Part shown: piece by piece, positions 1-64,000 of the stretch
Layout of the letters: each line of letters opens with the position of its first letter
How positions within the stretch are numbered: position 1 is the stretch's first letter
Source of the DNA: Archaeoglobus profundus DSM 5631
GTDB lineage: Archaea; Halobacteriota; Archaeoglobi; Archaeoglobales; Archaeoglobaceae
DNA length: 64,000 bases
Assembly: GCF_000025285.1 (NCBI RefSeq)
Contig: NC_013741.1
Span: 62,001-126,000, forward strand
Direction of reading: 5' to 3'
Notes under the pieces: generated by a model
What the model saw: only the letters and a program-made list of their open reading frames with translations
The model's database searches: none
What the model was told of the DNA's origin: nothing
Made by a program: the position numbers and the translations under genes

Positions 1-1
1 A

Positions 2-817
2 GTAGTTAAGATAAGTTACGAAGGATACGTTCTGGAGAGAAAGCGTTTCAAGTTTGAAGATGTCTTCAAGCCAGCCGAGATTGAAATTGAAGAAGCTAAA
101 GAGAGAATTTTAAGATTGCTCGAAAGCTATCGGAGTAAGATAAAGAATGGCTGTATAGCGTTTTCTGGCGGAGTAGATTCGTCACTTTTGGCAGGTCTTT
201 ACGATCTTCCACTTGTAACTGTTACAGCATCGAAGGAAGAAAAGGAGTGGGTAAAGGAGTGCGCGAGGAAGCTCGGCAGGGAGATAGAGATTTACGAGTT
301 CGATGAAAATGTCGTTAAAGAGGTTCTACCCGATGTTATGAAAGCTATAGAGATGCAGGATAAGTTGCAGTTATCTATAGCTGTTCCGGTTTACCTCTGC
401 ATGAGATTTGCAAAGTCCTTGGGATTTAGCGAGATCGTTTTTGGGCAGGGAGCAGATGAGCTTTTCGGGGGATACAAGCGGTATGAGAGTATGGATTACA
501 GAGATCTCGAGTTCGAGTTAAGGAAGGATTTAATGGAGATTGGAGAGAAGAACCTTGTGAGGGACAACAAAATAGCCTACACGAACGAGATAAAATTACA
601 TACGCCATATCTCCAATGGGATTTGATAAGGATCGCCATGTCCATTCCAGTCGAGCTTAAGATAAAGAGGAATGGTGAGGTAATTAGAAAGCTCATATTG
701 AGAGAAGTAGCAAAGGAGGTAATTCCAGAGGAGATGGCATACAGAGATAAGAAGGCGATACAGTATTCAACTAAAACTGCAAAGATGCTAAAAAAGGTAT
801 TGAGAGATTTGCAGTAA
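2..817 (+). CDS. Asparagine synthase-related PP-loop protein, 5' end outside window
   Basis: The reading frame is open from the first complete codon, so the true start lies left of the window. The visible part contains the ATP-binding PP-loop SGGVDSS about 55 codons in, and the GQGADELFGGY motif of the asparagine synthetase synthase domain. That domain adenylates the aspartate side chain and transfers ammonia. No glutaminase domain is visible; it may lie upstream or be absent, since archaea also have short proteins with only the synthase domain. The start codon TTG at 116 is only an internal candidate. Family is clear, exact substrate is not. Confidence 0.8.
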   Translation, partial: VVKISYEGYVLERKRFKFEDVFKPAEIEIEEAKERILRLLESYRSKIKNGCIAFSGGVDSSLLAGLYDLPLVTVTASKEEKEWVKECARKLGREIEIYEFDENVVKEVLPDVMKAIEMQDKLQLSIAVPVYLCMRFAKSLGFSEIVFGQGADELFGGYKRYESMDYRDLEFELRKDLMEIGEKNLVRDNKIAYTNEIKLHTPYLQWDLIRIAMSIPVELKIKRNGEVIRKLILREVAKEVIPEEMAYRDKKAIQYSTKTAKMLKKVLRDLQ

Positions 818-888
818 GCAATACTGGGAAGTAGATCTATGGTTGGACGATTAAATCTTTATTGCGCCTGATTTTTAGATGGATAGCC

Positions 889-1275
889 ATGATCAAGATT
901 AACTGTACAGTTGGAGGAAAGTTTTGCGGTAAATGCTGTCACGATACGGAGATGCCACTGACTGAAGAAGATATTGAAAGGATAGAGTCCATTGGATATA
1001 ACAGGAGAGATTTCACCATAAAAATTGACGGCATCTACAGGTTGAGAAATGTGAACGGAAAGTGCTTCTTTCTCGACGAGAACAACAGATGCAAAATATA
1101 CGAACACCGTCCTTTAGGCTGTAGGATCTATCCGTTAGTTCTTGATTTGGATAGAGGAGTCGTAGTTGTTGACAAGTTATGCCCAAAAGGGGATGAAGTT
1201 AGCGAGGAGAACATTAGGAGGGCTGAACCAATTCTCAGAGAGCTTGTAAGAAAGATCTATGGTCTAAAAGTTTAG
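889..1275 (+). CDS. YkgJ-type cysteine-cluster protein
   Basis: The protein begins with Cys6, Cys13, Cys16 and Cys17 (NCTVGGKFCGKCC) and later has GKCFFLDENNRCKIY and RPLGCRIYP. This is the spacing of the YkgJ / CxxCxxCC family, thought to chelate zinc or an iron-sulfur cluster; its function is unknown. I chose ATG 889 because a TATA-like ttaaatcttt (851-860) sits at the distance expected for a leaderless transcript. A TTG at 862 would add nine residues. The 3' end overlaps the convergent taw3 by about 40 nt. Confidence 0.8.
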   Translation: MIKINCTVGGKFCGKCCHDTEMPLTEEDIERIESIGYNRRDFTIKIDGIYRLRNVNGKCFFLDENNRCKIYEHRPLGCRIYPLVLDLDRGVVVVDKLCPKGDEVSEENIRRAEPILRELVRKIYGLKV

Positions 1276-1819
1276 CCTTAAAGCGTTCGAGCTTTTCCTT
1301 ACCCCTTAAGAGTTTCTCGTTTGCAAAATCCGCTAAAAGCCTAATGTATTCTTCGCTTACAACAATTCTACCGTCAACAGCCAGAGGAGCTTCAAGCCTT
1401 TCGAAGGAAGTTATCTCGACAACAAGTCTGGTGAGCGAAATTAATCCGCACCTCCTAAAGCCAGAATCATTCGCAATCTTCATCAAAGCCTTAGCACACT
1501 CCAAGTCTCTACATGCTACATGTATAATCGGTGGATCTGAGATTAGCCAAGCTGTTCTAATCGATCCCTCGAGTGCCTTCACAATCTCTTTCCAATCAAT
1601 GGGTTGGTGCCACTTATCCAAAAACTTAGCGTTTAATTTATCCCCTATCTTCGGCACGTCTAAGACCACTATCCTACCGGAACAGCTCGACGTAGTTACA
1701 AAGCAGTCCAATGAGTTGATCAAATCCAGTAAGGGGATTATGTCTTCATCAACTTCCTTCCTCTCCTTAGCCTTCTCAAGCCTCTCAAGTTTTGATCTCT
1801 TGAACTCATTCCAATTCAC
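1235..1819 (-). CDS. taw3: tRNA wybutosine-synthesizing protein 3 homolog (Taw3)
   Basis: This 194-residue protein has the TYW3 signature TTSSCSGRIVVLD near residues 40-54 and a C-terminal half rich in charged helix, as in archaeal Taw3. The family performs the SAM-dependent N4-methylation step in wyosine-derivative synthesis at G37 of tRNA-Phe. It starts at an ATG about 60 nt upstream of the divergent alaS, so the two may share a promoter region. Length matches archaeal homologs. The assignment rests on the motif and overall pattern. Confidence 0.85.
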   Translation of the reverse strand: MNWNEFKRSKLERLEKAKERKEVDEDIIPLLDLINSLDCFVTTSSCSGRIVVLDVPKIGDKLNAKFLDKWHQPIDWKEIVKALEGSIRTAWLISDPPIIHVACRDLECAKALMKIANDSGFRRCGLISLTRLVVEITSFERLEAPLAVDGRIVVSEEYIRLLADFANEKLLRGKEKLERFKAKLLDHRSFLQAL

Positions 1820-1879
1820 ACAGCGATCTCAATATCCACTTATAAAAATCCTGCCGACGAGACACGAAAAGTTCAAAAG

Positions 1880-4609
1880 TTGGCGGACTTTCAAAAACTT
1901 ATGCCCAACGCTCTTGAGAAAGAGTATCTCGACATAACTTTCCTCAAGGAGAACGGCTTTATCAGAAAGAAGTGCCCGAAGTGTGGAAAGTACTTCTGGA
2001 CTGTCGATGAGAGTAGGGAGATTTGCGGTGATCCGCCCTGTGACAGCTACAAGTTCATTGGAAATCCCATCTTCAAGAAGGAATTTGATTTGAAAGAGAT
2101 GAGAGAATATTATCTAAGGTTTTTTGAGGAAAGAGGACATACGAGAATAGATCGTTATCCGGTGGTTGCTAGATGGAGGGATGACATCTATCTAACAATT
2201 GCATCAATTGCGGACTTTCAACCTTTCGTCACTTCAGGAGTAGCTCCACCTCCAGCAAATCCACTGACAATTTCACAACCCTGTATAAGAATGGATGATT
2301 TGGATTCGATAGGAAAAACTGGCAGACATCTCTCCCTCTTCGAAATGATGGCTCATCATGCCTTCAACTACCCCAATCAGCATATATACTGGAAAAATGA
2401 GACCGTCCAATACTGCACGGAACTTTTGCAGAGCTTGGGAGTGAAGCTCGAGGATATAGTTTACAAGGAGGAGCCATGGGCTGGCGGTGGAAACGCTGGT
2501 CCTTGCCTAGAAGCTATAGTTGGTGGAATTGAGCTTGCTACATTAGTCTTCATGAATTTAGTTGAGGATCCAAACGGGGACATTGTTGTAAAGGGTTCGA
2601 GATACAGGAAGATGGAGAATTACATAGTCGATACGGGTTACGGGTTGGAGAGATTTGTTTGGGCAAGTAAGGGGACTCCTACAGTTTACGATGCGGTATT
2701 TCCGGAGGTTGTAGAATTCATTCTCAAGAACAGCGATGTTGAAAAGCCAGATGAGAGGATAGTTGCCGAAAGCTCGAAATTGGCTGGAATAATGGGTGAG
2801 TTGAGTGGTGAAAAACTTTTGGAGTTTAGAAAGAATTTATCAAATAGGCTTGGCGTGAGTTTGGAGGAGCTTGAGAGAGTTTTGATTCCAATGGAGATGG
2901 TTTATGCATTGGCAGATCATACTCGTGCAATTCTCTTCATGCTTGGAGACGGTTTGGTTCCTTCGAACGCCGGTGCTGGTTACTTGGCGAGGTTGATGAT
3001 AAGGAGAAGTTTGAGGCTTGCTGAAGAGATAGGGTTTAGCTTAAGCATCTTCGATTTGGTCGAGTTGCACAGGAAGATTTTGAAGGAATTTGAATTTGAA
3101 GTTCCACTCGAAACTATTCAAGAGATGCTCGAAATTGAAGAGAAGAAGTATAAGCTGACCATACAGAGAGGAATCAGTTTGGTTGAAAGAAAGATTCTGA
3201 GAAAGGGTAGAGTAGATAAAGAGGATTTGATAGAGTTCTACGACTCTCACGGAATTCCACCTGAGATTGTTGTAAGAATTGCGAAGGAGAGAGGCGTTGA
3301 GGTTGAGATGCCCAAGGACTTCTATGCCGAATTGGCGAGCAGGCACATGAAGGCCGAAAAGAAAGTTGAGGAGAAAAAGCTCAAGGGATCTTATCCGAAA
3401 ACAGAAAAGCTCTACTATGACAACCCGAAGCTCTTCGAGTTTACGGCTAAAGTTATAGGAGTTGAAGGGGACAAAGTTATACTCGACAGAACCGCCTTCT
3501 ACCCAGAGTCTGGTGGTCAGGCTAGCGATACGGGTTATTTCGAGGTTGATGGTAAGAGGATTAAGGTTTTGGATGTTCAGGAGGAGGATGGGGTAGTTTA
3601 TCACGTCGTTGAGGGTGAGCTTAAGGTTGGAGATGTTGTTAGAGGTGTGATTGATGCTGATAGAAGGCTCAGGCATATGAGACACCACTCAGCGACACAT
3701 CTACTCCTCTATTCTCTCAGAAAACTCTACGGAAACCACGTCTGGCAGGCTGGTGCAAGAAAGGAGAGAGGGAAAGCAAGATTGGATGTAACTCATTACA
3801 AGAAGCCAAGTGATGAGGAGATTGCCGAGATAGAGAAACTAGTCAATGCTGAGATTATGGCAAACAAGCCAGTCACTTGGGAATGGATGGACAGGATTGA
3901 GGCTGAGAGAAGGTACGGCTTCAGGCTCTATCAGGGTGGAGTTCCTCCGGGGAGAGTTATAAGGGTTGTAAGAGTCGGAGATGATGTTCAGGCTTGTGGT
4001 GGAACTCATTGTAATTCGACTGGCGAGATAGGATTCTTCAAGATAGTCAGGGTTGAGTCTATACAGGATGGAGTGATAAGGTTTGAATTTACAGCTGGGG
4101 AGAGTGCTTTGGAGTATGTGCAAGAGATTGAAAGGATTCTAAAGGATGCAAGTACGATCCTAAGAGTCGAACCTTCAAAACTTCCGAAGACTGTGGAGAG
4201 GTTCTTCGAAGAGTGGAAGGAGAGGGGTAAGAAGATTGAAAGGCTAAAGAGAGAGATCGCTAAGGTTAAAGCGGAAAAACTGCTTGAGAACGCTGAAGAG
4301 TTCGATTCCATTAAGGTCGTTTGCGATGTTATGGATGCAAGCATGGATGAAATGGTGAAGATTGCTGAGGAGCTTGTCAAGGCTAAGGCTGTTGGTGTGC
4401 TTATGAACACTGAAGGCAAGGTAAAGGTTGTAACCTTCAGCGGAATAGATGTTGACGCGAGAGAACTCATGAAGGAGATTGGTAAGAGGATTAAGGGTGG
4501 TGGAGGAGGTAGGAAGGAAATTGCACAGGGTGCTGGGCAGATAGCTCTGAATAAAGATGAGTTAATGACTATTGTATTCGAATTCTTGTCAAGAAATCTT
4601 AAAGCTTAA
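1880..4609 (+). CDS. alaS: Alanyl-tRNA synthetase, archaeal type
   Basis: This 909-residue enzyme charges tRNA-Ala. The N-terminus has the archaeal extension with CPKCGKYFWTVD and GDPPC (roughly residues 34-52), followed by the class II catalytic domain, the editing domain with HHSATHLLLY and CGGTHC, and a C-terminal DHHA1-like GGGGGRKEIAQGAGQ. Editing and aminoacylation residues all appear intact. The TTG at 1880 fits the length of relatives; ATG at 1901 is the alternative and would remove seven residues. It is followed by about 100 nt with a T-rich stretch (tttttataattt) near the stop that may serve as terminator. Confidence 0.97.
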   Translation: MADFQKLMPNALEKEYLDITFLKENGFIRKKCPKCGKYFWTVDESREICGDPPCDSYKFIGNPIFKKEFDLKEMREYYLRFFEERGHTRIDRYPVVARWRDDIYLTIASIADFQPFVTSGVAPPPANPLTISQPCIRMDDLDSIGKTGRHLSLFEMMAHHAFNYPNQHIYWKNETVQYCTELLQSLGVKLEDIVYKEEPWAGGGNAGPCLEAIVGGIELATLVFMNLVEDPNGDIVVKGSRYRKMENYIVDTGYGLERFVWASKGTPTVYDAVFPEVVEFILKNSDVEKPDERIVAESSKLAGIMGELSGEKLLEFRKNLSNRLGVSLEELERVLIPMEMVYALADHTRAILFMLGDGLVPSNAGAGYLARLMIRRSLRLAEEIGFSLSIFDLVELHRKILKEFEFEVPLETIQEMLEIEEKKYKLTIQRGISLVERKILRKGRVDKEDLIEFYDSHGIPPEIVVRIAKERGVEVEMPKDFYAELASRHMKAEKKVEEKKLKGSYPKTEKLYYDNPKLFEFTAKVIGVEGDKVILDRTAFYPESGGQASDTGYFEVDGKRIKVLDVQEEDGVVYHVVEGELKVGDVVRGVIDADRRLRHMRHHSATHLLLYSLRKLYGNHVWQAGARKERGKARLDVTHYKKPSDEEIAEIEKLVNAEIMANKPVTWEWMDRIEAERRYGFRLYQGGVPPGRVIRVVRVGDDVQACGGTHCNSTGEIGFFKIVRVESIQDGVIRFEFTAGESALEYVQEIERILKDASTILRVEPSKLPKTVERFFEEWKERGKKIERLKREIAKVKAEKLLENAEEFDSIKVVCDVMDASMDEMVKIAEELVKAKAVGVLMNTEGKVKVVTFSGIDVDARELMKEIGKRIKGGGGGRKEIAQGAGQIALNKDELMTIVFEFLSRNLKA

Positions 4610-4708
4610 TATATCTTAGGATTTTTATAATTTCATTTTAGGCAAGACGATTATACTCTGAACAGACTCGCCCGAAAACGATAAGTCCTATTTAGATAAA
4701 TAGCACTC

Positions 4709-5113
4709 ATGCCCAAAAGACTTGTAACCGTCGACTTGGAGAAGTGCGTTGGCTGTGGTCTTTGCGTTTTGGCATGCTCAAGAAAGTTTGGCTACGCAGG
4801 AAACGATTATTCGGGCATCTTAAGCGTGAGTTTGAGCGGCTTTGAGAGAGGTGCCACAGTGATATTTTGCAGAGGATGTGAAGACCCTCCATGCGTTCAG
4901 GTATGTCCAACTGGAGCTTTGAGAAAGAGGAAGGGCGGAGGTGTTATCTACAAGGAAGACCTATGTATAGGTTGCAAAAATTGCGTTCAGGCTTGCACCA
5001 TAGGAGCGATATTTGAAAGAAGGGATGGAAAAATAGCAGTTTGCGTTCACTGCGGTTACTGTGTTAACTTCTGTCCTCACGGCGTTTTAGCTTTAAAGGA
5101 GGTGAAAGCTTGA
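4709..5113 (+). CDS. Four-cluster polyferredoxin, AOR electron-transfer partner
   Basis: The 134-residue protein has four cysteine sets: CVGCGLCVLAC, CRGCEDPPCVQVC, CIGCKNCVQAC and CVHCGYCVNFC, enough for four [4Fe-4S] clusters. It belongs to the DMSO reductase beta-like or HycB-like ferredoxins that pass electrons from molybdo- and tungsto-enzymes. Its stop codon overlaps the start of the following aldehyde oxidoreductase gene by 4 nt, so the two are almost certainly translated together and the proteins probably form a complex. A TATA-like tatttaga precedes the ATG. Confidence 0.92.
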   Translation: MPKRLVTVDLEKCVGCGLCVLACSRKFGYAGNDYSGILSVSLSGFERGATVIFCRGCEDPPCVQVCPTGALRKRKGGGVIYKEDLCIGCKNCVQACTIGAIFERRDGKIAVCVHCGYCVNFCPHGVLALKEVKA

Positions 5114-6828
5114 GGATTTTGAAGATAAACTTGAGTGAATACAGCTACGAGATTGAAGAGAGGGACGATTTTGAAGAATGGATAGGCGGGACAGCTCTAG
5201 CCGTTAAGCTTTTGAAAGAGGAAATAGATCCTAAAGCTGATCCTTTAAGCGAAGACAACATAATAGTTTTCGCTATAGGCCCATTTACTCCAGCCTATCC
5301 CTTAGCTTCAAAGACTGTTGCCATGTTCAAGAGTCCTCTCACCGGCAATTTAGGAGAGAGTCACGCTGGTGGCAGAACTGCTATGGCAATTGCAAACGCT
5401 GGATACAGGGCTATAGTGATAAAAGGAAGGAGTCACAAACCGATCTATGTTGTTGTGGATAATGACAAGGTTTACTTCAGGGATGCGAGGGTAATATGGG
5501 GTATAGCCGATTCACTCGTTGTGGGAAGGATAATTGCAGAGAGAGAAAGAGGAAGGGGAATGAGGACTGTGATGAGAATAGGAGGAGCTGGAGTAAAGCT
5601 TGTCAGATATGCATGCGTAACAACCGAAACTTACAGACACTTCGGAAGGTTGGGATTGGGAGCAGTTTTCGGTAGCAAGAATCTGAGAGCCTTGGTTGTA
5701 ATAGGAAGGGGAGCTTTCAAGGTTAAGGACATGAAAATGTACAAGGAGGTTTACAAGGAGATATTCGATTTGGCTTTGAAGTCTGATGCGATGAAGAAGT
5801 ACCACCTTATAGGAACTCCAGTCAACGTAAAGCCCCTGAACGAAATAAGAGCTTTACCGACGAGAAATCTGACAGCAACAAAGTTTGAAAAGGCTGATGA
5901 GATAAGCGGTGAAGCTTTTGCAGAGTACAACTTGGGAAGACGTATAGCATGCGCTCACTGCCCAATTGCATGCGTTCACATAGCAACTTTAAGATTGCCA
6001 TACGAGAACGAGCCCTACTTCTACCGAACTATAATGATCTCCTACGACTATGAACTAATCTACTCCTTGGGTTCTATGCTGGGAGTGGGGAGTAGAGAGG
6101 GAGTGCTTAGGCTAATTCACAAGGTTGAGAGCTTAGGCTTGGATGCTATGAGTACAGGAGTCTGCTTAGCTTGGGCTACAGAAGCTTTGCAGAAAGGATT
6201 AATCAGTGAAAATGAAACACTCGTAAAGCTTGAGTTTGGCAACGTTGAGAACTACTTACAGGCTATAGAATACCTCTATCAGCAACCTAATGACTTCTAT
6301 AGAGTTTTGGCTGAAGGAGTTGAAAGAGCTTCAGATGTTTATGGTGGAAAAGAATTCGCTTTAGCTTTTGGAGGAAACGAGATGCCCGGTTACCATGCAG
6401 GTTACGCTACTCACATAGGATATCTGATAGGATTGAGACACTCCCACTTGGACAATGCAGGCTATGCATTAGATCAGAAAAGTCATGAGTATCCATCTCC
6501 AGAGGAACTCGTTGATAAACTTGTTATGGAGGAGTGCTGGAGACAGGTTTTGTCGAGCTTGGTCGTATGCTTCTTTGCAAGGGGAGTTTACAAGCCAGAG
6601 ATAGTCAGCAAGGCTTTCAAGCCTTTAGGTTACGAGATAAGTGAGGACGAGCTTGAAAAGTACGGTGAAGATACTTACAGGGAAAAGCTAAAGATAAAGG
6701 TTGAAATGGGATTCAAGAAGCCAAGAATTCCTGAGAGAATATTTGAAACGGAATGTACTCATGGGAAGCTTGAAAGAGATTACATTGAGAAGGCCTTGGA
6801 TTACTGGTGGAAGAAGTACGTATCTTAA
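5110..6828 (+). CDS. Aldehyde:ferredoxin oxidoreductase family tungstoenzyme
   Basis: This 572-residue protein matches the AOR family throughout: an N-terminal pterin-binding region with GESHAGGRTAMAIANAG, the iron-sulfur cysteines CAHCPIACVH (about residues 279-287), the middle motif LDAMSTGVCLAWATE, and GLRHSHLDNAGY toward the C-terminus. These enzymes oxidise aldehydes to acids, using a tungsten bis-pterin and a [4Fe-4S] cluster. The upstream polyferredoxin gene suggests a two-subunit form like those with a YdhY- or HycB-type partner. Start is TTG 5110, coupled to the ferredoxin stop. The substrate cannot be read from sequence. Confidence 0.92.
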   Translation: MRILKINLSEYSYEIEERDDFEEWIGGTALAVKLLKEEIDPKADPLSEDNIIVFAIGPFTPAYPLASKTVAMFKSPLTGNLGESHAGGRTAMAIANAGYRAIVIKGRSHKPIYVVVDNDKVYFRDARVIWGIADSLVVGRIIAERERGRGMRTVMRIGGAGVKLVRYACVTTETYRHFGRLGLGAVFGSKNLRALVVIGRGAFKVKDMKMYKEVYKEIFDLALKSDAMKKYHLIGTPVNVKPLNEIRALPTRNLTATKFEKADEISGEAFAEYNLGRRIACAHCPIACVHIATLRLPYENEPYFYRTIMISYDYELIYSLGSMLGVGSREGVLRLIHKVESLGLDAMSTGVCLAWATEALQKGLISENETLVKLEFGNVENYLQAIEYLYQQPNDFYRVLAEGVERASDVYGGKEFALAFGGNEMPGYHAGYATHIGYLIGLRHSHLDNAGYALDQKSHEYPSPEELVDKLVMEECWRQVLSSLVVCFFARGVYKPEIVSKAFKPLGYEISEDELEKYGEDTYREKLKIKVEMGFKKPRIPERIFETECTHGKLERDYIEKALDYWWKKYVS

Positions 6829-7799
6829 AGATGATCTGCTATGCTCCTCACATTTTCTTGAGTTAACTTTAACCCATACCTCTCAAGGAACCTGAAATAC
6901 TTCGCACTTAAATCGCAAACGAATTTGTAGCTGTCGAACGATCTGTAAACTATCTTCCAGTCAAATCTTATGAGTTTAGCAATATCCTTGGCAACATCTT
7001 CTCCAACTTCGTCTATCGAATCCTTTATGCAATTCTTGAGTTCAACAAGTTCTTTCCTTCTCTCTCTGAAAAACTCGACATTGGAGGCCATCGAACAGCA
7101 CGGATAATCCCCTACAACATCTTTAAAATGCAAAACCCTCTCAAAATTTTGGAGATAAGGCTCCCAAACAGCTATTGCATCAAACTCGCATGATTTGAAA
7201 GAATTTAAGGCAACATCTATCGAATCGAAATATCTGAAGGTTAGGTTGTGTATATCGTAGCCTAGAGTTTCCAAAACCAGCTTTAGATTTGATTCCATGG
7301 CTGAAAATTCCGATGTTGCAAAAACCTTGCAATCTCTTAAATCTCCTTTGTAAGCTATACCACTACCGTTCAAAGCTACAACAGCGTGAATTCTCATTGA
7401 TTTCAGTAGCAATGCGAAAACGGTTTGAGTTATGAAGGGTGAGAATCCAACATCTATTCTACCGCTTGCAATCTCCTTTGTGAGTTCCAAAGCCGAATCA
7501 AAGACCTTAATATGGTATCTTACACCTAACTTCTTAAGTCCGAGTATAACGTGAGGATACTCAGAAGCTCTTAAAATACCGACCCTCAAAATCTTGCATG
7601 GCTTGGGGGAGCTTTCGAAATACCAAACCCTATACGATTTTCCAGCTACTCTCTCGCGAACTATCAATCCCTCACTTTCGAGCTTTCTCAAAATCTCGCT
7701 CACTGTAGATTTGGCCAAACCCAATTCATTTACTATTTCGCTCTGAAGAGCGCTACCTTTCCTCTTCAAAAACTCGAGTATTCTTTTCTCAGCATCCAC
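6825..7799 (-). CDS. Winged-helix regulator fused to NMT1/SsuA-like ligand-binding domain
   Basis: Residues 1-60 form a winged helix (LAKSTVSEILRKLESEGLIV, then a wing to VWYFES). Residues from about 70 onward look like a periplasmic-binding-protein fold of the NMT1/SsuA class: RVGILRASEYPHVILGLKKLG, then ASGRIDVGFSPFITQTVF and FDAIAVWEPYLQNFERV. There is no signal peptide, so the domain should act in the cytoplasm as a ligand sensor; this is inference. The gene is divergent from the symporter pair across 49 nt and converges on the AOR gene with 4 nt overlap, so the symporter is the obvious target. The ligand is unknown. Confidence 0.75.
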   Translation of the reverse strand: MDAEKRILEFLKRKGSALQSEIVNELGLAKSTVSEILRKLESEGLIVRERVAGKSYRVWYFESSPKPCKILRVGILRASEYPHVILGLKKLGVRYHIKVFDSALELTKEIASGRIDVGFSPFITQTVFALLLKSMRIHAVVALNGSGIAYKGDLRDCKVFATSEFSAMESNLKLVLETLGYDIHNLTFRYFDSIDVALNSFKSCEFDAIAVWEPYLQNFERVLHFKDVVGDYPCCSMASNVEFFRERRKELVELKNCIKDSIDEVGEDVAKDIAKLIRFDWKIVYRSFDSYKFVCDLSAKYFRFLERYGLKLTQENVRSIADHL

Positions 7800-7816
7800 G
7801 GTGTTAATGCAAAATG

Positions 7817-7826
7817 CTTATATATC
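7817..7826 (+). promoter_or_regulatory. TATA-like box of the small protein/symporter transcript
   Basis: The AT-rich cttatatatc is centred about 27 nt before the ATG codons at 7849 and 7852, the archaeal spacing for a leaderless transcript. The divergent gap to the fusion regulator is only 49 nt, so a protein bound here would affect both directions. Confidence 0.55.
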
Positions 7827-7848
7827 AACCTTACCGAACATGTGTTCG

Positions 7849-7980
7849 ATGATGGTTGATATAGCTGTAATAATCTGCATGCTCATACCCTTCGCCTTTC
7901 ACTCCATCTACGCCTACTTCTACTGGATAGCCCTTACAGGACTTTATCTTGCCTATAAAGCTTGGAGGTGGAAAGTATGA
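7849..7980 (+). CDS. Small membrane protein preceding the symporter (43 aa)
   Basis: ATG 7849 opens a 43-codon frame: a short N-terminus, a hydrophobic stretch (VIICMLIPFAFHSIYAYFYW), a second short hydrophobic run and a basic end (YKAWRWKV). Its TGA overlaps the symporter ATG by 4 nt, and GGAGGTG inside its end serves the symporter. Small two-helix proteins of the DUF3311 kind often precede sodium:solute symporter genes, so this may be an accessory subunit. The size, overlap and promoter position support it as a real gene; the family assignment is inference. Confidence 0.65.
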   Translation: MMVDIAVIICMLIPFAFHSIYAYFYWIALTGLYLAYKAWRWKV

Positions 7981-9305
7981 TGCTCTTGGCCGTAATTATT
8001 TATATGATTATTGGAACACTCATATCCCTCTATGCGAGAAGGGGAATTACAACTCAGGAAGATTATTTCTTGGCAAACAGAAGACTTGGAGGCATTATCT
8101 CCGCTTTAACGTATGCATCGACAACTTACTCAGCTTTCATGATGGTTGGACTTGTTGGATTGGCATATGCAACGGGAGTAGGTTCTGCCGGGTTTGAGTT
8201 GATGTATCTCGTTGGAACGTTGTTCCTCCTCAGCTACTACTCACCAAAGTTCTGGAAGTTGGGTAGAGAGAAGGGCTACGTCTCACCTTGTGAGGTATTT
8301 GAAGATAGGTACGGTAAATCCGTAGCTACGCTTTCAGCAATCTTAGCACTAATAGCTCTGATTCCTTACACTTCAATCCAGATAATTGGTTCAGCCTACC
8401 TACTTCAGATAGACTACACAGTCGCAACTTTAATCGTAGCTTTCGTCATAGCCTTCTGGGCCTTTTTGGGTGGAATGAGAAGCGTTGCAATAACAGATGC
8501 AATTCAGGGAATCTTTATGATATCCGTGGCAATCATCGCTGTAATCTGGACTGCCAAGAATATTGCTGTAGGAATTCCCGAATCCGCTTCATTTCCAAAC
8601 GAATTCTGGACTCCTCTTAGGTTTGCAAGTTTAACCGTTCCCTGGTTCTTCTTTGCACTGACAAATCCGCAGGTTTCGCAAAGGATGTTCGTTCCCAAGG
8701 ATGAGAAAGCTTTGAAGAACATGGTAATTCTTTTCGGAGCATTCGGACTTATATACACCGTTCTCGTTACGATCTTGGGTCTTTTCTTGAGAATGGGAAC
8801 AGAGATCGGAACTTTTCCATATGTGAGTTACAGAGACAAGGTTACACCGACTCTGCTGACTATGATGCCTGAACCCCTCGCTATAGCTGTTGCTCTGAGC
8901 ATAATAATGGCATCTGTCACAACTGCCAACTCCATCGTTCTGACACTTTCATCCATGATCCTGAGAGATGTAGTTGGCGAAAGGGAAAAAGTCGCTCTTG
9001 GTAGAATGTTTGTTGTAGCCTTAACCCTTGCTTTGATAATCTTTGCGATTCAAAAGCCCGGATACATAGTTGAACTGGCTGTGCTATCTTCAACTATACT
9101 TCTCTGCCAGTTACCGCTGATACTCGGTGTTTTCCACTTCAAGATCGGTGGCAAGATGACGGGCTTAGCGACGCTGATAGCTGGATTCACAACAGCTATT
9201 GTCCTCTCTCTGATGAAAGTTTCTTGGACGTCCATAGCTGTTTTCGTTGTTTCATTTGCCGTGTTTTTCCTGATAGGAGCGATCGAAAAGGCTAAGTCCT
9301 CTTGA
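7977..9305 (+). CDS. Sodium:solute symporter family protein
   Basis: This 442-residue membrane protein has about twelve hydrophobic segments and the SSS family pattern: an early [27 protein letters not shown], then [19 protein letters not shown] and [21 protein letters not shown]. The family couples sodium uptake to a solute such as an organic acid, pantothenate or amino acid; the substrate is not readable. Start ATG 7977 was chosen because GGAGGTG ends 6 nt before it and it overlaps the small upstream gene. It is likely controlled by the divergent fusion regulator. Confidence 0.9.
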
Positions 9306-9306
9306 A

Positions 9307-9930
9307 ATGATTTCATCTATGCGAAGACTCACACTTGAAGAAGGAACTAAAGCTGTCAAGCTTGCAAGAAAAGCTATTGAAGTTTATCTTTCAGAGGGGA
9401 GGGTTATTGAGGATAGACTTTCTGGGGTTTTTGAGGAGAAAAGAGGTGTTTTCACAACTCTGACCAAGCACGGAGAATTAAGAGGATGTATAGGATTTCC
9501 CTACCCAGTTAAGAGGCTTGATGAAGCCATAATAGAGTCTGCAATCGCTGCAGCAACCGAAGATCCACGATTTCCGCCTGTAAGCTTGGAGGAAATGGAT
9601 GAAATAACGGTTGAAGTTACAATCTTGACACCACCCGAAAAGCTAAGAGTTAAACCAACCGAACTTCCAAAGTACATCGAGATAGGTAGACACGGCTTAA
9701 TGGTCAAATACGGCTTTTATTCGGGATTACTTCTACCACAGGTTGCTGTTGAGTACAACATGGACGCTGAGGAGTTTTTATCGCAAACCTGCTTGAAAGC
9801 CGGGTTGCCACCAGACTGCTGGTTCTACGCAGAAGTTTACCGATTTGAAGGGCAGATATTTAAGGAGGCTGTACCTAGAGGTGATGTCGTTGAAGTTAAG
9901 CTAGGGGGCGCCAAAAATTGTCACAGGTGA
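9307..9930 (+). CDS. AMMECR1 domain protein (AmmeMemoRadiSam system protein A)
   Basis: The 207-residue protein carries the AMMECR1 hallmark ELRGCIGF (LRGCIG, near residues 58-64), and [20 protein letters not shown]. The family is found in archaea and eukaryotes and is linked with a Memo-like protein and a radical SAM enzyme; a radical SAM member lies at 34341 in this window. Function is unknown. It starts one base after the symporter stop, so it is probably co-transcribed. The last eight residues run into a G/C-rich inverted repeat and may be a poorly conserved tail. Confidence 0.92.
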
Positions 9931-9971
9931 CGGCGGGGTTCGACCGATGCAAATGTTGCAATGGCACCCCC
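9904..9971. other. Candidate structured RNA or terminator, cloverleaf-like
   Basis: GGGGGCGCC (9904-9912) can pair with GGCACCCCC (9963-9971) with a single mismatch. Inside lie three small hairpins: GTCA/TGAC at 9920-9931, CGG/CCG around GGTTCGA at 9934-9946, and TGCAA/TTGCA at 9948-9960. This makes a four-way junction of 68 nt at the junction of two convergent genes. It is not a tRNA, since arm lengths and loops do not fit. The strand is unknown, and a bidirectional terminator remains possible. Confidence 0.35.
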
Positions 9972-10008
9972 TTCAAAAATTTGCCATGATATTACATAAG
10001 CATTTCGG

Positions 10009-10980
10009 TTAGAACTTTATGTCAAGTGGGTAGTGGCAGGCGAATTTGTGTCCGTCTCCTTCGAGTTTTGGCTCCTCTACTCTACACTTCTCCCTAGCAA
10101 ATGGACACCTAGGATGAAATCTGCATCCCTTGGGGATATCTATGGGATTTGCAACATCGCCGAATATTTCAATCCTCTTTCTCTTAGCAACAAAGCTCGG
10201 TACCGAGGAGATTAAAGCAGCCGTGTAAGGGTGCTTTGGACGATATATGACGTCTTTAGTATCACCGATCTCAACTATTTTGCCAAGGTACATTACGGCA
10301 ATTCTATTGCCAACGATCTTTGCAACCGATAAATCGTGAGTTATGAAAAGCATGCCGAGATCGTACTCTCTTTTGAAAGACATTAAAAGCTCCAGAATCG
10401 AGGCTCTCAAGCTGACGTCTATCATCGAAACAGGTTCATCCGCAACGACGAACTCCGGTTTCAGTATCATTGCTCTGGCAATCGCAACTCTCTGCCTCTG
10501 TCCTCCAGAGAGCTGATAGGGGAATCTGTCGAAGAACTGATCAGCTGGCAATCCGACCTTATCGAGCATTTTCATGGCGATCTCTTCAGCTTCTTCTCTA
10601 TCTGCAATACCGTGAATAAGGAGAGGATCAACTAGATGCTCTCCTATCTTCATCCTCGGGTTTAGAGAAGCATAGGGATCTTGAAATATCATCTGAATGT
10701 ATCTTCTCATTCTTCTAAATTCCTCCTTATTAAGTTGCGTCAGATCCTTACCCTTAAAAATTATCTTACCTTCAGTAGGTTTCTCCAATCCTACGAGGAT
10801 TCTACCCGTTGTAGTTTTTCCACATCCACTCTCGCCTACAAGCGATAGAACTTCACCTTTCTCAATCTCAAAATCTATGCCATCAACAGCCCTGATGTAA
10901 TCTATTCTCCTTGAAAGCAGTATCTCTATAGCGGATTTCTGAACTGGAAAGTACTTCTTAAGTCCAACTACCTTCAGCAT
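10009..10980 (-). CDS. Peptide-type ABC transporter ATP-binding protein (OppF/DppF-like)
   Basis: 323 residues with Walker A GESGCGKTTTGR, signature LSGGQRQRVAIARA, Walker B FVVADEPVSMID and the C-terminal oligopeptide-transporter cysteines CRFHPRCPFAREKC. It energises import together with the paired ATPase upstream. It is the last gene of a five-gene minus-strand operon (binding protein, two permeases, two ATPases), starting 3 nt after the previous stop. The substrate may be oligopeptides, but relatives also import other solutes. Confidence 0.93.
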   Translation of the reverse strand: MLKVVGLKKYFPVQKSAIEILLSRRIDYIRAVDGIDFEIEKGEVLSLVGESGCGKTTTGRILVGLEKPTEGKIIFKGKDLTQLNKEEFRRMRRYIQMIFQDPYASLNPRMKIGEHLVDPLLIHGIADREEAEEIAMKMLDKVGLPADQFFDRFPYQLSGGQRQRVAIARAMILKPEFVVADEPVSMIDVSLRASILELLMSFKREYDLGMLFITHDLSVAKIVGNRIAVMYLGKIVEIGDTKDVIYRPKHPYTAALISSVPSFVAKRKRIEIFGDVANPIDIPKGCRFHPRCPFAREKCRVEEPKLEGDGHKFACHYPLDIKF

Positions 10981-10983
10981 CTC

Positions 10984-11925
10984 TCACACCTCGCAATGCC
11001 AGCATTTTACAATTCTACCTTCCAAATCAACCACTGGTGGTTCTCTTTTGCACTTTTCATCCGCTAACGGGCACCTTGGTCTGAATCTGCAACCTTCAGG
11101 AGGATTTGCCAAATCTGGAGGAAATCCGGGTATGGGTTTAATCTTCTTGTCTATCCAGAGATCTGGTACGGAATCGATTAATGCCTTAGAATATGGATGT
11201 AGGGGATCTTCTACAAGATCCCTAGCCCTACCAAACTCTACAAGCCATCCCGCATACATCACAGCTATTTTATCGCTTCTTTCAGAAGCGAGAGCAAAGT
11301 CGTGCGTTATAAGGATTATCGCCCTTCCTTCCTTCTTCATCGATTCGAGTATGTCCATTATCTTCTCTTGAACTATTACATCAAGGGCAGTCGTTGGTTC
11401 ATCGGCAATCAGTAGTTTCGGATTCAAGCTAATAGCCATTGCGATCATTACCCTCTGTCTTTGTCCTCCAGAAAGCTGATGAGGATAGTAGTTTATCCTG
11501 TTGGCGGGTAGACCTACCTTTTCGAGCATTCTTCCAGCAATTTCGAGTGCCTCCTTTTTGGATACTTTCGTATGCTCCATTATAGTCTCTGCCATCTGAT
11601 CTCCTATCTTCTCAAGTGGATCTAAACTGGTCATTGGATCCTGAAAAACCATTCCTATTTCCTTCCCCCTGATTTTCCTCATCTCCTTCTCGCTAAATCT
11701 TAAGAGATCTCTTCCGTCAAAAATTATCCTTCCTCCAACTATCTTTCCTGGAGGATTTATCAGCTTGATTATGGAATAAGCAAGTGTGGATTTACCACAT
11801 CCACTTTCACCAACGACCGAAACAAACTCACCTCTATTCACGTTGAAAGATACACCGTCAACTGCCTTTACGACTCCTCTCTTTGATTCAAAGTATGTCT
11901 TCAAATTCTCAATTCTCAGTAGCAT
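10984..11925 (-). CDS. Peptide-type ABC transporter ATP-binding protein (OppD/DppD-like)
   Basis: 313 residues with Walker [14 protein letters not shown], signature LSGGQRQRVMIAMAI, Walker B LLIADEPTTALDV and the C-terminal CRFRPRCPLADEKC typical of OppD/DppD. It forms a heterodimer with the downstream ATPase under the two permeases. The start codon ATG overlaps the stop of the upstream permease by a single base, so translation is probably coupled. Confidence 0.93.
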   Translation of the reverse strand: MLLRIENLKTYFESKRGVVKAVDGVSFNVNRGEFVSVVGESGCGKSTLAYSIIKLINPPGKIVGGRIIFDGRDLLRFSEKEMRKIRGKEIGMVFQDPMTSLDPLEKIGDQMAETIMEHTKVSKKEALEIAGRMLEKVGLPANRINYYPHQLSGGQRQRVMIAMAISLNPKLLIADEPTTALDVIVQEKIMDILESMKKEGRAIILITHDFALASERSDKIAVMYAGWLVEFGRARDLVEDPLHPYSKALIDSVPDLWIDKKIKPIPGFPPDLANPPEGCRFRPRCPLADEKCKREPPVVDLEGRIVKCWHCEV

Positions 11926-12782
11926 TATCTCTCCCTCCTTGGTGCATAGATTTCGCTTAAACCTTCACCTATCAAAGCAAATCCAAGCGAGAGTAGCATT
12001 ACCATTAGTCCTGGAAATGTTATCATCCACCAGTACCCTGCTGGAAGATATGGCCTTCCAGATGCAAGTTCGAATCCCCAGTCCGGTGTTGGAGCGCTTA
12101 CTATGAACCCCAGAAAGCTCAGACCAGCTTCTGTTAGTATAGCATCAGCTACGCTGAGGGAGAAAACAACTACGAGTGTAGGAATCAAGTTTGGAAGTAT
12201 GTATTTTCTCATTATCTTGAAATCCGTTGCTCCTATAGCCTTCGCAGCTTCAACAAACAGCTGTGCCTTAATGCTTAGCGTTTGTCCTCTTATCATTCTG
12301 AAGTATGTCGGTATGTATACGACAGAAATCGCTACAATGGCGTTAACTACGCTAGGTCCAAGAACAGCTGCAATAGCTATGGCCAGTATCAACCCGGGGA
12401 ATGCGTACATGCTGTCCATCAACATCGATAGAACTCTGTCGAGCTTTCCTCCAAAGTACCCTGAAATCAACCCGAGCGGTACTCCAACGATCATCGAGGC
12501 AAGAGAGGCTGAAAGAACTACAGACAAAACTACCCTCGAGCCGAAGACGATTCTCGAGAATATATCTCTGCCCAAGTTGTCAGTTCCCATTATGTGCTTC
12601 AAGCTTGGAGGCTGTAAGATATCACCGCTCGATTTTATCGGATCGTAAGGTGCTATGAACGGTGCAAATACGGCCATTATTACAACCGTTGCTACTATTG
12701 CCATACCAGCTAGAACCATGTACCTTCCTTCAGTTTTGGGGATCACACCGAATATCGTAGTTGCAAGGTTCCTTACCTCCAT
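11925..12782 (-). CDS. Peptide-type ABC transporter permease (OppC/DppC-like)
   Basis: 285 residues with an N-terminal membrane segment, the conserved HIMGTDNLGRDIFSRIVFGSR after it and the EAA-loop region EAAKAIGATDFKIMRKYILPN. This is the second permease of the importer. It starts 9 nt after the stop of the first permease. Confidence 0.92.
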   Translation of the reverse strand: MEVRNLATTIFGVIPKTEGRYMVLAGMAIVATVVIMAVFAPFIAPYDPIKSSGDILQPPSLKHIMGTDNLGRDIFSRIVFGSRVVLSVVLSASLASMIVGVPLGLISGYFGGKLDRVLSMLMDSMYAFPGLILAIAIAAVLGPSVVNAIVAISVVYIPTYFRMIRGQTLSIKAQLFVEAAKAIGATDFKIMRKYILPNLIPTLVVVFSLSVADAILTEAGLSFLGFIVSAPTPDWGFELASGRPYLPAGYWWMITFPGLMVMLLSLGFALIGEGLSEIYAPRRER

Positions 12783-12791
12783 ACTGTCACC

Positions 12792-13802
12792 TCAATACCT
12801 TATTCTTGGATCGAGCAGTGCATACACTATATCCACAATGAGGCTGATTAGAGCTACAAACACAGCATAGAAGACTATGGCTCCTTGTACGGATGTGTAG
12901 TCTCTGTACTCTATCCTCTCTATCAGGAATGTACCCATACCCGGCCACGAGAAAGTAGTTTCAGTCAGGACTGCTCCAGCCAGAAGTATTGCAAACTGGA
13001 GACCCATCAGAGTTACTACGGGTATGAAAGCGTTCTTCATCGCATGCTTTATTACCTTCCACTCGCTCACACCTCTCGCTCTGTATGCAGTTATGAAATC
13101 CTGACTCAAGACATCTATCAAATTGTTCCTCAGTATTCTCGTGTAAGCTCCTGAGAGAACTATTCCCAACGTTAGAGATGGCAGTACGAGGTGAGATAGG
13201 GCATCAACGAGAGCGTTGAAGTTGAGAGTGAGAATGCTGTCTATGACGTAAAGTCCTGTTATGGTTTCGGGGGCGTTTCCGGGCGTTATCCTTCCACCTA
13301 TGGGTAAAAGCTTGAGATATACTCCGAAAAACATCTGGAGAAGCATACCAAACCACGGTATGAAGAGTGTGTAAGCAACTATGCTGTATATCCTCATTGA
13401 GGCATCTATCTTGCTTCCTCTTTTGAAAGCTGCAATCGCACCCGTTAAAACACCGAGAAGGACGCTTATGATAAAACCGAATATCGTAAGTTCGAGAGTT
13501 GCAGGAAAGTGATCCATTATCTCCTCTATAACCGGTCTTTTGCCCCATATCATAGATCTCCCCAAGTCGCCTGTCAGTACGCCCTTGAGGTATTCGATGT
13601 ACTGGATATAGATTGGTTTATCCAGTCCAGCCTCGTGTTTCAGCTTCTCGAGCACTTCTGGCGGAACCTTTTGCCCAACCATCGCCGTTATGGGATCTCC
13701 GGGTATAATACGGAGTATAAAGAAGACTATCGTGAGTAATATTAGCACAGTAGGGATTACGAGTAGAGCTCTCGTGATTATGTAAGCCTTCAGCGAAGCC
13801 AT
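12792..13802 (-). CDS. Peptide-type ABC transporter permease (OppB/DppB-like)
   Basis: 336 residues with six predicted membrane segments, the N-terminal FFILRIIPGDPITAMVGQK typical of OppB/DppB and the EAA loop TAYRARGVSEWKVIKHAMKN. It is separated by 79 nt from the binding-protein gene before it; that gap contains a T-rich stretch that may lower permease expression relative to the binding protein. Confidence 0.92.
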   Translation of the reverse strand: MASLKAYIITRALLVIPTVLILLTIVFFILRIIPGDPITAMVGQKVPPEVLEKLKHEAGLDKPIYIQYIEYLKGVLTGDLGRSMIWGKRPVIEEIMDHFPATLELTIFGFIISVLLGVLTGAIAAFKRGSKIDASMRIYSIVAYTLFIPWFGMLLQMFFGVYLKLLPIGGRITPGNAPETITGLYVIDSILTLNFNALVDALSHLVLPSLTLGIVLSGAYTRILRNNLIDVLSQDFITAYRARGVSEWKVIKHAMKNAFIPVVTLMGLQFAILLAGAVLTETTFSWPGMGTFLIERIEYRDYTSVQGAIVFYAVFVALISLIVDIVYALLDPRIRY

Positions 13803-13835
13803 TTCCCCGAGTTGAGCGGTGTGAATAAAAGTTTT

Positions 13836-13881
13836 CTCATTTAAAAAATGAGAGCAAAAATATTAAAAATAAATTAATAAA
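13836..13881 (-). terminator. T-rich tract and small hairpin between binding-protein and permease genes
   Basis: Immediately after the binding-protein stop the minus strand reads through T-rich runs (TTTATTTTTAATATTTTTG), the usual archaeal termination signal, followed by a perfect 7-bp inverted repeat CTCATTT/AAATGAG at 13836-13852. Partial termination here would give more binding protein than transporter, a common arrangement. The activity itself is inferred. Confidence 0.5.
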
Positions 13882-15477
13882 TCATGTCTTGTAGATTGTG
13901 TAGTATTTGAGTATCATTGTAGGATCAAGCACTATTCCTTCAACGTTCTTCTTTGTGACTATCGTTAGCTTACCCTGAACAAGCGGTATTATTGGGGCAT
14001 CTTCTCCAAGTATCTCCTGTACCTTCTTGTACAACTGTTCTCTCTCTTCCTTACTCTGCGTTACCTGTGCCTTCTCAAGCAGTTCGTCAACTTCTGGATT
14101 GCTGTACGGGTATCCGAGCCAGTTGTTTGCATCGCTCTTTAGGAATGGCGTTGTGTAGTCGTCAGGATCGATGTAATCTGGATACCAGCCGAAGAGGGAC
14201 GCCATCATCAGTCCCTTTCTTGCATAGTCTACGTAGGTTGACCACTCCGCACTCTTGAGTTCTACCTCCATCATTCCCGTCTTTTCAAGCTGTTCCTTCA
14301 GAACTTGTGCGAGATCCTTTTCGGTATCTCCGTAGTGGGTGGGTGTCCACCAGAGCTCAATCTTCACCTTATTTTCCTCACTGTAACCAGCCTGCTTGAG
14401 CAACTCTCTTGCCTTCTCGATATTTCCGTCACCGTACAACTCCTTGAAGATGTCTATGTGACTCCACATCCCGTTGGGTATGAGAGAATACAGTGGCTCC
14501 ATCGTTCCCATGTACACCCTGTTCACTATATCGTTCCTGTCGATTGCGCAGGCGATAGCCTGTCTTACCAGCTTGTTCTTGGTCGGATAATCCTTTGTTT
14601 CGTTCGCATTGAGCACGAGATACCTTATGAATCCACCGGGAGCCTCTATTACCTTAAGATCTGGGTTCTGCTTCAGAGTCTTTATGTCGACTGGAGTGAG
14701 AGTTCTCCAAGCAATGTCTATTTCACCTCTTTCAAGTGCGAGTCTAAGTGTCGTAGCATCCTTGTAGAATCTTATAATAACTCTCTTTGTCTTTGGCTTC
14801 TCTCCGAAGAAGTACGGATTCTCCTCAAGTATTAGCTCCTGATCTCTGACCCACTTGACTATCTTGTACGGCCCTACACCACCAGCAGTCTGATCTGGGT
14901 CTATTTCATCTGGATTGTAGTTTGGATGAACTGGGAAGTACGGTGGTGTTGCTACCAACGCTAAGAAGTATGAAGCGGGCTTCTTCAATGTAAACTTTAC
15001 AGTATAGTCGTCCAAGGCTTCAACGTCCTTAACAAAGTCGTTTACGAGCCACGATGGATCTCCAGATATCTTCATAACTCTCTTTATACTCCTCACGACG
15101 TCGTGTGCCGTGCAAGGTGTTCCGTCGGCAAACTTCAAGTCCTTACGTAGGTGGAAGATGTATACAGTTCCGTTTTCCTTGACCTCATAACTCTCCGCCA
15201 GATAAGGTTCGAGTTCCGTTGTTCCTGGCTTGTATCTCATCAGACCTCCCATGATGTTGTACATTACCTCCCATGTGTAGAAGTCATAGGCGTTTGCTGG
15301 ATCTAGCTCCGTTATCTTGTCAGTCACACCAATTACGAGCTCTTCAGTTTCTGCTGGCTTGGTTTCTGTAGGTTTTGTGGTTGTGGGTGTTACTTCTGGC
15401 TTCTGCTGTGCGCATCCAAGTAGTGCTACAGCAACAACAACTATCAAAGCCAGCGCTAGAATGCTTTTAACTCTCAT
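13882..15477 (-). CDS. Extracellular solute-binding protein, family 5 (lipoprotein)
   Basis: The 531-residue protein starts with a signal peptide (MRVKSILALALIVVVAVALL), a lipobox LLGC with Cys22, then a Thr/Pro/Lys-rich linker and the family 5 core with YKPGTTELEPYLAESYEV and TAHDVVRSIKRVM. It would be tethered outside the cell and deliver the ligand to the permeases encoded downstream. ATG 15477 was chosen because a TATA-like aaatttatatt (about 15500-15510) lies 25-30 nt before it; a GTG five codons upstream is possible. Confidence 0.93.
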   Translation of the reverse strand: MRVKSILALALIVVVAVALLGCAQQKPEVTPTTTKPTETKPAETEELVIGVTDKITELDPANAYDFYTWEVMYNIMGGLMRYKPGTTELEPYLAESYEVKENGTVYIFHLRKDLKFADGTPCTAHDVVRSIKRVMKISGDPSWLVNDFVKDVEALDDYTVKFTLKKPASYFLALVATPPYFPVHPNYNPDEIDPDQTAGGVGPYKIVKWVRDQELILEENPYFFGEKPKTKRVIIRFYKDATTLRLALERGEIDIAWRTLTPVDIKTLKQNPDLKVIEAPGGFIRYLVLNANETKDYPTKNKLVRQAIACAIDRNDIVNRVYMGTMEPLYSLIPNGMWSHIDIFKELYGDGNIEKARELLKQAGYSEENKVKIELWWTPTHYGDTEKDLAQVLKEQLEKTGMMEVELKSAEWSTYVDYARKGLMMASLFGWYPDYIDPDDYTTPFLKSDANNWLGYPYSNPEVDELLEKAQVTQSKEEREQLYKKVQEILGEDAPIIPLVQGKLTIVTKKNVEGIVLDPTMILKYYTIYKT

Positions 15478-15549
15478 ATGAAAATTCGGCACAATCGAAT
15501 ATAAATTTCTTTACAAATCGAACGACAACGTGATAAAACGAGGCAAAGC

Positions 15550-16875
15550 TTGTCGGTTATGGAAGATGTAATCAAGAGAGCTTTGGAACTCGTAGTACCG
15601 AGTAAGGAAGAAATTGAGATAGCCAAGAAAGCTGAAGAAGAGCTAAAAAGAAGGTTGGATGATGCTTTGGAGGACTATCCGATGCTCGAATATCGTTTTT
15701 TGGGTAGCTATGCGAGAAACACTTGGCTTAGAGGTAACTTGGAGATAGACGTTTTTATACTCTTTCCGGAAGACACCCCAATGGAGGAGCTTGAAAAAAT
15801 CGGCTTGGAAATAGGTAAAGCTGTTGTTGACGAATACGAGTTGAGATACGCAGCTCATCCATACGTTCACGGTAAAGTTTTGGGTGTTGAGGTTGACGTC
15901 GTTCCCTGTTACAAGCTAAAATCTCCCGATAAGATAAAATCCGCAGTTGATAGAACTCCCTTCCACCACGATTGGCTGAAGGACAGAATCAAAGGGAAGG
16001 AGAACGACGTAAGGCTATTGAAGCAATTCCTTAAGGCTAACGGGATATACGGTGCTGAGTACAAGGTTAGAGGTTTTTCGGGTTATCTCTGTGAACTTTT
16101 GGTAGTATTTTACGGCTCTTTCTTGGATGTTGTGAAAAATGCGGTTAAGTGGAGAAGGGACACGGTAATAGACGTTCCGAACGGTAAAGTTTATCGAAAG
16201 AAGGGTGGTAGCTTCTTTGTAGTCGATCCCGTAGATCCGAAGAGAAACGTTGCAGCAAATCTCAGCTTGGACAACCTTGCCAAGTTCGTTCAGCTTTGTA
16301 GGGACTTTCTGAAAAGACCGTCACTGGATTTCTTTCTGTCAAAGGAGTTCGATTTGGATGAAGATGCATTTAGGAGGGAGAATAGGGTTGTGGTTGTTGT
16401 TGCATTTGAAAAGCCTAACATAGTTGAGGATAACCTCTATCCACAGCTCGAAAAGGCTTGTAGGGTGGTTGTGAACAACACGAGAGAATTCCAGCCTTTG
16501 AGATTTGGTTTCACCGCAGACGATCGATGCTACCTGATATTTGAGTTCGGTATTAGAGAACTTTCAAGGTTCTACAAGCACATGGGGCCGATATTCGAAG
16601 ATGAAGAGAATGTCGAGAGATTTTTGAAGAGGAATGAGAAGGTCTTCATAGAGAATGGAAGGTTCTGGGCTTTTAAGGAGAGAATGCACGTTAAACCGAA
16701 TGAAGCGGTAGCAGATGTCATTAAGAAGAATTGGCAAGGCATGGGTAAGGATGTCGGAGAGAAGCTTAGAGAGGGCTTTGAGATTTACGTGGGTGAAGAC
16801 GTTTTAAAGATAGAAAGCAAGGAATTCAGAAAGAAGTTGGCTGAGGTTCTTTGCATCAAACGTCCAAGTTCTTAA
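15550..16875 (+). CDS. cca: CCA-adding tRNA nucleotidyltransferase, archaeal class I
   Basis: 441 residues that resemble the A. fulgidus enzyme over their whole length. The nucleotidyltransferase head has FLGSYARNTWLRGNLEIDVF (Gly-Ser plus the metal-binding Asp) and a third acidic residue in VEVDVVPCYK; the tail includes AVDRTPFHHDWLKDRIKGKE and GYLCELLVVFYGSF. It builds the CCA end of tRNA; the tRNA-Lys and tRNA-Gly genes of this window do not encode CCA, while tRNA-Pro was not checked beyond its arms. TTG 15550 has a short GAGG before it; ATG 15559 is an equally long-supported choice. Its 3' end overlaps convergent gyrB by 20 nt. Confidence 0.96.
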   Translation: MSVMEDVIKRALELVVPSKEEIEIAKKAEEELKRRLDDALEDYPMLEYRFLGSYARNTWLRGNLEIDVFILFPEDTPMEELEKIGLEIGKAVVDEYELRYAAHPYVHGKVLGVEVDVVPCYKLKSPDKIKSAVDRTPFHHDWLKDRIKGKENDVRLLKQFLKANGIYGAEYKVRGFSGYLCELLVVFYGSFLDVVKNAVKWRRDTVIDVPNGKVYRKKGGSFFVVDPVDPKRNVAANLSLDNLAKFVQLCRDFLKRPSLDFFLSKEFDLDEDAFRRENRVVVVVAFEKPNIVEDNLYPQLEKACRVVVNNTREFQPLRFGFTADDRCYLIFEFGIRELSRFYKHMGPIFEDEENVERFLKRNEKVFIENGRFWAFKERMHVKPNEAVADVIKKNWQGMGKDVGEKLREGFEIYVGEDVLKIESKEFRKKLAEVLCIKRPSS

Positions 16876-18754
16876 CCTCTTTAGCATGGTTCAGTATGAA
16901 CTCCTTTCTCTCATCAACATTTTCTCCCATCAAGATTCTGAACATCTTTTCTGCTATGAGTGCATCTTCTATCGTAACTTTCACGAGCTTTCTCGTTTTG
17001 GGATTCATTGCGGTTTCCCACAACTGCTCTGGATTCATCTCTCCCAAACCTTTGAACCTCTGAACCTCGGCCTTTCCAATCTTCTTGAGAACATCTCGCA
17101 GTTCCTTTTCCGAATAAACGTAGTAAACCTTATCGCCTTTCTTAACCCTGTAAAGCGGAGGTAACGCTATGTAAACCATTCCAGCCTCTATAAGTGGTCT
17201 CATGTAGCGGTAGAAGAATGTTAAAAGAAGGGTTCTTATATGTGCACCGTCCACATCCGCATCGGTCATTATTATAATTTTTCCGTACCTAACCTTTGAG
17301 AGATCGAAATCCTTACCTATTCCTCCCCCTATGGCTGAGGCTATAGCCTTTATCTCCTCGTTTTTTAAAGCTCTCAGCATTCCAGCCTTCTCTACGTTAA
17401 TGATCTTACCTCTTATCGGTAAAACCGCTTGAAACCTCCTATCTCTTGCCTGCTTTGCAGAACCTCCGGCACTTTCACCCTCAACTATGAACAGTTCCCT
17501 CTCCTCCACATTCTTTGACGAACAATCCGCAAGCTTACCCGGTAGAGTTAGAGATATCTCTGCCTTTCTTTTGACTAGTTCTCTTGCCCTTCTTGCCATT
17601 TCCCTCGCTTTCATTGCCAGCAGGCACTTCTCTATTATCCTCTGAGCCTCGCTTGGATGCTCTTCAAGCCATCTGAGGAAGTTGTTGTAAACTAAAGATT
17701 CTACAACTGTCTTAACATCACTGTTCGTAAGCTTTGTCTTCGTTTGCCCCTCGAACTGAGGCTCAGGCACCTTAACACTTAAAACAGCCGTTAAGCCCTC
17801 CCTTATATCCGAACCGCTTATCGGTGTGAACTTCTTTACGTGCTTCTTTCCGTACTCGTTTATCGCTCTCGTTAAGCCCGCTCTAAATCCAGAGACGTGA
17901 GTACCTCCTTCGATTGTGTGTATGTTGTTCGCAAAAGCTAGTAGGTTTTCGAAATCCTCATTGGTGAATTGGAAAGCTATTTCGACGTTTATACCGTTCT
18001 TCTCACCGCTTATGTATACCACATCCGTTATTACGTCCTTACCTTTGTTCAGATATTTGACGAATCCGACTATACCCTCCTCCGAATAAAACTCCTTAAC
18101 CTTGCCAGTTCTTTCATCTATAAGCTTTATTCTCAAACCCTTATTGAGAAAAGCCAACTCCCTAAGTCTTTCCGCAACGACATCGTAATCGAATTCTTTA
18201 ACTTCAAAAATCTCAGGATCCGGCTTGAATCTTATTTTAGTTCCAGTTTCCTTCGTTTCTCCAACTACCTTTAAGGGTGTTACGGGTTTTCCCCTCTCGT
18301 AACGCTGGTAGTAGATTTTTCCGTTCCTCTTGACCCAAACCTCAAGCCATTCGGAAAGGGCATTCACAACTGACAAACCAACTCCATGCAAACCTCCAGA
18401 GACCTTGTAGGCCTTCTTACTGAACTTACCTCCAGCGTGCAACTTCGTCATAACAATTTCTAAAGCTGGCTTTTTGAAAATGGGATGCTCCTCAACTGGA
18501 ATACCCCTCCCGTTGTCCTCAACACTCGCAGAACCGTCTTTGTGCAGTGTAACGACTATTCGATTGCAGTAACCAGCTAAAGCTTCATCTATGCTGTTAT
18601 CTACAATCTCCCATAGGAGGTGATGGAATCCCCTACTTCCGGTACTTCCTACGTACATTCCCGGCCTCTTTCTCACGGCTTGAATGTCGTCTAAGACCTC
18701 GATAGCCTCAGCCGTGTAGTCGCTCATAGCTAAAAATGTAGATGATATCGGCAT
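16856..18754 (-). CDS. gyrB: DNA gyrase subunit B
   Basis: 632 residues: GHKL ATPase with EIVDNSIDEALAG, VEDNGRGIP and GGLHGVGLSVVNALSEW, then the Toprim domain with VEGESAGGSAKQARDR and MTDADVDGAHIRTLLLTF. It is the ATP-driven subunit of a bacterial-type gyrase; Archaeoglobus has one. No gyrA lies in the window. ATG 18754 has a TATA-like AAATATTTAAC (18772-18782) 23-25 nt upstream, so a leaderless start; a second ATG at 18727 would give the shorter N-terminus seen in relatives. The IS607-like element begins right behind this promoter. Confidence 0.97.
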   Translation of the reverse strand: MPISSTFLAMSDYTAEAIEVLDDIQAVRKRPGMYVGSTGSRGFHHLLWEIVDNSIDEALAGYCNRIVVTLHKDGSASVEDNGRGIPVEEHPIFKKPALEIVMTKLHAGGKFSKKAYKVSGGLHGVGLSVVNALSEWLEVWVKRNGKIYYQRYERGKPVTPLKVVGETKETGTKIRFKPDPEIFEVKEFDYDVVAERLRELAFLNKGLRIKLIDERTGKVKEFYSEEGIVGFVKYLNKGKDVITDVVYISGEKNGINVEIAFQFTNEDFENLLAFANNIHTIEGGTHVSGFRAGLTRAINEYGKKHVKKFTPISGSDIREGLTAVLSVKVPEPQFEGQTKTKLTNSDVKTVVESLVYNNFLRWLEEHPSEAQRIIEKCLLAMKAREMARRARELVKRKAEISLTLPGKLADCSSKNVEERELFIVEGESAGGSAKQARDRRFQAVLPIRGKIINVEKAGMLRALKNEEIKAIASAIGGGIGKDFDLSKVRYGKIIIMTDADVDGAHIRTLLLTFFYRYMRPLIEAGMVYIALPPLYRVKKGDKVYYVYSEKELRDVLKKIGKAEVQRFKGLGEMNPEQLWETAMNPKTRKLVKVTIEDALIAEKMFRILMGENVDERKEFILNHAKEVKNLDV

Positions 18755-18771
18755 AAAATCCTTGTGAAACT

Positions 18772-18782
18772 GTTAAATATTT
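18772..18782 (-). promoter_or_regulatory. TATA-like box of gyrB
   Basis: On the minus strand AAATATTTAAC is centred about 23-25 nt before the gyrB ATG at 18754. The left boundary of the insertion element lies within or directly next to it, so the insertion appears to have kept the promoter intact. Confidence 0.5.
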
Positions 18783-18809
18783 GGTAGACATATATAGACA
18801 TTGGTAGAC

Positions 18810-19418
18810 ATGGAACGACTTTATACGATGAGAGAAGCATCGAAGCTACTGGGAGTTACTGTTAGAACTATCCAGAGGTGGGATAAGGAAGGGAAGATAA
18901 GGTGTGTCAGAACTGTTGGTGGGAAGAGGAGAGTTCCTGAATCAGAAATAAAAAGAATTTTGGGAATTCACGAAGAAGGGAAAATAATAGGATATGTGAG
19001 GATTTCATCTCATACTCAGAAAGACGACTTAGAGAGGCAGATAGAGTTGATAAAGAGCTACGCCAAGGAGAAAGGATGGGAAATAGAAATTCTCAAGGAT
19101 GTAGGTTCTGGATTGTAAGAGAATAGGAAGAATTTTCAAAAACTGCTAAAAATGGTAGTGAACAGAGATGTTTCAAAAGTCGTTATAGCGTATCCAGACA
19201 GGTTAACGAGATTTGGATTCAAGATTTTAGAGGAATTCTTCAAGAGTTACGGAACGGAGATAGTAGTTATAAATAAAGAAGAAAAATCGCCACAAGAAGA
19301 GCTAATCGAAGATTTAATCACGATAATTTCTCATTTTGCTGGTAAGTTGTACGGAATGAGGTCACACAAGTATAAGAAGGTGGTGGAAGGTGCAAAGAAA
19401 CTCATACAGGATTGTTAG
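18810..19418 (+). pseudogene. IS607-type serine recombinase (TnpA), interrupted by a TAA stop
   Basis: The N-terminal MerR-like helix-turn-helix ([24 protein letters not shown]) is followed by the resolvase core with [19 protein letters not shown], the catalytic Ser being in RISS. A TAA at 19116-19118 comes after DVGSGL; the same frame continues with ENRKNF and then [15 protein letters not shown] to the stop at 19418, where relatives have an uninterrupted protein of about 200 residues. A single codon change therefore kills it. ATG 18810 is preferred over TTG 18801. Confidence 0.85.
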
Positions 19419-20371
19419 CTACAAAGTAAAACATGGTTACGACGTAAGCGAATTTTTAAGTAGCTACAGGTATCTTCTACAAGGAGCGATAGATGTGATT
19501 TGGGACAGCATAGAATGGAAAAAGAAGGAAGAAAAATAGGTTAATTCCAATAATTCCGAAATCTAAAGAATTTAAAAGAACTTTAAGAAATCAATTGCTT
19601 AAAGATTGGAATTATGCATCACATTATGTAGATTCAGCGATAAAAACTGCTTATTCAATCTTAAACTCGTGGAGAAGAAATTACATCAAGGGGGAGAGAG
19701 GAAGAAACAAACCTGTAGTAAAGAGGAGGTTCGTTAGAGTAAAAGAAACGCTTTACAGATTTAGAGATTGGAAAATTGCTATTACGATAAAGCCACGTCA
19801 GCTTTATCTCGAATTCGACCTCTCAAAAGCTTGGTTCAGGAAAAGAGTTGAGGGTTGCGATTTGGGAGAATTAATTCTTAAGGAGGGCGAGCTGATTATA
19901 ACTTTTAGAAAACCTATTAGTTCGACTAATACAAAAAAGAGAATTGCTTGGGACTTGAATTTACTTAGCATGGACGGATTTTGTGATAGGGGATGGATTA
20001 GAGTGAACTTAAAACCACTATACACTTTGCACATAACTTACGAGAACTTAAGGAGAAAAATCCAGAGGCTGAGCAAGACCAAGCCGAAAACTGCTAAGAG
20101 GCTTATGCAGAAGTATTCTCAAAGATACAGAAACAGGGTTAAAGATTTTCTACACAAGTTAACAACTAAGCTTGCTAATGAGTTCAAAGATTATGAGCAT
20201 GGATTTGAGAACTTGGAAAAGCAGGGTATGTTCACTAAAAGAAAAACACATAACAGAGTAATCTCTAAGCAAAACTGGAAACAGATAATAGCTCTAATGA
20301 GTTATAAAGCTAACATAAGGTTGTTAGACCCTCGTAATTCAACTAAATTAAAGATTAAAGAGGTGTGAAAA

Positions 20372-20959
20372 ATGTATAGGCCGAATCTTAAACCCTCACG
20401 TGAATTAGCATATATCTTAGGTGTATTATTAGGAGATGGAACAGTCACTTATAATGGCAAAAATGGATACGTAATTAAGTTAAAAACAAAAGATTATACC
20501 TTTGCTAATGAATTTGCACTTATGCTTAGGAAGATTGGATTAAATCCCGTGATTTACACAGAAAAAGTCTCAAGATATAACAAGAACTGGAATGATTGCT
20601 ATGTAGTTAGAGCATTTTCGAAGATATTTTACAAATGGTACAAGTCTCTAACAATCGATGATGTAATACGAATTGTTAAAGGTTATGAAAAGGACTTTAT
20701 TAGAGGATTTTATGAATCAGAAGGTTCTATATGGAAACGAAGCGATAACAATCAGTTAAGGATACGTATTGTCAATACAAATCATAAGCTCATGAATGCC
20801 ATTTGCTCTATGTTAAGAGAATTAGGTCTTAATTGCAAGTTAAGAAGTCACTTAGGGTCAAAAAGACAAGCATACGAGATTACAATAGAGGGCAACAATA
20901 TTGTATCACATTTTCTCAAAATAATAAATCCAAAGATAAAGAATGTGGTGAAAGGATGA
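20372..20959 (+). CDS. LAGLIDADG homing endonuclease nested in tnpB
   Basis: The 195-residue protein has two LAGLIDADG helices: AYILGVLLGDGTVTYNG near residue 13-29 and FIRGFYESEGSIWKR near residue 107. Each has the acidic residue at the end of the helix, as needed for DNA cleavage. GAGGTG lies 8 nt before the ATG, so it is translated on its own. It lies exactly between the TnpB core and the TnpB zinc finger. It may be an intron-type or free-standing mobile gene; no intein splice motifs are seen. The frame is intact, unlike the host gene. Confidence 0.85.
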   Translation: MYRPNLKPSRELAYILGVLLGDGTVTYNGKNGYVIKLKTKDYTFANEFALMLRKIGLNPVIYTEKVSRYNKNWNDCYVVRAFSKIFYKWYKSLTIDDVIRIVKGYEKDFIRGFYESEGSIWKRSDNNQLRIRIVNTNHKLMNAICSMLRELGLNCKLRSHLGSKRQAYEITIEGNNIVSHFLKIINPKIKNVVKG

Positions 20960-21193
20960 TGCACCGAAAGGGGCAGGTTCTGGAATGTAACAAATGTAAA
21001 CTCGTCATTAATAGACAATTAAACGCTTCCATAAACTTATACCTAAAGATGTGGGGTTTCCCTCCTTCAATGAAGGTTTGGGAGGAAGTAATTCTCCCAA
21101 TCCTGAGGAGGAGTGGGGTTACCCCGAAAGGGGACGAGACCGATTATTTACTCCCGATGAACCCTGAGGGAGTTGAGGTCGATGTGTCCCAAG

Positions 21194-21225
21194 GCGGACA
21201 TATGTCTATAAAAAACTATGTCCGC
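21194..21225 (+). repeat. Terminal hairpin at the 3' end of tnpB
   Basis: GCGGACATA (21194-21202) and TATGTCCGC (21217-21225) are perfect inverted repeats with a 14-nt loop, ending at the base before the tnpB stop codon. In active IS605/IS607 elements this region encodes the 3' guide-scaffold RNA (omega RNA) and the right end. The hairpin could also act as a terminator in front of the convergent GTPase gene. Confidence 0.6.
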
Positions 21226-21232
21226 TGAACCC

Positions 21233-22000
21233 CTAACCGAATATCTTCTCCAAATCCTCACCTCCGTAAAAGATTTCCTGAATTCCGTCGTAAATATCGT
21301 CCATTCCCTGCCCAGTCATGGATGAGACTGGTATCAACGGTCTGAACAGACCAATATCCTTTAGCATCAGAAATAGATCTAAGCTGAGTGCCTTCTCAGA
21401 CTCTAATGTTAAATCGCTGTAGAGCTCTTCGGGATCGGAACTCCATCTGACGATAGTTTCAACCTCTCTCTCCTCAAGCACATCAGCCTTAGCTAGGACT
21501 AGTATCTGAGGTATGTTCAATCTAAAGACTGCTGATGATGCCATGAAAACGAGGGAAATAAATCCCGAGGGAGTTTTCGATACAACAGGATCAAATAAAT
21601 ATACCATCACACCGTTCTCTCTTCCAAAGCATCTGACGATTACTTCACCGCTTCTCCTAAGCGTGAAAAGCTCCATCTGTCCCGGTGTATCTACCAACAC
21701 TATCTTCGCATCGTAAAGCTCGATATCGTCCTTTAAATCGTCAGCTATCGTCCCCACTAAATCCGCACCGATTATCTGTGCACCGTTCGGCCCAACTTTG
21801 TACTTCTCCATTATCGTGTCGAGCGTGAAGTGCTCTCTCACATCAACATCTGGCTCATAGGGCAACTCTTCGGCACCTGGATCTAAATTTACGATTATAT
21901 GGCTGACCTTCTTAAAGTCTAAGTAATCCGAGAAGGCTTTGGTCAAGTGAGTTTTACCGCTTCCGGCCGTCCCTATGAAGTAAACGAAAATCTGTTCCAT
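21233..22000 (-). CDS. GPN-loop GTPase (PAB0955/XAB1 family)
   Basis: 255 residues with P-loop GTAGSGKTHL at residues 10-17, the defining GPN motif in YKVGPNGAQII, the G3 motif DTPGQMELF and the G4-like LAKAD. The family forms homodimers in archaea; eukaryotic homologs assist RNA polymerase assembly and nuclear import. It starts at ATG 22000 without a clear Shine-Dalgarno site, divergent from the phosphate operon. Confidence 0.93.
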   Translation of the reverse strand: MEQIFVYFIGTAGSGKTHLTKAFSDYLDFKKVSHIIVNLDPGAEELPYEPDVDVREHFTLDTIMEKYKVGPNGAQIIGADLVGTIADDLKDDIELYDAKIVLVDTPGQMELFTLRRSGEVIVRCFGRENGVMVYLFDPVVSKTPSGFISLVFMASSAVFRLNIPQILVLAKADVLEEREVETIVRWSSDPEELYSDLTLESEKALSLDLFLMLKDIGLFRPLIPVSSMTGQGMDDIYDGIQEIFYGGEDLEKIFG

Positions 22001-22094
22001 GTTAAAGCAATTTCAAATCTGTATTTTGTCTTTTTGCAAATGCATACTGTCGTTAGAGCTACGTAGCATAGGTATGAACTCGAGAGCTTTGAAG

Positions 22095-22155
22095 CAGTTC
22101 AATGGCAATGGCTTAATAAGCCTGAGAATGGCTTTCTCTGGCTGAAATGAACTGC
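22095..22155. ncRNA. Candidate three-way-junction RNA upstream of pstS
   Basis: GCAGTTCA (22095-22102) pairs perfectly with TGAACTGC (22148-22155). Between them lie GGCTTAATAAGCC, a 5-bp hairpin, and GAGAATGGCTTTCTC, another 5-bp hairpin. Together they form a compact three-way junction of 61 nt in an otherwise gene-free 246-nt gap. It lies upstream of the likely pstS promoter, so it is not part of the predicted leaderless transcript. Its strand and expression are unknown, and AT/GC symmetry alone could produce short stems. Confidence 0.3.
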
Positions 22156-22183
22156 ATCTTTAGTTCTATACATTATCAGTTTG

Positions 22184-22201
22184 CTACATAGATCTATGTA
22201 G
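22184..22201. promoter_or_regulatory. 18-bp perfect palindrome upstream of the pst promoter
   Basis: CTACATAGATCTATGTAG is a perfect 18-nt palindrome ending 15 nt before a TATA-like acatatatt (22216-22224), which in turn is about 25 nt before the pstS ATG. The position upstream of the TATA box suits an activator or BRE-overlapping regulator of the phosphate-uptake operon. The protein is unknown. Confidence 0.5.
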
Positions 22202-22215
22202 ATTACTTAGACAAT

Positions 22216-22224
22216 ACATATATT
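22216..22224 (+). promoter_or_regulatory. TATA-like box of the pst operon
   Basis: acatatatt is centred about 27 nt before ATG 22247, giving a leaderless start for pstS. The GGAGGT found just after this ATG cannot be its ribosome-binding site. Confidence 0.55.
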
Positions 22225-22246
22225 CTTGTACCTTGATTATGACAGT

Positions 22247-23329
22247 ATGAAACGGAGGTACAGCCTGTTATTGTTGTTAGCTTTGGCTCCCCTGTTCTGC
22301 GGATGTGCTCAAAAGCATACAACACCAGAGCAAAATGTGATAACAATATACGGAAGCGGTGCCACATTTCCACAGCCACAAATCGAGAAGTGGATTTCGC
22401 TGTACGAGAAAATTAATCCGAATATTAAGATAGAGTATCAGGGCAAGGGAAGCGGTGGGGGTCAAAACGACTTCAAGGAGGGTTTGGTTGACTTTGCCGC
22501 AACCGATCCGCCAGTAAAGGAAAACCTTTGGAGAGAACTCGAAAGGAAAGGACAACCCTTGCAATTTCCGATAATAGTCGGTGCCGTGGTTGTTGTGTAC
22601 AACGTCCCGGGTGTTGATAACTTGAGGCTTGACGGAAAGACGTTAGCGGACATATTCATGGGCAAGATCGAATACTGGGATGATCCAGCAATAAAGGCTC
22701 TAAATCCAAACGCAAACCTTCCTCACGAGAAGATAATTATCATACACAGGAGTGACTCGAGTGGAACGACCAAGATATTCACGACATACCTCTGCTTGGT
22801 GAGCGAGGAGTTTGAGAAGAAAGTAGGAAGCGGGAAATTGGTTAACTGGCCAGTTGACGAGCTTGGTAGAGGGTTAGGTGGAAAGGGTAATGCTGGAGTT
22901 GTTGCAACGCTCAAGCAGACGAGGTATTCCATAGCCTACACTGAATTGGCTTACGCCTTGAAAGAGAACCTCAAGATGGTTGCACTGAAGAACAAGGCTG
23001 GAAAATTTGTCATTGCCAACGAGACAACGATCAAATCTGCAGTGGGTGCAGTTAAAGCTTACATACCATCGCCAGAGGAGGGGTACAAGGAGGATATAAG
23101 ACAGTTCCTAAACGCTGAAGGGGAAAACTCCTATCCAATCGTTGCTTTCAGCCACATACTACTCTGGAAAAGCTATCCAAAGGAGAAGGCTGGGGCAATT
23201 AAAGAATTCTTCACATGGGTGCTAACAGAGGGCCAGAAATCTGAAAACGTAGTTGAGGGTTACGTTGGACTGCCAAAGGATGTTGCTGAGATTGGTTTGA
23301 AAGCCGTTCAGAGCATCGAAGGTGTATGA
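22247..23329 (+). CDS. pstS: Phosphate ABC transporter substrate-binding protein
   Basis: The protein starts with a lipoprotein-type signal (MKRRYSLLLLLALAPLFCGC, Cys20 as probable lipid site), then GSGATFPQPQIEKWI and RSDSSGTTKIFTTYL, the PstS phosphate-binding loops. It captures phosphate at the cell surface for the permease encoded next. ATG 22247 is placed by the TATA-like box; TTG 22226 would put the signal peptide further inside the protein. The stop overlaps pstC by 4 nt. Confidence 0.94.
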   Translation: MKRRYSLLLLLALAPLFCGCAQKHTTPEQNVITIYGSGATFPQPQIEKWISLYEKINPNIKIEYQGKGSGGGQNDFKEGLVDFAATDPPVKENLWRELERKGQPLQFPIIVGAVVVVYNVPGVDNLRLDGKTLADIFMGKIEYWDDPAIKALNPNANLPHEKIIIIHRSDSSGTTKIFTTYLCLVSEEFEKKVGSGKLVNWPVDELGRGLGGKGNAGVVATLKQTRYSIAYTELAYALKENLKMVALKNKAGKFVIANETTIKSAVGAVKAYIPSPEEGYKEDIRQFLNAEGENSYPIVAFSHILLWKSYPKEKAGAIKEFFTWVLTEGQKSENVVEGYVGLPKDVAEIGLKAVQSIEGV

Positions 23330-24231
23330 AGGCGGATAAGTTTAAATTGGCACTCCTGCCAGTAGCTTCTACCGTCTTTGGAATTTTTGCCCTAATGTTG
23401 ATCGTGTTTTTCTCCGCATCTATTCCAATTTTCCAAAGGGAGGGTTTGGCTATATATACCACGAATGTCTGGAAAGCCGTTGAGGAGGGGGAAGAGTTCT
23501 ACGGAGTTCTTTCAGCCATTTATGGTAGTGTATACACCTCCGTGATTGCAATTCTAATTGCTCTACCTCTTTCGATAGGTTTTGCAGTGTTCGTGATAGA
23601 TTACGCACCTCGAAAACTCAAGGAACCTCTCATAATTGCTACGGACATAATGGCTGGCTTGCCTACCATACTCTACGGGATATGGGGAGCTTTCGTTCTG
23701 GTTCCACTACTTAGGGACTACGTGATGAAACCTCTTTACGGTCATCTCTCGTTCATACCCCTCTTCTCCTATCCACCCATAACGGGTTACAGCTACTTCT
23801 CAGCTGGGGTTTTGCTGGCCATAATGGTTACACCCTTCGCCAGTGCGATAGTAAGAGAGGCATACAGGATGATTCCGAGGGTTTACAGAGAAGGTGCATA
23901 TGCCTTAGGTTTGACGAGGTATGAAGCTACTAAGGTTTTATTGGGATACATAAAGCCTGCTATACTGGCTGGGACTCTTCTAGCATTTGGAAGGGCTATC
24001 GGTGAGACTGTAGCTGTGAGCTTGGTTGTCGGTAACACGTTCAACATACATCCGAGCCTCTTCGCTCCTGGATACACCATATCATCGCTCATAGCCAACC
24101 AGTTCGGCAATGCTTTCATATACGAGTATATGCCTTCGGCACTATTCGCATCTGGACTGGCTCTATTCATAATTGGTCTGACAGTAAACGTCGCCGGATT
24201 AATTCTACTGAGGAGGTGGAAGTATGCTTAG
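23326..24231 (+). CDS. pstC: Phosphate ABC transporter permease PstC
   Basis: 301 residues with six hydrophobic segments and the EAA-type loop REAYRMIPRVYREGAYALGLTRYEA, near residues 174-200, that docks onto PstB. The motif AFGRAIGETVAVSLVVGN is typical of PstC. Order and overlap with pstS and pstA (8 nt) show one operon. It translocates phosphate across the membrane together with PstA. Confidence 0.94.
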   Translation: MKADKFKLALLPVASTVFGIFALMLIVFFSASIPIFQREGLAIYTTNVWKAVEEGEEFYGVLSAIYGSVYTSVIAILIALPLSIGFAVFVIDYAPRKLKEPLIIATDIMAGLPTILYGIWGAFVLVPLLRDYVMKPLYGHLSFIPLFSYPPITGYSYFSAGVLLAIMVTPFASAIVREAYRMIPRVYREGAYALGLTRYEATKVLLGYIKPAILAGTLLAFGRAIGETVAVSLVVGNTFNIHPSLFAPGYTISSLIANQFGNAFIYEYMPSALFASGLALFIIGLTVNVAGLILLRRWKYA

Positions 24232-25060
24232 AAGGTTGAAGGAAAGAGTTTTCCTATGTTCGGTAGCTGTTGCGACGTTTTTAACGATAGTACCCTTTTT
24301 CCACATACTCTTCAGCGTTTTTGCCAACGGATTACCAGTGCTCATAAATGGGGGCATCGAATTTCTCACTGGAACGTTAGCTCCTCCTGATAACGGTTTG
24401 GGTGGAATTGGGCCATCCATAGTAGGAACATTCGTCCTGACGTTTTTGGCATCTCTGATGGGGTTACCGATTGCTGTCTTAACTGGTGTTTTTTCTGCTG
24501 AATATCCGAACAGCATAATCGGAAAGGCAACGAGGACTTTACTCTTGATAATGATGGAGTTCCCAACGATTCTTGTTGGTCTCTTTGTCATGAACATTCT
24601 CGTTCTCCCGATGGGTACGTACTCAGCGATAGCTGGAGCCTTGGCTTTAGCAATAGTTATGATGCCGTACGTTGCAGTTTATACTGAACATGCTTTGAGA
24701 GAAATACCCTTCATATACAAGGAAGGTGCTTTTGCATTGGGTTTGAAGAGAGCTACAGTTGTTTTCAAGATCATGATGGGAATGGCAAGGAAAGGAGTTG
24801 TAACTGGAATTCTTATAGGGATGGCCAAGGTTGCTGGAGAAACGGCACCACTTCTATTCACAGCTGGTGGGTCATCTCGAATTTACTTCGCTGGAATGGA
24901 TAGGCCTGTTGGTGCAATACCCCTCCTAATCTACCAGTTGGTTCAACAGCCTTATGAAAATTACCATCAGATAGCGTGGGGGGCCTCTCTCATCTTGATG
25001 CTGATATTTCTGGCTATATTCATTCCGATAAGGCTGAGCATCAAGGAGGTGAAGCTATGA
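24224..25060 (+). CDS. pstA: Phosphate ABC transporter permease PstA
   Basis: 278 residues with membrane segments, [22 protein letters not shown] as the ATPase-facing loop and [18 protein letters not shown], which is typical of PstA. It overlaps pstC by 8 nt at the front and pstB by 3-4 nt at the end, consistent with coupled translation. It pairs with PstC. Confidence 0.94.
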
Positions 25061-25809
25061 ACGCAATCGAAACCGTGAATCTTAGAGTTTGGTACGGTAA
25101 CAACGAGGTAATCAAGGGTGTGGACTTATTGATACCTCAAAACGTCTGCTTTGCGATAATGGGTCCTTCTGGATGTGGAAAATCAACTCTCCTGAGAACC
25201 TTCAACAGGTTGCTCGAACTTAACGAAATAGCTAGAGTTGAAGGGGATGTGAAACTCTTTGGGAGAAGCGTATACAAGATGAATGCTGTTGAAGTTAGAA
25301 GGAGGGTTGGGATGGTCTTTCAAATTCCGAACCCCTTTCCTCACATGAGCATATACGACAACGTAGCCTTGGGCGTTAAATACAACAAGCTCGTCAAATC
25401 GAAAAAGGAGCTTGATGAAGTGGTGGAATGGGCATTAAAAAAAGCTGCACTTTGGGATGAGGTTAAGGATAGGTTGAAGGACAAGGCATCACAGCTGAGC
25501 GGTGGACAGATGCAGAGGCTTTGCATTGCAAGGGCTTTAGCTTTAAAGCCTGACGTGTTACTGATGGACGAACCCACAGCAAATCTCGATCCCGTCAGTG
25601 CAAGTAAAGTTGAAGAGCTTATTTACGAGCTTAAAAAGGAGTTAACGATAGTAATCGTTACTCACTCACCAGCTCAGGCATCAAGGGTTAGTGATTATGT
25701 CGCCTTTCTATACATGGGAAAGCTGATAGAGATTGGTAAAACTGAGGAGGTCTTCGAAAATCCGAAGAACGAGCTGACTGAGAGGTATTTGACCGGTAGA
25801 ATGGGGTGA
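25057..25809 (+). CDS. pstB: Phosphate ABC transporter ATP-binding protein
   Basis: 250 residues with Walker [13 protein letters not shown], the PstB-typical [21 protein letters not shown], signature [15 protein letters not shown] and Walker [18 protein letters not shown] 25057 was chosen because AGGAGGTGA lies 6 nt before it and it overlaps the pstA stop; an upstream start in the same frame would lie inside pstA. Confidence 0.95.
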
Positions 25810-25813
25810 TAGC

Positions 25814-26413
25814 TTGATAGCGGAAAGAAGGTTAGAGAAGATACGGGAGGAGGTTTTGAAGCTTCACGATGTGGCTAAAAGGTCGGTTGAGATTTGCCTT
25901 GAGGGTTTAAGGGGGAATGATGAGATAAGGAGGAAGCTTGAAGACCTTGAGATGGAAGCTGACATAATACATTCAGACATTGATTACGACTGCGTAACTT
26001 TCATAGCTCTATTTCAACCCGTTGCCAGAGATTTGAGATTTGTCGTTGGTATGATGAAAACCTCCTCTGGATACGAGAGAATTACCGACTTGGCCCTTGA
26101 GGTGGGATACTACTACTGTTACGATGAGGAGCTTTTGTCGTTATTTGAGGAGATGCGGAAGAATCTGCTCGAAATGTTCAAAGTCTTGGAGGATAGCTAC
26201 GCTGGAAGCGAAGTTGGCATAGTTCACATGCTGAAAAGGCACGACAATGTGGTAGATGAATGTTACGAGAAAGCTATAGTCTATTTAAAGAATAAGTGTA
26301 AGGTTGAACCTGTTCTAGTTGCGAGACATTTAGAAAGGATGGGAGACATACTAGGTAAAATAGGATCGACTGTAGTATTCATTGAAAGTGGCAAAAGAAT
26401 ATGGATAAAGTGA
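25814..26413 (+). CDS. phoU: Phosphate signalling protein PhoU
   Basis: 199 residues, almost all helical, with the two PhoU repeats each ending in an acidic metal-binding motif: DLRFVVGMMKTSSGYERITDLA and VLVARHLERMGDILGKIG. PhoU restrains phosphate uptake by the Pst transporter when phosphate is plentiful. Start is TTG 25814, 4 nt after pstB, with GGGGTGATAG just before it. It overlaps the following regulator by 13 nt. Confidence 0.9.
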   Translation: MIAERRLEKIREEVLKLHDVAKRSVEICLEGLRGNDEIRRKLEDLEMEADIIHSDIDYDCVTFIALFQPVARDLRFVVGMMKTSSGYERITDLALEVGYYYCYDEELLSLFEEMRKNLLEMFKVLEDSYAGSEVGIVHMLKRHDNVVDECYEKAIVYLKNKCKVEPVLVARHLERMGDILGKIGSTVVFIESGKRIWIK

Positions 26414-27381
26414 CCGCTATGATAGAGAATAGAAAAATCTACCTGAGCGGTGGAAACAGCTACATAATAACGTTACCCAAAAAGTGGGTTGAGAACAACG
26501 GATTGAAAGCTGGAGATCACATTAGAATGGAGATATCTGGTGATGTAATTGTTTTGAGAGCTAAGGATTCGGAGAGAGCGAAAAGGGTGGTTACCGTAGA
26601 CTCAAAGGACTTGTGTCACGACTGCCTGATAAGGAGAATTGTAGCGTACTACCTAGCCGGTTATGACAGCGTGAGAGTTAAGGTTTACAGTGAGGAGCAT
26701 AGGAGAGCAGTTTCCTTAGCTTCAGACATGCTCATCGGCGCTGAAATAATAGAAGATTTGGGTAAGGAGATAGTTCTCGAGATATTCATAGACCCAAACA
26801 GGTTCAGGATTGACTACATCGTAGAGAGAATAGGAAACATGTGCATAACGATGCTGTCAGACTTTAAGCAACTTCTGAAAAGCTTGGACGGATACATTCA
26901 CAGTTCCATAGTAATGAGGGAAAGCGAGATAGACAGGTTGCATTTCCTCGCTCTCAGACTATTGAAATCTGAAATAAGCGGAAGACCAGAAGATCTGCTC
27001 GAATATAGAACTATAATCAGAGCTTTGGAGAGAATTTCGGATCACTGTGTAAAGATGTCCGAGAGTCTTATGAGGGTTAAAGTTCCATTGCCCAAACTGG
27101 TAGAGTTGGTCGAGATATGTGAAAAAATATTGAAGATAACCATGAAATCATATTACAAGAAGAGTTCCGACTTGGCTGATGAGGTTATAAACGAGGTTGA
27201 GAACTTTTACAGTATAGAGGAGAAATACTCCAACATACTTTTCGAACTGCTCGAAGACTTCTGGAGAAAGAAAGAGAGCATAGAGAAGTCGGCAAACCTC
27301 AGAATGATTCTCGACAGCCTTAGTAGGATAGCTGGTTACTGTTCGGACATAGCTGAAGCTGTGATAAACATGTGCATTTAA
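26401..27381 (+). CDS. PhoU-domain regulator with AbrB/SpoVT-like DNA-binding head
   Basis: 326 residues. The first about 50 form a swapped-hairpin AbrB-like domain (RKIYLSGGNSYIITLPKKWV, then AGDHIRMEISGDVIVLRA); the rest has PhoU-like helices with RTIIRALERISDHCVKMSE and LRMILDSLSRIAGYCSDIAEA. This archaeal fusion is linked to phosphate regulation and could bind the pst promoter region while sensing Pst state; that link is inference. It overlaps phoU and is the last gene of the operon. Confidence 0.85.
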   Translation: MDKVTAMIENRKIYLSGGNSYIITLPKKWVENNGLKAGDHIRMEISGDVIVLRAKDSERAKRVVTVDSKDLCHDCLIRRIVAYYLAGYDSVRVKVYSEEHRRAVSLASDMLIGAEIIEDLGKEIVLEIFIDPNRFRIDYIVERIGNMCITMLSDFKQLLKSLDGYIHSSIVMRESEIDRLHFLALRLLKSEISGRPEDLLEYRTIIRALERISDHCVKMSESLMRVKVPLPKLVELVEICEKILKITMKSYYKKSSDLADEVINEVENFYSIEEKYSNILFELLEDFWRKKESIEKSANLRMILDSLSRIAGYCSDIAEAVINMCI

Positions 27382-27411
27382 CTTAATATACAGCGTCTTC
27401 AAGCGGTAGTC

Positions 27412-29058
27412 ATGTTTCAGCTTTTCAAGAGAGATGTGCTGAAATGCTTAAAGAGAATATGTGAAGACGAAAGGTTCGTCAAAGAGAGCGATCATGCGGA
27501 TTTAGCTTGTACAATAGCTTTCAAGCTTGCGAAGGAGCAGAAGAGAAATCCGATCGAAGTGGCGAACGAGATTGCTGAGAATCTTGAACCAATTGGTTAC
27601 ATTGGGAAAATTGAGGTTGTTAACGGTTATATAAACTTCTTTGCGAGTGAGGAGTTTCTGGAGGATACTATTAATACGATACTCGACACAGATGAAAACT
27701 ACGGCTCGCTCAACATGAGAGGAAAGGTTTTAATTGAGCATACCTCAGCAAACCCCGATGGACCAATTCACATAGGACATATGAGGAATTCAATAATAGG
27801 GGATTCTCTCGCAAGAATTTTTAGAAAGGCTGGATTTGATGTAACAACACACTACTACGTGAACGATATGGGGAGACAGATTGCGATAGCCGTTTTGGGT
27901 TACAGACTATTTGGCTTAGATGAAAGTAAGAAGCCGGATCATGCCGTTGTTGAAGCTTACGTCAAAGCCAATCAGGAGATTGAGAAGAATCCCGAGCTCG
28001 AAAAAGAAGTTGAAATGCTGATGATTAAATACGAGAACTTCAGCGACGATGTCGTTGGAGATTTTAGGTACATAGTCTCGAAAGCTTTGGAAGGTATCAG
28101 ACAAACTTTGAGAGAGTTGAACATACATCACGACGACTACGTCTGGGAGTCGGAGTTTCTGAAAAACGGCTATGTCGATAGAATCTTGAGTATGCTCGAC
28201 GAGAGAAATTTGATCAAGAAGGAAGGAGCTTGGTTTGTCGAGCTTGATGAGAAACCCGTTATTTTGAGGAGAGAAAACGGAACGACTTTGTATATAACGA
28301 GAGATTTGGCATATCATCTCTGGAAGAACGAGAACTTCGAAAGGTTTGTAAACGTGCTTGGGGCTGATCACAAGCTCTACGGGAGGCAGTTGTGCAAACT
28401 CCTAGAGCTGATCAATCTTAAGCCTCCTGAAATCGTTTTCTTTGAATTCGTTTCACTTCCAGAGGGTTCCATGAGCACTAGAAAGGGCAAGTTTATCTCA
28501 GCTGATGAGTTAATTGCGAAAGTCTACGACGAAGCTAGGAAGATCGTTGAGAAGAGAGATCTTAGCAGAGAAGAAAAGGAGAGAATTGCCAAGGCTGTGG
28601 CAATGGGGGCTATAAGGTTTGATTTCGTTAAGATCGCACCGGAGAAACCGATGGTTTTTGACTGGGAGAAGGCTTTGGATTTTGAGAGACAAACTGCAAG
28701 TTACGTCCAATACGCTCATGCAAGGTGCTGTTCCATTTTGAGAAAAGCTGTCGAAAGTGGTATGCCAGATTTGGAGTTCAGGCCAGAAATATGCACAAAG
28801 GTTGAAAGGGACTTGGTTATGATACTCTCGAAGTTTCCCTACGTGATAGAGAAAGTTATCAAGGATTTGAAACCAAACTACGTTGCAGAATACCTCCTAA
28901 GCGTTGCAAATACGTTTAACGATTTTTACAGGGAGCACAGAGTTTTAGATGAAGTGGCGGAGATTAGAATGCATAGATTGGCTATAGTCGATGCCGTGAG
29001 AATAGTTTTAAGGAACGGACTCGAGCTTTTGGGAATCGAGGCTTTGGAGAGGATGTAA
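27412..29058 (+). CDS. argS: Arginyl-tRNA synthetase
   Basis: 548 residues, class I. The HIGH motif is in ANPDGPIHIGHMRNS (near residue 115), the MSTRKG variant of KMSKS follows at SLPEGSMSTRKGK, and the DALR-type anticodon-binding end begins with ASYVQYAHARCCSILRKA. It charges tRNA-Arg. ATG 27412 follows a gap of 30 nt after the phosphate regulator. Length is typical for archaeal ArgS. Confidence 0.96.
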   Translation: MFQLFKRDVLKCLKRICEDERFVKESDHADLACTIAFKLAKEQKRNPIEVANEIAENLEPIGYIGKIEVVNGYINFFASEEFLEDTINTILDTDENYGSLNMRGKVLIEHTSANPDGPIHIGHMRNSIIGDSLARIFRKAGFDVTTHYYVNDMGRQIAIAVLGYRLFGLDESKKPDHAVVEAYVKANQEIEKNPELEKEVEMLMIKYENFSDDVVGDFRYIVSKALEGIRQTLRELNIHHDDYVWESEFLKNGYVDRILSMLDERNLIKKEGAWFVELDEKPVILRRENGTTLYITRDLAYHLWKNENFERFVNVLGADHKLYGRQLCKLLELINLKPPEIVFFEFVSLPEGSMSTRKGKFISADELIAKVYDEARKIVEKRDLSREEKERIAKAVAMGAIRFDFVKIAPEKPMVFDWEKALDFERQTASYVQYAHARCCSILRKAVESGMPDLEFRPEICTKVERDLVMILSKFPYVIEKVIKDLKPNYVAEYLLSVANTFNDFYREHRVLDEVAEIRMHRLAIVDAVRIVLRNGLELLGIEALERM

Positions 29059-29060
29059 AA

Positions 29061-29867
29061 CTAAGTCTTCTTGAAGATTACACCTTTTTTATCGTCCATT
29101 TCAACCGTTATCAGCTTTCTCTGGTAGAGACTTGAGAGATGACCGCTTACGACAGGCTTAAGAATGTTGAAAACGGCTTTGACGTTTTCCGCACCGTATA
29201 CTCTTATAACTTCAGCCAAAATTTCGCATTCCGTATTTTCATCGACAATAGATAGAATCGTTTTATCAACTTCCATAATCCTTCGGATGTTTTCTCTTGC
29301 CAGCTTAACACCTTCATCTCGGCACAGAACTTCTCCGTGTCCTGGAATTAGATAGTCCCAGTCCAACTCTACGATTCTGTTTAGGCTCTCTATAAGTGCA
29401 TCTGGGTCTGTGTAGTAGAGTACGCCAAATCTCTCCCAATAATCGATTGGATAGATACAGTCTCCAGCAATCAGCACATTCTCGATCAAATATCCAGTAT
29501 GGGCATAGGTATGACCGGGAAGGGGAATTGAGAAGGGATAGTTTTCGGCAAAATCGTCAACTTTGACACCTTTACCTATGAAATAAGGAGTAACAAGTTC
29601 TTTAGGCAGTAGAGCCCAGTTGAAATGTCCCCTCCAGTTTATATCGGGTTTTTCGATCATGTTAGCTTCAAGCTTTGGAGCGACAACTTTGGCATCGATA
29701 AGATGCGCATCGCTAAAGTGATCCGCGTGTCCGTGGGTTATGAAAACAGTCTTTACGTTGTGATAGACGTTCGATCCAACGCTAGGATCGAAGGCATAAT
29801 CCTTCCAAATCACCGTGTTTACCATAAATCTACCAGAGTAAACGACAACATTTTCGAGTTTGATCAT
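29061..29867 (-). CDS. MBL-fold metallo-hydrolase
   Basis: 268 residues with the zinc-binding HGHADHFSDAHLI (HxHxDH), PGHTYAHTGYLI, IAGDCIYPID and GHGEVL, so the metal site is complete. The C-terminal third (from about 195) has a winged-helix-like look, as in some archaeal glyoxalase II-like proteins. Substrate is unknown; a thioester or lactone hydrolase is one possibility. It is convergent with argS with 2 nt between stops. Confidence 0.85.
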   Translation of the reverse strand: MIKLENVVVYSGRFMVNTVIWKDYAFDPSVGSNVYHNVKTVFITHGHADHFSDAHLIDAKVVAPKLEANMIEKPDINWRGHFNWALLPKELVTPYFIGKGVKVDDFAENYPFSIPLPGHTYAHTGYLIENVLIAGDCIYPIDYWERFGVLYYTDPDALIESLNRIVELDWDYLIPGHGEVLCRDEGVKLARENIRRIMEVDKTILSIVDENTECEILAEVIRVYGAENVKAVFNILKPVVSGHLSSLYQRKLITVEMDDKKGVIFKKT

Positions 29868-29936
29868 GCTTGAAAGATTCCAGACAAAGATAAAACTGTT
29901 ACTTCGGCAATCGTAGAAGACTACAAAAAATGAAAA

Positions 29937-30020
29937 TTAATGTTCAGTCTTGTCAGTTACTAGGGCAATCCAGCAGAGGATGTAGAGGAACAGGGCAAAT
30001 CCGAACACACCATCTACCAT
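29937..30020 (-). CDS. Predicted 27-residue membrane protein
   Basis: ATG at 30020 opens a 27-codon frame, MVDGVFGFALFLYILCWIAL and then VTDKTEH: one clean membrane helix flanked by an acidic start and a charged end. A TATA-like tttatattt (plus-strand positions 30039-30048) is centred 24 nt before the ATG, which is exactly leaderless spacing. Without that promoter it would not be worth calling. Function is unknown; such small helices often regulate larger membrane proteins, and a PH-domain membrane protein is encoded divergently next door. Confidence 0.55.
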   Translation of the reverse strand: MVDGVFGFALFLYILCWIALVTDKTEH

Positions 30021-30094
30021 GCAAACACTTCCGAATCCAAATATAAATCGTTTTCCATCGATAACTTTATTTCAGATTGACAGAATTCTATCCC

Positions 30095-30946
30095 ATGAGC
30101 AGATACTTGGAATACGCTAATTATGACTCGAAAACAGTTCTGATCACAAGACCTTCCGTTTTAGGATTTATGAGGCGATATCTGCTCTGTTTAACACCAT
30201 TCATTGTACTTGTCATCTACAAGTTCGTAAATACCTACATCGACAGTCTTCTCACCCCACTCAAAGCCTTGGGGTTGGATTTTCTATTGACAACTTTCAA
30301 TCTAACGATCTTTCTGCTGATACTCCTCGCACTTGCTTGGGTTCTCAGATCGACCGAAGTTGAAGGATCTGTAGGACTGTCGCTCTTAATCTCCTTGATA
30401 TTCGTTTTGGCTAAGGTTAGGTTTGGCAACTTCAAAGCCTTAACCGATGCTTTCAACGTGTACTTGGAGAGTATTCCGACCGCTATACCTATCGCAGTTA
30501 CGATAATGCTGATAAGAACAGAAATTTACAGAAAAACGATAAACTACAAGCTGACGGATTTAGGTGTAGAGATCTCAGGAGGTATATGGAGAAGACAGGA
30601 GCAGTCGATACCTTACAATCAGATAGGGAGAGTTGTTCTTGAGCAGAGCCTCTTTGGTAGGCTCTTGAACTACGGAACGATTGTACTCGTTAGCTCTGCT
30701 GAATGGGGTTCCGAATATTACACGAGAGCGGTTGGTGCGGGAGGGAGTGGTAAAATTACCGCTGGAGTTGGTTATGCGAGAACTCTCAAGGAGGTTTCGA
30801 GAGACCCCTTGAAATGTCTGTACGGTGTGAAAAATCCTAAGAAGATCAAAGAGATTATTGAGAGAATGATGACTGCACAGTTTAGAGCCGAAATTGATCA
30901 GGTGGAATACCTTAAAAGAATATACGAGGAGATTAGTCGTAAATGA
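30095..30946 (+). CDS. Membrane protein with bacterial PH-like (bPH2/YdbS) domain
   Basis: 283 residues: four or five membrane segments in the first 150 residues, then RKTINYKLTDLGVEISGGIWRRQEQSIPYNQIGRVVLEQSLFGR, the hallmark of the YdbS-like pleckstrin-homology fold. Function is unknown; such proteins sit in the membrane with the PH domain in the cytoplasm. ATG 30095 has a TATA-like actttatt about 28 nt before it; TTG 30077 is the longer alternative. The 3' end overlaps the convergent threonylcarbamoyl gene by 14 nt. Confidence 0.75.
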   Translation: MSRYLEYANYDSKTVLITRPSVLGFMRRYLLCLTPFIVLVIYKFVNTYIDSLLTPLKALGLDFLLTTFNLTIFLLILLALAWVLRSTEVEGSVGLSLLISLIFVLAKVRFGNFKALTDAFNVYLESIPTAIPIAVTIMLIRTEIYRKTINYKLTDLGVEISGGIWRRQEQSIPYNQIGRVVLEQSLFGRLLNYGTIVLVSSAEWGSEYYTRAVGAGGSGKITAGVGYARTLKEVSRDPLKCLYGVKNPKKIKEIIERMMTAQFRAEIDQVEYLKRIYEEISRK

Positions 30947-31802
30947 CGTCTGCGATAGACATTATCCTTGCCCTAACGGCTTCGCTGAGATCAATGCATT
31001 CGAACACTATTACATCGCAATCCTTGCATCTCCTTAGAACGTCCATGAGGTCTTTTACCTCCTTGATTATGCACACCCTACCTTCAAATCTGCTCGCAAC
31101 TTCCTCCACATCTCCTTTAAAAACGGCAACGACCTTTGCTTTGGGCTTGTAAGCTCTGTAGTCCAATACTTCAACCTCTCCAACAACCTTCTCTATCTCA
31201 TTCAAGGGGAGTGCCCCAACCCTCAAGACTCTCGGAGGTTCTGTTGTAGTGTCTATAACAGTTGATTCAATCTTTAAGGGTGTCTCACCCGCATCTAATA
31301 TCGCATCTATCTTTCCCATAAAATCCACCATAATGTGCTCAGGCTTTGTAGGGGATGGCTTTCCCGAAACGTTTGCCGAAGTTGATGTTACAGGAACACC
31401 GCTAAATTCTGCCAATTTTAGAGGAATCTTGTAGTCTGGCAATCTTATTCCTATCTTGTCCGTTCCAGCTGTAACTATTGGAGGTATTACCTTCTTTTTC
31501 TTTACAATGATAGTAATCGGACCGGGAAAGAACTTTTCCATTAGCTTTAAGGCAGTTTCGTTAGGTTCCGCAATTCTTTCAACGTGATCCAAATCCGAAA
31601 CTACAACGGAGACAGGCTTCTTCGGTCGACCTTTAACTTCAAAAAGACGTTTTACAGCGTTCTCATCTAGCGCATTTGTTCCCAATCCGTAAACAGTCTC
31701 TGTAGGATATGCTACTAGCTTGCCCTCTTTTATCATATGCGCAACCTCTCTCAAAACAGATTCATCGGGATTTCTCGGATCGACCTTGTATATTTTTGTC
31801 AT
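30933..31802 (-). CDS. L-threonylcarbamoyladenylate synthase (Sua5/YrdC/YwlC)
   Basis: 289 residues with the YrdC core, YPTETVYGLGTNAL and EVKGRPKKPVSVVV, and VTSTSANVSGKPSP, plus the C-terminal Sua5 domain from about residue 215. The enzyme makes threonylcarbamoyl-AMP from threonine, bicarbonate and ATP for t6A modification of ANN-decoding tRNAs. The Sua5 domain places it among the long archaeal and eukaryotic forms. Confidence 0.92.
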   Translation of the reverse strand: MTKIYKVDPRNPDESVLREVAHMIKEGKLVAYPTETVYGLGTNALDENAVKRLFEVKGRPKKPVSVVVSDLDHVERIAEPNETALKLMEKFFPGPITIIVKKKKVIPPIVTAGTDKIGIRLPDYKIPLKLAEFSGVPVTSTSANVSGKPSPTKPEHIMVDFMGKIDAILDAGETPLKIESTVIDTTTEPPRVLRVGALPLNEIEKVVGEVEVLDYRAYKPKAKVVAVFKGDVEEVASRFEGRVCIIKEVKDLMDVLRRCKDCDVIVFECIDLSEAVRARIMSIADVIYD

Positions 31803-31820
31803 TAGCTTATTTAGATTCCT

Positions 31821-32843
31821 TCAGACCTTATACCTTTTCATAAATTCCTCCAGCACCCTCTTCTTGACCTTATACAGAATCTTCATGGGCTTGGGAATGA
31901 AAATGCCCTTGTATATTAGAATTGCCCTCTCCCTTGCAAGCGTTATGAAGGCAATTGGTCTATCAACACTTGAATGAATTTTGTACTTCACCAAACTTTC
32001 ATTGTTTGCAATTCTCATCAAGTTCTTTGCAGTGTATCTCGCCTGCATCTCCGCTTCAAATGCGGTTTTCGTAGCAATTTTACCGTTAACCTTAACCAAG
32101 GCGCAGTCTCCTATTGCAAAAACGTTTTCCCTAGCTCTCAGATATTCATCAACAACTATACCTCCCTTCTCACGTCTTAAACCTTCGATAGTGTTCGGTA
32201 TCACACCGGCACACGATATAGCGACATCACAATCCAAATCCCCTTTGTTCGTCTTGACAACCTCATTAACTCCGATAACCTTGCAAGACGTGGCTACCTT
32301 AACACCCTCCTTCTCAAGAAGTTTCTTCACATAGGATGAGACTCTTGGATTGAAAGTCGGTAGGACTCTGTCCAAGTACTCAACGAGTGTAACATTAAGC
32401 CCCATTTCTCTCAGCTCAAAAGCACATTCAACTCCTGTAGCTCCTGAACCTATGACTACAACGCTCTCAGCATCTTCAACGGCCTTCTTGCACATCTTTG
32501 CATCTTCCAAGTTTCCTAAGCTGCACGTATTCTCAAATACAAAGGGCTTTGCTCCAATGGAAATCACCAAACAATCAAATTCGATTTCATCCCTTTCAGT
32601 GATTACCCTATTGCCTTCGACCTTTAAAACTGCATCTCTCACCCAATTAACACCGTGCCTATCGCAAAACTCGGGGATACTTATGCTGACTTCGTCATCT
32701 CCGACCTTGCCGACGATGTACTCTGGCAAGAGAGCTTGACAGACCATACGCTCTCTTGGCTCTACGAGTGTGACATCTAAGCCCCTCAGATTATTTATCA
32801 GTTCAAGTCCACCTATACCTCCACCGGCTACGACGACCTTCAT
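31821..32843 (-). CDS. NAD(P)/FAD-dependent oxidoreductase (NDH-2-like)
   Basis: 340 residues with an N-terminal FAD-binding VVAGGGIGGLELINNL, a second dinucleotide-binding VVIGSGATGVECAFEL near residue 135 and AIGDCALVKV, the C-terminal FAD site. It resembles type II NADH dehydrogenases and sulfide:quinone reductases. The conserved Cys of SQR is not obvious, so NADH:quinone oxidoreductase or another flavin reductase is preferred. It is minus strand, with a separate start 130 nt from panE. Confidence 0.82.
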   Translation of the reverse strand: MKVVVAGGGIGGLELINNLRGLDVTLVEPRERMVCQALLPEYIVGKVGDDEVSISIPEFCDRHGVNWVRDAVLKVEGNRVITERDEIEFDCLVISIGAKPFVFENTCSLGNLEDAKMCKKAVEDAESVVVIGSGATGVECAFELREMGLNVTLVEYLDRVLPTFNPRVSSYVKKLLEKEGVKVATSCKVIGVNEVVKTNKGDLDCDVAISCAGVIPNTIEGLRREKGGIVVDEYLRARENVFAIGDCALVKVNGKIATKTAFEAEMQARYTAKNLMRIANNESLVKYKIHSSVDRPIAFITLARERAILIYKGIFIPKPMKILYKVKKRVLEEFMKRYKV

Positions 32844-32933
32844 ATTCGACCCTATTATTTATTTGATGTATGTTATTTTCAATGACTTATTTGATGTGTT
32901 TTCGGCTCAAAGCAATCAGTTTAAATGTTTTAC

Positions 32934-32946
32934 TTTTGAGTCAAAA
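32934..32946. promoter_or_regulatory. Inverted repeat in the divergent gap before panE
   Basis: TTTTGAGTCAAAA is a perfect dyad (6-nt arms around G) next to the AT-rich core aacttttaactt that would act as the panE TATA region. Two copies of ttatttgatgt also occur nearby (about 32857 and 32888). Operator function is a guess. Confidence 0.3.
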
Positions 32947-32974
32947 ACTTTTAACTTAAGGATTATTGAAGTTT

Positions 32975-33862
32975 GTGAGAATACAGATAATGGGTGCTGG
33001 GGCACTGGGATGTCTTTACGGCTACCTCCTCCAAAGAAAGTTTGAGGTTGTATTCGTTGCTAGGGGAAAGCAGTTCGAAGCTTTAAAGAGAGGTTTGAAG
33101 GTTACAGGATTGGTAGAGGATTTTGTAAGAGTTAATGCTGTTGATAGACCTTGTGATGCAGATATAACATTTGTAACTGTAAAATCTTACGATACGGAGG
33201 AAGTAGCAAAGTCTTTAAGGAATGTTGACTGCGGAATAGTCGTTTCGCTTCAAAACGGAATAGGAAATGAAGAGATACTTTCAACGTATCTTGGAAGAGT
33301 TCTCGGCGGTGTAACTACGTACGCATCGAACTTGATCGATTACGGTTGGATAGAGTTTGCCGGTGTGGGTGAGACATTTATAGGTAGTATGGATGGTAAA
33401 ATTTGCGAGGATGTTCTGGTGGTTGTGGAGGTTTTGAGGGAGTGTGGAATTAACGCTGAAGCTGTGAGCGATATAGTGAGAAGAAAGTGGATAAAGACCG
33501 TAATAAACTCCGTAATAAACCCTATAACTGCTATTTTAAGGGTTAGGAACGGTGCAATTGTAGAGATAGAAGAGTTATGGAAATTGGCTTCGGCAGTTTT
33601 GAGGGAGGGAGAGGAAGTTTTGAAGGCTATGGGCTTCGATGTCGAGCTTGAAGAAGTTTTGAAGGATGTAGTTACCAAAACTGCCAGAAACAGATCTTCG
33701 ATGCTTCAGGATATAGAGAGAGGTAAAAGAACTGAGATAGACTTCATAAACGGTGCAATAGTCAGAAAAGCTGAGGAGCTTGGCATAGATACGCCATACA
33801 ACAGAGCGCTGTTACTCTTGGTGAAGAGCTTGGAAAAATTTTTAACCAAGTGTCGATCCTGA
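32975..33862 (+). CDS. panE: 2-dehydropantoate 2-reductase (ketopantoate reductase)
   Basis: The protein of about 295 residues begins with IMGAGALGCLYGYLLQ, the NAD(P)-binding GxGxxG; it continues with VSLQNGIGNEE and the catalytic region RRKWIKTVINSVINPITAI (the Lys and Asn residues of PanE). It reduces ketopantoate to pantoate, leading to coenzyme A. GTG 32975 fits a leaderless transcript from the AT-rich box upstream; TTG 32966 adds three residues. It is followed 4 nt later by the small membrane protein gene. Confidence 0.9.
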   Translation: MRIQIMGAGALGCLYGYLLQRKFEVVFVARGKQFEALKRGLKVTGLVEDFVRVNAVDRPCDADITFVTVKSYDTEEVAKSLRNVDCGIVVSLQNGIGNEEILSTYLGRVLGGVTTYASNLIDYGWIEFAGVGETFIGSMDGKICEDVLVVVEVLRECGINAEAVSDIVRRKWIKTVINSVINPITAILRVRNGAIVEIEELWKLASAVLREGEEVLKAMGFDVELEEVLKDVVTKTARNRSSMLQDIERGKRTEIDFINGAIVRKAEELGIDTPYNRALLLLVKSLEKFLTKCRS

Positions 33863-33866
33863 GGTT

Positions 33867-34319
33867 GTGGACTGGCTGGAGGTTTTAATAGTTTCAGCTT
33901 TGCCAATTTCCGAGCTTAGAGGTGGAATTCCTCTAGCTTTATACTTGGGTTTTGATCCGCTGAAAGCTTACATCTTTTCAATTCTTGGAAACCTACTCCC
34001 AGTTCCATTCTTGCTGATATTTCTGAACCTTATTGAGAGGATTGCCTTAAGAACGCCGTTGTCGAGGTTTTATACGAGAATAGTGGAGAGAACAAGGAGA
34101 AAAAAGGATTTGATAGAAAAATACGGTTATTTAGGGCTGTCAATTTTTGTTGCGATTCCTCTGCCAGTAACTGGTGCTTGGACAGGTTGTCTCTTGGCCT
34201 TCCTTTTGGGACTCAACAGAATGAAATCGTTCTTTTATATAGCTCTAGGAGTTGCAATCGCTGGAATAATCGTTCTGGCATCGAGTTTGGGTGTGTTTAA
34301 AGTTATGGGAAAAGCTTAG
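33867..34319 (+). CDS. Small multi-drug export protein family membrane protein
   Basis: 150 residues with four hydrophobic segments and the family signature PISELRGGIPLALYLGFDPLKA at residues 13-34, then a basic loop RTRRKKDLIEKYGYLGLSIF and PLPVTGAWTGCLLAFLLG. The name is historical: efflux of drugs by this family is not well established. Start GTG 33867; the gap to panE is 4 nt, so one transcript is likely. Confidence 0.85.
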   Translation: MDWLEVLIVSALPISELRGGIPLALYLGFDPLKAYIFSILGNLLPVPFLLIFLNLIERIALRTPLSRFYTRIVERTRRKKDLIEKYGYLGLSIFVAIPLPVTGAWTGCLLAFLLGLNRMKSFFYIALGVAIAGIIVLASSLGVFKVMGKA

Positions 34320-34340
34320 TTCTAAACGACAACCTTTAGT

Positions 34341-35342
34341 ATGCATCCTGCAAGAGCTTGGAGGAGGGTTGGTAATAAAGTTGTTTGTCAACTTTGCTAC
34401 CACTTTTGCAGGCTAAAGGAAGGTGATTTTGGCAAATGTAATGCGAGGTTCGTAAAAGATGGGAAGCCTTACACCCTTACATACGGGAACATAAGTGCTA
34501 TGGAGAGCAGACCTATGGAGATCAAACCATTCTTTCATTTTCTACCCGGTAAAACTGCCATAACGTTCTCAACTTATTCATGCAATCTCGACTGTCCGTG
34601 GTGTCAGAACTGGCACATATCCAAAAGAAATCCTCCGATGAGCTACAGCGTCGTTAAGCCTGAAGAGGTAGTTGAAAAGGCCTTAATCTTTGGAGATGTT
34701 GCCACATGCGCAAGCTTTAACGAGCCTACGTTGCTCTACGAATACTTGCTTGATCTCTTTCCTTTAGCTAGGAGTAGGGGGCTGTTCAACACAATCGTTT
34801 CTAACGGTTACATGACACCTCTAGCCTTGAGAGAACTGGTTAGTGCCGGGTTGGATGCTATGAATGTCGATCTGAAGGGAGATGATAGGGTTTACGAGCT
34901 TTGCGGCGGTAAGGCTAAGAACGTTTTGAAAACCATAGAAACTGCCAAAAAGCTGGGAGTTCACTTAGAAGTGGTTTGCCTTCTGATAACTGATCTCAAC
35001 GATGATGAGGATAGCGTTAGGTGGGTTGTTGAAAATCATTTAAGATACGCTGGAGCCGAAATTCCTTTGCACTTTACACGCTATTTCCCTGCGTATCTCT
35101 TCGAAAGACCTCCGACGCCTATTGAGAGAATTGAAAGGGCGATAGAGATTGCTAAAAGGGAAGGAGTAGAGTTCGTTTACATTGGAAACGTTCCTGGTCA
35201 CATCTACGAGAACACGTACTGTCCAAACTGCGGTGAGCTTTTGATAAAGAGATATTCATTCAGAGTTTTGGATGTCAGACTTAAAGATGGTAGATGTTGG
35301 AGATGCGGGAAGGAAATTTACGGCTTATTCATCGAGGAGTGA
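34341..35342 (+). CDS. AmmeMemoRadiSam system radical SAM enzyme
   Basis: 333 residues. An N-terminal cysteine region CQLCYHFCRLKEGDFGKC is followed by the SAM-cluster motif CNLDCPWCQNWHIS (CxxxCxxC) near residues 84-91, then the radical SAM barrel, and a C-terminal zinc ribbon CPNCGELLIKR and CWRCGKEIYG. It matches the AmmeB proteins that accompany AMMECR1 and Memo-like proteins; the AMMECR1 gene is at 9307 and no Memo gene lies in the window. The chemical target is unknown. It ends 90 nt before the left attachment copy. Confidence 0.9.
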   Translation: MHPARAWRRVGNKVVCQLCYHFCRLKEGDFGKCNARFVKDGKPYTLTYGNISAMESRPMEIKPFFHFLPGKTAITFSTYSCNLDCPWCQNWHISKRNPPMSYSVVKPEEVVEKALIFGDVATCASFNEPTLLYEYLLDLFPLARSRGLFNTIVSNGYMTPLALRELVSAGLDAMNVDLKGDDRVYELCGGKAKNVLKTIETAKKLGVHLEVVCLLITDLNDDEDSVRWVVENHLRYAGAEIPLHFTRYFPAYLFERPPTPIERIERAIEIAKREGVEFVYIGNVPGHIYENTYCPNCGELLIKRYSFRVLDVRLKDGRCWRCGKEIYGLFIEE

Positions 35343-35431
35343 ATGCTCTACATTCAAATGCTCTCATAGTTTCCTTTCACTGGAAGTGATTGTTTGAAAG
35401 TTTCGAAGCCTTTGATTCATCAGAAAGGTTA

Positions 35432-35474
35432 AGCGGGCCGGGGGGATTCGAACCCCCGACCGCGGGATTAAGAG
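35432..35474. repeat. Left attachment copy (attL), truncated tRNA-Lys 3' end
   Basis: 43 nt match the copy at 46342-46385 except for one G in the G-run (6 here, 7 at the right). It holds the 3' acceptor strand, T arm and part of the anticodon arm of tRNA-Lys on the minus strand, but breaks off after the anticodon loop, so it is not a tRNA gene. Confidence 0.9.
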
Positions 35475-36265
35475 GCTTTACAATCGATTACAAAGAGATT
35501 AGAGCTGATTTCATCGATTGGATTTATTCCCGGGTTGATAGAGCAACCGCAGACAAATACGTAAAACTCCTTGACAGGTTCTTGACCGAACCCATTACAT
35601 CACCGTCAGACGTGAGCAACATCATTAAAAGCATAGATAAGAGAGGAGTTAGAAGATGGTTCATCAACGCTTTCCGCAACCTCCTGAAGTTCCTTGAATA
35701 CGAAAGAGAATGGGATGAAGCACTAATCAACAAATATCGGAAAGTTGCAAAGACTGAGAGATCAGGAGTCCGTGAAGTATTCATAACGACTGAAGAACTG
35801 CTTGAAGCTTATGAGAACATTCTACCGAAATATCGCATCCTCTTCAAACTCATAGTCTATTCGGGCATGAGACTTGATCAAGCTTGTGATATGCTTGCAG
35901 GTTATGAACCCGAAAACTTGGTTATCAAAGAAGATCTTGAATTAGCTCGATACCCTATGGCATCGATTGGTAAGGGTTTCAAAAGAGCTTATTGGGCGTA
36001 TATGCCTATAAGATTCGTTTCAGAGCTTGAAAGAACGTTTATCAAATACGGAACTGCAAAGAAGGCAATCTACTATAAGAGGGTGTCGGCTTTGAGCATT
36101 AGAAAATGGCATCTTAACTTCATGATCGAAAACGGTGTTCCTGAGAGTGTTGCGGACTTCATTCAGGGAAGAGCATCCGTGACGGTTGGATCGACTCATT
36201 ATCTCAACAAAACAAAACAAGCAGATCAGTTCTATTCAAAGCTTGTTGACAAATTCCCTCTCTAA
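35432..36265 (+). pseudogene. Integrase, C-terminal catalytic fragment (int-C)
   Basis: The frame enters from the flanking chromosome and becomes meaningful inside the att copy (GGFEPPTAGLR). The following protein is a tyrosine recombinase of the SSV1/pNOB8 type: arm region YKEIRADFIDWIYSRVDRAT, catalytic Arg in YSGMRLDQACDML, KWHLNFMIENGVPESVADFIQGRAS with the His and second Arg, and the nucleophile Tyr in THYLNK. Integration separated it from its start, so it is inactive until excision restores the gene. No stop or frameshift is seen in it. Confidence 0.9.
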
Positions 36266-36372
36266 TTTCATAAACGTCGAAGAATCTTTCGAGCTTCAAG
36301 GGTCATAATATGACAACTTCCAAGGGGATATGATTCAACTATGGGTTGAGTAAAAAGTTTGGGTGAAAATAT

Positions 36373-36570
36373 TTAGGAGATTAAAGCTTCAGCCAATCTC
36401 TTAGATATTTCGGATTTAGCGGGTAATAGGATTTCAATGCCTAAAACTTCATCATTTTCATCCAAATCGATTATGATATTGTCAGCTAAGGGTTCTGACG
36501 TTTTGACTTTTCCATCTTTCAGGCGGATGTATAGGGCATTAACTTCCGGGTCAAACTCGACTGAAACCAT
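36373..36570 (-). CDS. DUF2283 protein, probable antitoxin
   Basis: 65 residues starting VSVEFDPEVNALYIRLKDGK and ending in LGIEILLPAKSEISKRLAEAL, the pattern of DUF2283. These small acidic proteins commonly follow DUF4258 genes, and the pair is regarded as a type II toxin-antitoxin system. Its start overlaps the upstream DUF4258 gene by 20 nt, supporting coupled expression. Toxicity is not shown here. Confidence 0.8.
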   Translation of the reverse strand: MVSVEFDPEVNALYIRLKDGKVKTSEPLADNIIIDLDENDEVLGIEILLPAKSEISKRLAEALIS

Positions 36571-36805
36571 ATCTCCTCAACCTCTCCTCATCAACTCTCA
36601 ATACCGTAACAACTACAATTTCGTCATCCTGTTCTTCGAATATTACAACTATAAACTTATCGTCACATCGTTTATAGGATGCTTTCCTACCAAATTTAAC
36701 ATCGATAGTCTCTGTTGGATTCCTCAAAACTTCTTCTATTTGTTTAAGATCAATTGAACGCTCTTTTGCCCTGTTTAATGCATGCTTTGATAATCTTATT
36801 TTCAT
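36551..36805 (-). CDS. DUF4258 protein, probable toxin
   Basis: 84 residues with LSKHALNRAKERSIDLKQIE, EEVLRNPTETIDVKFGRKAS and VVVIFEEQDDEIVVVTVLR, matching DUF4258. The fold is distantly RelE-like, suggesting an RNase-type toxin, which is inference. It is the first gene of the pair with DUF2283 and sits just inside the left end of the element. Confidence 0.8.
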   Translation of the reverse strand: MKIRLSKHALNRAKERSIDLKQIEEVLRNPTETIDVKFGRKASYKRCDDKFIVVIFEEQDDEIVVVTVLRVDEERLRRYGFSRV

Positions 36806-37410
36806 AGCACACCCTCAATCTATATTCAAATTCTAAAAATTTGTCTTTTCCTATTCTCGAGACTTAGTAAGATACCAACTTTTGATCCAGATGGATGTTC
36901 ACATGGTCAGTATTACTATTCTTCGCTCTTATATTTCCTCTAAGAGGCAGTTACACAAGAAGAGTTGAGAAATCTTTTCCAGCTGAAATAACCGTTCTGA
37001 TACCTTCTTATTTATCTCCTCTCAAGCGGTGTTACTGAAGGTCAATTCAATTACTCATCCAACTTCAGAATTTCAGCTGAGAGGAATTCTACATAAAGGA
37101 TGAATAAAAATGATTTCGAAAGGCTTAAAGAAATTCTTTTCATATAACGGAACGATGGTTGAAGGAGTAAGATTGTTTTTGTCGGCTGACACACGAAAAA
37201 TTTTTACACCTCACACGGCGGATAGATAGTCCGCCATGTATTCCTCAATCTCCCCTCTAATCCCTTCATTCAGCAAAATCTCCCCCATGAGCGGTCTTCT
37301 CTAACTTTGTGAGAGTTTGTTTTTATAGGAAAATATGTTATAAAAATTTAGTTTAGTTCATATATATACTATGTGAAGAAAACAAGTTAGAAATTAAACA
37401 AATCAAACAT
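36806..37410. other. Gene-poor stretch with possible remnants
   Basis: No convincing full-length gene in these 605 nt. One 47-codon frame (36895-37038, plus) is described separately. A 25-codon minus frame (37211-37288) and a 39-codon plus frame near 37110-37230 lack supporting signals. GGCGGA/TCCGCC can form a hairpin around 37218-37236. An AT-rich run with catatatatacta near 37362 resembles a promoter but no gene follows it on either strand. Confidence 0.5.
36895..37038 (+). CDS. Possible short membrane protein or glycosyltransferase N-terminal remnant
   Basis: A 47-codon frame begins MFTWSVLLFFALIFPLRGSY with one hydrophobic helix, and ends FPAEITVLIPSYLSPLKRCY. The string ITVLIPSY is what the Rossmann start of family 2 glycosyltransferases looks like, preceded by a membrane segment. 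The downstream part is missing, so it may be a broken gene rather than a working small protein. There is no clear ribosome-binding site. Confidence 0.3.
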   Translation: MFTWSVLLFFALIFPLRGSYTRRVEKSFPAEITVLIPSYLSPLKRCY

Positions 37411-37977
37411 TCAAAGGACATCGAGCACAGTCATGCTATACGATTTTTCAACTAACTCGTTCAGTCTTCTTTCAATTTCAGCATTTACCTTTTCATTCTC
37501 CTTTCGCATGGCAAACCAAACGAGGTCTTTCAGGCTAATCTCCTTGATTTTCCCTTCTTCAACCAATGTTTCAATTTCTACAATTCTTTTCGCTTCTTTC
37601 TCCTTCTCCTCGATAATTTGGTCAATACTCTCCTTGAAAACTTGGCGAACAGTCATCCCTGAAATATAAATTCCAAATTTTTTATAGATTTCCTTACTAA
37701 TTTTTTGGTAACCGTAACCCTTCTCCTCTCTCAACCGCTTGATCTCCTTTAAAACATCTAAAGAGAGATTGTCCACCTTCCATCTCCTTCTCCTCCCGTT
37801 AGACTCGAAGAGTAGTTTCAGCCTGTCCAATCTTATAGGGCATCTTTCAAACCTTTCAATGACAAACTCGATCTCCTCTGCTGTTAAACCCTTGTCCGCT
37901 AAAAGGAACGGCAGAACCATTGTAACGTGATAACGAGTCTTTACGGTCTTGAAACGACCGTCAAACGGTGCGTCCAT
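37411..37977 (-). CDS. Unknown protein with HTH-like motif, downstream of radical SAM gene
   Basis: 188 residues, charged and helical, with no family I recognise. Its centre has GYQKISKEIYKKFGIYISGMTVRQVF, helix-turn-helix-like and similar to a stretch of the next gene upstream (HELYKKKGVWVEPGVIYLFL). ATG 37977 was chosen because GGTGAT lies about 7 nt before it; GTG 37998 is the longer option. It overlaps the upstream gene's 3' end, so the two are translated together. It is the last gene of a long minus-strand operon. Confidence 0.65.
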   Translation of the reverse strand: MDAPFDGRFKTVKTRYHVTMVLPFLLADKGLTAEEIEFVIERFERCPIRLDRLKLLFESNGRRRRWKVDNLSLDVLKEIKRLREEKGYGYQKISKEIYKKFGIYISGMTVRQVFKESIDQIIEEKEKEAKRIVEIETLVEEGKIKEISLKDLVWFAMRKENEKVNAEIERRLNELVEKSYSMTVLDVL

Positions 37978-38669
37978 CTCTCCATCACCCTCCTCCACAA
38001 TTTAGGTTTTTCCAACTCACAATTCTCAACAACCTTATCTATCAAAGCTGAATCGATTAGCATAGGGTAGTAACTCGCTACATTGACGTAAAAGAAGAGG
38101 AGCTGAAGATTTACCCTTTCGAACTTCTCGGAGAACTCCTCATAAACCGAAACTGAATTCCTGTAATTCTCCTCAACTGCAAGGATAAAATCTTGCTCGA
38201 GATGCCCTACTTCCCTCAAAGCCTTCACCTGAAGTTCATCGTGAGCTTCCTTCACTCTAATAGTTTCTTCTACGTTGAAGCGGTTTAAGAAAAGGTAAAT
38301 AACACCCGGTTCAACCCAAACTCCCTTCTTCTTGTATAGCTCATGCGCAACCTTTCGTCCGCTTAAGTTACTGAGTTCACCGCTTATTCTGACAACTTCT
38401 TTAAGAATCCACGTTGGTAGTCTGAGTATTCTAACGCGTTTCCAATAGTTTCCCGCTTTGAATAGTGAAACGCCAAAATAGTAGTATATCAAACCATTAA
38501 CCTCATGTTCAAACAAACCGGACTCCAAACCCATCTCGTAGAACCTTTTTAATATCTTGCGTTTGTTAACCGAATCCAACTTGCCAAACCACTCGTTTAG
38601 AGCGCCTTTAAAATATCTCCTCTCCATCCTCCAAAATTTTGAGAAATAGCAACGATTCATCCCTTTCAT
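37941..38669 (-). CDS. Unknown 242-residue protein directly after the radical SAM gene
   Basis: Basic, mostly helical protein of 242 residues with no recognised family. It contains SGRKVAHELYKKKGVWVEPGVIY, which aligns with the HTH-like motif of the following gene. It starts one base after the radical SAM stop with GAGGTG six nt upstream, so expression is tied to that enzyme. Substrate carrier, partner or regulator are all possible. There are three or so cysteines but no zinc pattern. Confidence 0.65.
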   Translation of the reverse strand: MKGMNRCYFSKFWRMERRYFKGALNEWFGKLDSVNKRKILKRFYEMGLESGLFEHEVNGLIYYYFGVSLFKAGNYWKRVRILRLPTWILKEVVRISGELSNLSGRKVAHELYKKKGVWVEPGVIYLFLNRFNVEETIRVKEAHDELQVKALREVGHLEQDFILAVEENYRNSVSVYEEFSEKFERVNLQLLFFYVNVASYYPMLIDSALIDKVVENCELEKPKLWRRVMERWTHRLTVVSRP

Positions 38670-39986
38670 TCAACACACCTCCCGCTCTCCCAATTTTACA
38701 TTTATAGATTCGTTCACGATTTTGAAATCCTTCAGAAAACGACTTTCAGTCTTCTCGATAACACCTTCTCGTTCCAAGAATTCAAGAATGGGTTTAACAT
38801 CTTCAAACTTGATCGGTTTGATCAGCTTAATCGCTTGACTGAGGGGACAAGATGTGAACGTGTGAATGAGATAACTCAACAAACCCTTAAAAACATAGGT
38901 TTTATTATTGCGGAGGTAGTATATAAGTAATGCATCCTCCGCACTGAAGAAATGAAGCTCGTTGCTTTTAGGTTTAAATTGGTAGATCACATCCTTTTCA
39001 TAGATAGGTTCGAAATCTGGAAACTCAACAAATTCTTTCCCCTTATACTGTCTGATCAGTTGTGGACCATACCTATAGGCAAATTGAATAATTTCCGCTA
39101 ACCTGTGCTTACGCCACGAGCCTACCCGAGCGAAGTGCATATCACTGTAAACGTATCCATCAGGTTCAATCTCCCAGCAATAAAGCGCTGGAGTATGTGC
39201 AATGTTAGCATCGAAAGTTAAGGGAAGTTCCGAATATGTTTCCTTAAGCTCTTTGCAGAGTTCTGCGAACTTGGTTAGATCGAGAATGCTTGATTTGTGT
39301 TTCTTCATATTCCCAACAAGTGTAGGTCTGAAAACATCAATCCTTGTTAGATAACCGTATTCATCTTGAAGCGTTGCCAACCTATCGATGAGTAGTGGAA
39401 TTTCATCCACGTTCTCCTTCAGAACAGCCACGTTGACAACAAAATCGTAGCTGAGATGATTAGTTTTCCGCTCCAAAGACTCTTCCAAGCGATTAAGAGT
39501 ATCAAACATTTTTTCGAGGAATTGCAACCCTTTTTGCGCCCTACTTCTTGTTACTTCAACCGCTCCCCTCCCGACACCGTGAATCGATACTTTATAGCTT
39601 TTAACACTCGTGAGAAGAAGATGCGCATCGTCGTCCGATTTCAACCGAATTCCTGAAGCGTTCGTTATTATGTTCAAGCGCGGATACCCTGTGAACAACC
39701 TTAAAATGTTCCTCCAATATCTGTAAATTGTCGGCTCTCCACCCGTCAGTCCGAAGAACATTTTTTCCTTTTCTAATGCCCGAAGTATCATGAAGAGCTC
39801 ATCAGGATCGAATTCTAACGGTTTTGGGCAACACTTATAGCAGAAGATGCATCTCCAATTGCACTTTTGTGTGAGGGATAAGTTAACTACCCTTGCGGTT
39901 TTAATTTGCTCGTTCTCAACCGTGTTTAGCCAATTGGTGTTATTGTTATTATACTCCCTAAAAAGCTCGGAAAACATCCCCTTCAT
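38670..39986 (-). CDS. Radical SAM protein with degenerate SPASM-like region and PqqD-like tail
   Basis: 438 residues. The SAM [4Fe-4S] motif CNWRCIFC is at residues 42-49 and GLTGGEPTIYR at 79-89. ALYCWEIEPDGYVYSDMHFARVGS lies where SPASM/twitch domains begin, but with only one cysteine. The last 100 residues (FFSAEDALLIYYLRNNKTYV and ILEFLEREGVIEK) look like a PqqD-type winged-helix peptide-binding domain. That design suggests a peptide-modifying enzyme, but no precursor peptide was recognised. The start overlaps the previous gene by 4 nt. Finding it in a mobile element is unusual. Confidence 0.75.
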   Translation of the reverse strand: MKGMFSELFREYNNNNTNWLNTVENEQIKTARVVNLSLTQKCNWRCIFCYKCCPKPLEFDPDELFMILRALEKEKMFFGLTGGEPTIYRYWRNILRLFTGYPRLNIITNASGIRLKSDDDAHLLLTSVKSYKVSIHGVGRGAVEVTRSRAQKGLQFLEKMFDTLNRLEESLERKTNHLSYDFVVNVAVLKENVDEIPLLIDRLATLQDEYGYLTRIDVFRPTLVGNMKKHKSSILDLTKFAELCKELKETYSELPLTFDANIAHTPALYCWEIEPDGYVYSDMHFARVGSWRKHRLAEIIQFAYRYGPQLIRQYKGKEFVEFPDFEPIYEKDVIYQFKPKSNELHFFSAEDALLIYYLRNNKTYVFKGLLSYLIHTFTSCPLSQAIKLIKPIKFEDVKPILEFLEREGVIEKTESRFLKDFKIVNESINVKLGEREVC

Positions 39987-40204
39987 ACGACATCAATCCC
40001 CTTCTCCCTCTGTCCGTTAATTAAACCCGATACTCTCTCAAAAACTCTCATAAAAACTTTCTCAACCTTCTTCAGGTCATCATCCGCCTTTACCGTGAGT
40101 TCGAATCCCATTCCATTGTCATCGCCCTTAATCACTAAGCGGATGAATGAGCCACTAAGTGCTTCCTCCCCTTCGATAATCTCCTCCCTTTCTTCCTCAA
40201 CCAC
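39983..40204 (-). CDS. Small acidic protein of unknown function
   Basis: 73 residues, very acidic at the start (VEEEREEIIEGEEALSG), then a possible beta-sheet and helix (FIRLVIKGDDNGMGFELTVK). Start GTG 40204 with GGTGA a few nt before. It overlaps the radical SAM start by 4 nt, so it could be that enzyme's substrate or partner; no conserved peptide motif supports this beyond position. Confidence 0.6.
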   Translation of the reverse strand: MVEEEREEIIEGEEALSGSFIRLVIKGDDNGMGFELTVKADDDLKKVEKVFMRVFERVSGLINGQREKGIDVV

Positions 40205-40208
40205 GATC

Positions 40209-40400
40209 TCACCTGATTAATCGTTTCTCTTTCTTCACAGCCTTTCGGATGCAAACGGGAATTCCGTAAATCCACCTGAAATACTTGCATTTGCCAAATT
40301 CTCCTTTCTTACAAACAAATTCGCAAAAGTATTGATCGACAACCTCACCGATTCCTGATTCTTCGATCATTTTGATAGGATCAAACTTCTTTGCCTTCAT
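40209..40400 (-). CDS. Small Cys-containing protein
   Basis: 63 residues with CEFVCKKGEFGKCKYFRWIYGIPVC, i.e. four cysteines spaced like a small zinc or iron-sulfur knuckle, and a basic tail (AVKKEKRLIR). ATG 40400 with GAGGTGA before it. It is 4 nt from the next gene. Unknown function; nucleic-acid binding is plausible. Confidence 0.65.
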   Translation of the reverse strand: MKAKKFDPIKMIEESGIGEVVDQYFCEFVCKKGEFGKCKYFRWIYGIPVCIRKAVKKEKRLIR

Positions 40401-40409
40401 CCTCTCACC

Positions 40410-40772
40410 TCAAACAGTATGCTTAAGCAACTCCTTAGCGCTCTCAAAACCGCATAATGGATCAGTCTTGAGTTTTTCAGTCAGTTTGAGGAGAACAATG
40501 TATTTCGGCAACCTTCCCATGTTCAACTCCCTTGCCTTCTCCTCCCATGCTTCTAAGCTTTCAAACCCTGAATACTTCCATAAGAGCTTTCTGAACACTT
40601 TCAAGTTTTCAAAAACTGCAATAACTCTTGCTTTTGCGAAAACAATGTTTCTGCTATCTCTAATCACGATTTCCCTTCCAATCAAATCGTGATACTTCCC
40701 GTTTCTCATTGTTGCAACAACTCCCTTCCTCATCAGCTGGGAAACAGCTCTCAGACTTCTAAACCGCATCAT
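40410..40772 (-). CDS. ASCH-like domain protein
   Basis: 120 residues with KYHDLIGREIVIRDSRNIVFAKARVIAV, a middle GFESLEAWEEKARELN and a final YIVLLKLTEKL. This order (small beta-barrel, Gly-Phe-x-Ser loop, helix) resembles ASCH domains, which bind RNA or modified nucleotides. ATG 40772 follows GGGAGGTGG; TTG 40784 is a longer option. It overlaps the end of the upstream gene. Assignment is by pattern, not certain. Confidence 0.55.
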   Translation of the reverse strand: MMRFRSLRAVSQLMRKGVVATMRNGKYHDLIGREIVIRDSRNIVFAKARVIAVFENLKVFRKLLWKYSGFESLEAWEEKARELNMGRLPKYIVLLKLTEKLKTDPLCGFESAKELLKHTV

Positions 40773-41199
40773 ACCACCTCCCAAAACTCCTTTTCATGGA
40801 AGGAGCATGATAAACAAAATTCTTCAATAGGAAACGTCTCAGCTCTCGATAATCGCCAACGAAAACGGGTTCTTCCCGTTCAAAGTTGTAGAAATGCCGT
40901 CTTGGGAATTTTATGTTGACCGGCACATCGTAAACTGTTACCTCATTCTCGACATCATCAACGAATAAGAGCAAGAGAGGAACTCTCAAGGCTTTGGCAA
41001 CCTTCTTAAGCGTGATTAATTGGTAAATGTTTGCAAAATGCCTTTGAGTGTGCTTTTCTTCGGCAACAAGTCTTATCGTGTTTCCAACTTCAAGGACATA
41101 ATCGATGTTCGTGAGAACTATTCCCTCTTCACTCTGGATACCGTTCAACGCTTTGGTAAGAGAATTTTCAAGGAAATTGCCACAGAATGGGCACTTCAT
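40759..41199 (-). CDS. Zinc-ribbon plus PD-(D/E)XK-like nuclease candidate
   Basis: 146 residues. CPFCGNFL at residues 3-10 is half of a zinc ribbon. Then IDYVLEVGNTIRLVAEEKHT, with an Asp followed after a strand by E-x-K, and a helix plus LRVPLLLLFVDD, is the arrangement of PD-(D/E)XK nucleases. Such enzymes process DNA in mobile replicons. The start overlaps the primase gene's stop by 4 nt. Cleavage activity is inference. Confidence 0.55.
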   Translation of the reverse strand: MKCPFCGNFLENSLTKALNGIQSEEGIVLTNIDYVLEVGNTIRLVAEEKHTQRHFANIYQLITLKKVAKALRVPLLLLFVDDVENEVTVYDVPVNIKFPRRHFYNFEREEPVFVGDYRELRRFLLKNFVYHAPSMKRSFGRWYDAV

Positions 41200-42293
41200 C
41201 TCCTAACACCTCTCGAGACTTCTATCTCCTTTCTCCTGAACCAATCGATGAAATACTGCGTTTTCTTGTGATCGTAATTCTCAGAATGGCGGAAGACTTC
41301 GTGAATCTCCTCATCCGTGAAGCCTTCCTTTATCATTAAAATGATTAGGTGCGCTCTTGCGTTCCATTCGTTTCCATGCCTCTCCTTGAGTTTTGGATCA
41401 TTCACGAGCTTCCCATACTTCCTCAAAATCTGAGCATACTTCTTTATCCTTTCAAGCCTCCATCTCGAACCAATAGTCCTTTCCTTTCTTGGTTTGCTTC
41501 TCCAAAATCTCTCAAAGGATTTCTCTTGGAGCTTTCTTTGAGCAATTATTCTCTCAACCTCTTCAAGTATTTCCATTACTTGGCTTTCAGTTGGTTTCCA
41601 AAGCTCGTATCCCTCCCAATCTTCAAGCCATCCGGGATATACGCCAAGCTTAACTTTCCTGATTTCTACCTCATCAAGGGGAACCTTGAAACAACGTGTC
41701 TTTTCGTGGATGCTGAAGAATTCTCTAATGGCATGTCTCTTCGCCTTGAATCCTGCCGTGTCAATGTCCAATCCGTCAAAACCTGCACAATACCCAATGA
41801 TGTTGAACAACGCTTCCTTGAACAATCGTAGATTAAAACCCTCTGGAAGTTCTTCAGGAAGTTTGGTATCAGGATCGGCTATAATGTGGAAGTGGAATGA
41901 TCTGTTTCCCGTGTAACCCATTGTATATTCGATTTCAAGAGCTTCAAGGGATGCTTGAATCCATCTACCCTTTTTGACAAGTTCTTTCTCATTTTCGATA
42001 TCAGGATCGAGAACAAGTTCCCAAGGCAGAATTTCTCTCCTTAATACAGGTGCAAACAGTATCACGTCGTGAAGCTCTTCAGCTTCTTTCCAAGGCGTAT
42101 TGAGCTCATTCTTGAATCCTGCGCCATTGAACACGAAAGGAATTTCGTAAGGGAATCCTCTAACGAGCTTGAAGTAAATGTGCTTCTCCCTCAAAGGATG
42201 AACCCACGTCTTGAGATATTCCTCTTTCATCCTCCACCAACTTGCGATATAATTTCCCCACTCACCATCAAGCGCTTTGGCAAATGGGTGCAT
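41196..42293 (-). CDS. Primase-like protein of the archaeo-eukaryotic primase superfamily
   Basis: 365 residues. The metal-binding motif is LVLDPD (Asp96, Asp98), the second motif is YTGNRSFHFHI (near residue 128-137), and a third acidic region GLDIDTAGF is followed by FFSIHEKTR. This is the order of the AEP active site. A C-terminal helical domain (from about 290) may bind the template. It likely starts DNA chains when the element replicates. ATG 42293 lies 6 nt after GGAGGTGA; it overlaps the helicase gene by 26 nt. Confidence 0.8.
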   Translation of the reverse strand: MHPFAKALDGEWGNYIASWWRMKEEYLKTWVHPLREKHIYFKLVRGFPYEIPFVFNGAGFKNELNTPWKEAEELHDVILFAPVLRREILPWELVLDPDIENEKELVKKGRWIQASLEALEIEYTMGYTGNRSFHFHIIADPDTKLPEELPEGFNLRLFKEALFNIIGYCAGFDGLDIDTAGFKAKRHAIREFFSIHEKTRCFKVPLDEVEIRKVKLGVYPGWLEDWEGYELWKPTESQVMEILEEVERIIAQRKLQEKSFERFWRSKPRKERTIGSRWRLERIKKYAQILRKYGKLVNDPKLKERHGNEWNARAHLIILMIKEGFTDEEIHEVFRHSENYDHKKTQYFIDWFRRKEIEVSRGVRR

Positions 42294-43851
42294 AAGCAAT
42301 CACCTCCTCCAAAAATGACTTGTATTCAACGAGTGGAGCAACGAACAAGGCTTTTCGTGCTCTTGTTGATCCAACGTAAAAGACTCTCAACTCATCATCT
42401 CGATGTCCGTTGTTTATTGCTGAAACAATTGGAGAAGTTATGGCATCTGCCAAGAACACGATATCAGCTTCCGCTCCCTTTGAAGCGTGAATCGTGTCGA
42501 TGTAGAGGTTGATCTTCTCGAAATCAATTGGTTTCCAAGCTTTCTCAAGGAGTTTCTTTGCTCTCTTCCTTCTAAGAGCTATCAGGTCGAGGATGGGTAA
42601 TTTATGGAGAGCTTCAAACAGGGTTATCGGGATGTTACCGCTTTGAATCAGATTGGTAAGTATTTCCTTTTGCTCTTCAGAGATAATGTCAGGATTCGCA
42701 TTTTCAACAAGGAACTTTAGCTCATCAAGGTTGAGCTTCTCCTTTCTTCTCAATTTGGCAACGATGTTCCATGCTGTCACGAATTCCTTATCCCAAAACG
42801 TGAAACCCTTCAAACGCTTGAAGGGGATTGCATTCTCAAGCAAAATTGACTCAGCTTGATAAACCATCCTGTTGGTCCTAAATAAGACAAAAACCTTGAG
42901 GTTGGGATGCCTTCTTGCCGTTCCTACCGCGCAACTCAGGAACTCCCTTATATCCATCTTTGGAAGTATTCTTACAACTCCCGCATCCTCACGCGGTTCG
43001 ATCTCTTTTTCCTTTCTTCTTTCAACCTGTGTGATGATCTGCTTGGCAAAATTCCAAACCCTCGAGGGTAACCTGTGAGTTTTCGAGAGGATGACTTCCT
43101 CACCTTTCAAGTCGAGGTAGAAATCAGGTTTTGCTCCCTTCCATCCGTAAATGGCTTGATCATCATCCCCCGCCAAGTAAACCCTCTCAAGTTGTTCAAT
43201 TGTAGTTTCGACAATTTCAAACTCCAAGCGGTTGAAATCTTGAGCTTCATCAATGAATCCGATCTTTGCTTCAATCTCAATTCCTTCCTCAAATGATTCT
43301 ATAAGGAGATCGACGTAATCAAAGAATCCCGCATTCTCCTTGAAGTTCAACCAACGCTCTATAATTGATCCATAATTGTAATTTATATTATATAACATCT
43401 CGAGACACTTTCCAATATCACGGCTTTCAGGGTAGAACTCGCCAATGACAGCATTCCAAGCGGTGAAAACTCTGTTTCCTAACGCATCTGAAGCACCAAA
43501 ACCGTCATCCCTTTCAAATGGAATCCCTTCCTCACGACAGAAGCGTTCCTGCAGTCCTTCAACAAAGCCTTTCGATTGCATTCTCCTTATCAAATCGGGT
43601 GAAATCTTCCCTGTCTTGATAAGGTTCTTCAAGCATAAACCGTGAAGTGTTCTGAAGTAAGGTGCAACTCTGCTTCCTCTTAATATTCCTACACGTTCAC
43701 AAACCTCGTTTATTGCAGAATTAGAAAATGAAATGAAAACGACATCCTTCAAGGAAAGGTCATCGTTCTGGATTTCTTCCCTCAGCTTTGAGATGAGTGT
43801 TGAGGTCTTACCTGTTCCTGGTGGTCCGTAAATTTTGATAACTTCACTCAA
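42268..43851 (-). CDS. UvrD/Rep-like superfamily 1 helicase
   Basis: 527 residues with Walker A YGPPGTGKTSTL, Walker B GFIDEAQDF, LAGDDDQAIYGWKGA (motif III), VFVLFRTNR, and motifs V/VI DTIHASKGAEADIVFL and VFYVGSTRARKALFV. It unwinds DNA and is probably the replicative or repair helicase of the element. TTG 43851 is preferred because GGAGGTGA lies just upstream and it overlaps the previous gene by 8 nt; a start at 43893 would overlap by 50 nt. Confidence 0.9.
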   Translation of the reverse strand: MSEVIKIYGPPGTGKTSTLISKLREEIQNDDLSLKDVVFISFSNSAINEVCERVGILRGSRVAPYFRTLHGLCLKNLIKTGKISPDLIRRMQSKGFVEGLQERFCREEGIPFERDDGFGASDALGNRVFTAWNAVIGEFYPESRDIGKCLEMLYNINYNYGSIIERWLNFKENAGFFDYVDLLIESFEEGIEIEAKIGFIDEAQDFNRLEFEIVETTIEQLERVYLAGDDDQAIYGWKGAKPDFYLDLKGEEVILSKTHRLPSRVWNFAKQIITQVERRKEKEIEPREDAGVVRILPKMDIREFLSCAVGTARRHPNLKVFVLFRTNRMVYQAESILLENAIPFKRLKGFTFWDKEFVTAWNIVAKLRRKEKLNLDELKFLVENANPDIISEEQKEILTNLIQSGNIPITLFEALHKLPILDLIALRRKRAKKLLEKAWKPIDFEKINLYIDTIHASKGAEADIVFLADAITSPIVSAINNGHRDDELRVFYVGSTRARKALFVAPLVEYKSFLEEVIAYAPICQSA

Positions 43852-44908
43852 TAAAATCACCTCCAATCTCCTCAATAGCTTTTGAGAAGTCATCTTCTTT
43901 CTTGACTTCAGGAGTCCAATCTTCGCCTTCTCTTTTCAGAATCGCCTTAATAGCTTCGAGATTAAATGCCCAAAAGTATCTTCTTTGCTCCTTGATACGA
44001 AGACGTATAGATGCCCTGTTTGGATTTGCAAGAAGTCTTCTCACCGACTTTGCAACTTTCCTCATGCTCTCGTAAACACCTACCTCCTCAAGAAGCTCCT
44101 TAAGGAGCTCAGAATCAACAAGAATGATGTCTCCTTCAACGAAAAAGCCACGTTTCGGTGGCACTTTACCTTCCTTCAATAGCTTGACATCGTAAAATTC
44201 CCTCTTTGTGGTTAAAACCTCGATAACGGCTTCCTCGATCGATGACTCTACATCAAAGGGTTCTCTAACAATCACGGCGTTATCGACCCAACTTTGATAA
44301 ACCTTTAATGCGCTTTCTTCATCGAATGGAGGATTTGGCGGAATGTAATAACACTTTAAGAAAAGCTCGTTGAAGAGGGCTACATTAACTTTCATTCCGT
44401 CCTTACCTTGCTTTGCGATCTTTTTGATCGGAATTATTTCACGACGACCTGCTATTTTGATGTCCAACTCTGACGTTGAATGGAACAGTAGAACAGATTC
44501 GGTGTCTATAATCAAACGATCAGCTGGGTGTAAACTCTCAGCGCATTCTTCCTCCTTGCAGAAACCGAGATTTCTCACATAATCACATGAGAACTGCGGA
44601 ACATCGAGGAGCTCGAGTAATTTATCAGGTGACAGATCGAGATTGTGAACTTTCAGGAAGGTTTTTGCAATTGACAGGCGCTGTGACTCTGTCAATCCTC
44701 TTCTCTTTGCCCATGAGAGTATTACTTTCAAGGCCTCAGGAGAGGAGCACTCTCTTGCTTTCTTGACACAGATGGGTTCAAATCTTGAATTCAAGCCGAT
44801 GTCCTGTGTGTCCCCACTTGTCCCGTTTGTCCTATTTGTCCCACTTGTCCCGCAATTTTGAGCGTTGAAATTATTGTCCATATTATGGGACATATGGGAC
44901 AAACGCAT
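43844..44908 (-). CDS. Unknown element protein with Cys motif, possible replication partner
   Basis: 354 residues. The N-terminus is a low-complexity GTSGTNRTNGTSGDTQ stretch encoded by the iteron-like repeats. Near residue 110 FSCDYVRNLGFCKEEEC may bind a metal or cluster, similar to small cysteine motifs in primase partners. The rest is helical and basic at the end. I do not recognise a family. GGAGGAGG precedes ATG 44908 closely; downstream ATGs at 44893 and 44881 are possible. First gene of the replication block. Confidence 0.6.
   Translation of the reverse strand: MRLSHMSHNMDNNFNAQNCGTSGTNRTNGTSGDTQDIGLNSRFEPICVKKARECSSPEALKVILSWAKRRGLTESQRLSIAKTFLKVHNLDLSPDKLLELLDVPQFSCDYVRNLGFCKEEECAESLHPADRLIIDTESVLLFHSTSELDIKIAGRREIIPIKKIAKQGKDGMKVNVALFNELFLKCYYIPPNPPFDEESALKVYQSWVDNAVIVREPFDVESSIEEAVIEVLTTKREFYDVKLLKEGKVPPKRGFFVEGDIILVDSELLKELLEEVGVYESMRKVAKSVRRLLANPNRASIRLRIKEQRRYFWAFNLEAIKAILKREGEDWTPEVKKEDDFSKAIEEIGGDFIE
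44800..44902. repeat. Iteron-like repeats around the start of the replication operon
   Basis: Four tandem 9-nt units TTGTCC(C/T)(G/A)(T/C) occupy 44818-44853, preceded by a variant tgtgtcccc. Farther on, TTGTCCATAT (44874-44883) faces ATATGGGACAA (44892-44902) as a dyad. Direct plus inverted copies of one core near a primase/helicase operon fit a replication origin or an autoregulatory operator. The tandem part is in the coding frame of the protein's N-terminus. Confidence 0.6.
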
Positions 44909-45089
44909 CACCTCCTCCTATGAGTTTGCAAACCTCCTGTTTACAGTCGGTCGGAAAATCTTCATTAAAGATACAATTTTTTATGTTTCTTTGATCTCTT
45001 ATCATAAATGGACATTTTTCGGAAAAGCTTTTAAAGTCAATGACGGATTTCTTTTTAAGATTCCCGCCCTTCGCTGTTGGAGTTGACAT
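44883..45089 (-). CDS. Small Cys-containing protein
   Basis: 68 residues with CPFMIRDQRNIKNC and DCKQEVCKL, four cysteines that could hold one zinc. ATG 45089 lies behind GAGGTGG. It overlaps the next gene by 26 nt. Function unknown; nucleic-acid binding is a guess. Confidence 0.6.
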   Translation of the reverse strand: MSTPTAKGGNLKKKSVIDFKSFSEKCPFMIRDQRNIKNCIFNEDFPTDCKQEVCKLIGGGDAFVPYVP

Positions 45090-45091
45090 TT

Positions 45092-45298
45092 TTAACCACC
45101 TCTCTCAAAACCGCTCTTCCATTGAGATGGAATCTCCACACCCTCACGCTCAGCTTTTTCAAGGATCGCAATTCTCACAACTGCTGATTCTGATGTTTGA
45201 AGTTTTTCAGCGAGTTTTTGGATTACATAGGCGATTTCGAGAGGCATTGAGACTGTTTTTGTGACAACAATCCTCCCCACTTCTACCACCCCCTTCAT
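45092..45298 (-). CDS. Ribbon-helix-helix regulator
   Basis: 68 residues with a beta-strand start (GRIVVTKTVSMPLEIAYVIQ) and two helices (KLAEKLQTSESAVVRIAILE), the ribbon-helix-helix pattern. It would dimerise on palindromic DNA, and the divergent gap with the wHTH gene carries several inverted repeats. It begins the minus-strand operon that includes the replication genes, so it may control it. Confidence 0.75.
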   Translation of the reverse strand: MKGVVEVGRIVVTKTVSMPLEIAYVIQKLAEKLQTSESAVVRIAILEKAEREGVEIPSQWKSGFERGG

Positions 45299-45402
45299 TT
45301 GTTTGTTTGTTTAACAAACAATTCTCTTAAAGATTAAAAAAGTTTCGTTCGTTATCTTAACAAACGTTAGGTTTTTATGTGTTAGTTACCTAACAAACAA
45401 AC
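45299..45402. promoter_or_regulatory. Divergent operator region between the two element regulators
   Basis: TTGTTTG-TTTAA-CAAACAA is an inverted repeat at 45303-45321 close to the RHH start. GTTAGTTACCTAAC (45381-45394) lies between a TATA-like gtttttatgt (45371-45380) and the wHTH ATG, an ideal repressor site. AACAAAC recurs at 45359 and 45393. One or both regulators probably bind here. Confidence 0.6.
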
Positions 45403-46080
45403 ATGGTTAGTAAAAGAGAGCTCGAGATTCTGGGATTCATAATTGGAGGAAAAAAGTATTTTCACGCAATCCAAGAAGCTTTAGGGCTTAAGAAACCGAT
45501 TGTGAGCGAATACCTATCTAATTTGAAAAACAAGGGTTTAATTATAGAAAGACAAGATCCAAATGATAGGAGGAGGAAACTTTACGAAATCAATCCTGAA
45601 GAGTTTGTTTTCACAACTGTGAATGAAATTATATCCTTTATTGAAAAATACATTGAGCTAACTGAGGAGGAGAAGAAAGAACTCGAAAAGGTGTTAAGGC
45701 ATCCCTCTGCTCATGAATATTTCAAAAAAAGGCTTGAATTGATCATAAGTTCGGGTGAAAAGCTCAGCGTTGAAGATGAGATATCCGCTTTCGTTGATGG
45801 TATTGTTGCAGTTAAGCTGTTTGAGGAAGCTTTCAAGGATATATATAGGAAGTTTGCCAAAGACTTCGCAAGGGAGTTGGTTAAAGGAACATCTGTAGCT
45901 TCAACATCTCATCTTCTCGAGATTGCCGAAAACCTCCCAATGTGGTTTGTTGAGAGATGGTCGAGTCTTGAGCGTTTCAGGAAATCTGCAATCGGTCAAG
46001 CTCTTATTAGTATACTTGTAGCTACACGAGATTTATTACAGAAGAAAGATATAATTAAGAAGAAGTTCTTGAAAGGGTAG
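45403..46080 (+). CDS. Winged-helix transcriptional regulator
   Basis: 225 residues. The first 70 form a MarR/ArsR-like winged helix (YFHAIQEALGLKKPIVSEYLSNLKN, then NDRRRKLYEINPEEF). The rest is helical with no recognised ligand domain. ATG 45403 sits about 27 nt after a TATA-like box, so it is leaderless, and the operator between them suggests autorepression. It is the main plus-strand gene of the element besides the integrase. Confidence 0.82.
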   Translation: MVSKRELEILGFIIGGKKYFHAIQEALGLKKPIVSEYLSNLKNKGLIIERQDPNDRRRKLYEINPEEFVFTTVNEIISFIEKYIELTEEEKKELEKVLRHPSAHEYFKKRLELIISSGEKLSVEDEISAFVDGIVAVKLFEEAFKDIYRKFAKDFARELVKGTSVASTSHLLEIAENLPMWFVERWSSLERFRKSAIGQALISILVATRDLLQKKDIIKKKFLKG

Positions 46081-46180
46081 TAGTGTAAGCAGCAACGCTT
46101 ATTTTATTCTTGTAAAAATTATTAAACCTACTGCCAACTACCTTTAGCAAACCTTATTTTATTCTTGATCAAGAATCATT

Positions 46181-46385
46181 ATGCCAAGACGTAAGGGAGA
46201 CAAGACATTTTTGCACCTCTACGTAGATAAAAATATTCTTGAGAGAGCTAAGCAGATAATCCCTAATCTGTCGGCTTTCGTTGAAGCGGAACTTGCAAAG
46301 GCTGTTATCTTGGCTGAAAGAGGAATACTACCCAACTTTGGAGCGGGCCGGGGGGGATTCGAACCCCCGACCGCGGGATTAAGAG
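46181..46385 (+). pseudogene. Integrase, N-terminal fragment (int-N)
   Basis: ATG 46181 encodes RRKGDKTFLHLYVDKNILERA and further to AERGILPNFGAGRGGFEPPTAGLR, 68 residues ending in the att core. The next residues after the core are read from the tRNA gene and are meaningless. With the fragment at 35432-36265 the integrase becomes complete (68 + 263 = 331 residues). It shares the start of the SSV-type integrases, which often carry the attP site within the gene. Confidence 0.88.
46342..46385. repeat. Right attachment copy (attR)
   Basis: 44 nt matching the left copy except for an extra G. The base series covers the 3' acceptor strand, T arm and anticodon arm of tRNA-Lys on the minus strand. 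Confidence 0.9.
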
Positions 46386-46418
46386 TCCCGCGCTCTAACC
46401 TGGCTAAGCTACCGGCCC
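46345..46418 (-). tRNA. tRNA-Lys (anticodon CTT)
   Basis: Cloverleaf: acceptor GGGCCGG with CCGGCCC, anticodon stem CGGGA with TCCCG around loop CTCTTAA (anticodon CTT), T arm GGGGG-TTCGAAT-CCCCC. CCA is not encoded. The element is integrated in its 3' half, but the element supplies the missing end, so the gene is intact. Confidence 0.95.
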
Positions 46419-46450
46419 CCAGTAAGGGTGCACGATCGGATTTAAAAAGC

Positions 46451-46720
46451 TTATCCTCTGTATCTAAGGCAGTAAACGAAGAGAACTCTCACCCTTCCCT
46501 TTCTCAATCCTGCGAATTTCGTGCTGAATTTAACTTCAAAATTCAGCAACTTCTTCAGAATTGAGATGAACTTTCTTGCATCGTTCACATCCTCGAAATA
46601 AACATCCACTCCTCCTTTTACCTTCTCAACATTGACGTTGAACTTGTAAGCCTTTGAAATAAGGTTTTCAAGCCTCTCCTCTTCGACATCCCTTATTTGA
46701 ACTATGCACGGATGTTTCAT
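46451..46720 (-). CDS. Conserved archaeal protein, possibly NMD3-related
   Basis: 89 residues, MKHPCIVQIRDVEEERLENL to the end KGRVRVLFVYCLRYRG. The pattern of alternating strands and helices and the tail FAGLRKGRVRVL weakly recall NMD3-type ribosome proteins. A TATA-like cttatatta lies 25 nt before ATG 46720, a leaderless start; farther upstream candidates lack a promoter. It reads toward the tRNA-Lys gene 32 nt away. Confidence 0.5.
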   Translation of the reverse strand: MKHPCIVQIRDVEEERLENLISKAYKFNVNVEKVKGGVDVYFEDVNDARKFISILKKLLNFEVKFSTKFAGLRKGRVRVLFVYCLRYRG

Positions 46721-46757
46721 CAAAGGATTTATATCTGGAGTAATATAAGGGATTGGG

Positions 46758-47417
46758 ATGGATGAGTTGCTGATAAAGGAGTTCGACATCAGGTACATAA
46801 ATGCGGTGTCGAGGAAGGATTTGAAGGAACATGCTATGATCAGACTTATTATATCCTCTCTTGCCACTCATGAGGAAGTTTACAACCTCACGAAGAACGA
46901 CATCCGCTCATTTAACGGAATAAAGACTGTCAAACTCAACAACGGAAGAAAGACAAGGATAGCCCCAATCGATTCGAGAACGTTCGAAGTACTTATGGAA
47001 GTTTCAAAGGGTATGAGTAGAAGACAGAGGATTTTCGACTACTCCAAGGCTGAGATGGATGAGATCGTGAAGAAGTACTCTCCTGCAAAGAGGACATACA
47101 ACGTTGAGAAGCTGAGGAGTGCAGTCATTGATATTCTTAGGGATTGCCAATTCTTCGAGCACGATTATGTGAGCGATATGATAAACGGAACGAACTTTGA
47201 AGGTGTAGTGGACTTCGTAAACGATATGCATCCGATGTTTTCGGGCGTTTGGGACTTGGATGACGATGAGGTTGCTGAAGACTTTATAGAGAACTACATT
47301 CTCCTAATTGGAGAGAGAAACGCTGAGAAGATAGCTGAAGACATCTGTGAGAGCGTTGAAAGGGTTGAAAATCTCATGAGAAGTATAACATCGAGAAATT
47401 TAATGTTCAGAATTTAA
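46758..47417 (+). CDS. Integrase-core-like protein lacking catalytic Arg
   Basis: 219 residues. IISSLATHEEVYNLTKNDIRSF and TVKLNNGRKTRIAPIDSRTFEVL resemble the catalytic-core start of tyrosine recombinases, including the K-x-R loop, but the expected Arg (G-L-R-x-x-E) is replaced by ATHEEV and the C-terminal catalytic region is not recognised. It may be a repurposed DNA-binding protein of Archaeoglobales. The TATA-like tttatatct at 46728-46736 is 25 nt before ATG 46758, a leaderless start that overlaps the opposite promoter. Confidence 0.5.
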   Translation: MDELLIKEFDIRYINAVSRKDLKEHAMIRLIISSLATHEEVYNLTKNDIRSFNGIKTVKLNNGRKTRIAPIDSRTFEVLMEVSKGMSRRQRIFDYSKAEMDEIVKKYSPAKRTYNVEKLRSAVIDILRDCQFFEHDYVSDMINGTNFEGVVDFVNDMHPMFSGVWDLDDDEVAEDFIENYILLIGERNAEKIAEDICESVERVENLMRSITSRNLMFRI

Positions 47418-47424
47418 TAAAAAA

Positions 47425-47646
47425 TTAAAACAGATCGTATCTTTCAAGCCAGACGAAGCTCTCCCTTCTTCTCCTGACAGTTATTGGAATTACTCCTCTC
47501 TCGAATTCCTCTCTTGCAATTTCTAAGGGATCGGTTTTGTCAGTTTCTATTAACACTGGTGCGCCCAAAGCTATCTGCAGAGCCCTTGCACCGATGATAC
47601 GGACTTTTTCAAATCGAGTATATTTAAAGGGGAAGGTGCGTTTAAT
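47425..47646 (-). CDS. rpoK: RNA polymerase subunit K (Rpo6), start codon unusual
   Basis: The protein [20 protein letters not shown] with [19 protein letters not shown] at the end is clearly RpoK, which stabilises the polymerase core. In frame there is no ATG, GTG or TTG after the preceding stop at 47653-47655; the only near-start codon is ATT at 47644-47646. An ATG exists at 47651 in another frame and would reach RpoK if one T were removed. It lies downstream of tRNA-Pro and rpoN as in other archaeal operons. Confidence 0.85.
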
Positions 47647-47665
47647 AGGGCATCACCCCTTTGAT

Positions 47666-47738
47666 GGGGCCGCCGAGATTTGAACTCGGGTCACCGGCTC
47701 CCGAAGCCGGGAGGATAACCAGGCTACCCCACGGCCCC
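47666..47738 (-). tRNA. tRNA-Pro (anticodon CGG)
   Basis: Acceptor GGGGCCG with CGGCCCC, anticodon stem CCGGC with GCCGG around TTCGGGA (anticodon CGG), T arm with GAGTTCAAATCTC. Its 5' end (47724-47738) is shared with the last codons and stop of rpoN. Confidence 0.93.
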
Positions 47739-47936
47739 ATGGAACTTCGCAATCTCCTCAAGCACGGACTTGTAAGTCAGGAACATTCTCCTGCAACAAT
47801 ACCTCTCAATTCCCATTTCATCCAAAGCCTCTTTCGGACTTTTACCTTCTTCAAGTTTCTTCTTGTATTCCGCGTAGAGGTGTCCTATTACGGCTCCACA
47901 GCTGAAGCATCTGATGGGGAAGTCTACCCCTTCCAT
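47724..47936 (-). CDS. rpoN: RNA polymerase subunit N (Rpo10)
   Basis: 70 residues with PIRCFSCGAVIG at the start and RYCCRRMFLTY, the zinc ligands of RpoN (CxxC and CC). It anchors the assembly of the large polymerase subunits. ATG 47936 has GGTGA 5 nt before it; GTG 47945 is the longer alternative. Its stop codon lies inside the tRNA-Pro gene. Confidence 0.95.
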   Translation of the reverse strand: MEGVDFPIRCFSCGAVIGHLYAEYKKKLEEGKSPKEALDEMGIERYCCRRMFLTYKSVLEEIAKFHGAVG

Positions 47937-47970
47937 CCTTTTCACCGTGATAAAAACTGTATAAAAGTTT

Positions 47971-48375
47971 TTACCTGTAAGAAGTCTGCCTCCTCTTCCT
48001 TGCTCCCCTTCCTCCCTGTTTCTTGGGCTCTTTCCTCCTCACGTCGTTGACGAGCAGATACCTGTCGTATTCTAAGTAAGCTCTTTTAAGCTCTTCATCT
48101 CCGCTCCACTCAACCAGCCCCCTTGCTATTGCTGTTCTCGCAGCTTCAGCCTGACCCATGACACCTCCACCGTTCACGGTAACATCGATGTCAACCTTCT
48201 TTGCCAAGTCCTTTGCTATAATCAGTGGCTCCATTATGGTTAGTCTGGCAAGTTCAGGTTGGAAAATTTCGAGAGGAATCTTATTTATTCTGACCCTACC
48301 AACTCCGTCCCTTACAACGGCTTTGGCAACAGCTGTTTTCCTCTTACCACTTGTTATCACGACCTTCATAATCAT
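47971..48375 (-). CDS. rps9: Ribosomal protein uS9
   Basis: 134 residues: [20 protein letters not shown] at the start, [20 protein letters not shown] in the middle, and the basic tail [14 protein letters not shown] that reaches the P site of the ribosome. ATG 48375 overlaps the rpl13 stop by 4 nt. Confidence 0.96.
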
Positions 48376-48848
48376 GCACCCCTAAACTTGTAACCCAAAT
48401 ACTCACAAATCTCTGCTACCGTTACAAACTTGTCAGTCTTACAAACCTTCTCATACAACGCCTGTTCAACAATCTCAAACTCCTTGTCCTTCAATTCTTC
48501 GGGAACTCCCATGAAAACCCTAAGCCTTCTGTATGCTTCTCTACCCCTTCTGCTCTTCCAAGGAAGCATACCTCTGACAGTTCTTTTGAAGAGTTTTTCA
48601 GGATGTCTTGGGAAGTAGGGGCCCTTTTCCTTACTACCCCTGTCGTACTTCTCCTTGTATCTCTGAAAGACCATTTCTCTATCTCCAGTAACTATAGCCT
48701 TTTCAGCATTGACAACTACTATCTTTTCTCCGTTCAGCAACCTCTTTGCGATAATGCTGCTCAATCTGCCTAAAATATGTCCTTCCGCATTTATCACAAC
48801 GAAGTCGTCGCCAAGGGTCTTCAAGGCCCTCTTAACGCTCACAGCCAT
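48372..48848 (-). CDS. rpl13: Ribosomal protein uL13
   Basis: 158 residues with [20 protein letters not shown] and [19 protein letters not shown], typical of archaeal L13. It is between rpl18e and rps9, as in almost all archaea. Confidence 0.96.
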
Positions 48849-48854
48849 AATTCA

Positions 48855-49232
48855 TCACCCCATAATCCTGACTCCGCTACCTCCCGGATTTATCTCGATC
48901 AGCTGAGAAATCGTAAGACACTTACCTCCCGCAGACTCAATCTTTCTCCTAGCTGAATCTGAGAAGCTTAAGGCTGCAACTGTAACGGCTTTTGTTATCC
49001 TACCTCCTCCTAAAACCTTCCCTGGAACTAAGATCGTTTCTCCCTCTTTGGCGTACCTTTCTATCTTCGAGACATTTACTTCTGCGTAAAGTCTCTTTGG
49101 TCTAGCCAATCTCTCTGCGATGTCCTTCCATATCTTTGCCTTGTTCTCAGCTGATGCTTTGAACAGTGATTCGATTAGCTTCACCAAGTTTGGATCGGTC
49201 TTTCTCTTAGTCAGTCTCTCGACTTTACTCAT
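48855..49232 (-). CDS. rpl18e: Ribosomal protein eL18
   Basis: 125 residues with DPNLVKLIESLFKASAENKA, RPKRLYAEVNVSKIERYAKE and VPGKVLGGGRITKAVTVAA, archaeal L18e. First gene of the ribosomal/polymerase operon. Confidence 0.96.
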   Translation of the reverse strand: MSKVERLTKRKTDPNLVKLIESLFKASAENKAKIWKDIAERLARPKRLYAEVNVSKIERYAKEGETILVPGKVLGGGRITKAVTVAALSFSDSARRKIESAGGKCLTISQLIEINPGGSGVRIMG

Positions 49233-49259
49233 AGCACAACATCGAGAGGAGATCGGTAT

Positions 49260-49775
49260 TTAAATGTTCTCCAAGAGTTCTTTAAGTTCGACAATTGGGA
49301 TTAGATTTGGAATGAGCTCTCTGGCCCCTTCATTCCTATCGACGACAGTCAGCACAGCTACTACCTTACCACCCCTCTCTTCAACCCTCCTAACCACTGA
49401 ATAAGCAGACTTTCCCGTTGTAGTCACATCTTCAACAACTACAATCCTCTCGCCTTCCTCAATAGTCCCTATCAGATCACCGCCAACTCCGTAGGACTTC
49501 TTCTCCTTTCTGAATATGACGTAGGGCTTGTTAGTTTCGAGGGAAAGAGCTACAGCCAGTGGAACGCCTCCTAGCTCTATGCAGGCTATCTTGTCGAAGT
49601 CAATACCTTTAACCTTTTCAGCCATCAGCTTTGCGACAGTCCTTAGTATTTCGGGGTATGTGCATGCTATTTTTATGTCAACATAGACGTTGCTCTTCTT
49701 CCCAGATGAAAGAATGAATTCTCCAAATTTCAAAGCTCCGATTTCTTTTAGCATGTCTATAAGCTTCTCCTTCAT
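49260..49775 (-). CDS. pyrE: Orotate phosphoribosyltransferase
   Basis: 171 residues with GEFILSSGKKSNVYVDIKIA and the PRPP-binding loop IVVVEDVTTTGKSA. It converts orotate and PRPP to OMP in pyrimidine synthesis. It starts 1 nt after the upstream gene and 27 nt before rpl18e. Confidence 0.95.
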   Translation of the reverse strand: MKEKLIDMLKEIGALKFGEFILSSGKKSNVYVDIKIACTYPEILRTVAKLMAEKVKGIDFDKIACIELGGVPLAVALSLETNKPYVIFRKEKKSYGVGGDLIGTIEEGERIVVVEDVTTTGKSAYSVVRRVEERGGKVVAVLTVVDRNEGARELIPNLIPIVELKELLENI

Positions 49776-49776
49776 T

Positions 49777-50391
49777 CTAGCACCTCAGTATGTCCAACGC
49801 AAGTATCTTGTTGTCTAACAACTCTAAACTGTAGTTGTCCCAGAACACACAGGTGCCCAATACAATTATCTCTCCCTTGTCCTTGTACATCGCGCCGACT
49901 ACTGGGCTCCTGTAACCATTTGGATGAGTTAACCCAGTTTCAGATATTATTAAGGCGTTGTTGTTCGTTGTGAGAGACGATGCACACGGCATAACAACCT
50001 TGTAAGTCTTGTACTTACATATTGGGAACATCATGTCTCCAGCGTTGTTCTCCAGATCTACCACAACATCGCCGTTTATTCTTATAGGTATTTCGAGTTT
50101 AGTCAGAACTTTGTTTATGTTCTCTGCAGTGGAGTCCATGTTTCCGTAGTATGTAGCAAAGACTATTCTTTTCCCTTTCTTTAGCCAGTTGCTTATTTTT
50201 CTAATCTCCCAGCTTCGGAACTTTTCCTCTGGGTAATTAAAAACGATTACATCGTGCTCGCCCAGCTTCTTGAAATCGTCCTCCTGATATATCTCTATAC
50301 CCTCATTTTTTGCCATTCTTTTCAGCTTTGAGAAGTAGTAATAATCCTCAATTAAGAATTCTCCATGTGAAGCATCCCATCCTACGCTCAT
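49777..50391 (-). CDS. DUF4350/GATase-like protein of unknown function
   Basis: 204 residues. It opens with VGWDASHGEF, the start typical of DUF4350-like proteins, and has LGEHDVIVFNYPEEKF and a late GEIIVLGTCVFWDN, the alternating pattern of a class I glutaminase-like fold. The Cys-His dyad of true glutaminases is not evident. It lies ahead of pyrE and may be co-transcribed. Confidence 0.6.
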   Translation of the reverse strand: MSVGWDASHGEFLIEDYYYFSKLKRMAKNEGIEIYQEDDFKKLGEHDVIVFNYPEEKFRSWEIRKISNWLKKGKRIVFATYYGNMDSTAENINKVLTKLEIPIRINGDVVVDLENNAGDMMFPICKYKTYKVVMPCASSLTTNNNALIISETGLTHPNGYRSPVVGAMYKDKGEIIVLGTCVFWDNYSLELLDNKILALDILRC

Positions 50392-50434
50392 GCATAAAAA
50401 AGATCAGTTCGAAAAATAAAATTTTCCTGCGAAA

Positions 50435-50446
50435 CGTTTAAATGTA
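50435..50446 (+). promoter_or_regulatory. TATA-like box of tRNA-Gly
   Basis: gtttaaatgtat is centred about 27 nt before the tRNA 5' end at 50467. Confidence 0.55.
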
Positions 50447-50466
50447 TATGGCTTTAATAATCGGTA

Positions 50467-50539
50467 GGCGCGGGTAGTCTAGCCTGGTAGGACAACGCCC
50501 TTCCGAGGCGTTAGCCCGGGTTCAAATCCCGGCCCGCGC
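50467..50539 (+). tRNA. tRNA-Gly (anticodon TCC)
   Basis: Acceptor GCGCGGG with CCCGCGC and discriminator A, anticodon stem ACGCC with GGCGT around CTTCCGA (anticodon TCC), T arm CCGGG-TTCAAAT-CCCGG. CCA is not encoded. Confidence 0.96.
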
Positions 50540-50658
50540 ACTTCTAACCTTTGTTCTGAAGATTTGAAAATTGCGTAAAAAATTGAAATATTGAAATCTC
50601 GAAGATATACTACAATGACATAGAAAAATGAAAAATTGTAAATAACAATCAAAGTGGC

Positions 50659-51705
50659 CTATTCGCTACCACCTAACTTCAGAAATTTTGGCACGTTCTC
50701 CTCGTACGGCGGATATATGACACCTTTTTCGGTTATCAAGGCGGTAACATACTTGAGTGGGGTTACATCAAAGGCCGGATTGAAGACTTTAACGTCTTTC
50801 GGTGCAATCAACGTCTTTCTACACTTTATATGGCAATAGATTAGTTCATCTTTGCTCCTCTCCTCAATAATTACCTCATCCATAGTCTTTTCCCAGTCAA
50901 ACGTTGTAATCGGTGCAGCGACGTAAAATGGAACGTTATGCTCTTTGGCAACTATTGCTACTGTGTACGTTCCAATTTTGTTGAAAACAGCGTCTCTCAC
51001 AATCCTGTCAGCCCCAACTATCACCTTATCGACCATTCCCCTCTGCATTACGATTCCAACCATATTGTCCGTGATGAGCGTCACATCTATACCGTCCTGC
51101 ATCAACTCCCAGCACGTAAGCCTAGAGCCTTGATTTAGAGGACGAGTTTCGCATGCAATTACTTTGATTTTCTTACCCTGCTCAACCGCACTTCTTATCA
51201 CACCCAAAGCTGTTCCGTAATCAACGGTTGCAAGCCTTCCAGTGTTGCAGTAAGTTAAAACAGTATCTCCGTCCTCCAAAAGCTCAGCTCCATATTTACC
51301 CATGAGTTTGTTCCTTCTAACGTCTTCCTCAGCTATCCTTTCAGCCTCTTCTAAAGCTTTCTTTCTTATTTCCTCAACATCGCTACCGCTCAAGACGACT
51401 TCCAAAACTCTATCAATTCCGTAGAATAAGTTTACAGCTGTTGGCCTTGTCGAAGCTAGAAGCTCGGCCCTCTTCTTGACATGCTCCTTTAGCTCATCTA
51501 CATCTTTGAAATCCCTCTCGTAACAAGCTAAAGCGACACCGTAAGCACCGCTCGCCTCCAAAGCTGGTGCTCCTCTCACAGCCAACCTCTTTATAGCATC
51601 TGCAAGCTCATCAACAGTTCTGCACGTTATAATTTTGAATTCGTCCGGCAAAAGCGTTTGATCAATCAGTTTTACGGCATTGTCCTCCCAATAGATCGTT
51701 CTCAT
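50659..51705 (-). CDS. mtnA: S-methyl-5-thioribose-1-phosphate isomerase-family protein
   Basis: 348 residues with RTVDELADAIKRLAVRGAPA, the catalytic ETRPLNQGSRLTCWEL and VGADRIVRDAVFNKIGTYT. The MtnA family isomerises methylthioribose-1-phosphate in methionine salvage; the closely related archaeal enzyme uses ribose-1,5-bisphosphate, and sequence alone does not fully settle which. It matches MtnA in length and in the Cys of RLTC. Confidence 0.88.
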   Translation of the reverse strand: MRTIYWEDNAVKLIDQTLLPDEFKIITCRTVDELADAIKRLAVRGAPALEASGAYGVALACYERDFKDVDELKEHVKKRAELLASTRPTAVNLFYGIDRVLEVVLSGSDVEEIRKKALEEAERIAEEDVRRNKLMGKYGAELLEDGDTVLTYCNTGRLATVDYGTALGVIRSAVEQGKKIKVIACETRPLNQGSRLTCWELMQDGIDVTLITDNMVGIVMQRGMVDKVIVGADRIVRDAVFNKIGTYTVAIVAKEHNVPFYVAAPITTFDWEKTMDEVIIEERSKDELIYCHIKCRKTLIAPKDVKVFNPAFDVTPLKYVTALITEKGVIYPPYEENVPKFLKLGGSE

Positions 51706-51838
51706 GGCTTTGGGTTGTTGGTATAGTTATTAAGAATTTTCTTGACGTAATGCATCTTTTTCATCAAACAAAAGCTGCGAGACTATTGGTTAAGCGAGAC
51801 GTTCATCTTAAATATCCTCAAGTCTATTCTACGAGTCC

Positions 51839-54418
51839 ATGCTAGTTGAGGCTTTAAGGGAAATAGGGATAAAAAGGCTGAACGACCTTCAGAAGGTTGC
51901 TATTCCGAGAGTAGCTAAGGGTTTAAATGTCCTCATTACAGCTCCGACTGGAAGCGGTAAAACTGAGTGTGCCACAATCCCGATACTCAACAAGATGCTC
52001 AAAATGGATTGTAAGGGTATAACTTTTCTCTACATCACTCCTTTAAGAGCTTTGAATAGAGACATGATCAGGAGACTAAAGATTTTGGCAGATAAGCTCG
52101 GCTTTACAATAGCTGTCAGACACAGTGATACGTCAAATGCTGAGAGGAGATTACAATCCTTGAAACCTCCACAAATACTAATCACAACACCAGAAACATT
52201 CCAAATACTGTTCTTAGGTAGAAGACTTAGAGAGTCTTTAAGAAACGTTCAATTTGTTGTGATTGATGAAATCCACGAGCTTGCGGATTCTAAAAGAGGT
52301 GTTCAGCTTGCAATAGCTTTGGAAAGGCTTAGAGAGCTTGCTAACTTCCAAGTGATCGGTTTATCCGCAACCTTAAGTAACGCCAAGGAGATCGCGGAGT
52401 TCTTTGGAATGGAGGATGTTGTTGAGTGGAATGGTAAAAAGGTCTACGAATTCAGAGTTGTTAAGGGAGATGAGGAAGAGATAGCGAGGATCGTGAAAAA
52501 CCATAGATCTTCGTTGATATTTACAAATACTAGGCAAACGGCCGAAACATTGGGATTGAAGCTTAAGAAGATGCTCAAGATCGAGGTGCACCATAGCTCG
52601 CTGTCGAGAGATGTTAGAATAGAAGCTGAAAAGATGTTTGCCGAAGGGAAGCTGGATGCATTGGTTTGCACATCTTCTATGGAATTGGGAATAGATATCG
52701 GACATGTGGATGCGGTGGTTCAGTACAACAGTCCAAGAGAAGTGAAGAGGTTAATTCAGAGAGTTGGAAGAAGTGGGCATAGGCTTGAGGAAGTTTCAAA
52801 AGGGTATATTGTTGCAAACGAATTTGACGAAATTCTTGAGTCTTGGGCAATCGTTAAAAGAGCCAAGAAAGGTTTGATTGAAAGAATCGAACCTTTCAGT
52901 AAGCCCTTGGATGTTTTGGCAAATCAGATTGTAGCGATGCTTATGGAGGGTTACGATCTTGGTGCAATTTACGAGATAGTTAAAAGAGTAAAATTTTACG
53001 ATGATTTGAGTGAAGAAGAATTTAACGAAATCTGTGCGTTTTTGGAGAAAAATGGCCTGATAAGGAATGGAAAGGTTACGAGGAGTGGTAGGAGATATTT
53101 TTACTCGAACATTTCAATGATTCCAGATGAGAAAAAAGTCAAGGTTGTAGATACAGCTACGCATAAGGTTATTGGATATTTGGATGAGAGCTTCGTATCT
53201 CTCTTGGATCACAATGTATTCGCTATGAAAGGGGAGCTTTGGAGAATAGTAGCGATAGACGACGTTGTAAGAGTTGAGAGAGTTGAGTCTGAGGGTGTCG
53301 TTCCTTCTTGGCTTGGTGAAGAAATTCCTGTCCCCTTTGAAGTTGCTCAGGATGTTGGCAAGATTAGAAGGTGGATATGCAATCTTCTCAGGAGCTTTAG
53401 CAAGGAAGAAGTTGTAGATATTCTTATGCAAGAGTTTAATACGGACGAAGGTTCTTGCAAAGTAGTTTTGGATGTAATTGAAAGGTGTTTGAAAGAGGGA
53501 TACAGGATCGCAACGGACGATGTTGTAACTATTGAGGGTAAAGGAAATGTCGTAATAAACGCCTGTTTTGGTCATAAGGTGAATGAAACCATTGCAAAGC
53601 TAATATCTCTCTTCCTACCCAAACCTTTCGAGATTTCTGTAGAACCTTACAGGATAAGGATAAAGGGTAACGTCGACGCAGATTACGTTAAAGACGTTCT
53701 GATGAAAATAGATGTTGATAAGATTGCGGAGCTGATAGAAATCGCTCTCATCGATTCAAAGGTCATGCAGTACAAGTTCGTCGAAGTTGCAAAGCGATTT
53801 GGATGTTTGGATGATGTAGGCAGAATTAACATTAGAAGACTCATCGAAAAGATGAGAGGAAAACCCGTTTATATAGAGGCTTTAAAAGAGGTAATACACG
53901 ATAGGTTGGACTTGGATAGAACTGCTTTTGTATTGAAAAAAATTCAGAGCGGAGAGATAGAAATTTTGGTTTACGAAGAATGCAGTCCCCTATCAAAACT
54001 CAGCGAGCTAAGGATTGGTGATATTGTAGGGGATAGGGAGAAAGCCATTTTGAAAGCCTTCAAGGAGAGGATTGAGAACGAATATTGCTACTTAATTTGC
54101 TTAAACTGCGGTTGCAGGGTAAAGATGAAGGTTAAGCAGATAGAGAGTTTGATGTGCATAAAGTGCGGTTCAGCTCTTTTAGCTTGTGTGAATGCGAGAA
54201 GAGATTTAAATGAGATAGATAAAGTTGAGCTCTATAAAAATGCAAATCTCGTCATGAACTACGGAAAGAGGGCGATATATGCCCTAAACACGTTTGGAGT
54301 TGGAGTCAACACGGCTGTAAAAATACTTTCAAAGTTTTTCAAGAATGAGGAAGATTTTTTGAAGGAGCTTATCGAGGCTGAGAAGAGGTTTGTGAGGACT
54401 AGAGTTTTCTGGAGTTGA
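51839..54418 (+). CDS. Lhr-like superfamily 2 DEAD/DEAH-box helicase
   Basis: 859 residues with Walker A TAPTGSGKTEC, VVIDEIHELADSKRG (DEIH), GLSATLSNAKEI, and QRVGRSGHR (motif VI). The C-terminal part has a zinc-binding CLNCGC and CIKCG pair. It is an archaeal Lhr-type or related helicase that probably acts on DNA or RNA forks or R-loops. ATG 51839 is preceded by an AT-rich sequence but no Shine-Dalgarno. It overlaps the convergent cobA by 20 nt. Confidence 0.88.
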   Translation: MLVEALREIGIKRLNDLQKVAIPRVAKGLNVLITAPTGSGKTECATIPILNKMLKMDCKGITFLYITPLRALNRDMIRRLKILADKLGFTIAVRHSDTSNAERRLQSLKPPQILITTPETFQILFLGRRLRESLRNVQFVVIDEIHELADSKRGVQLAIALERLRELANFQVIGLSATLSNAKEIAEFFGMEDVVEWNGKKVYEFRVVKGDEEEIARIVKNHRSSLIFTNTRQTAETLGLKLKKMLKIEVHHSSLSRDVRIEAEKMFAEGKLDALVCTSSMELGIDIGHVDAVVQYNSPREVKRLIQRVGRSGHRLEEVSKGYIVANEFDEILESWAIVKRAKKGLIERIEPFSKPLDVLANQIVAMLMEGYDLGAIYEIVKRVKFYDDLSEEEFNEICAFLEKNGLIRNGKVTRSGRRYFYSNISMIPDEKKVKVVDTATHKVIGYLDESFVSLLDHNVFAMKGELWRIVAIDDVVRVERVESEGVVPSWLGEEIPVPFEVAQDVGKIRRWICNLLRSFSKEEVVDILMQEFNTDEGSCKVVLDVIERCLKEGYRIATDDVVTIEGKGNVVINACFGHKVNETIAKLISLFLPKPFEISVEPYRIRIKGNVDADYVKDVLMKIDVDKIAELIEIALIDSKVMQYKFVEVAKRFGCLDDVGRINIRRLIEKMRGKPVYIEALKEVIHDRLDLDRTAFVLKKIQSGEIEILVYEECSPLSKLSELRIGDIVGDREKAILKAFKERIENEYCYLICLNCGCRVKMKVKQIESLMCIKCGSALLACVNARRDLNEIDKVELYKNANLVMNYGKRAIYALNTFGVGVNTAVKILSKFFKNEEDFLKELIEAEKRFVRTRVFWS

Positions 54419-55124
54419 ACTTCTTACCAAGCTCAACAACATCACCTATGACTATCAACGCTACACCCTTGACGTTTTTCTCTACAATATCGCCAATTGT
54501 CTCAAGGTTTCCATAGTAAACTCTCTGATTGTCAAGTGTTCCGTTTTCTATTACGGCTACTGGCGTTTTAGGATCTTTTCCAAGCTCTATCAATCTCCTA
54601 CAGATTTCTTTAATCTTCTCCTTTCCCATCAGTACGACTATTGTCCCGTTGAGAGCTGATTTCCCAATATCTTCTAAGTTTCTGCCCGTAATGACGAATA
54701 TCGTTGAAGAGAGTCCTTTGTGCGTTAAAGGAATTTTTGCAGAGGTTGGGACGGCTATAACCGAGCTGAGTCCGGGTATTACTTCGAAAGGTATGTTGTT
54801 CCTTATTAGGTATTCTACCTCCTCTCCACCCCTTCCAAAAACGAATGGATCTCCACCCTTTAGTCTTACAACGATCTTTCCTTCCCTTGCAAGCTTAACC
54901 ATAAGCTCATTTATGTTTCTTTGTCTCTCAGCACCGTTCTCATAAGAGTTTTTTCCTACGTAGATTATCTCCTTTCCCATCCTTTTCAGCATATCTTCTA
55001 TACTTTTTCCGACGAGCCTATCGTACAGTATGACGTCCGCCATCTCTATTACCTTCAAAGCTTTGACCGTTAGCAGTTCAGGATCTCCTGGACCGGCTCC
55101 AACAATGTAAACTTTCCCAGTCAC
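54399..55124 (-). CDS. cobA: Uroporphyrinogen-III C-methyltransferase
   Basis: 241 residues from GTG 55124 with KVYIVGAGPGDPELLTVKAL, VILYDRLVG and VVRLKGGDPFVFGRGGEE, the SUMT motifs. It methylates uroporphyrinogen III to precorrin-2, leading to sirohaem. It is divergent from dsrA, whose product needs sirohaem. The upstream ATG 55175 would add 17 residues unlike relatives. Confidence 0.93.
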   Translation of the reverse strand: MTGKVYIVGAGPGDPELLTVKALKVIEMADVILYDRLVGKSIEDMLKRMGKEIIYVGKNSYENGAERQRNINELMVKLAREGKIVVRLKGGDPFVFGRGGEEVEYLIRNNIPFEVIPGLSSVIAVPTSAKIPLTHKGLSSTIFVITGRNLEDIGKSALNGTIVVLMGKEKIKEICRRLIELGKDPKTPVAVIENGTLDNQRVYYGNLETIGDIVEKNVKGVALIVIGDVVELGKKFNSRKL

Positions 55125-55212
55125 CAGCCCCTTTAACGTTAAACATTCTAAAAGATTTACGAAATGAATTCTCAAAATTAAAACTCAGTTTTATGAAATT
55201 TAATTTCGAAAA

Positions 55213-55222
55213 TCTTATATAT
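55213..55222 (+). promoter_or_regulatory. TATA-like box of dsrAB
   Basis: cttatatatg lies about 45-50 nt before ATG 55266, leaving room for a short leader that ends with the strong ribosome-binding site GGGAGGTGG (55253-55261). This is unlike most neighbours, which look leaderless. Confidence 0.55.
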
Positions 55223-55265
55223 GGTTAATGGAGAGATAAATACGAACCGTTTGGGAGGTGGTTAA

Positions 55266-56519
55266 ATGCCAGTAGTTGATGGTGTAGAATTGCCAGAGAC
55301 TCCATTACTTGATGAACTTGAAAAAGGTCCATGGCCTTCCTTTGTAAAAGAGATCAAGAGAGCTGCAATCGAGCAGGAGAAGGCGATGAAAGCTGGTAAA
55401 AAGATAAAGTTGCCAGGTGCCGCTAAGGGTCTACTTAAGGTTCTCGAATTGTCTTACAAAGAAAAGAGAACGCACTGGAAGCACGGAGGTATCGTAGCTG
55501 TCTACGGTTACGGTGGAGGAGTTATTGGTAGATACTGTGACTTGGAAGATAAAGTTCCAGAGGTTTGGCACTTCCACACGATGAGAATTAACATGCCAGC
55601 TGGCTGGTTCTATTCAACGAAAGCCTTGAGAGCTATCTGCGATGCTTGGGAGAAGTGGGGTTCTGGATTGACGAACTTCCACGGTTCAACTGGAGACATA
55701 ATCTTGCTTGGAACGAGAACTGAGCACTTACAGCCGATGGCAAACGCCCTAGCTTACCTTGAAAAATACGGCTCCCCTGCTCCATTCGACATCGGTGGTA
55801 GTGGTTCTGACTTGAGAACTCCTTCAGCCTGCATGGGTCCAGCTTTGTGTGAATTCGCATGCTACGACACCCTTGAGGCTTGCTATCAGTTCACGATGAG
55901 ATATCAGGATGAGTTGCACAGGCCAATGTGGCCATACAAGTTCAAGATAAAGTGTGCTGGATGTCCCAACGACTGTGTCGCTGCAAAGGCAAGATCGGAC
56001 TTCGCTATAATCGGAACTTGGAAGGATGAAATCCAGATTGATCAGGAAGCAGTAAGGGAATACGCCAAGGCTGGTGTGGACATTGAGAAGCAAGTTGTTA
56101 AGAAGTGTCCAACTGGTGCGATAAGCTGGGACGGTAACGAGCTAAAGATCGACAACAAGAACTGTATCAGATGTATGCACTGTATAAACGTCCTACCGAA
56201 GGCTCTAAAGCCGGGTAAGGAGAGAGGAGCAACGATCCTCATCGGTGGTAAGGCTCCGTTCCTCGATGGAGCTATAATCGGATGGGTTGCAGTGCCGTTC
56301 ATTCCGGCAGACGAACTTATAGACAAGTGCTGCGAATTGCTTGAAGCAATTTGGGACTGGTGGGACGAGAACGGTAAGTTCAGAGAGAGAGTCGGAGAAC
56401 TCATCTGGAGAGTTGGAATGCAGGAATTCTTGAAAGTGATCGGTCAGAAAGCTGACGTTAGGATGGTGTACGCTCCAAGAAACAACCCGTTCATATTCTG
56501 GAGAGAATTGCAGGAGTGA
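55266..56519 (+). CDS. dsrA: Dissimilatory sulfite reductase alpha subunit
   Basis: 417 residues. The sirohaem-[4Fe-4S] cysteines are Cys189 and Cys195 ([12 protein letters not shown]) and Cys233 and Cys237 (CAGCPNDC). The inserted ferredoxin domain has Cys281 and Cys300, 303, 306 (CIRCMHC). DsrAB reduces sulfite with DsrC in the last step of sulfate respiration. Sequence follows A. fulgidus DsrA closely. A GGGAGGTGG precedes the ATG. Confidence 0.98.
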
Positions 56520-56530
56520 GGTGGTTTGTT

Positions 56531-57652
56531 ATGGCTGAGGAGAAGGAATGGGAAGAGACTGTGGAGCCAAAAACTGATTTTGGCCCACCGCACTACTCGA
56601 TAATGTTGCACCCCGTGATTAAAAACAACTATGGAAAGTGGAAGTACCACGAAGTGGTTAGGCCTGGTGTAATTAAGAGGGTTGCAGAAAGTGGAGACGT
56701 AATATACGTCGTTAGATTCGGATCACCGAGACTGTTGAGCATCTACACGGTTAGAGATCTATGTGACATTGCCGACAAGTACTCTGATGGTTATCTAAGA
56801 TTCACAAGCAGGCACAACGTAGAATTCTTCTTAACCGATCCAGACAAAATTGAAGACTTGATAAAAGAAGTTCAGGAGAAAGTAGGATTCCCGTGCGGTG
56901 GAACTTGGGATGCCACAAAGGGTGAATACGGTCTTACAAACATCGTCCACACTCAGGGCTGGGTACACTGCCACACACCAGCTACTGATGCATCTGGTAT
57001 CGTGAAAGCTGTGATGGATGAACTCTACGAATACTTCACCGACCACAAGCTCCCAGCTCTGTGTAGAATTTCCCTTGCTTGCTGTGCTAACATGTGTGGA
57101 GCAGTCCACGCTTCAGACATTTCGATGGTTGGAGTCCACAGAAAAGTTCCTAAGATAGATGACGATGCTGTAAGAAGGACTTGTGAGATTCCGTCAACTG
57201 TCGCAGCTTGTCCAACTGGTGCTCTGAAGCCAGACATGAAGAGGAAGACAGTAATACTCGACAAGGACAAGTGCATGTACTGTGGAAACTGTTACACAAT
57301 GTGTCCGGGTATGCCAATCTTCGACCCAGAGAATGACGGTGTAGCAATACTCGTGGGAGGTAAGCTATCAGATGCTAGATACCCGCCACAGCTTTCGAAG
57401 GTTGTAGTGCCATGGCTACCAAACAACCCACCAAGATGGCCAGAAGTCGTTCAGACAGTTAAGAAGATACTTGAGACTTGGGCAGCCCACGCAGAGAAGT
57501 ACGAGAGAGTTGCTGAGTGGATACACAGAATCGGCTGGGAGAGATTCTTCGAGTTGACAGGCTTGGAGTTCACTGAGAAGCTGATCGAAGACTACCACAG
57601 AACACCGTACCTCTACACGACATTCAGAACATCCGCAGCTTTCAGATGGTAA
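56531..57652 (+). CDS. dsrB: Dissimilatory sulfite reductase beta subunit
   Basis: 373 residues resembling A. fulgidus DsrB throughout. It contains [49 protein letters not shown] for the cofactor region, and the ferredoxin domain CPTGALKP and [16 protein letters not shown] 56531 was chosen because GAGGTGG is near 56518; GTG 56516 overlaps the dsrA stop. It forms the alpha2-beta2 complex with DsrA. Confidence 0.98.
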
Positions 57653-57694
57653 AGTGTATATACTACTTTAACCTAATTTTTTTGGTGACCTAAA

Positions 57695-57934
57695 ATGGCC
57701 GAGGAAATAAATAAGGAGGAGCTAAAGCAGAAAGTTATAGAATACTTGCAGAAGAAGCCTTGGCAAGTTAGAGATTTGGCGAAAATACTAAGAGTCAAGA
57801 AGAAAGAACTTGATAAGATAGTGCAGGAGCTTATAAATGAAGGAAAAGCAGCATATTGGTCGTCTGGTTCCACAACATATATAACTACTCCAGAGAAGCT
57901 CAAGGAGATGGAAGAAAAGAGATCAGGAATTTGA
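57695..57934 (+). CDS. dsrD: DsrD, winged-helix protein of the sulfite reductase operon
   Basis: 79 residues: NKEELKQKVIEYLQKKPWQV, RVKKKELDKIVQELINEGK and YWSSGSTTYI form the small winged helix known as DsrD. It is present in sulfate reducers and is reported to stimulate DsrAB activity rather than bind DNA. TATA-like gtatatact and a T-rich run lie in the gap after dsrB, so it may have its own transcript. GGTGA precedes the ATG. Confidence 0.95.
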   Translation: MAEEINKEELKQKVIEYLQKKPWQVRDLAKILRVKKKELDKIVQELINEGKAAYWSSGSTTYITTPEKLKEMEEKRSGI

Positions 57935-58052
57935 TTTTTACTTCATTTTTAACCTATTTTGTTTTATTCGGTCATACCTTACTGAGAGACTCGCGAGTGA
58001 TTTAAAAAACGTTAAATACTCCTAAAATCATCCAGCTGGGAGGTGGTAGGGT

Positions 58053-58244
58053 ATGGTAGAGATTAAAGTAGACCCAGAAAAGTGTGATGGATGTGGAGAG
58101 TGTATAGGTGTCTGCCCTGGAGAGGTATACGAGATTGGGGAGGATGGAAAATCCCATCCTGTGAGACCTGAAGACTGCCAGGAGTGCTGTTCGTGTGTTG
58201 AAGCTTGTCCAAACGGAGCCATTTGGATTGACATCTGTGAGTAA
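58053..58244 (+). CDS. Ferredoxin, two [4Fe-4S] clusters
   Basis: 63 residues with CDGCGECIGVCPGEVY and CQECCSCVEACPNGAIW, both clusters complete. It follows dsrABD as in A. fulgidus and may supply electrons to sulfite reduction. GGGAGGTGG lies 10 nt before ATG 58053. A separate AT-rich promoter precedes it. Confidence 0.94.
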   Translation: MVEIKVDPEKCDGCGECIGVCPGEVYEIGEDGKSHPVRPEDCQECCSCVEACPNGAIWIDICE

Positions 58245-58340
58245 GCCCTCAAAATTTTTTATTTTCTTTAACAAGTTCTACAACGTCAATAAACGTATTC
58301 GATTTCGTTAAATTTATAAGTTTTCGAGCAACTTCGTTTT

Positions 58341-59033
58341 ATGGATCACATAATTGACGTTCTAAAGGATAAGATTTCAGGTGAAATCGTCTTTTCCGAT
58401 AATCCTGGCAAAGCTCTGAGAAAGTGGAGGCGAATATTTGAAGTTTCTCAGAAGGAGCTTGCCGATAAATTGGGAATTTCTCCATCAGTTATAAGTGATT
58501 ACGAAAGCGACAGAAGAAAATCACCCGGTATAAGCTTTGTTAGGAAAGTCATAACGGCACTATTCGAGATAGACAAAGATAAGGGCTACAAGACAATTTC
58601 GAAGTACAGGGACCTCATAAGTGGCATTAACTTGGATGCAATCATAGATATGAAAGAGTTCACGAAATCTCTGAAGTTTAAGGAGCTTGTGGAAATGCTT
58701 GAGGGTGATGTGATAGTAGAGACTGATAAGGTCGTTAACGGATATACAATAGTCGACAGCATAAAGGCGATTCTAACGTTAAATGCGTACGACTTCTACA
58801 AGCTTTACGGCTACACGAGCGAAAGATCTCTTATCTTTACGAAAGTCTCAACTGGAAGATCTCCAATGGTCGCTGTTAGAGTTGCGAATCTAAAGCCGAG
58901 CGTAGTCGTTTTGCATGGGTTGAAAAGGGTGGATGAGATTGCTGTTAAGTTGGCGGAAGCTGACAAAGTTGGATTGATCGTTACTAACCTGCCCGTTGAA
59001 GATATGGTAGATAGGTTGAGGGGTGTTGAGTGA
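58341..59033 (+). CDS. XRE-type helix-turn-helix regulator (COG1709-like)
   Basis: 230 residues. [20 protein letters not shown] and [20 protein letters not shown] form an XRE helix-turn-helix; the rest (from about 90) is a ligand-binding-like alpha/beta domain with [20 protein letters not shown]. This kind of archaeal regulator is found in front of HMG-CoA synthase. Its stop overlaps the next ATG by one base, so they are co-transcribed; control of isoprenoid entry is inferred. Confidence 0.82.
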
Positions 59034-60067
59034 TGGTGGGAATAGTCTCTTACGGAACGTACATTCCAAGATACAGAATCAAGGTTGATGAAATAGCGAG
59101 AATCTGGGGCGAGAACGCAGAGGTTATAAAAAACGGTTTGGGCGTTGAACAAAAATCGGTTCCTGGATCGGATGAAGATACCGCTACGATTGCAGTAGAA
59201 GCTGGAAGAGAAGCTCTAAAGAGGGCCAAGATAGACCCGAAGAAGATCGGTGCAGTTTTTGTGGGTAGCGAGTCTCATCCATACGCAGTGAAACCAACTG
59301 GGACGATAGTTGCTGAAGCTCTGGGTGTAGGCAACGACTACTTCTGCGCAGATCTGGAGTTTGCATGTAAAGCTGGAACCACTGCCATGCAGATCTGCTA
59401 CGCAATGGTTAGGGCTGGAATTATAGAGTATGGGATTGCAATAGGAGCCGATACAAGTCAAAGCAGACCCGGTGACCCGTTGGAATATACGGCTGGAGCT
59501 GGGGGAGCATGTTTCATAATAGGGAGGGATTGCATAGCGGAGATTGAAGGAACGTACTCCTTTGCGAGCGACACACCCGACTTCTGGAGGAGGGAAGGGC
59601 AGCCCTACCCATCCCATGGCGGAAGATTTACAGGGCAACCGGCTTACTTTAGACATATTGTTGGTGCAACGCAGGGATTGCTTGAGAAGTTAGGATTGAA
59701 ACCTTCAGATTTCACATACGCTGTATTCCATCAGCCCAACGGTAAGTTCCCTATGAGAGTCGCAAAGATGCTTGGATTTACGAAGGAGCAGGTTAAACAA
59801 GGTCTTGTTGTTCCTTACATAGGTAACACTTACTCGGGTTCATCCATGATAGGGTTAGCATCCGTCTTGGATGTTGCAAAACCCGGAGATAGAATTCTGC
59901 TCACATCGTTTGGCAGTGGTGCTGGTAGTGATGCCTTTTCATTCGTAGTGACTGACAAAATAGAGGATTTTGAGAGAAACCCGACAGTCTTTGAAAAGAT
60001 AAAGAGTTGTGAGTACGTTGATTACGGTATGTACGTCAAATTGAGGAGGAAGATAAGGTTCGGGTGA
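59033..60067 (+). CDS. Hydroxymethylglutaryl-CoA synthase, archaeal type
   Basis: 344 residues. The catalytic Cys is Cys112 in [17 protein letters not shown], with [17 protein letters not shown]-like [19 protein letters not shown] and [18 protein letters not shown] for the His and substrate site. It condenses acetyl-CoA and acetoacetyl-CoA to HMG-CoA for archaeal lipids. ATG 59033 overlaps the regulator stop. It is followed by thiolase and DUF35 genes that form a channelling complex in archaea. Confidence 0.95.
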
Positions 60068-60071
60068 TGTT

Positions 60072-61226
60072 ATGAGGGGGGTTGCCGTAATAGGAGTTGG
60101 ATGCTCAAAATTCGGTGAACTTTGGGAGATGGGATTCAGGGACATTGTAATTTCTGCAGGTGTTGAAGCTTTGGAGGATGCTGGTTTGGAAGGGAGAGAG
60201 ATAGAAGCTGTTTACGCTGGAAACATGAGTGCTGGTAGGTACATAGGTCAGGAGCACATAGCTTCACTCATAGCAGATTATTCAGGCTTGGCTGATTTGC
60301 ACGTTCCATGTACCAGAGTTGAGGCTGGAGATGCGAGTGGTGGAGTAGCACTCAGACAGGCATACATGGCTGTTGCATCGGGGATGCACGACATTGTTAT
60401 AGCTGCGGGTGCTGAGAAAGTTACAGATGTTCCAAATGCAATGGAAATCTTATCGAGTTCTGCCGATGTCGAATGGGAGGTCTTCAACGGTGCAAATTTG
60501 CCCGCACTATATGCAATAATTGCAAGGGCTCACATGAAGAAATACGGAACTAAAGAAGAAGATTTGGCAATGGTGAGCGTTAAGAATCACAAGAACGCAA
60601 CACTGAATCCAAAGGCTATGTTTAAGAGGGAGATAAGTTTAGAAGTTGCTCTTAACTCTCCTTACGTTGCAGAGCCCTTGAAACTCTTTGACTGTGCACC
60701 GATATGCGACGGAGCTTCTGTCGTAATCTTGGCGAGCGAGGATGTTGCCAAGGAGTATACAGATACACCAGTTTACATCAAAGCTTGTACTCAAGCTAGC
60801 GATTACATAGCTCTGCACAGCAGGAGAGATATAACAACGATGGATGCAGTTGTTCACGCTTCAAGGCAAGCTTACAAGATTGCAAAAATAGATCCAAAGG
60901 ACGTTGATGTTGCAGAGGTTCACGACTCTTTCACGATAGCTGAGATAATGGCTTATGAGGATTTGGGATTTGTGGAGAAGGGAAGGGGAGCCGAGCTTAT
61001 TAGAGAGGGAGTTACCGCTTTGGATGGAGATTTGCCAGTGAACCCTTCGGGGGGTCTGAAAGCTTTTGGACACGCAGTAGGTGCAACTGGAGTTAGACAG
61101 GCAGTTGAGATCGTTCTACAGCTAAGAGGAGATGCAGGAAAGAGGCAAGTTGATGCTGAAGTTGGTTTAAGCTTGAATATAGGAGGGACGGGTGGAACTG
61201 CGGTTGTTACAATCTTCTCGAGGTGA
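60072..61226 (+). CDS. Thiolase-like protein with Cys missing at the usual active site
   Basis: 384 residues in the thiolase family: [20 protein letters not shown], the active-site region [35 protein letters not shown] and [20 protein letters not shown]. Relatives have a nucleophilic Cys in the first half of A-C-A-S-G; here it is Asp (GDASG). The His of GHAVG is kept. It may still act as an acetoacetyl-CoA forming partner of the next gene or in another way. It is 4 nt after HMG-CoA synthase. Confidence 0.88.
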
Positions 61227-61231
61227 TGTCT

Positions 61232-61618
61232 ATGTTGCCCAAGTTTTGGAGGAAGATAAAGTACAGGTACAACCTAATTGGTAGCTACTGCGAGAACTGT
61301 GGAGGCTATTTCTATCCGCCAAGAAACCTCTGTCCAAAGTGCAGGAGGAAGGGAAAGGTTAAGGAGGTTCAGTTCAGCGGTTACGGGAAGGTTTTAAGCT
61401 GGAGTGTAGTTCACGATGCAGTAGAGAACTTTTGGATGTCAAAACCGTACGTTGTCGCTTTGATAGAGCTGGATGAGGGTGCGAGGCTGACTGCTCCACT
61501 CGATTGCAAGCCTGATGAGGTATACGAGGGGATGAGAGTCAAAGCGGTTTTCAGGAAGTTCGGAGAGGATGGAGAGGAAGGAATAATATACTACGGAACG
61601 AAGTTCGTTCCAGTCTAG
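61232..61618 (+). CDS. DUF35 zinc-ribbon/OB-fold protein
   Basis: 128 residues. YCENCGGYFYPPRNLCPKC is the rubredoxin-like zinc ribbon, followed by an OB fold (VQFSGYGKVLSWSVV, then VALIELDEGARLTAPLDC). In archaea this protein bridges thiolase and HMG-CoA synthase and holds the CoA intermediate. ATG 61232 was chosen at good spacing to GAGGTGA; ATG 61226 overlaps the thiolase stop. Confidence 0.9.
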   Translation: MLPKFWRKIKYRYNLIGSYCENCGGYFYPPRNLCPKCRRKGKVKEVQFSGYGKVLSWSVVHDAVENFWMSKPYVVALIELDEGARLTAPLDCKPDEVYEGMRVKAVFRKFGEDGEEGIIYYGTKFVPV

Positions 61619-62889
61619 CTTTCTTCAAATTTCTCCTTTAAACTCTCAACTTTGTCCATAATCTTGTCTTCATCAAGCGTTAGGACTATGCCATCCTCAA
61701 CCAACAACTCTCCATCAACTATCACATGAGTTACTTCACAGCCGTAGCTTGCATACACGAGGCTGTGAAGAGGATCATACATCGGGCAGTAGTTATGTCT
61801 CCTTCTGTCTATTAAGACGATGTCTGCAAGGTACCCCCTCTCAAGCTTTCCTCCCTTAATTCCGTAAGCTCTATATCCGTTTTCGGTAGCCATCTTTAAA
61901 ACTTCCTTAGCTTTCAGAGCATCGGCTCTACCGGTTATTACCTTTTGAAGTAGTGAAGTCATCTTTATCTCTTCAAAGAGGTTGTAGGTGTTGTTCGAAG
62001 ATGCTCCGTCAGTTCCCAAGCAAACGTTTATTCCTAGATCGTGCAAGTCCTTAACTCTGGCAATTCCAGAGGCCAATTTGAGGTTACTTATGGGGCAGTG
62101 AACCACGCTTACATTTCTTTCTTTCAAAATCCTCATCTCATTATCGTCAAGCCAGATTGCATGAGCTATAACAGTTCTTTCATCTAAGAAACCTATTTCA
62201 TCAAGCAACCTCACGGGAGTCTTTCCATAAACGGATTTCACGTGCTCAACTTCCCACTTCGTTTCAGCTACGTGAATGTGAACGTATGTGTTCAACTCTA
62301 TTGCAGCATCCTTTACCCTCTTGAGAAACTCAGGAGTGCATGTGTATGGTGCATGCGGCCCAAATATAGCCCTAATTCTACCGTTGAATGCATTGTCCCA
62401 ATTTTTGATGAACTCTGTTCCAATCTTTAACTCGAGATCAGCCTTTTCTTTACTACCTCTGTCAGCCATTCCATAGCTTAGAACTGCCCTAATCCCCGAC
62501 TCCCCAACAGCTTTGGCGACTTCGTCCATGTGTATGTAGAGATCGCTGAAAGCAGTAGTTCCAGTTTTAAGCATTTCTAAGATTCCTAAGAGCGATCCCC
62601 AGTACACATCTTCTGGCTCAAGGAGTTTCTCTACTCTCCAAATTTTCTTCTCAAGCCAGTCTTTCAAAGGTAAATCTTCCGCATAACCTCTGAAGATTGT
62701 CATTGCTAGGTGAGTGTGAGCGTTGAAAAGACCCGGAATGACGATCTTTTCCCTAGCATCGATTTCGAGGTCTCCACAAATGTCGTCCCTTCCAACGTAT
62801 GCTATCAAGTTTCCTTCTATACCTATGTTAGCCTGAACGAATTCACCATTTACAAAGCACAGACCGTTCTTTATCGCCACATCAAACAT
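61615..62889 (-). CDS. Amidohydrolase, nucleoside/SAH deaminase family
   Basis: 424 residues from ATG 62889. Metal ligands: NAHTHLAM, VHIHVAETKWE, AHAIWLDD and GTDGASSNN, all in place. The family deaminates 5'-deoxyadenosine, methylthioadenosine or S-adenosylhomocysteine. mtnA in the same window would fit a methylthioadenosine salvage path, but this is inferred. The 3' end overlaps the convergent DUF35 gene by 4 nt. Confidence 0.88.
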   Translation of the reverse strand: MFDVAIKNGLCFVNGEFVQANIGIEGNLIAYVGRDDICGDLEIDAREKIVIPGLFNAHTHLAMTIFRGYAEDLPLKDWLEKKIWRVEKLLEPEDVYWGSLLGILEMLKTGTTAFSDLYIHMDEVAKAVGESGIRAVLSYGMADRGSKEKADLELKIGTEFIKNWDNAFNGRIRAIFGPHAPYTCTPEFLKRVKDAAIELNTYVHIHVAETKWEVEHVKSVYGKTPVRLLDEIGFLDERTVIAHAIWLDDNEMRILKERNVSVVHCPISNLKLASGIARVKDLHDLGINVCLGTDGASSNNTYNLFEEIKMTSLLQKVITGRADALKAKEVLKMATENGYRAYGIKGGKLERGYLADIVLIDRRRHNYCPMYDPLHSLVYASYGCEVTHVIVDGELLVEDGIVLTLDEDKIMDKVESLKEKFEES

Positions 62890-62924
62890 ACCAGTTGACA
62901 GTGCAATCGCCTTTAATACGTTTT

Positions 62925-64000
62925 TTATTCGAATATGTCCTCTAATTCCTCTATACAATCCCAAGTTGCGAAAACGAGTATTCTATCTCCCCTTTTGATT
63001 ACGGTGTCTCCTCGAGGTATCAAGAAGTCCTCTCCTCTAATCACACCTCCTATTATCGCGCAGTCAGGTAACTTTAGATCCATTATCTTAACATCATCGA
63101 CATTCTTGGCTATAAACTCCAGAACGGCAATCTTCTGTTTAATTTCTGCAATACTCCTTATATCCACAAGCCTGAGATATTTCATTACTTCGAGAAAGGT
63201 TACCCTTCTAGGAGATATTGCATGATCTACTCCAACCATTTCGAATATCTTTATGTAATCACCCTTCTCGACCTTCGCAATAGCTTTCCTCGCACCCATG
63301 CTTTTGCAAAGGAGAGAAATCATCAAGTTTCTCTCGTCGCTCTCGGTTGTTGCGATCACTACATCGCTCTTACCAACCTCAACTTCCTCAAGAAATTCGA
63401 CATCCGTTGCATCTCCGCATACAACCTTTGTCTTCCTTAAACTCTCGCTCAAAATTTCGCATCTATCAATGTTCGAATCCACTAAGGTTATCTTAAACTT
63501 CCCCGTTTCGAGAGTTCTTGCTATGTATTCTCCTATGGTTCCCCCTCCGAATATCGTAACATTCTTTACAAGAGTCTGCCCAAATGCTTGAACCTTTGCA
63601 ATTTCATCCACTCTTCCCAAAACGACTAGAACATCTCCCTCCTCTACTACGGTTTCTCCTCTGGGTATAACAACTTCTCCATTTCTGAGTATAGCTACGA
63701 TTAGCACGTTTTTCGGTAAATTTAAATCGGAAATTTTCTTTCCAACGATGCCCGCTCCAGCCTTGATTTCTACGACGTTAGCTTCCCCCCCACTCAACGT
63801 TACAAAGTCAACAGCTCCAGGAATCATGAGCAGATTTGCAATCTCGTTTGCCAAAGCGAGCTGTGGACAAACTACGAGATCGAATCCGAGTATGTGATCT
63901 CTAACGATAGGTCTGTCAACGTAATCTGGATTGCTCACTCTAACAACGACTTTTTTCGCACCAAACTTCTTAGCCAAAAGACCAGAAAGCATGTTTACCT
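62925..64000 (-). CDS. trkA: TrkA-type potassium uptake protein, 5' end outside window
   Basis: The frame is open to the window edge; the visible part starts with VNMLSGLLAKKFGAKKVVVRV, the end of the first NAD-binding RCK domain. Then a TrkA-C domain (VEIKAGAGIVGKKISDLN), a second RCK with VTIFGGGTIGEYIARTLE and a final TrkA-C. TrkA regulates Trk potassium transporters via NAD(H) or ATP. It ends 36 nt before the deaminase start, so the two may be one transcript. Confidence 0.9.
   Translation of the reverse strand, partial: VNMLSGLLAKKFGAKKVVVRVSNPDYVDRPIVRDHILGFDLVVCPQLALANEIANLLMIPGAVDFVTLSGGEANVVEIKAGAGIVGKKISDLNLPKNVLIVAILRNGEVVIPRGETVVEEGDVLVVLGRVDEIAKVQAFGQTLVKNVTIFGGGTIGEYIARTLETGKFKITLVDSNIDRCEILSESLRKTKVVCGDATDVEFLEEVEVGKSDVVIATTESDERNLMISLLCKSMGARKAIAKVEKGDYIKIFEMVGVDHAISPRRVTFLEVMKYLRLVDIRSIAEIKQKIAVLEFIAKNVDDVKIMDLKLPDCAIIGGVIRGEDFLIPRGDTVIKRGDRILVFATWDCIEELEDIFE

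Follow-up and report, generated by a model that had tools for sequence, protein, structure and literature searches.

A rare radical-SAM enzyme as possible accessory cargo of integrative plasmids in Archaeoglobi

A radical-SAM gene within an integrated element of Archaeoglobus profundus DSM 5631 can best be explained as rare accessory cargo of integrative plasmids of the SSV-integrase type, and its product most likely modifies a peptide or protein; we give this reading a probability of about one half. That the gene is a rare accessory follows from the unlinked occurrences of the enzyme and its neighbours, namely a syntenic element in genome G035, several elements carrying only the small protein encoded next to it, a second intact enzyme copy in G018 and a fragment in G016. 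We analysed a stretch of 64,000 nucleotides (the window) from a genome of 1,563,423 bases in two contigs, and searched 59 Archaeoglobi genomes for each part of the element, with enzyme homologues accepted at E<=1e-8.

Table 1. Features of the integrated element and of the region around the enzyme gene (positions are those of the window).
Feature	Position	Strand	Remarks
SSV-type split integrase, C-terminal part	35390..36265	+	PF16795, 151 bits
Integrated element, 10.9 kb	35435..46385		Between two 40-bp att repeats, 95% identical; right repeat inside tRNA-Lys
195-aa protein, probable HTH, motif KEIYKKFG	37411..37998	-	HTH_32 E=2e-4, below Pfam cut-off
242-aa protein, motif HELYKKKG	37941..38669	-	Related to the 195-aa protein over the HTH-like segment
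ATGAAAGGGATG	38658..38669	-	At start of 242-aa gene; second of the two exact matches in the window
Radical-SAM enzyme, 438 aa	38670..39986	-	Core 32-~220; auxiliary region around C270, degenerate; probable PqqD/RRE-like domain at the C-terminus, ~350-415
ATGAAGGGGATG	39975..39986	-	At enzyme start codon; nearly repeated where the 242-aa gene starts
73-aa acidic protein, computed pI 4.5	39983..40204	-	In several elements; not tied to the enzyme
63-aa protein, four Cys	40209..40400	-	76% identical copy in second element of the same genome, without the enzyme there
124-aa protein, ASCH-like by eye	40410..40784	-	PHROG 17595, E=5e-7; 89% identical copy in second element
146-aa backbone protein, CPxCG and PD-(D/E)XK-like D33...E47-E48-K49...Q60 pattern	40759..41199	-
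PriS-like primase	41196..42299	-	PDB 1zt2 PriS, E=9.7e-5, 3-sequence profile
UvrD-type SF1 helicase	42268..43893	-	PF00580, 86.5 bits
SSV-type split integrase, N-terminal part	46181..46564	+	Runs over tRNA-Lys; shares 69% identity with the intact G016 integrase at its N-terminus

The mobile-element setting of the original prediction is borne out by the att repeats, the tRNA-Lys target and an SSV-type integrase gene split by the integration (Table 1). The element additionally carries a MarR-like regulator, and since no virion protein was recognised among its products in Pfam and PHROG scans, it is most likely an integrative plasmid. Our literature search returned no mention of this element together with pTN2-type plasmids. 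The family of the 146-aa protein matched no Pfam family and has homologues in 19 of the 59 Archaeoglobi genomes, making it a good marker for these elements. Two overlapping genes with DUF2283 (64 bits) and DUF4258 (47.5 bits) at 36373-36805 (minus strand) show a toxin-antitoxin-like arrangement. A second related element is present in the same genome (L047 3898-12263; G000:C1, about 1365900-1374260), where the 146- and 124-aa genes are 84-89% identical to those described here and the 63-aa gene 76%; it has no radical-SAM gene, and encodes a different 1107-aa replication protein along with small membrane proteins.

The enzyme, the 73-aa protein and the 195- and 242-aa proteins had been proposed to form one unit, based on overlaps and 1-nt gaps between their genes. 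All four open reading frames are indeed present and tightly packed on the minus strand (37411-40204), with overlaps of 58 nt between the 195- and 242-aa genes and of 4 nt (ATGA) between the enzyme and 73-aa genes; the overlaps thus stand, but the 1-nt gap does not, the junction between the 242-aa and enzyme genes measuring 0 nt. A single cassette of four genes could account for such packing on one strand. However, the operon is packed alike all the way from p355 to the 195-aa gene, and the packing is therefore not diagnostic of these four genes. Tight packing is the rule in these elements, so that genes cannot be called a functional cassette from adjacency alone.

The element in G035 is syntenic with that of the window: p355, helicase, primase, the 146-, 242- and 195-aa proteins and the integrase are 40-80% identical and follow the same order. 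The 242/195-aa pair is conserved there (41% and 57% identity, respectively), and beyond the window genome G035 is the only one of the 59 genomes with the pair at full length. Neither the enzyme nor the 73-aa gene was found in the G035 genome, and a Cys-rich 74-aa open reading frame and a 158-aa one lie between its 146-aa and 242-aa homologues. The 73-aa family occurs with no enzyme beside it in four other elements, adjoining or near the 146-aa gene in three of them (G037, G020 and contig C26 of G018) and before a zinc-finger-like gene in the fourth (G010). Each sub-group of the proposed unit is thus found without the others, and as judged from gene linkage the four genes are two or three independent groups. 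The comparisons with G035, G018, G016, G037, G020 and G010 contradict the single cassette, which we regard as very unlikely indeed.

The enzyme itself was found in only three of the 59 genomes, and its neighbour genes differ at every copy. In G018 (MAG INS_M23_B45), which holds the sole other intact copy, a full-length enzyme is encoded at a single locus on contig C91, while the 73-aa relative of that genome is located on a different contig; neither partner family stands beside the enzyme, which is preceded by a different 74-aa protein with a 4-nt overlap. A relative of this 74-aa protein in G019 has no enzyme there. On its other side the G018 enzyme overlaps by 4 nt a nucleotide-kinase-like gene (PF13521/PF01712; locus L014 15209-18360), and an upstream protein at this locus carries HELMH and is metalloprotease-like, forming a different cargo group. 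The third genome, G016, has two identical tandem element copies (L013 79-17616), an arrangement that could be genuine integration in tandem or else an artefact of assembling a circular form. At their internal junction lies an intact 330-aa SSV-type integrase, a fusion of both parts that displays the unsplit gene. As in G018, the 242/195-aa pair is missing beside the G016 enzyme.

In both G016 copies only residues 32-98 of the enzyme are present, ending at an IS605-type TnpB gene, and residues 99-438 were found nowhere in that genome. No further copies were detected in a sample of 393 Halobacteriota genomes, and when about 85,000 species genomes were scanned with two conserved patterns only G018 matched. 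Searches of IMG/VR, phages and plasmids gave no full-length relatives, the strict seed patterns used for IMG/VR being able to miss distant ones. The very patchy distribution, together with the truncated G016 copy, would suit a decaying hitchhiker that is at home in host-type metabolism and serves no function for the plasmid. Against this, both the window copy and the G018 copy are intact, and their active-site and C-terminal features are kept at only about 33% identity, a conservation that implies long selection on the enzyme, and no chromosomal homologue exists in the 59 genomes at the above threshold. We therefore consider a decaying gene improbable. As cargo, the enzyme gene occupies a variable part of the element that follows the replication genes, and is probably co-transcribed with its neighbours, with which it forms no stable partnership.

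A possible trace of insertion was seen at the two enzyme boundaries. The 12-bp near-repeat ATGAARGGGATG occurs exactly twice in the window, once at the enzyme start codon and once where the next gene, that of the 242-aa protein, begins. Perhaps the enzyme gene was inserted between the 73-aa and 242-aa genes; this is suggestive only, because the G018 enzyme also starts with M-x-x-M and the G035 242-aa homologue with MKG, such that both starts may be native.

Examination of the enzyme sequence confirmed the predicted CNWRCIFC motif at residues 42-49, and the Pfam Radical_SAM domain (PF04055, cut-off 29.5 bits) matched with 36.4 bits in the window enzyme and 58.1 bits in that of G018. The CX3CX2C motif and the core match place the protein in the radical SAM superfamily. 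Window and G018 enzymes share 30-33% identity. Their core keeps CX3CX2CX3C, with the fourth cysteine in all three copies including the G016 fragment, as well as GGEPT, and S-I-H is kept in the two intact copies. The auxiliary region, correctly described as degenerate SPASM, has C-x-E-x-EPDGY and GSWRKH common to both intact copies, with C270 as the sole invariant cysteine between them; the multi-Cys auxiliary cluster motif of SPASM/twitch peptide maturases is absent, whereas the archaeal maturases used for comparison have several cysteines there.

The PqqD-like tail that had been suggested was supported by profile-profile comparison but not by Pfam, in which no PqqD match was found for the enzyme. 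We took as RRE/PqqD-type a bbb-aaa winged-helix domain homologous to PqqD, with the fold order as defined in PMC12710340. In hhalign, the two C-terminal domains jointly aligned to 15 archaeal PqqD-type domains over 67 columns with 69% probability (E 4.4e-5), spanning nearly the full domain. Controls remained low (150 column shuffles, <=6.2%; other element proteins, <=0.65%), and the 69% needs both sequences together, each taken singly reaching 6-7%. An AlphaFold model of the enzyme has the strand-helix order expected of an RRE, at low confidence (mean pLDDT 49.5). Among solved structures, the radical-SAM peptide maturase SkfB comes closest both by sequence (8.4e-7) and by fold (7.4e-9). Sequence comparison points to a probable PqqD/RRE-like C-terminal domain, and gives the layout of core, auxiliary region and tail listed in Table 1.

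From these features we infer the chemistry of the enzyme, its peptide or protein substrate and any benefit that the plasmid might draw from it. A single [4Fe-4S] cluster, held by CX3CX2C, would cleave SAM into a 5'-deoxyadenosyl radical, which would then abstract a hydrogen from the bound substrate and leave a modified residue or a cross-link. Most likely a peptide or protein is bound by the RRE-like domain; its gene probably lies at another site in the element or in the host, and is probably not a dedicated precursor gene. The core similarity is generic and covers MoaA, viperin and peptide maturases alike, and therefore does not fix the substrate class. The missing auxiliary cluster, typical of peptide maturases, speaks against a peptide, and the kinase-like gene next to the G018 enzyme could point to a nucleotide substrate.

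The nearest substrate candidate is the 73-aa protein, which is acidic as predicted. In a RiPP-like pair it would serve as precursor: the RRE-like domain would bind it and the enzyme would modify it. The 4-nt overlap of the two genes agrees with such a pair, as do the predicted disorder of the acidic N-terminus and C-terminal tail and the small protein encoded immediately upstream of both intact enzyme copies, likewise with a 4-nt overlap in G018. The 73-aa relatives in elements devoid of the enzyme, however, keep the same conserved residues, and where the family occurs argues against its being a dedicated precursor. Homology of the G018 74-aa protein to this family could not be detected (hhalign 0.9%, in the range of shuffles), and that protein has its own enzyme-free relative. 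Furthermore, the 73-aa protein contains no cysteine, and no small open reading frame is common to the compared loci, as a conserved precursor peptide near the enzyme would be. A RiPP-like pair is accordingly doubtful. The 73-aa protein is predicted to fold as beta-beta-alpha between its tails, with no significant PDB match for this fold. The end of the G035 158-aa protein was also compared with the 73-aa family, and the match did not rise above shuffles.

Defence had been among the suggested functions, and a viperin-like antiviral enzyme, which would make a modified nucleotide and protect the plasmid from competing elements, would fit the kinase-like neighbour in G018. Viperin is among the fold matches of the enzyme, and PADLOC pVip was its best defence match (37.6 bits for the window copy, 65.4 for G018). 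Yet the NCBIfam viperin scores, 33 and 56 bits, fall far short of the cut-off of 180, whereas true archaeal viperins mostly score 186-270 bits; among the sampled genomes of the phylum, 14 have real viperins above 180 bits. When aligned to seven of these, the element enzymes were found to lack the NWH, CFxxN-type, LGRG, RWK and GxxN positions, and true archaeal viperins have no C-terminal extension. We thus rejected viperin membership on score, missing signature residues and the long extra C-terminus, and regard a viperin-type defence role as quite improbable.

A more specific and rather unlikely proposal, in keeping with the C-terminal RRE-like domain and the lack of a dedicated precursor, is that the enzyme modifies a folded protein of the element or host, for example the 73-aa or a replication protein, and that radical-based protein modification thereby gives the plasmid a means of control. 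If the enzyme does modify a protein, an archaeal plasmid would hold a radical-SAM tool that is unusual, as is its C-terminal substrate-binding domain, and that could lead to a new post-translational modification in hyperthermophiles.

The 195- and 242-aa proteins both carry the predicted E-[IL]-Y-K-K-x-G motif and are related to each other (93 aligned residues, 25% identity, E=7e-5 in a single comparison). The motif forms the middle of an HTH-like segment: HTH_32 matched the 195-aa protein with 22.3 bits against a cut-off of 33.7, in a segment overlapping the alignment with the 242-aa protein, for which the Pfam scan gave no HTH family match. The motif therefore probably lies within a helix-turn-helix, and this similarity suggests that the two proteins are separate backbone DNA-binding candidates. 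No useful solved relatives were found for the 195-aa and 146-aa proteins. In other elements the same part encodes small proteins with an HTH-like segment, recognised by eye, of the form R-E-R-G-Y-S-Y...T-V-x-R-R-L.

Among known systems, the enzyme resembles SkfB and other RRE-bearing radical-SAM peptide maturases of the sactipeptide type in that a single chain holds a radical-SAM core and, probably, an RRE-like domain. The archaeal RRE-radical-SAM fusions that we compared have this domain at the N-terminus, while in the element enzyme it would be C-terminal, and the enzyme differs from SkfB-type maturases in having neither the full auxiliary Cys set nor an adjacent conserved precursor peptide. 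Prokaryotic viperins (pVip) share the radical-SAM core and sometimes a kinase neighbour, as in G018; the element enzyme differs from them by its far lower scores, the absent signature residues and its extra C-terminal domain. The likeness to MoaA and to the tungsten-cofactor maturase (TIGR04317) is a generic one of the core (28-50 bits), below the membership cut-offs of 284-380 bits. The element as a whole resembles the SSV-integrase-type elements of Archaeoglobi such as ArcVen-P3 (PMC4158269), with which it shares the SSV-type split integrase, and the AvPV1-like proviruses (PMC10919331), all of which have an Archaeoglobi host, tRNA-gene integration and att repeats; as compared to these, its proteins have no virion match in Pfam or PHROG, and it looks like a plasmid.
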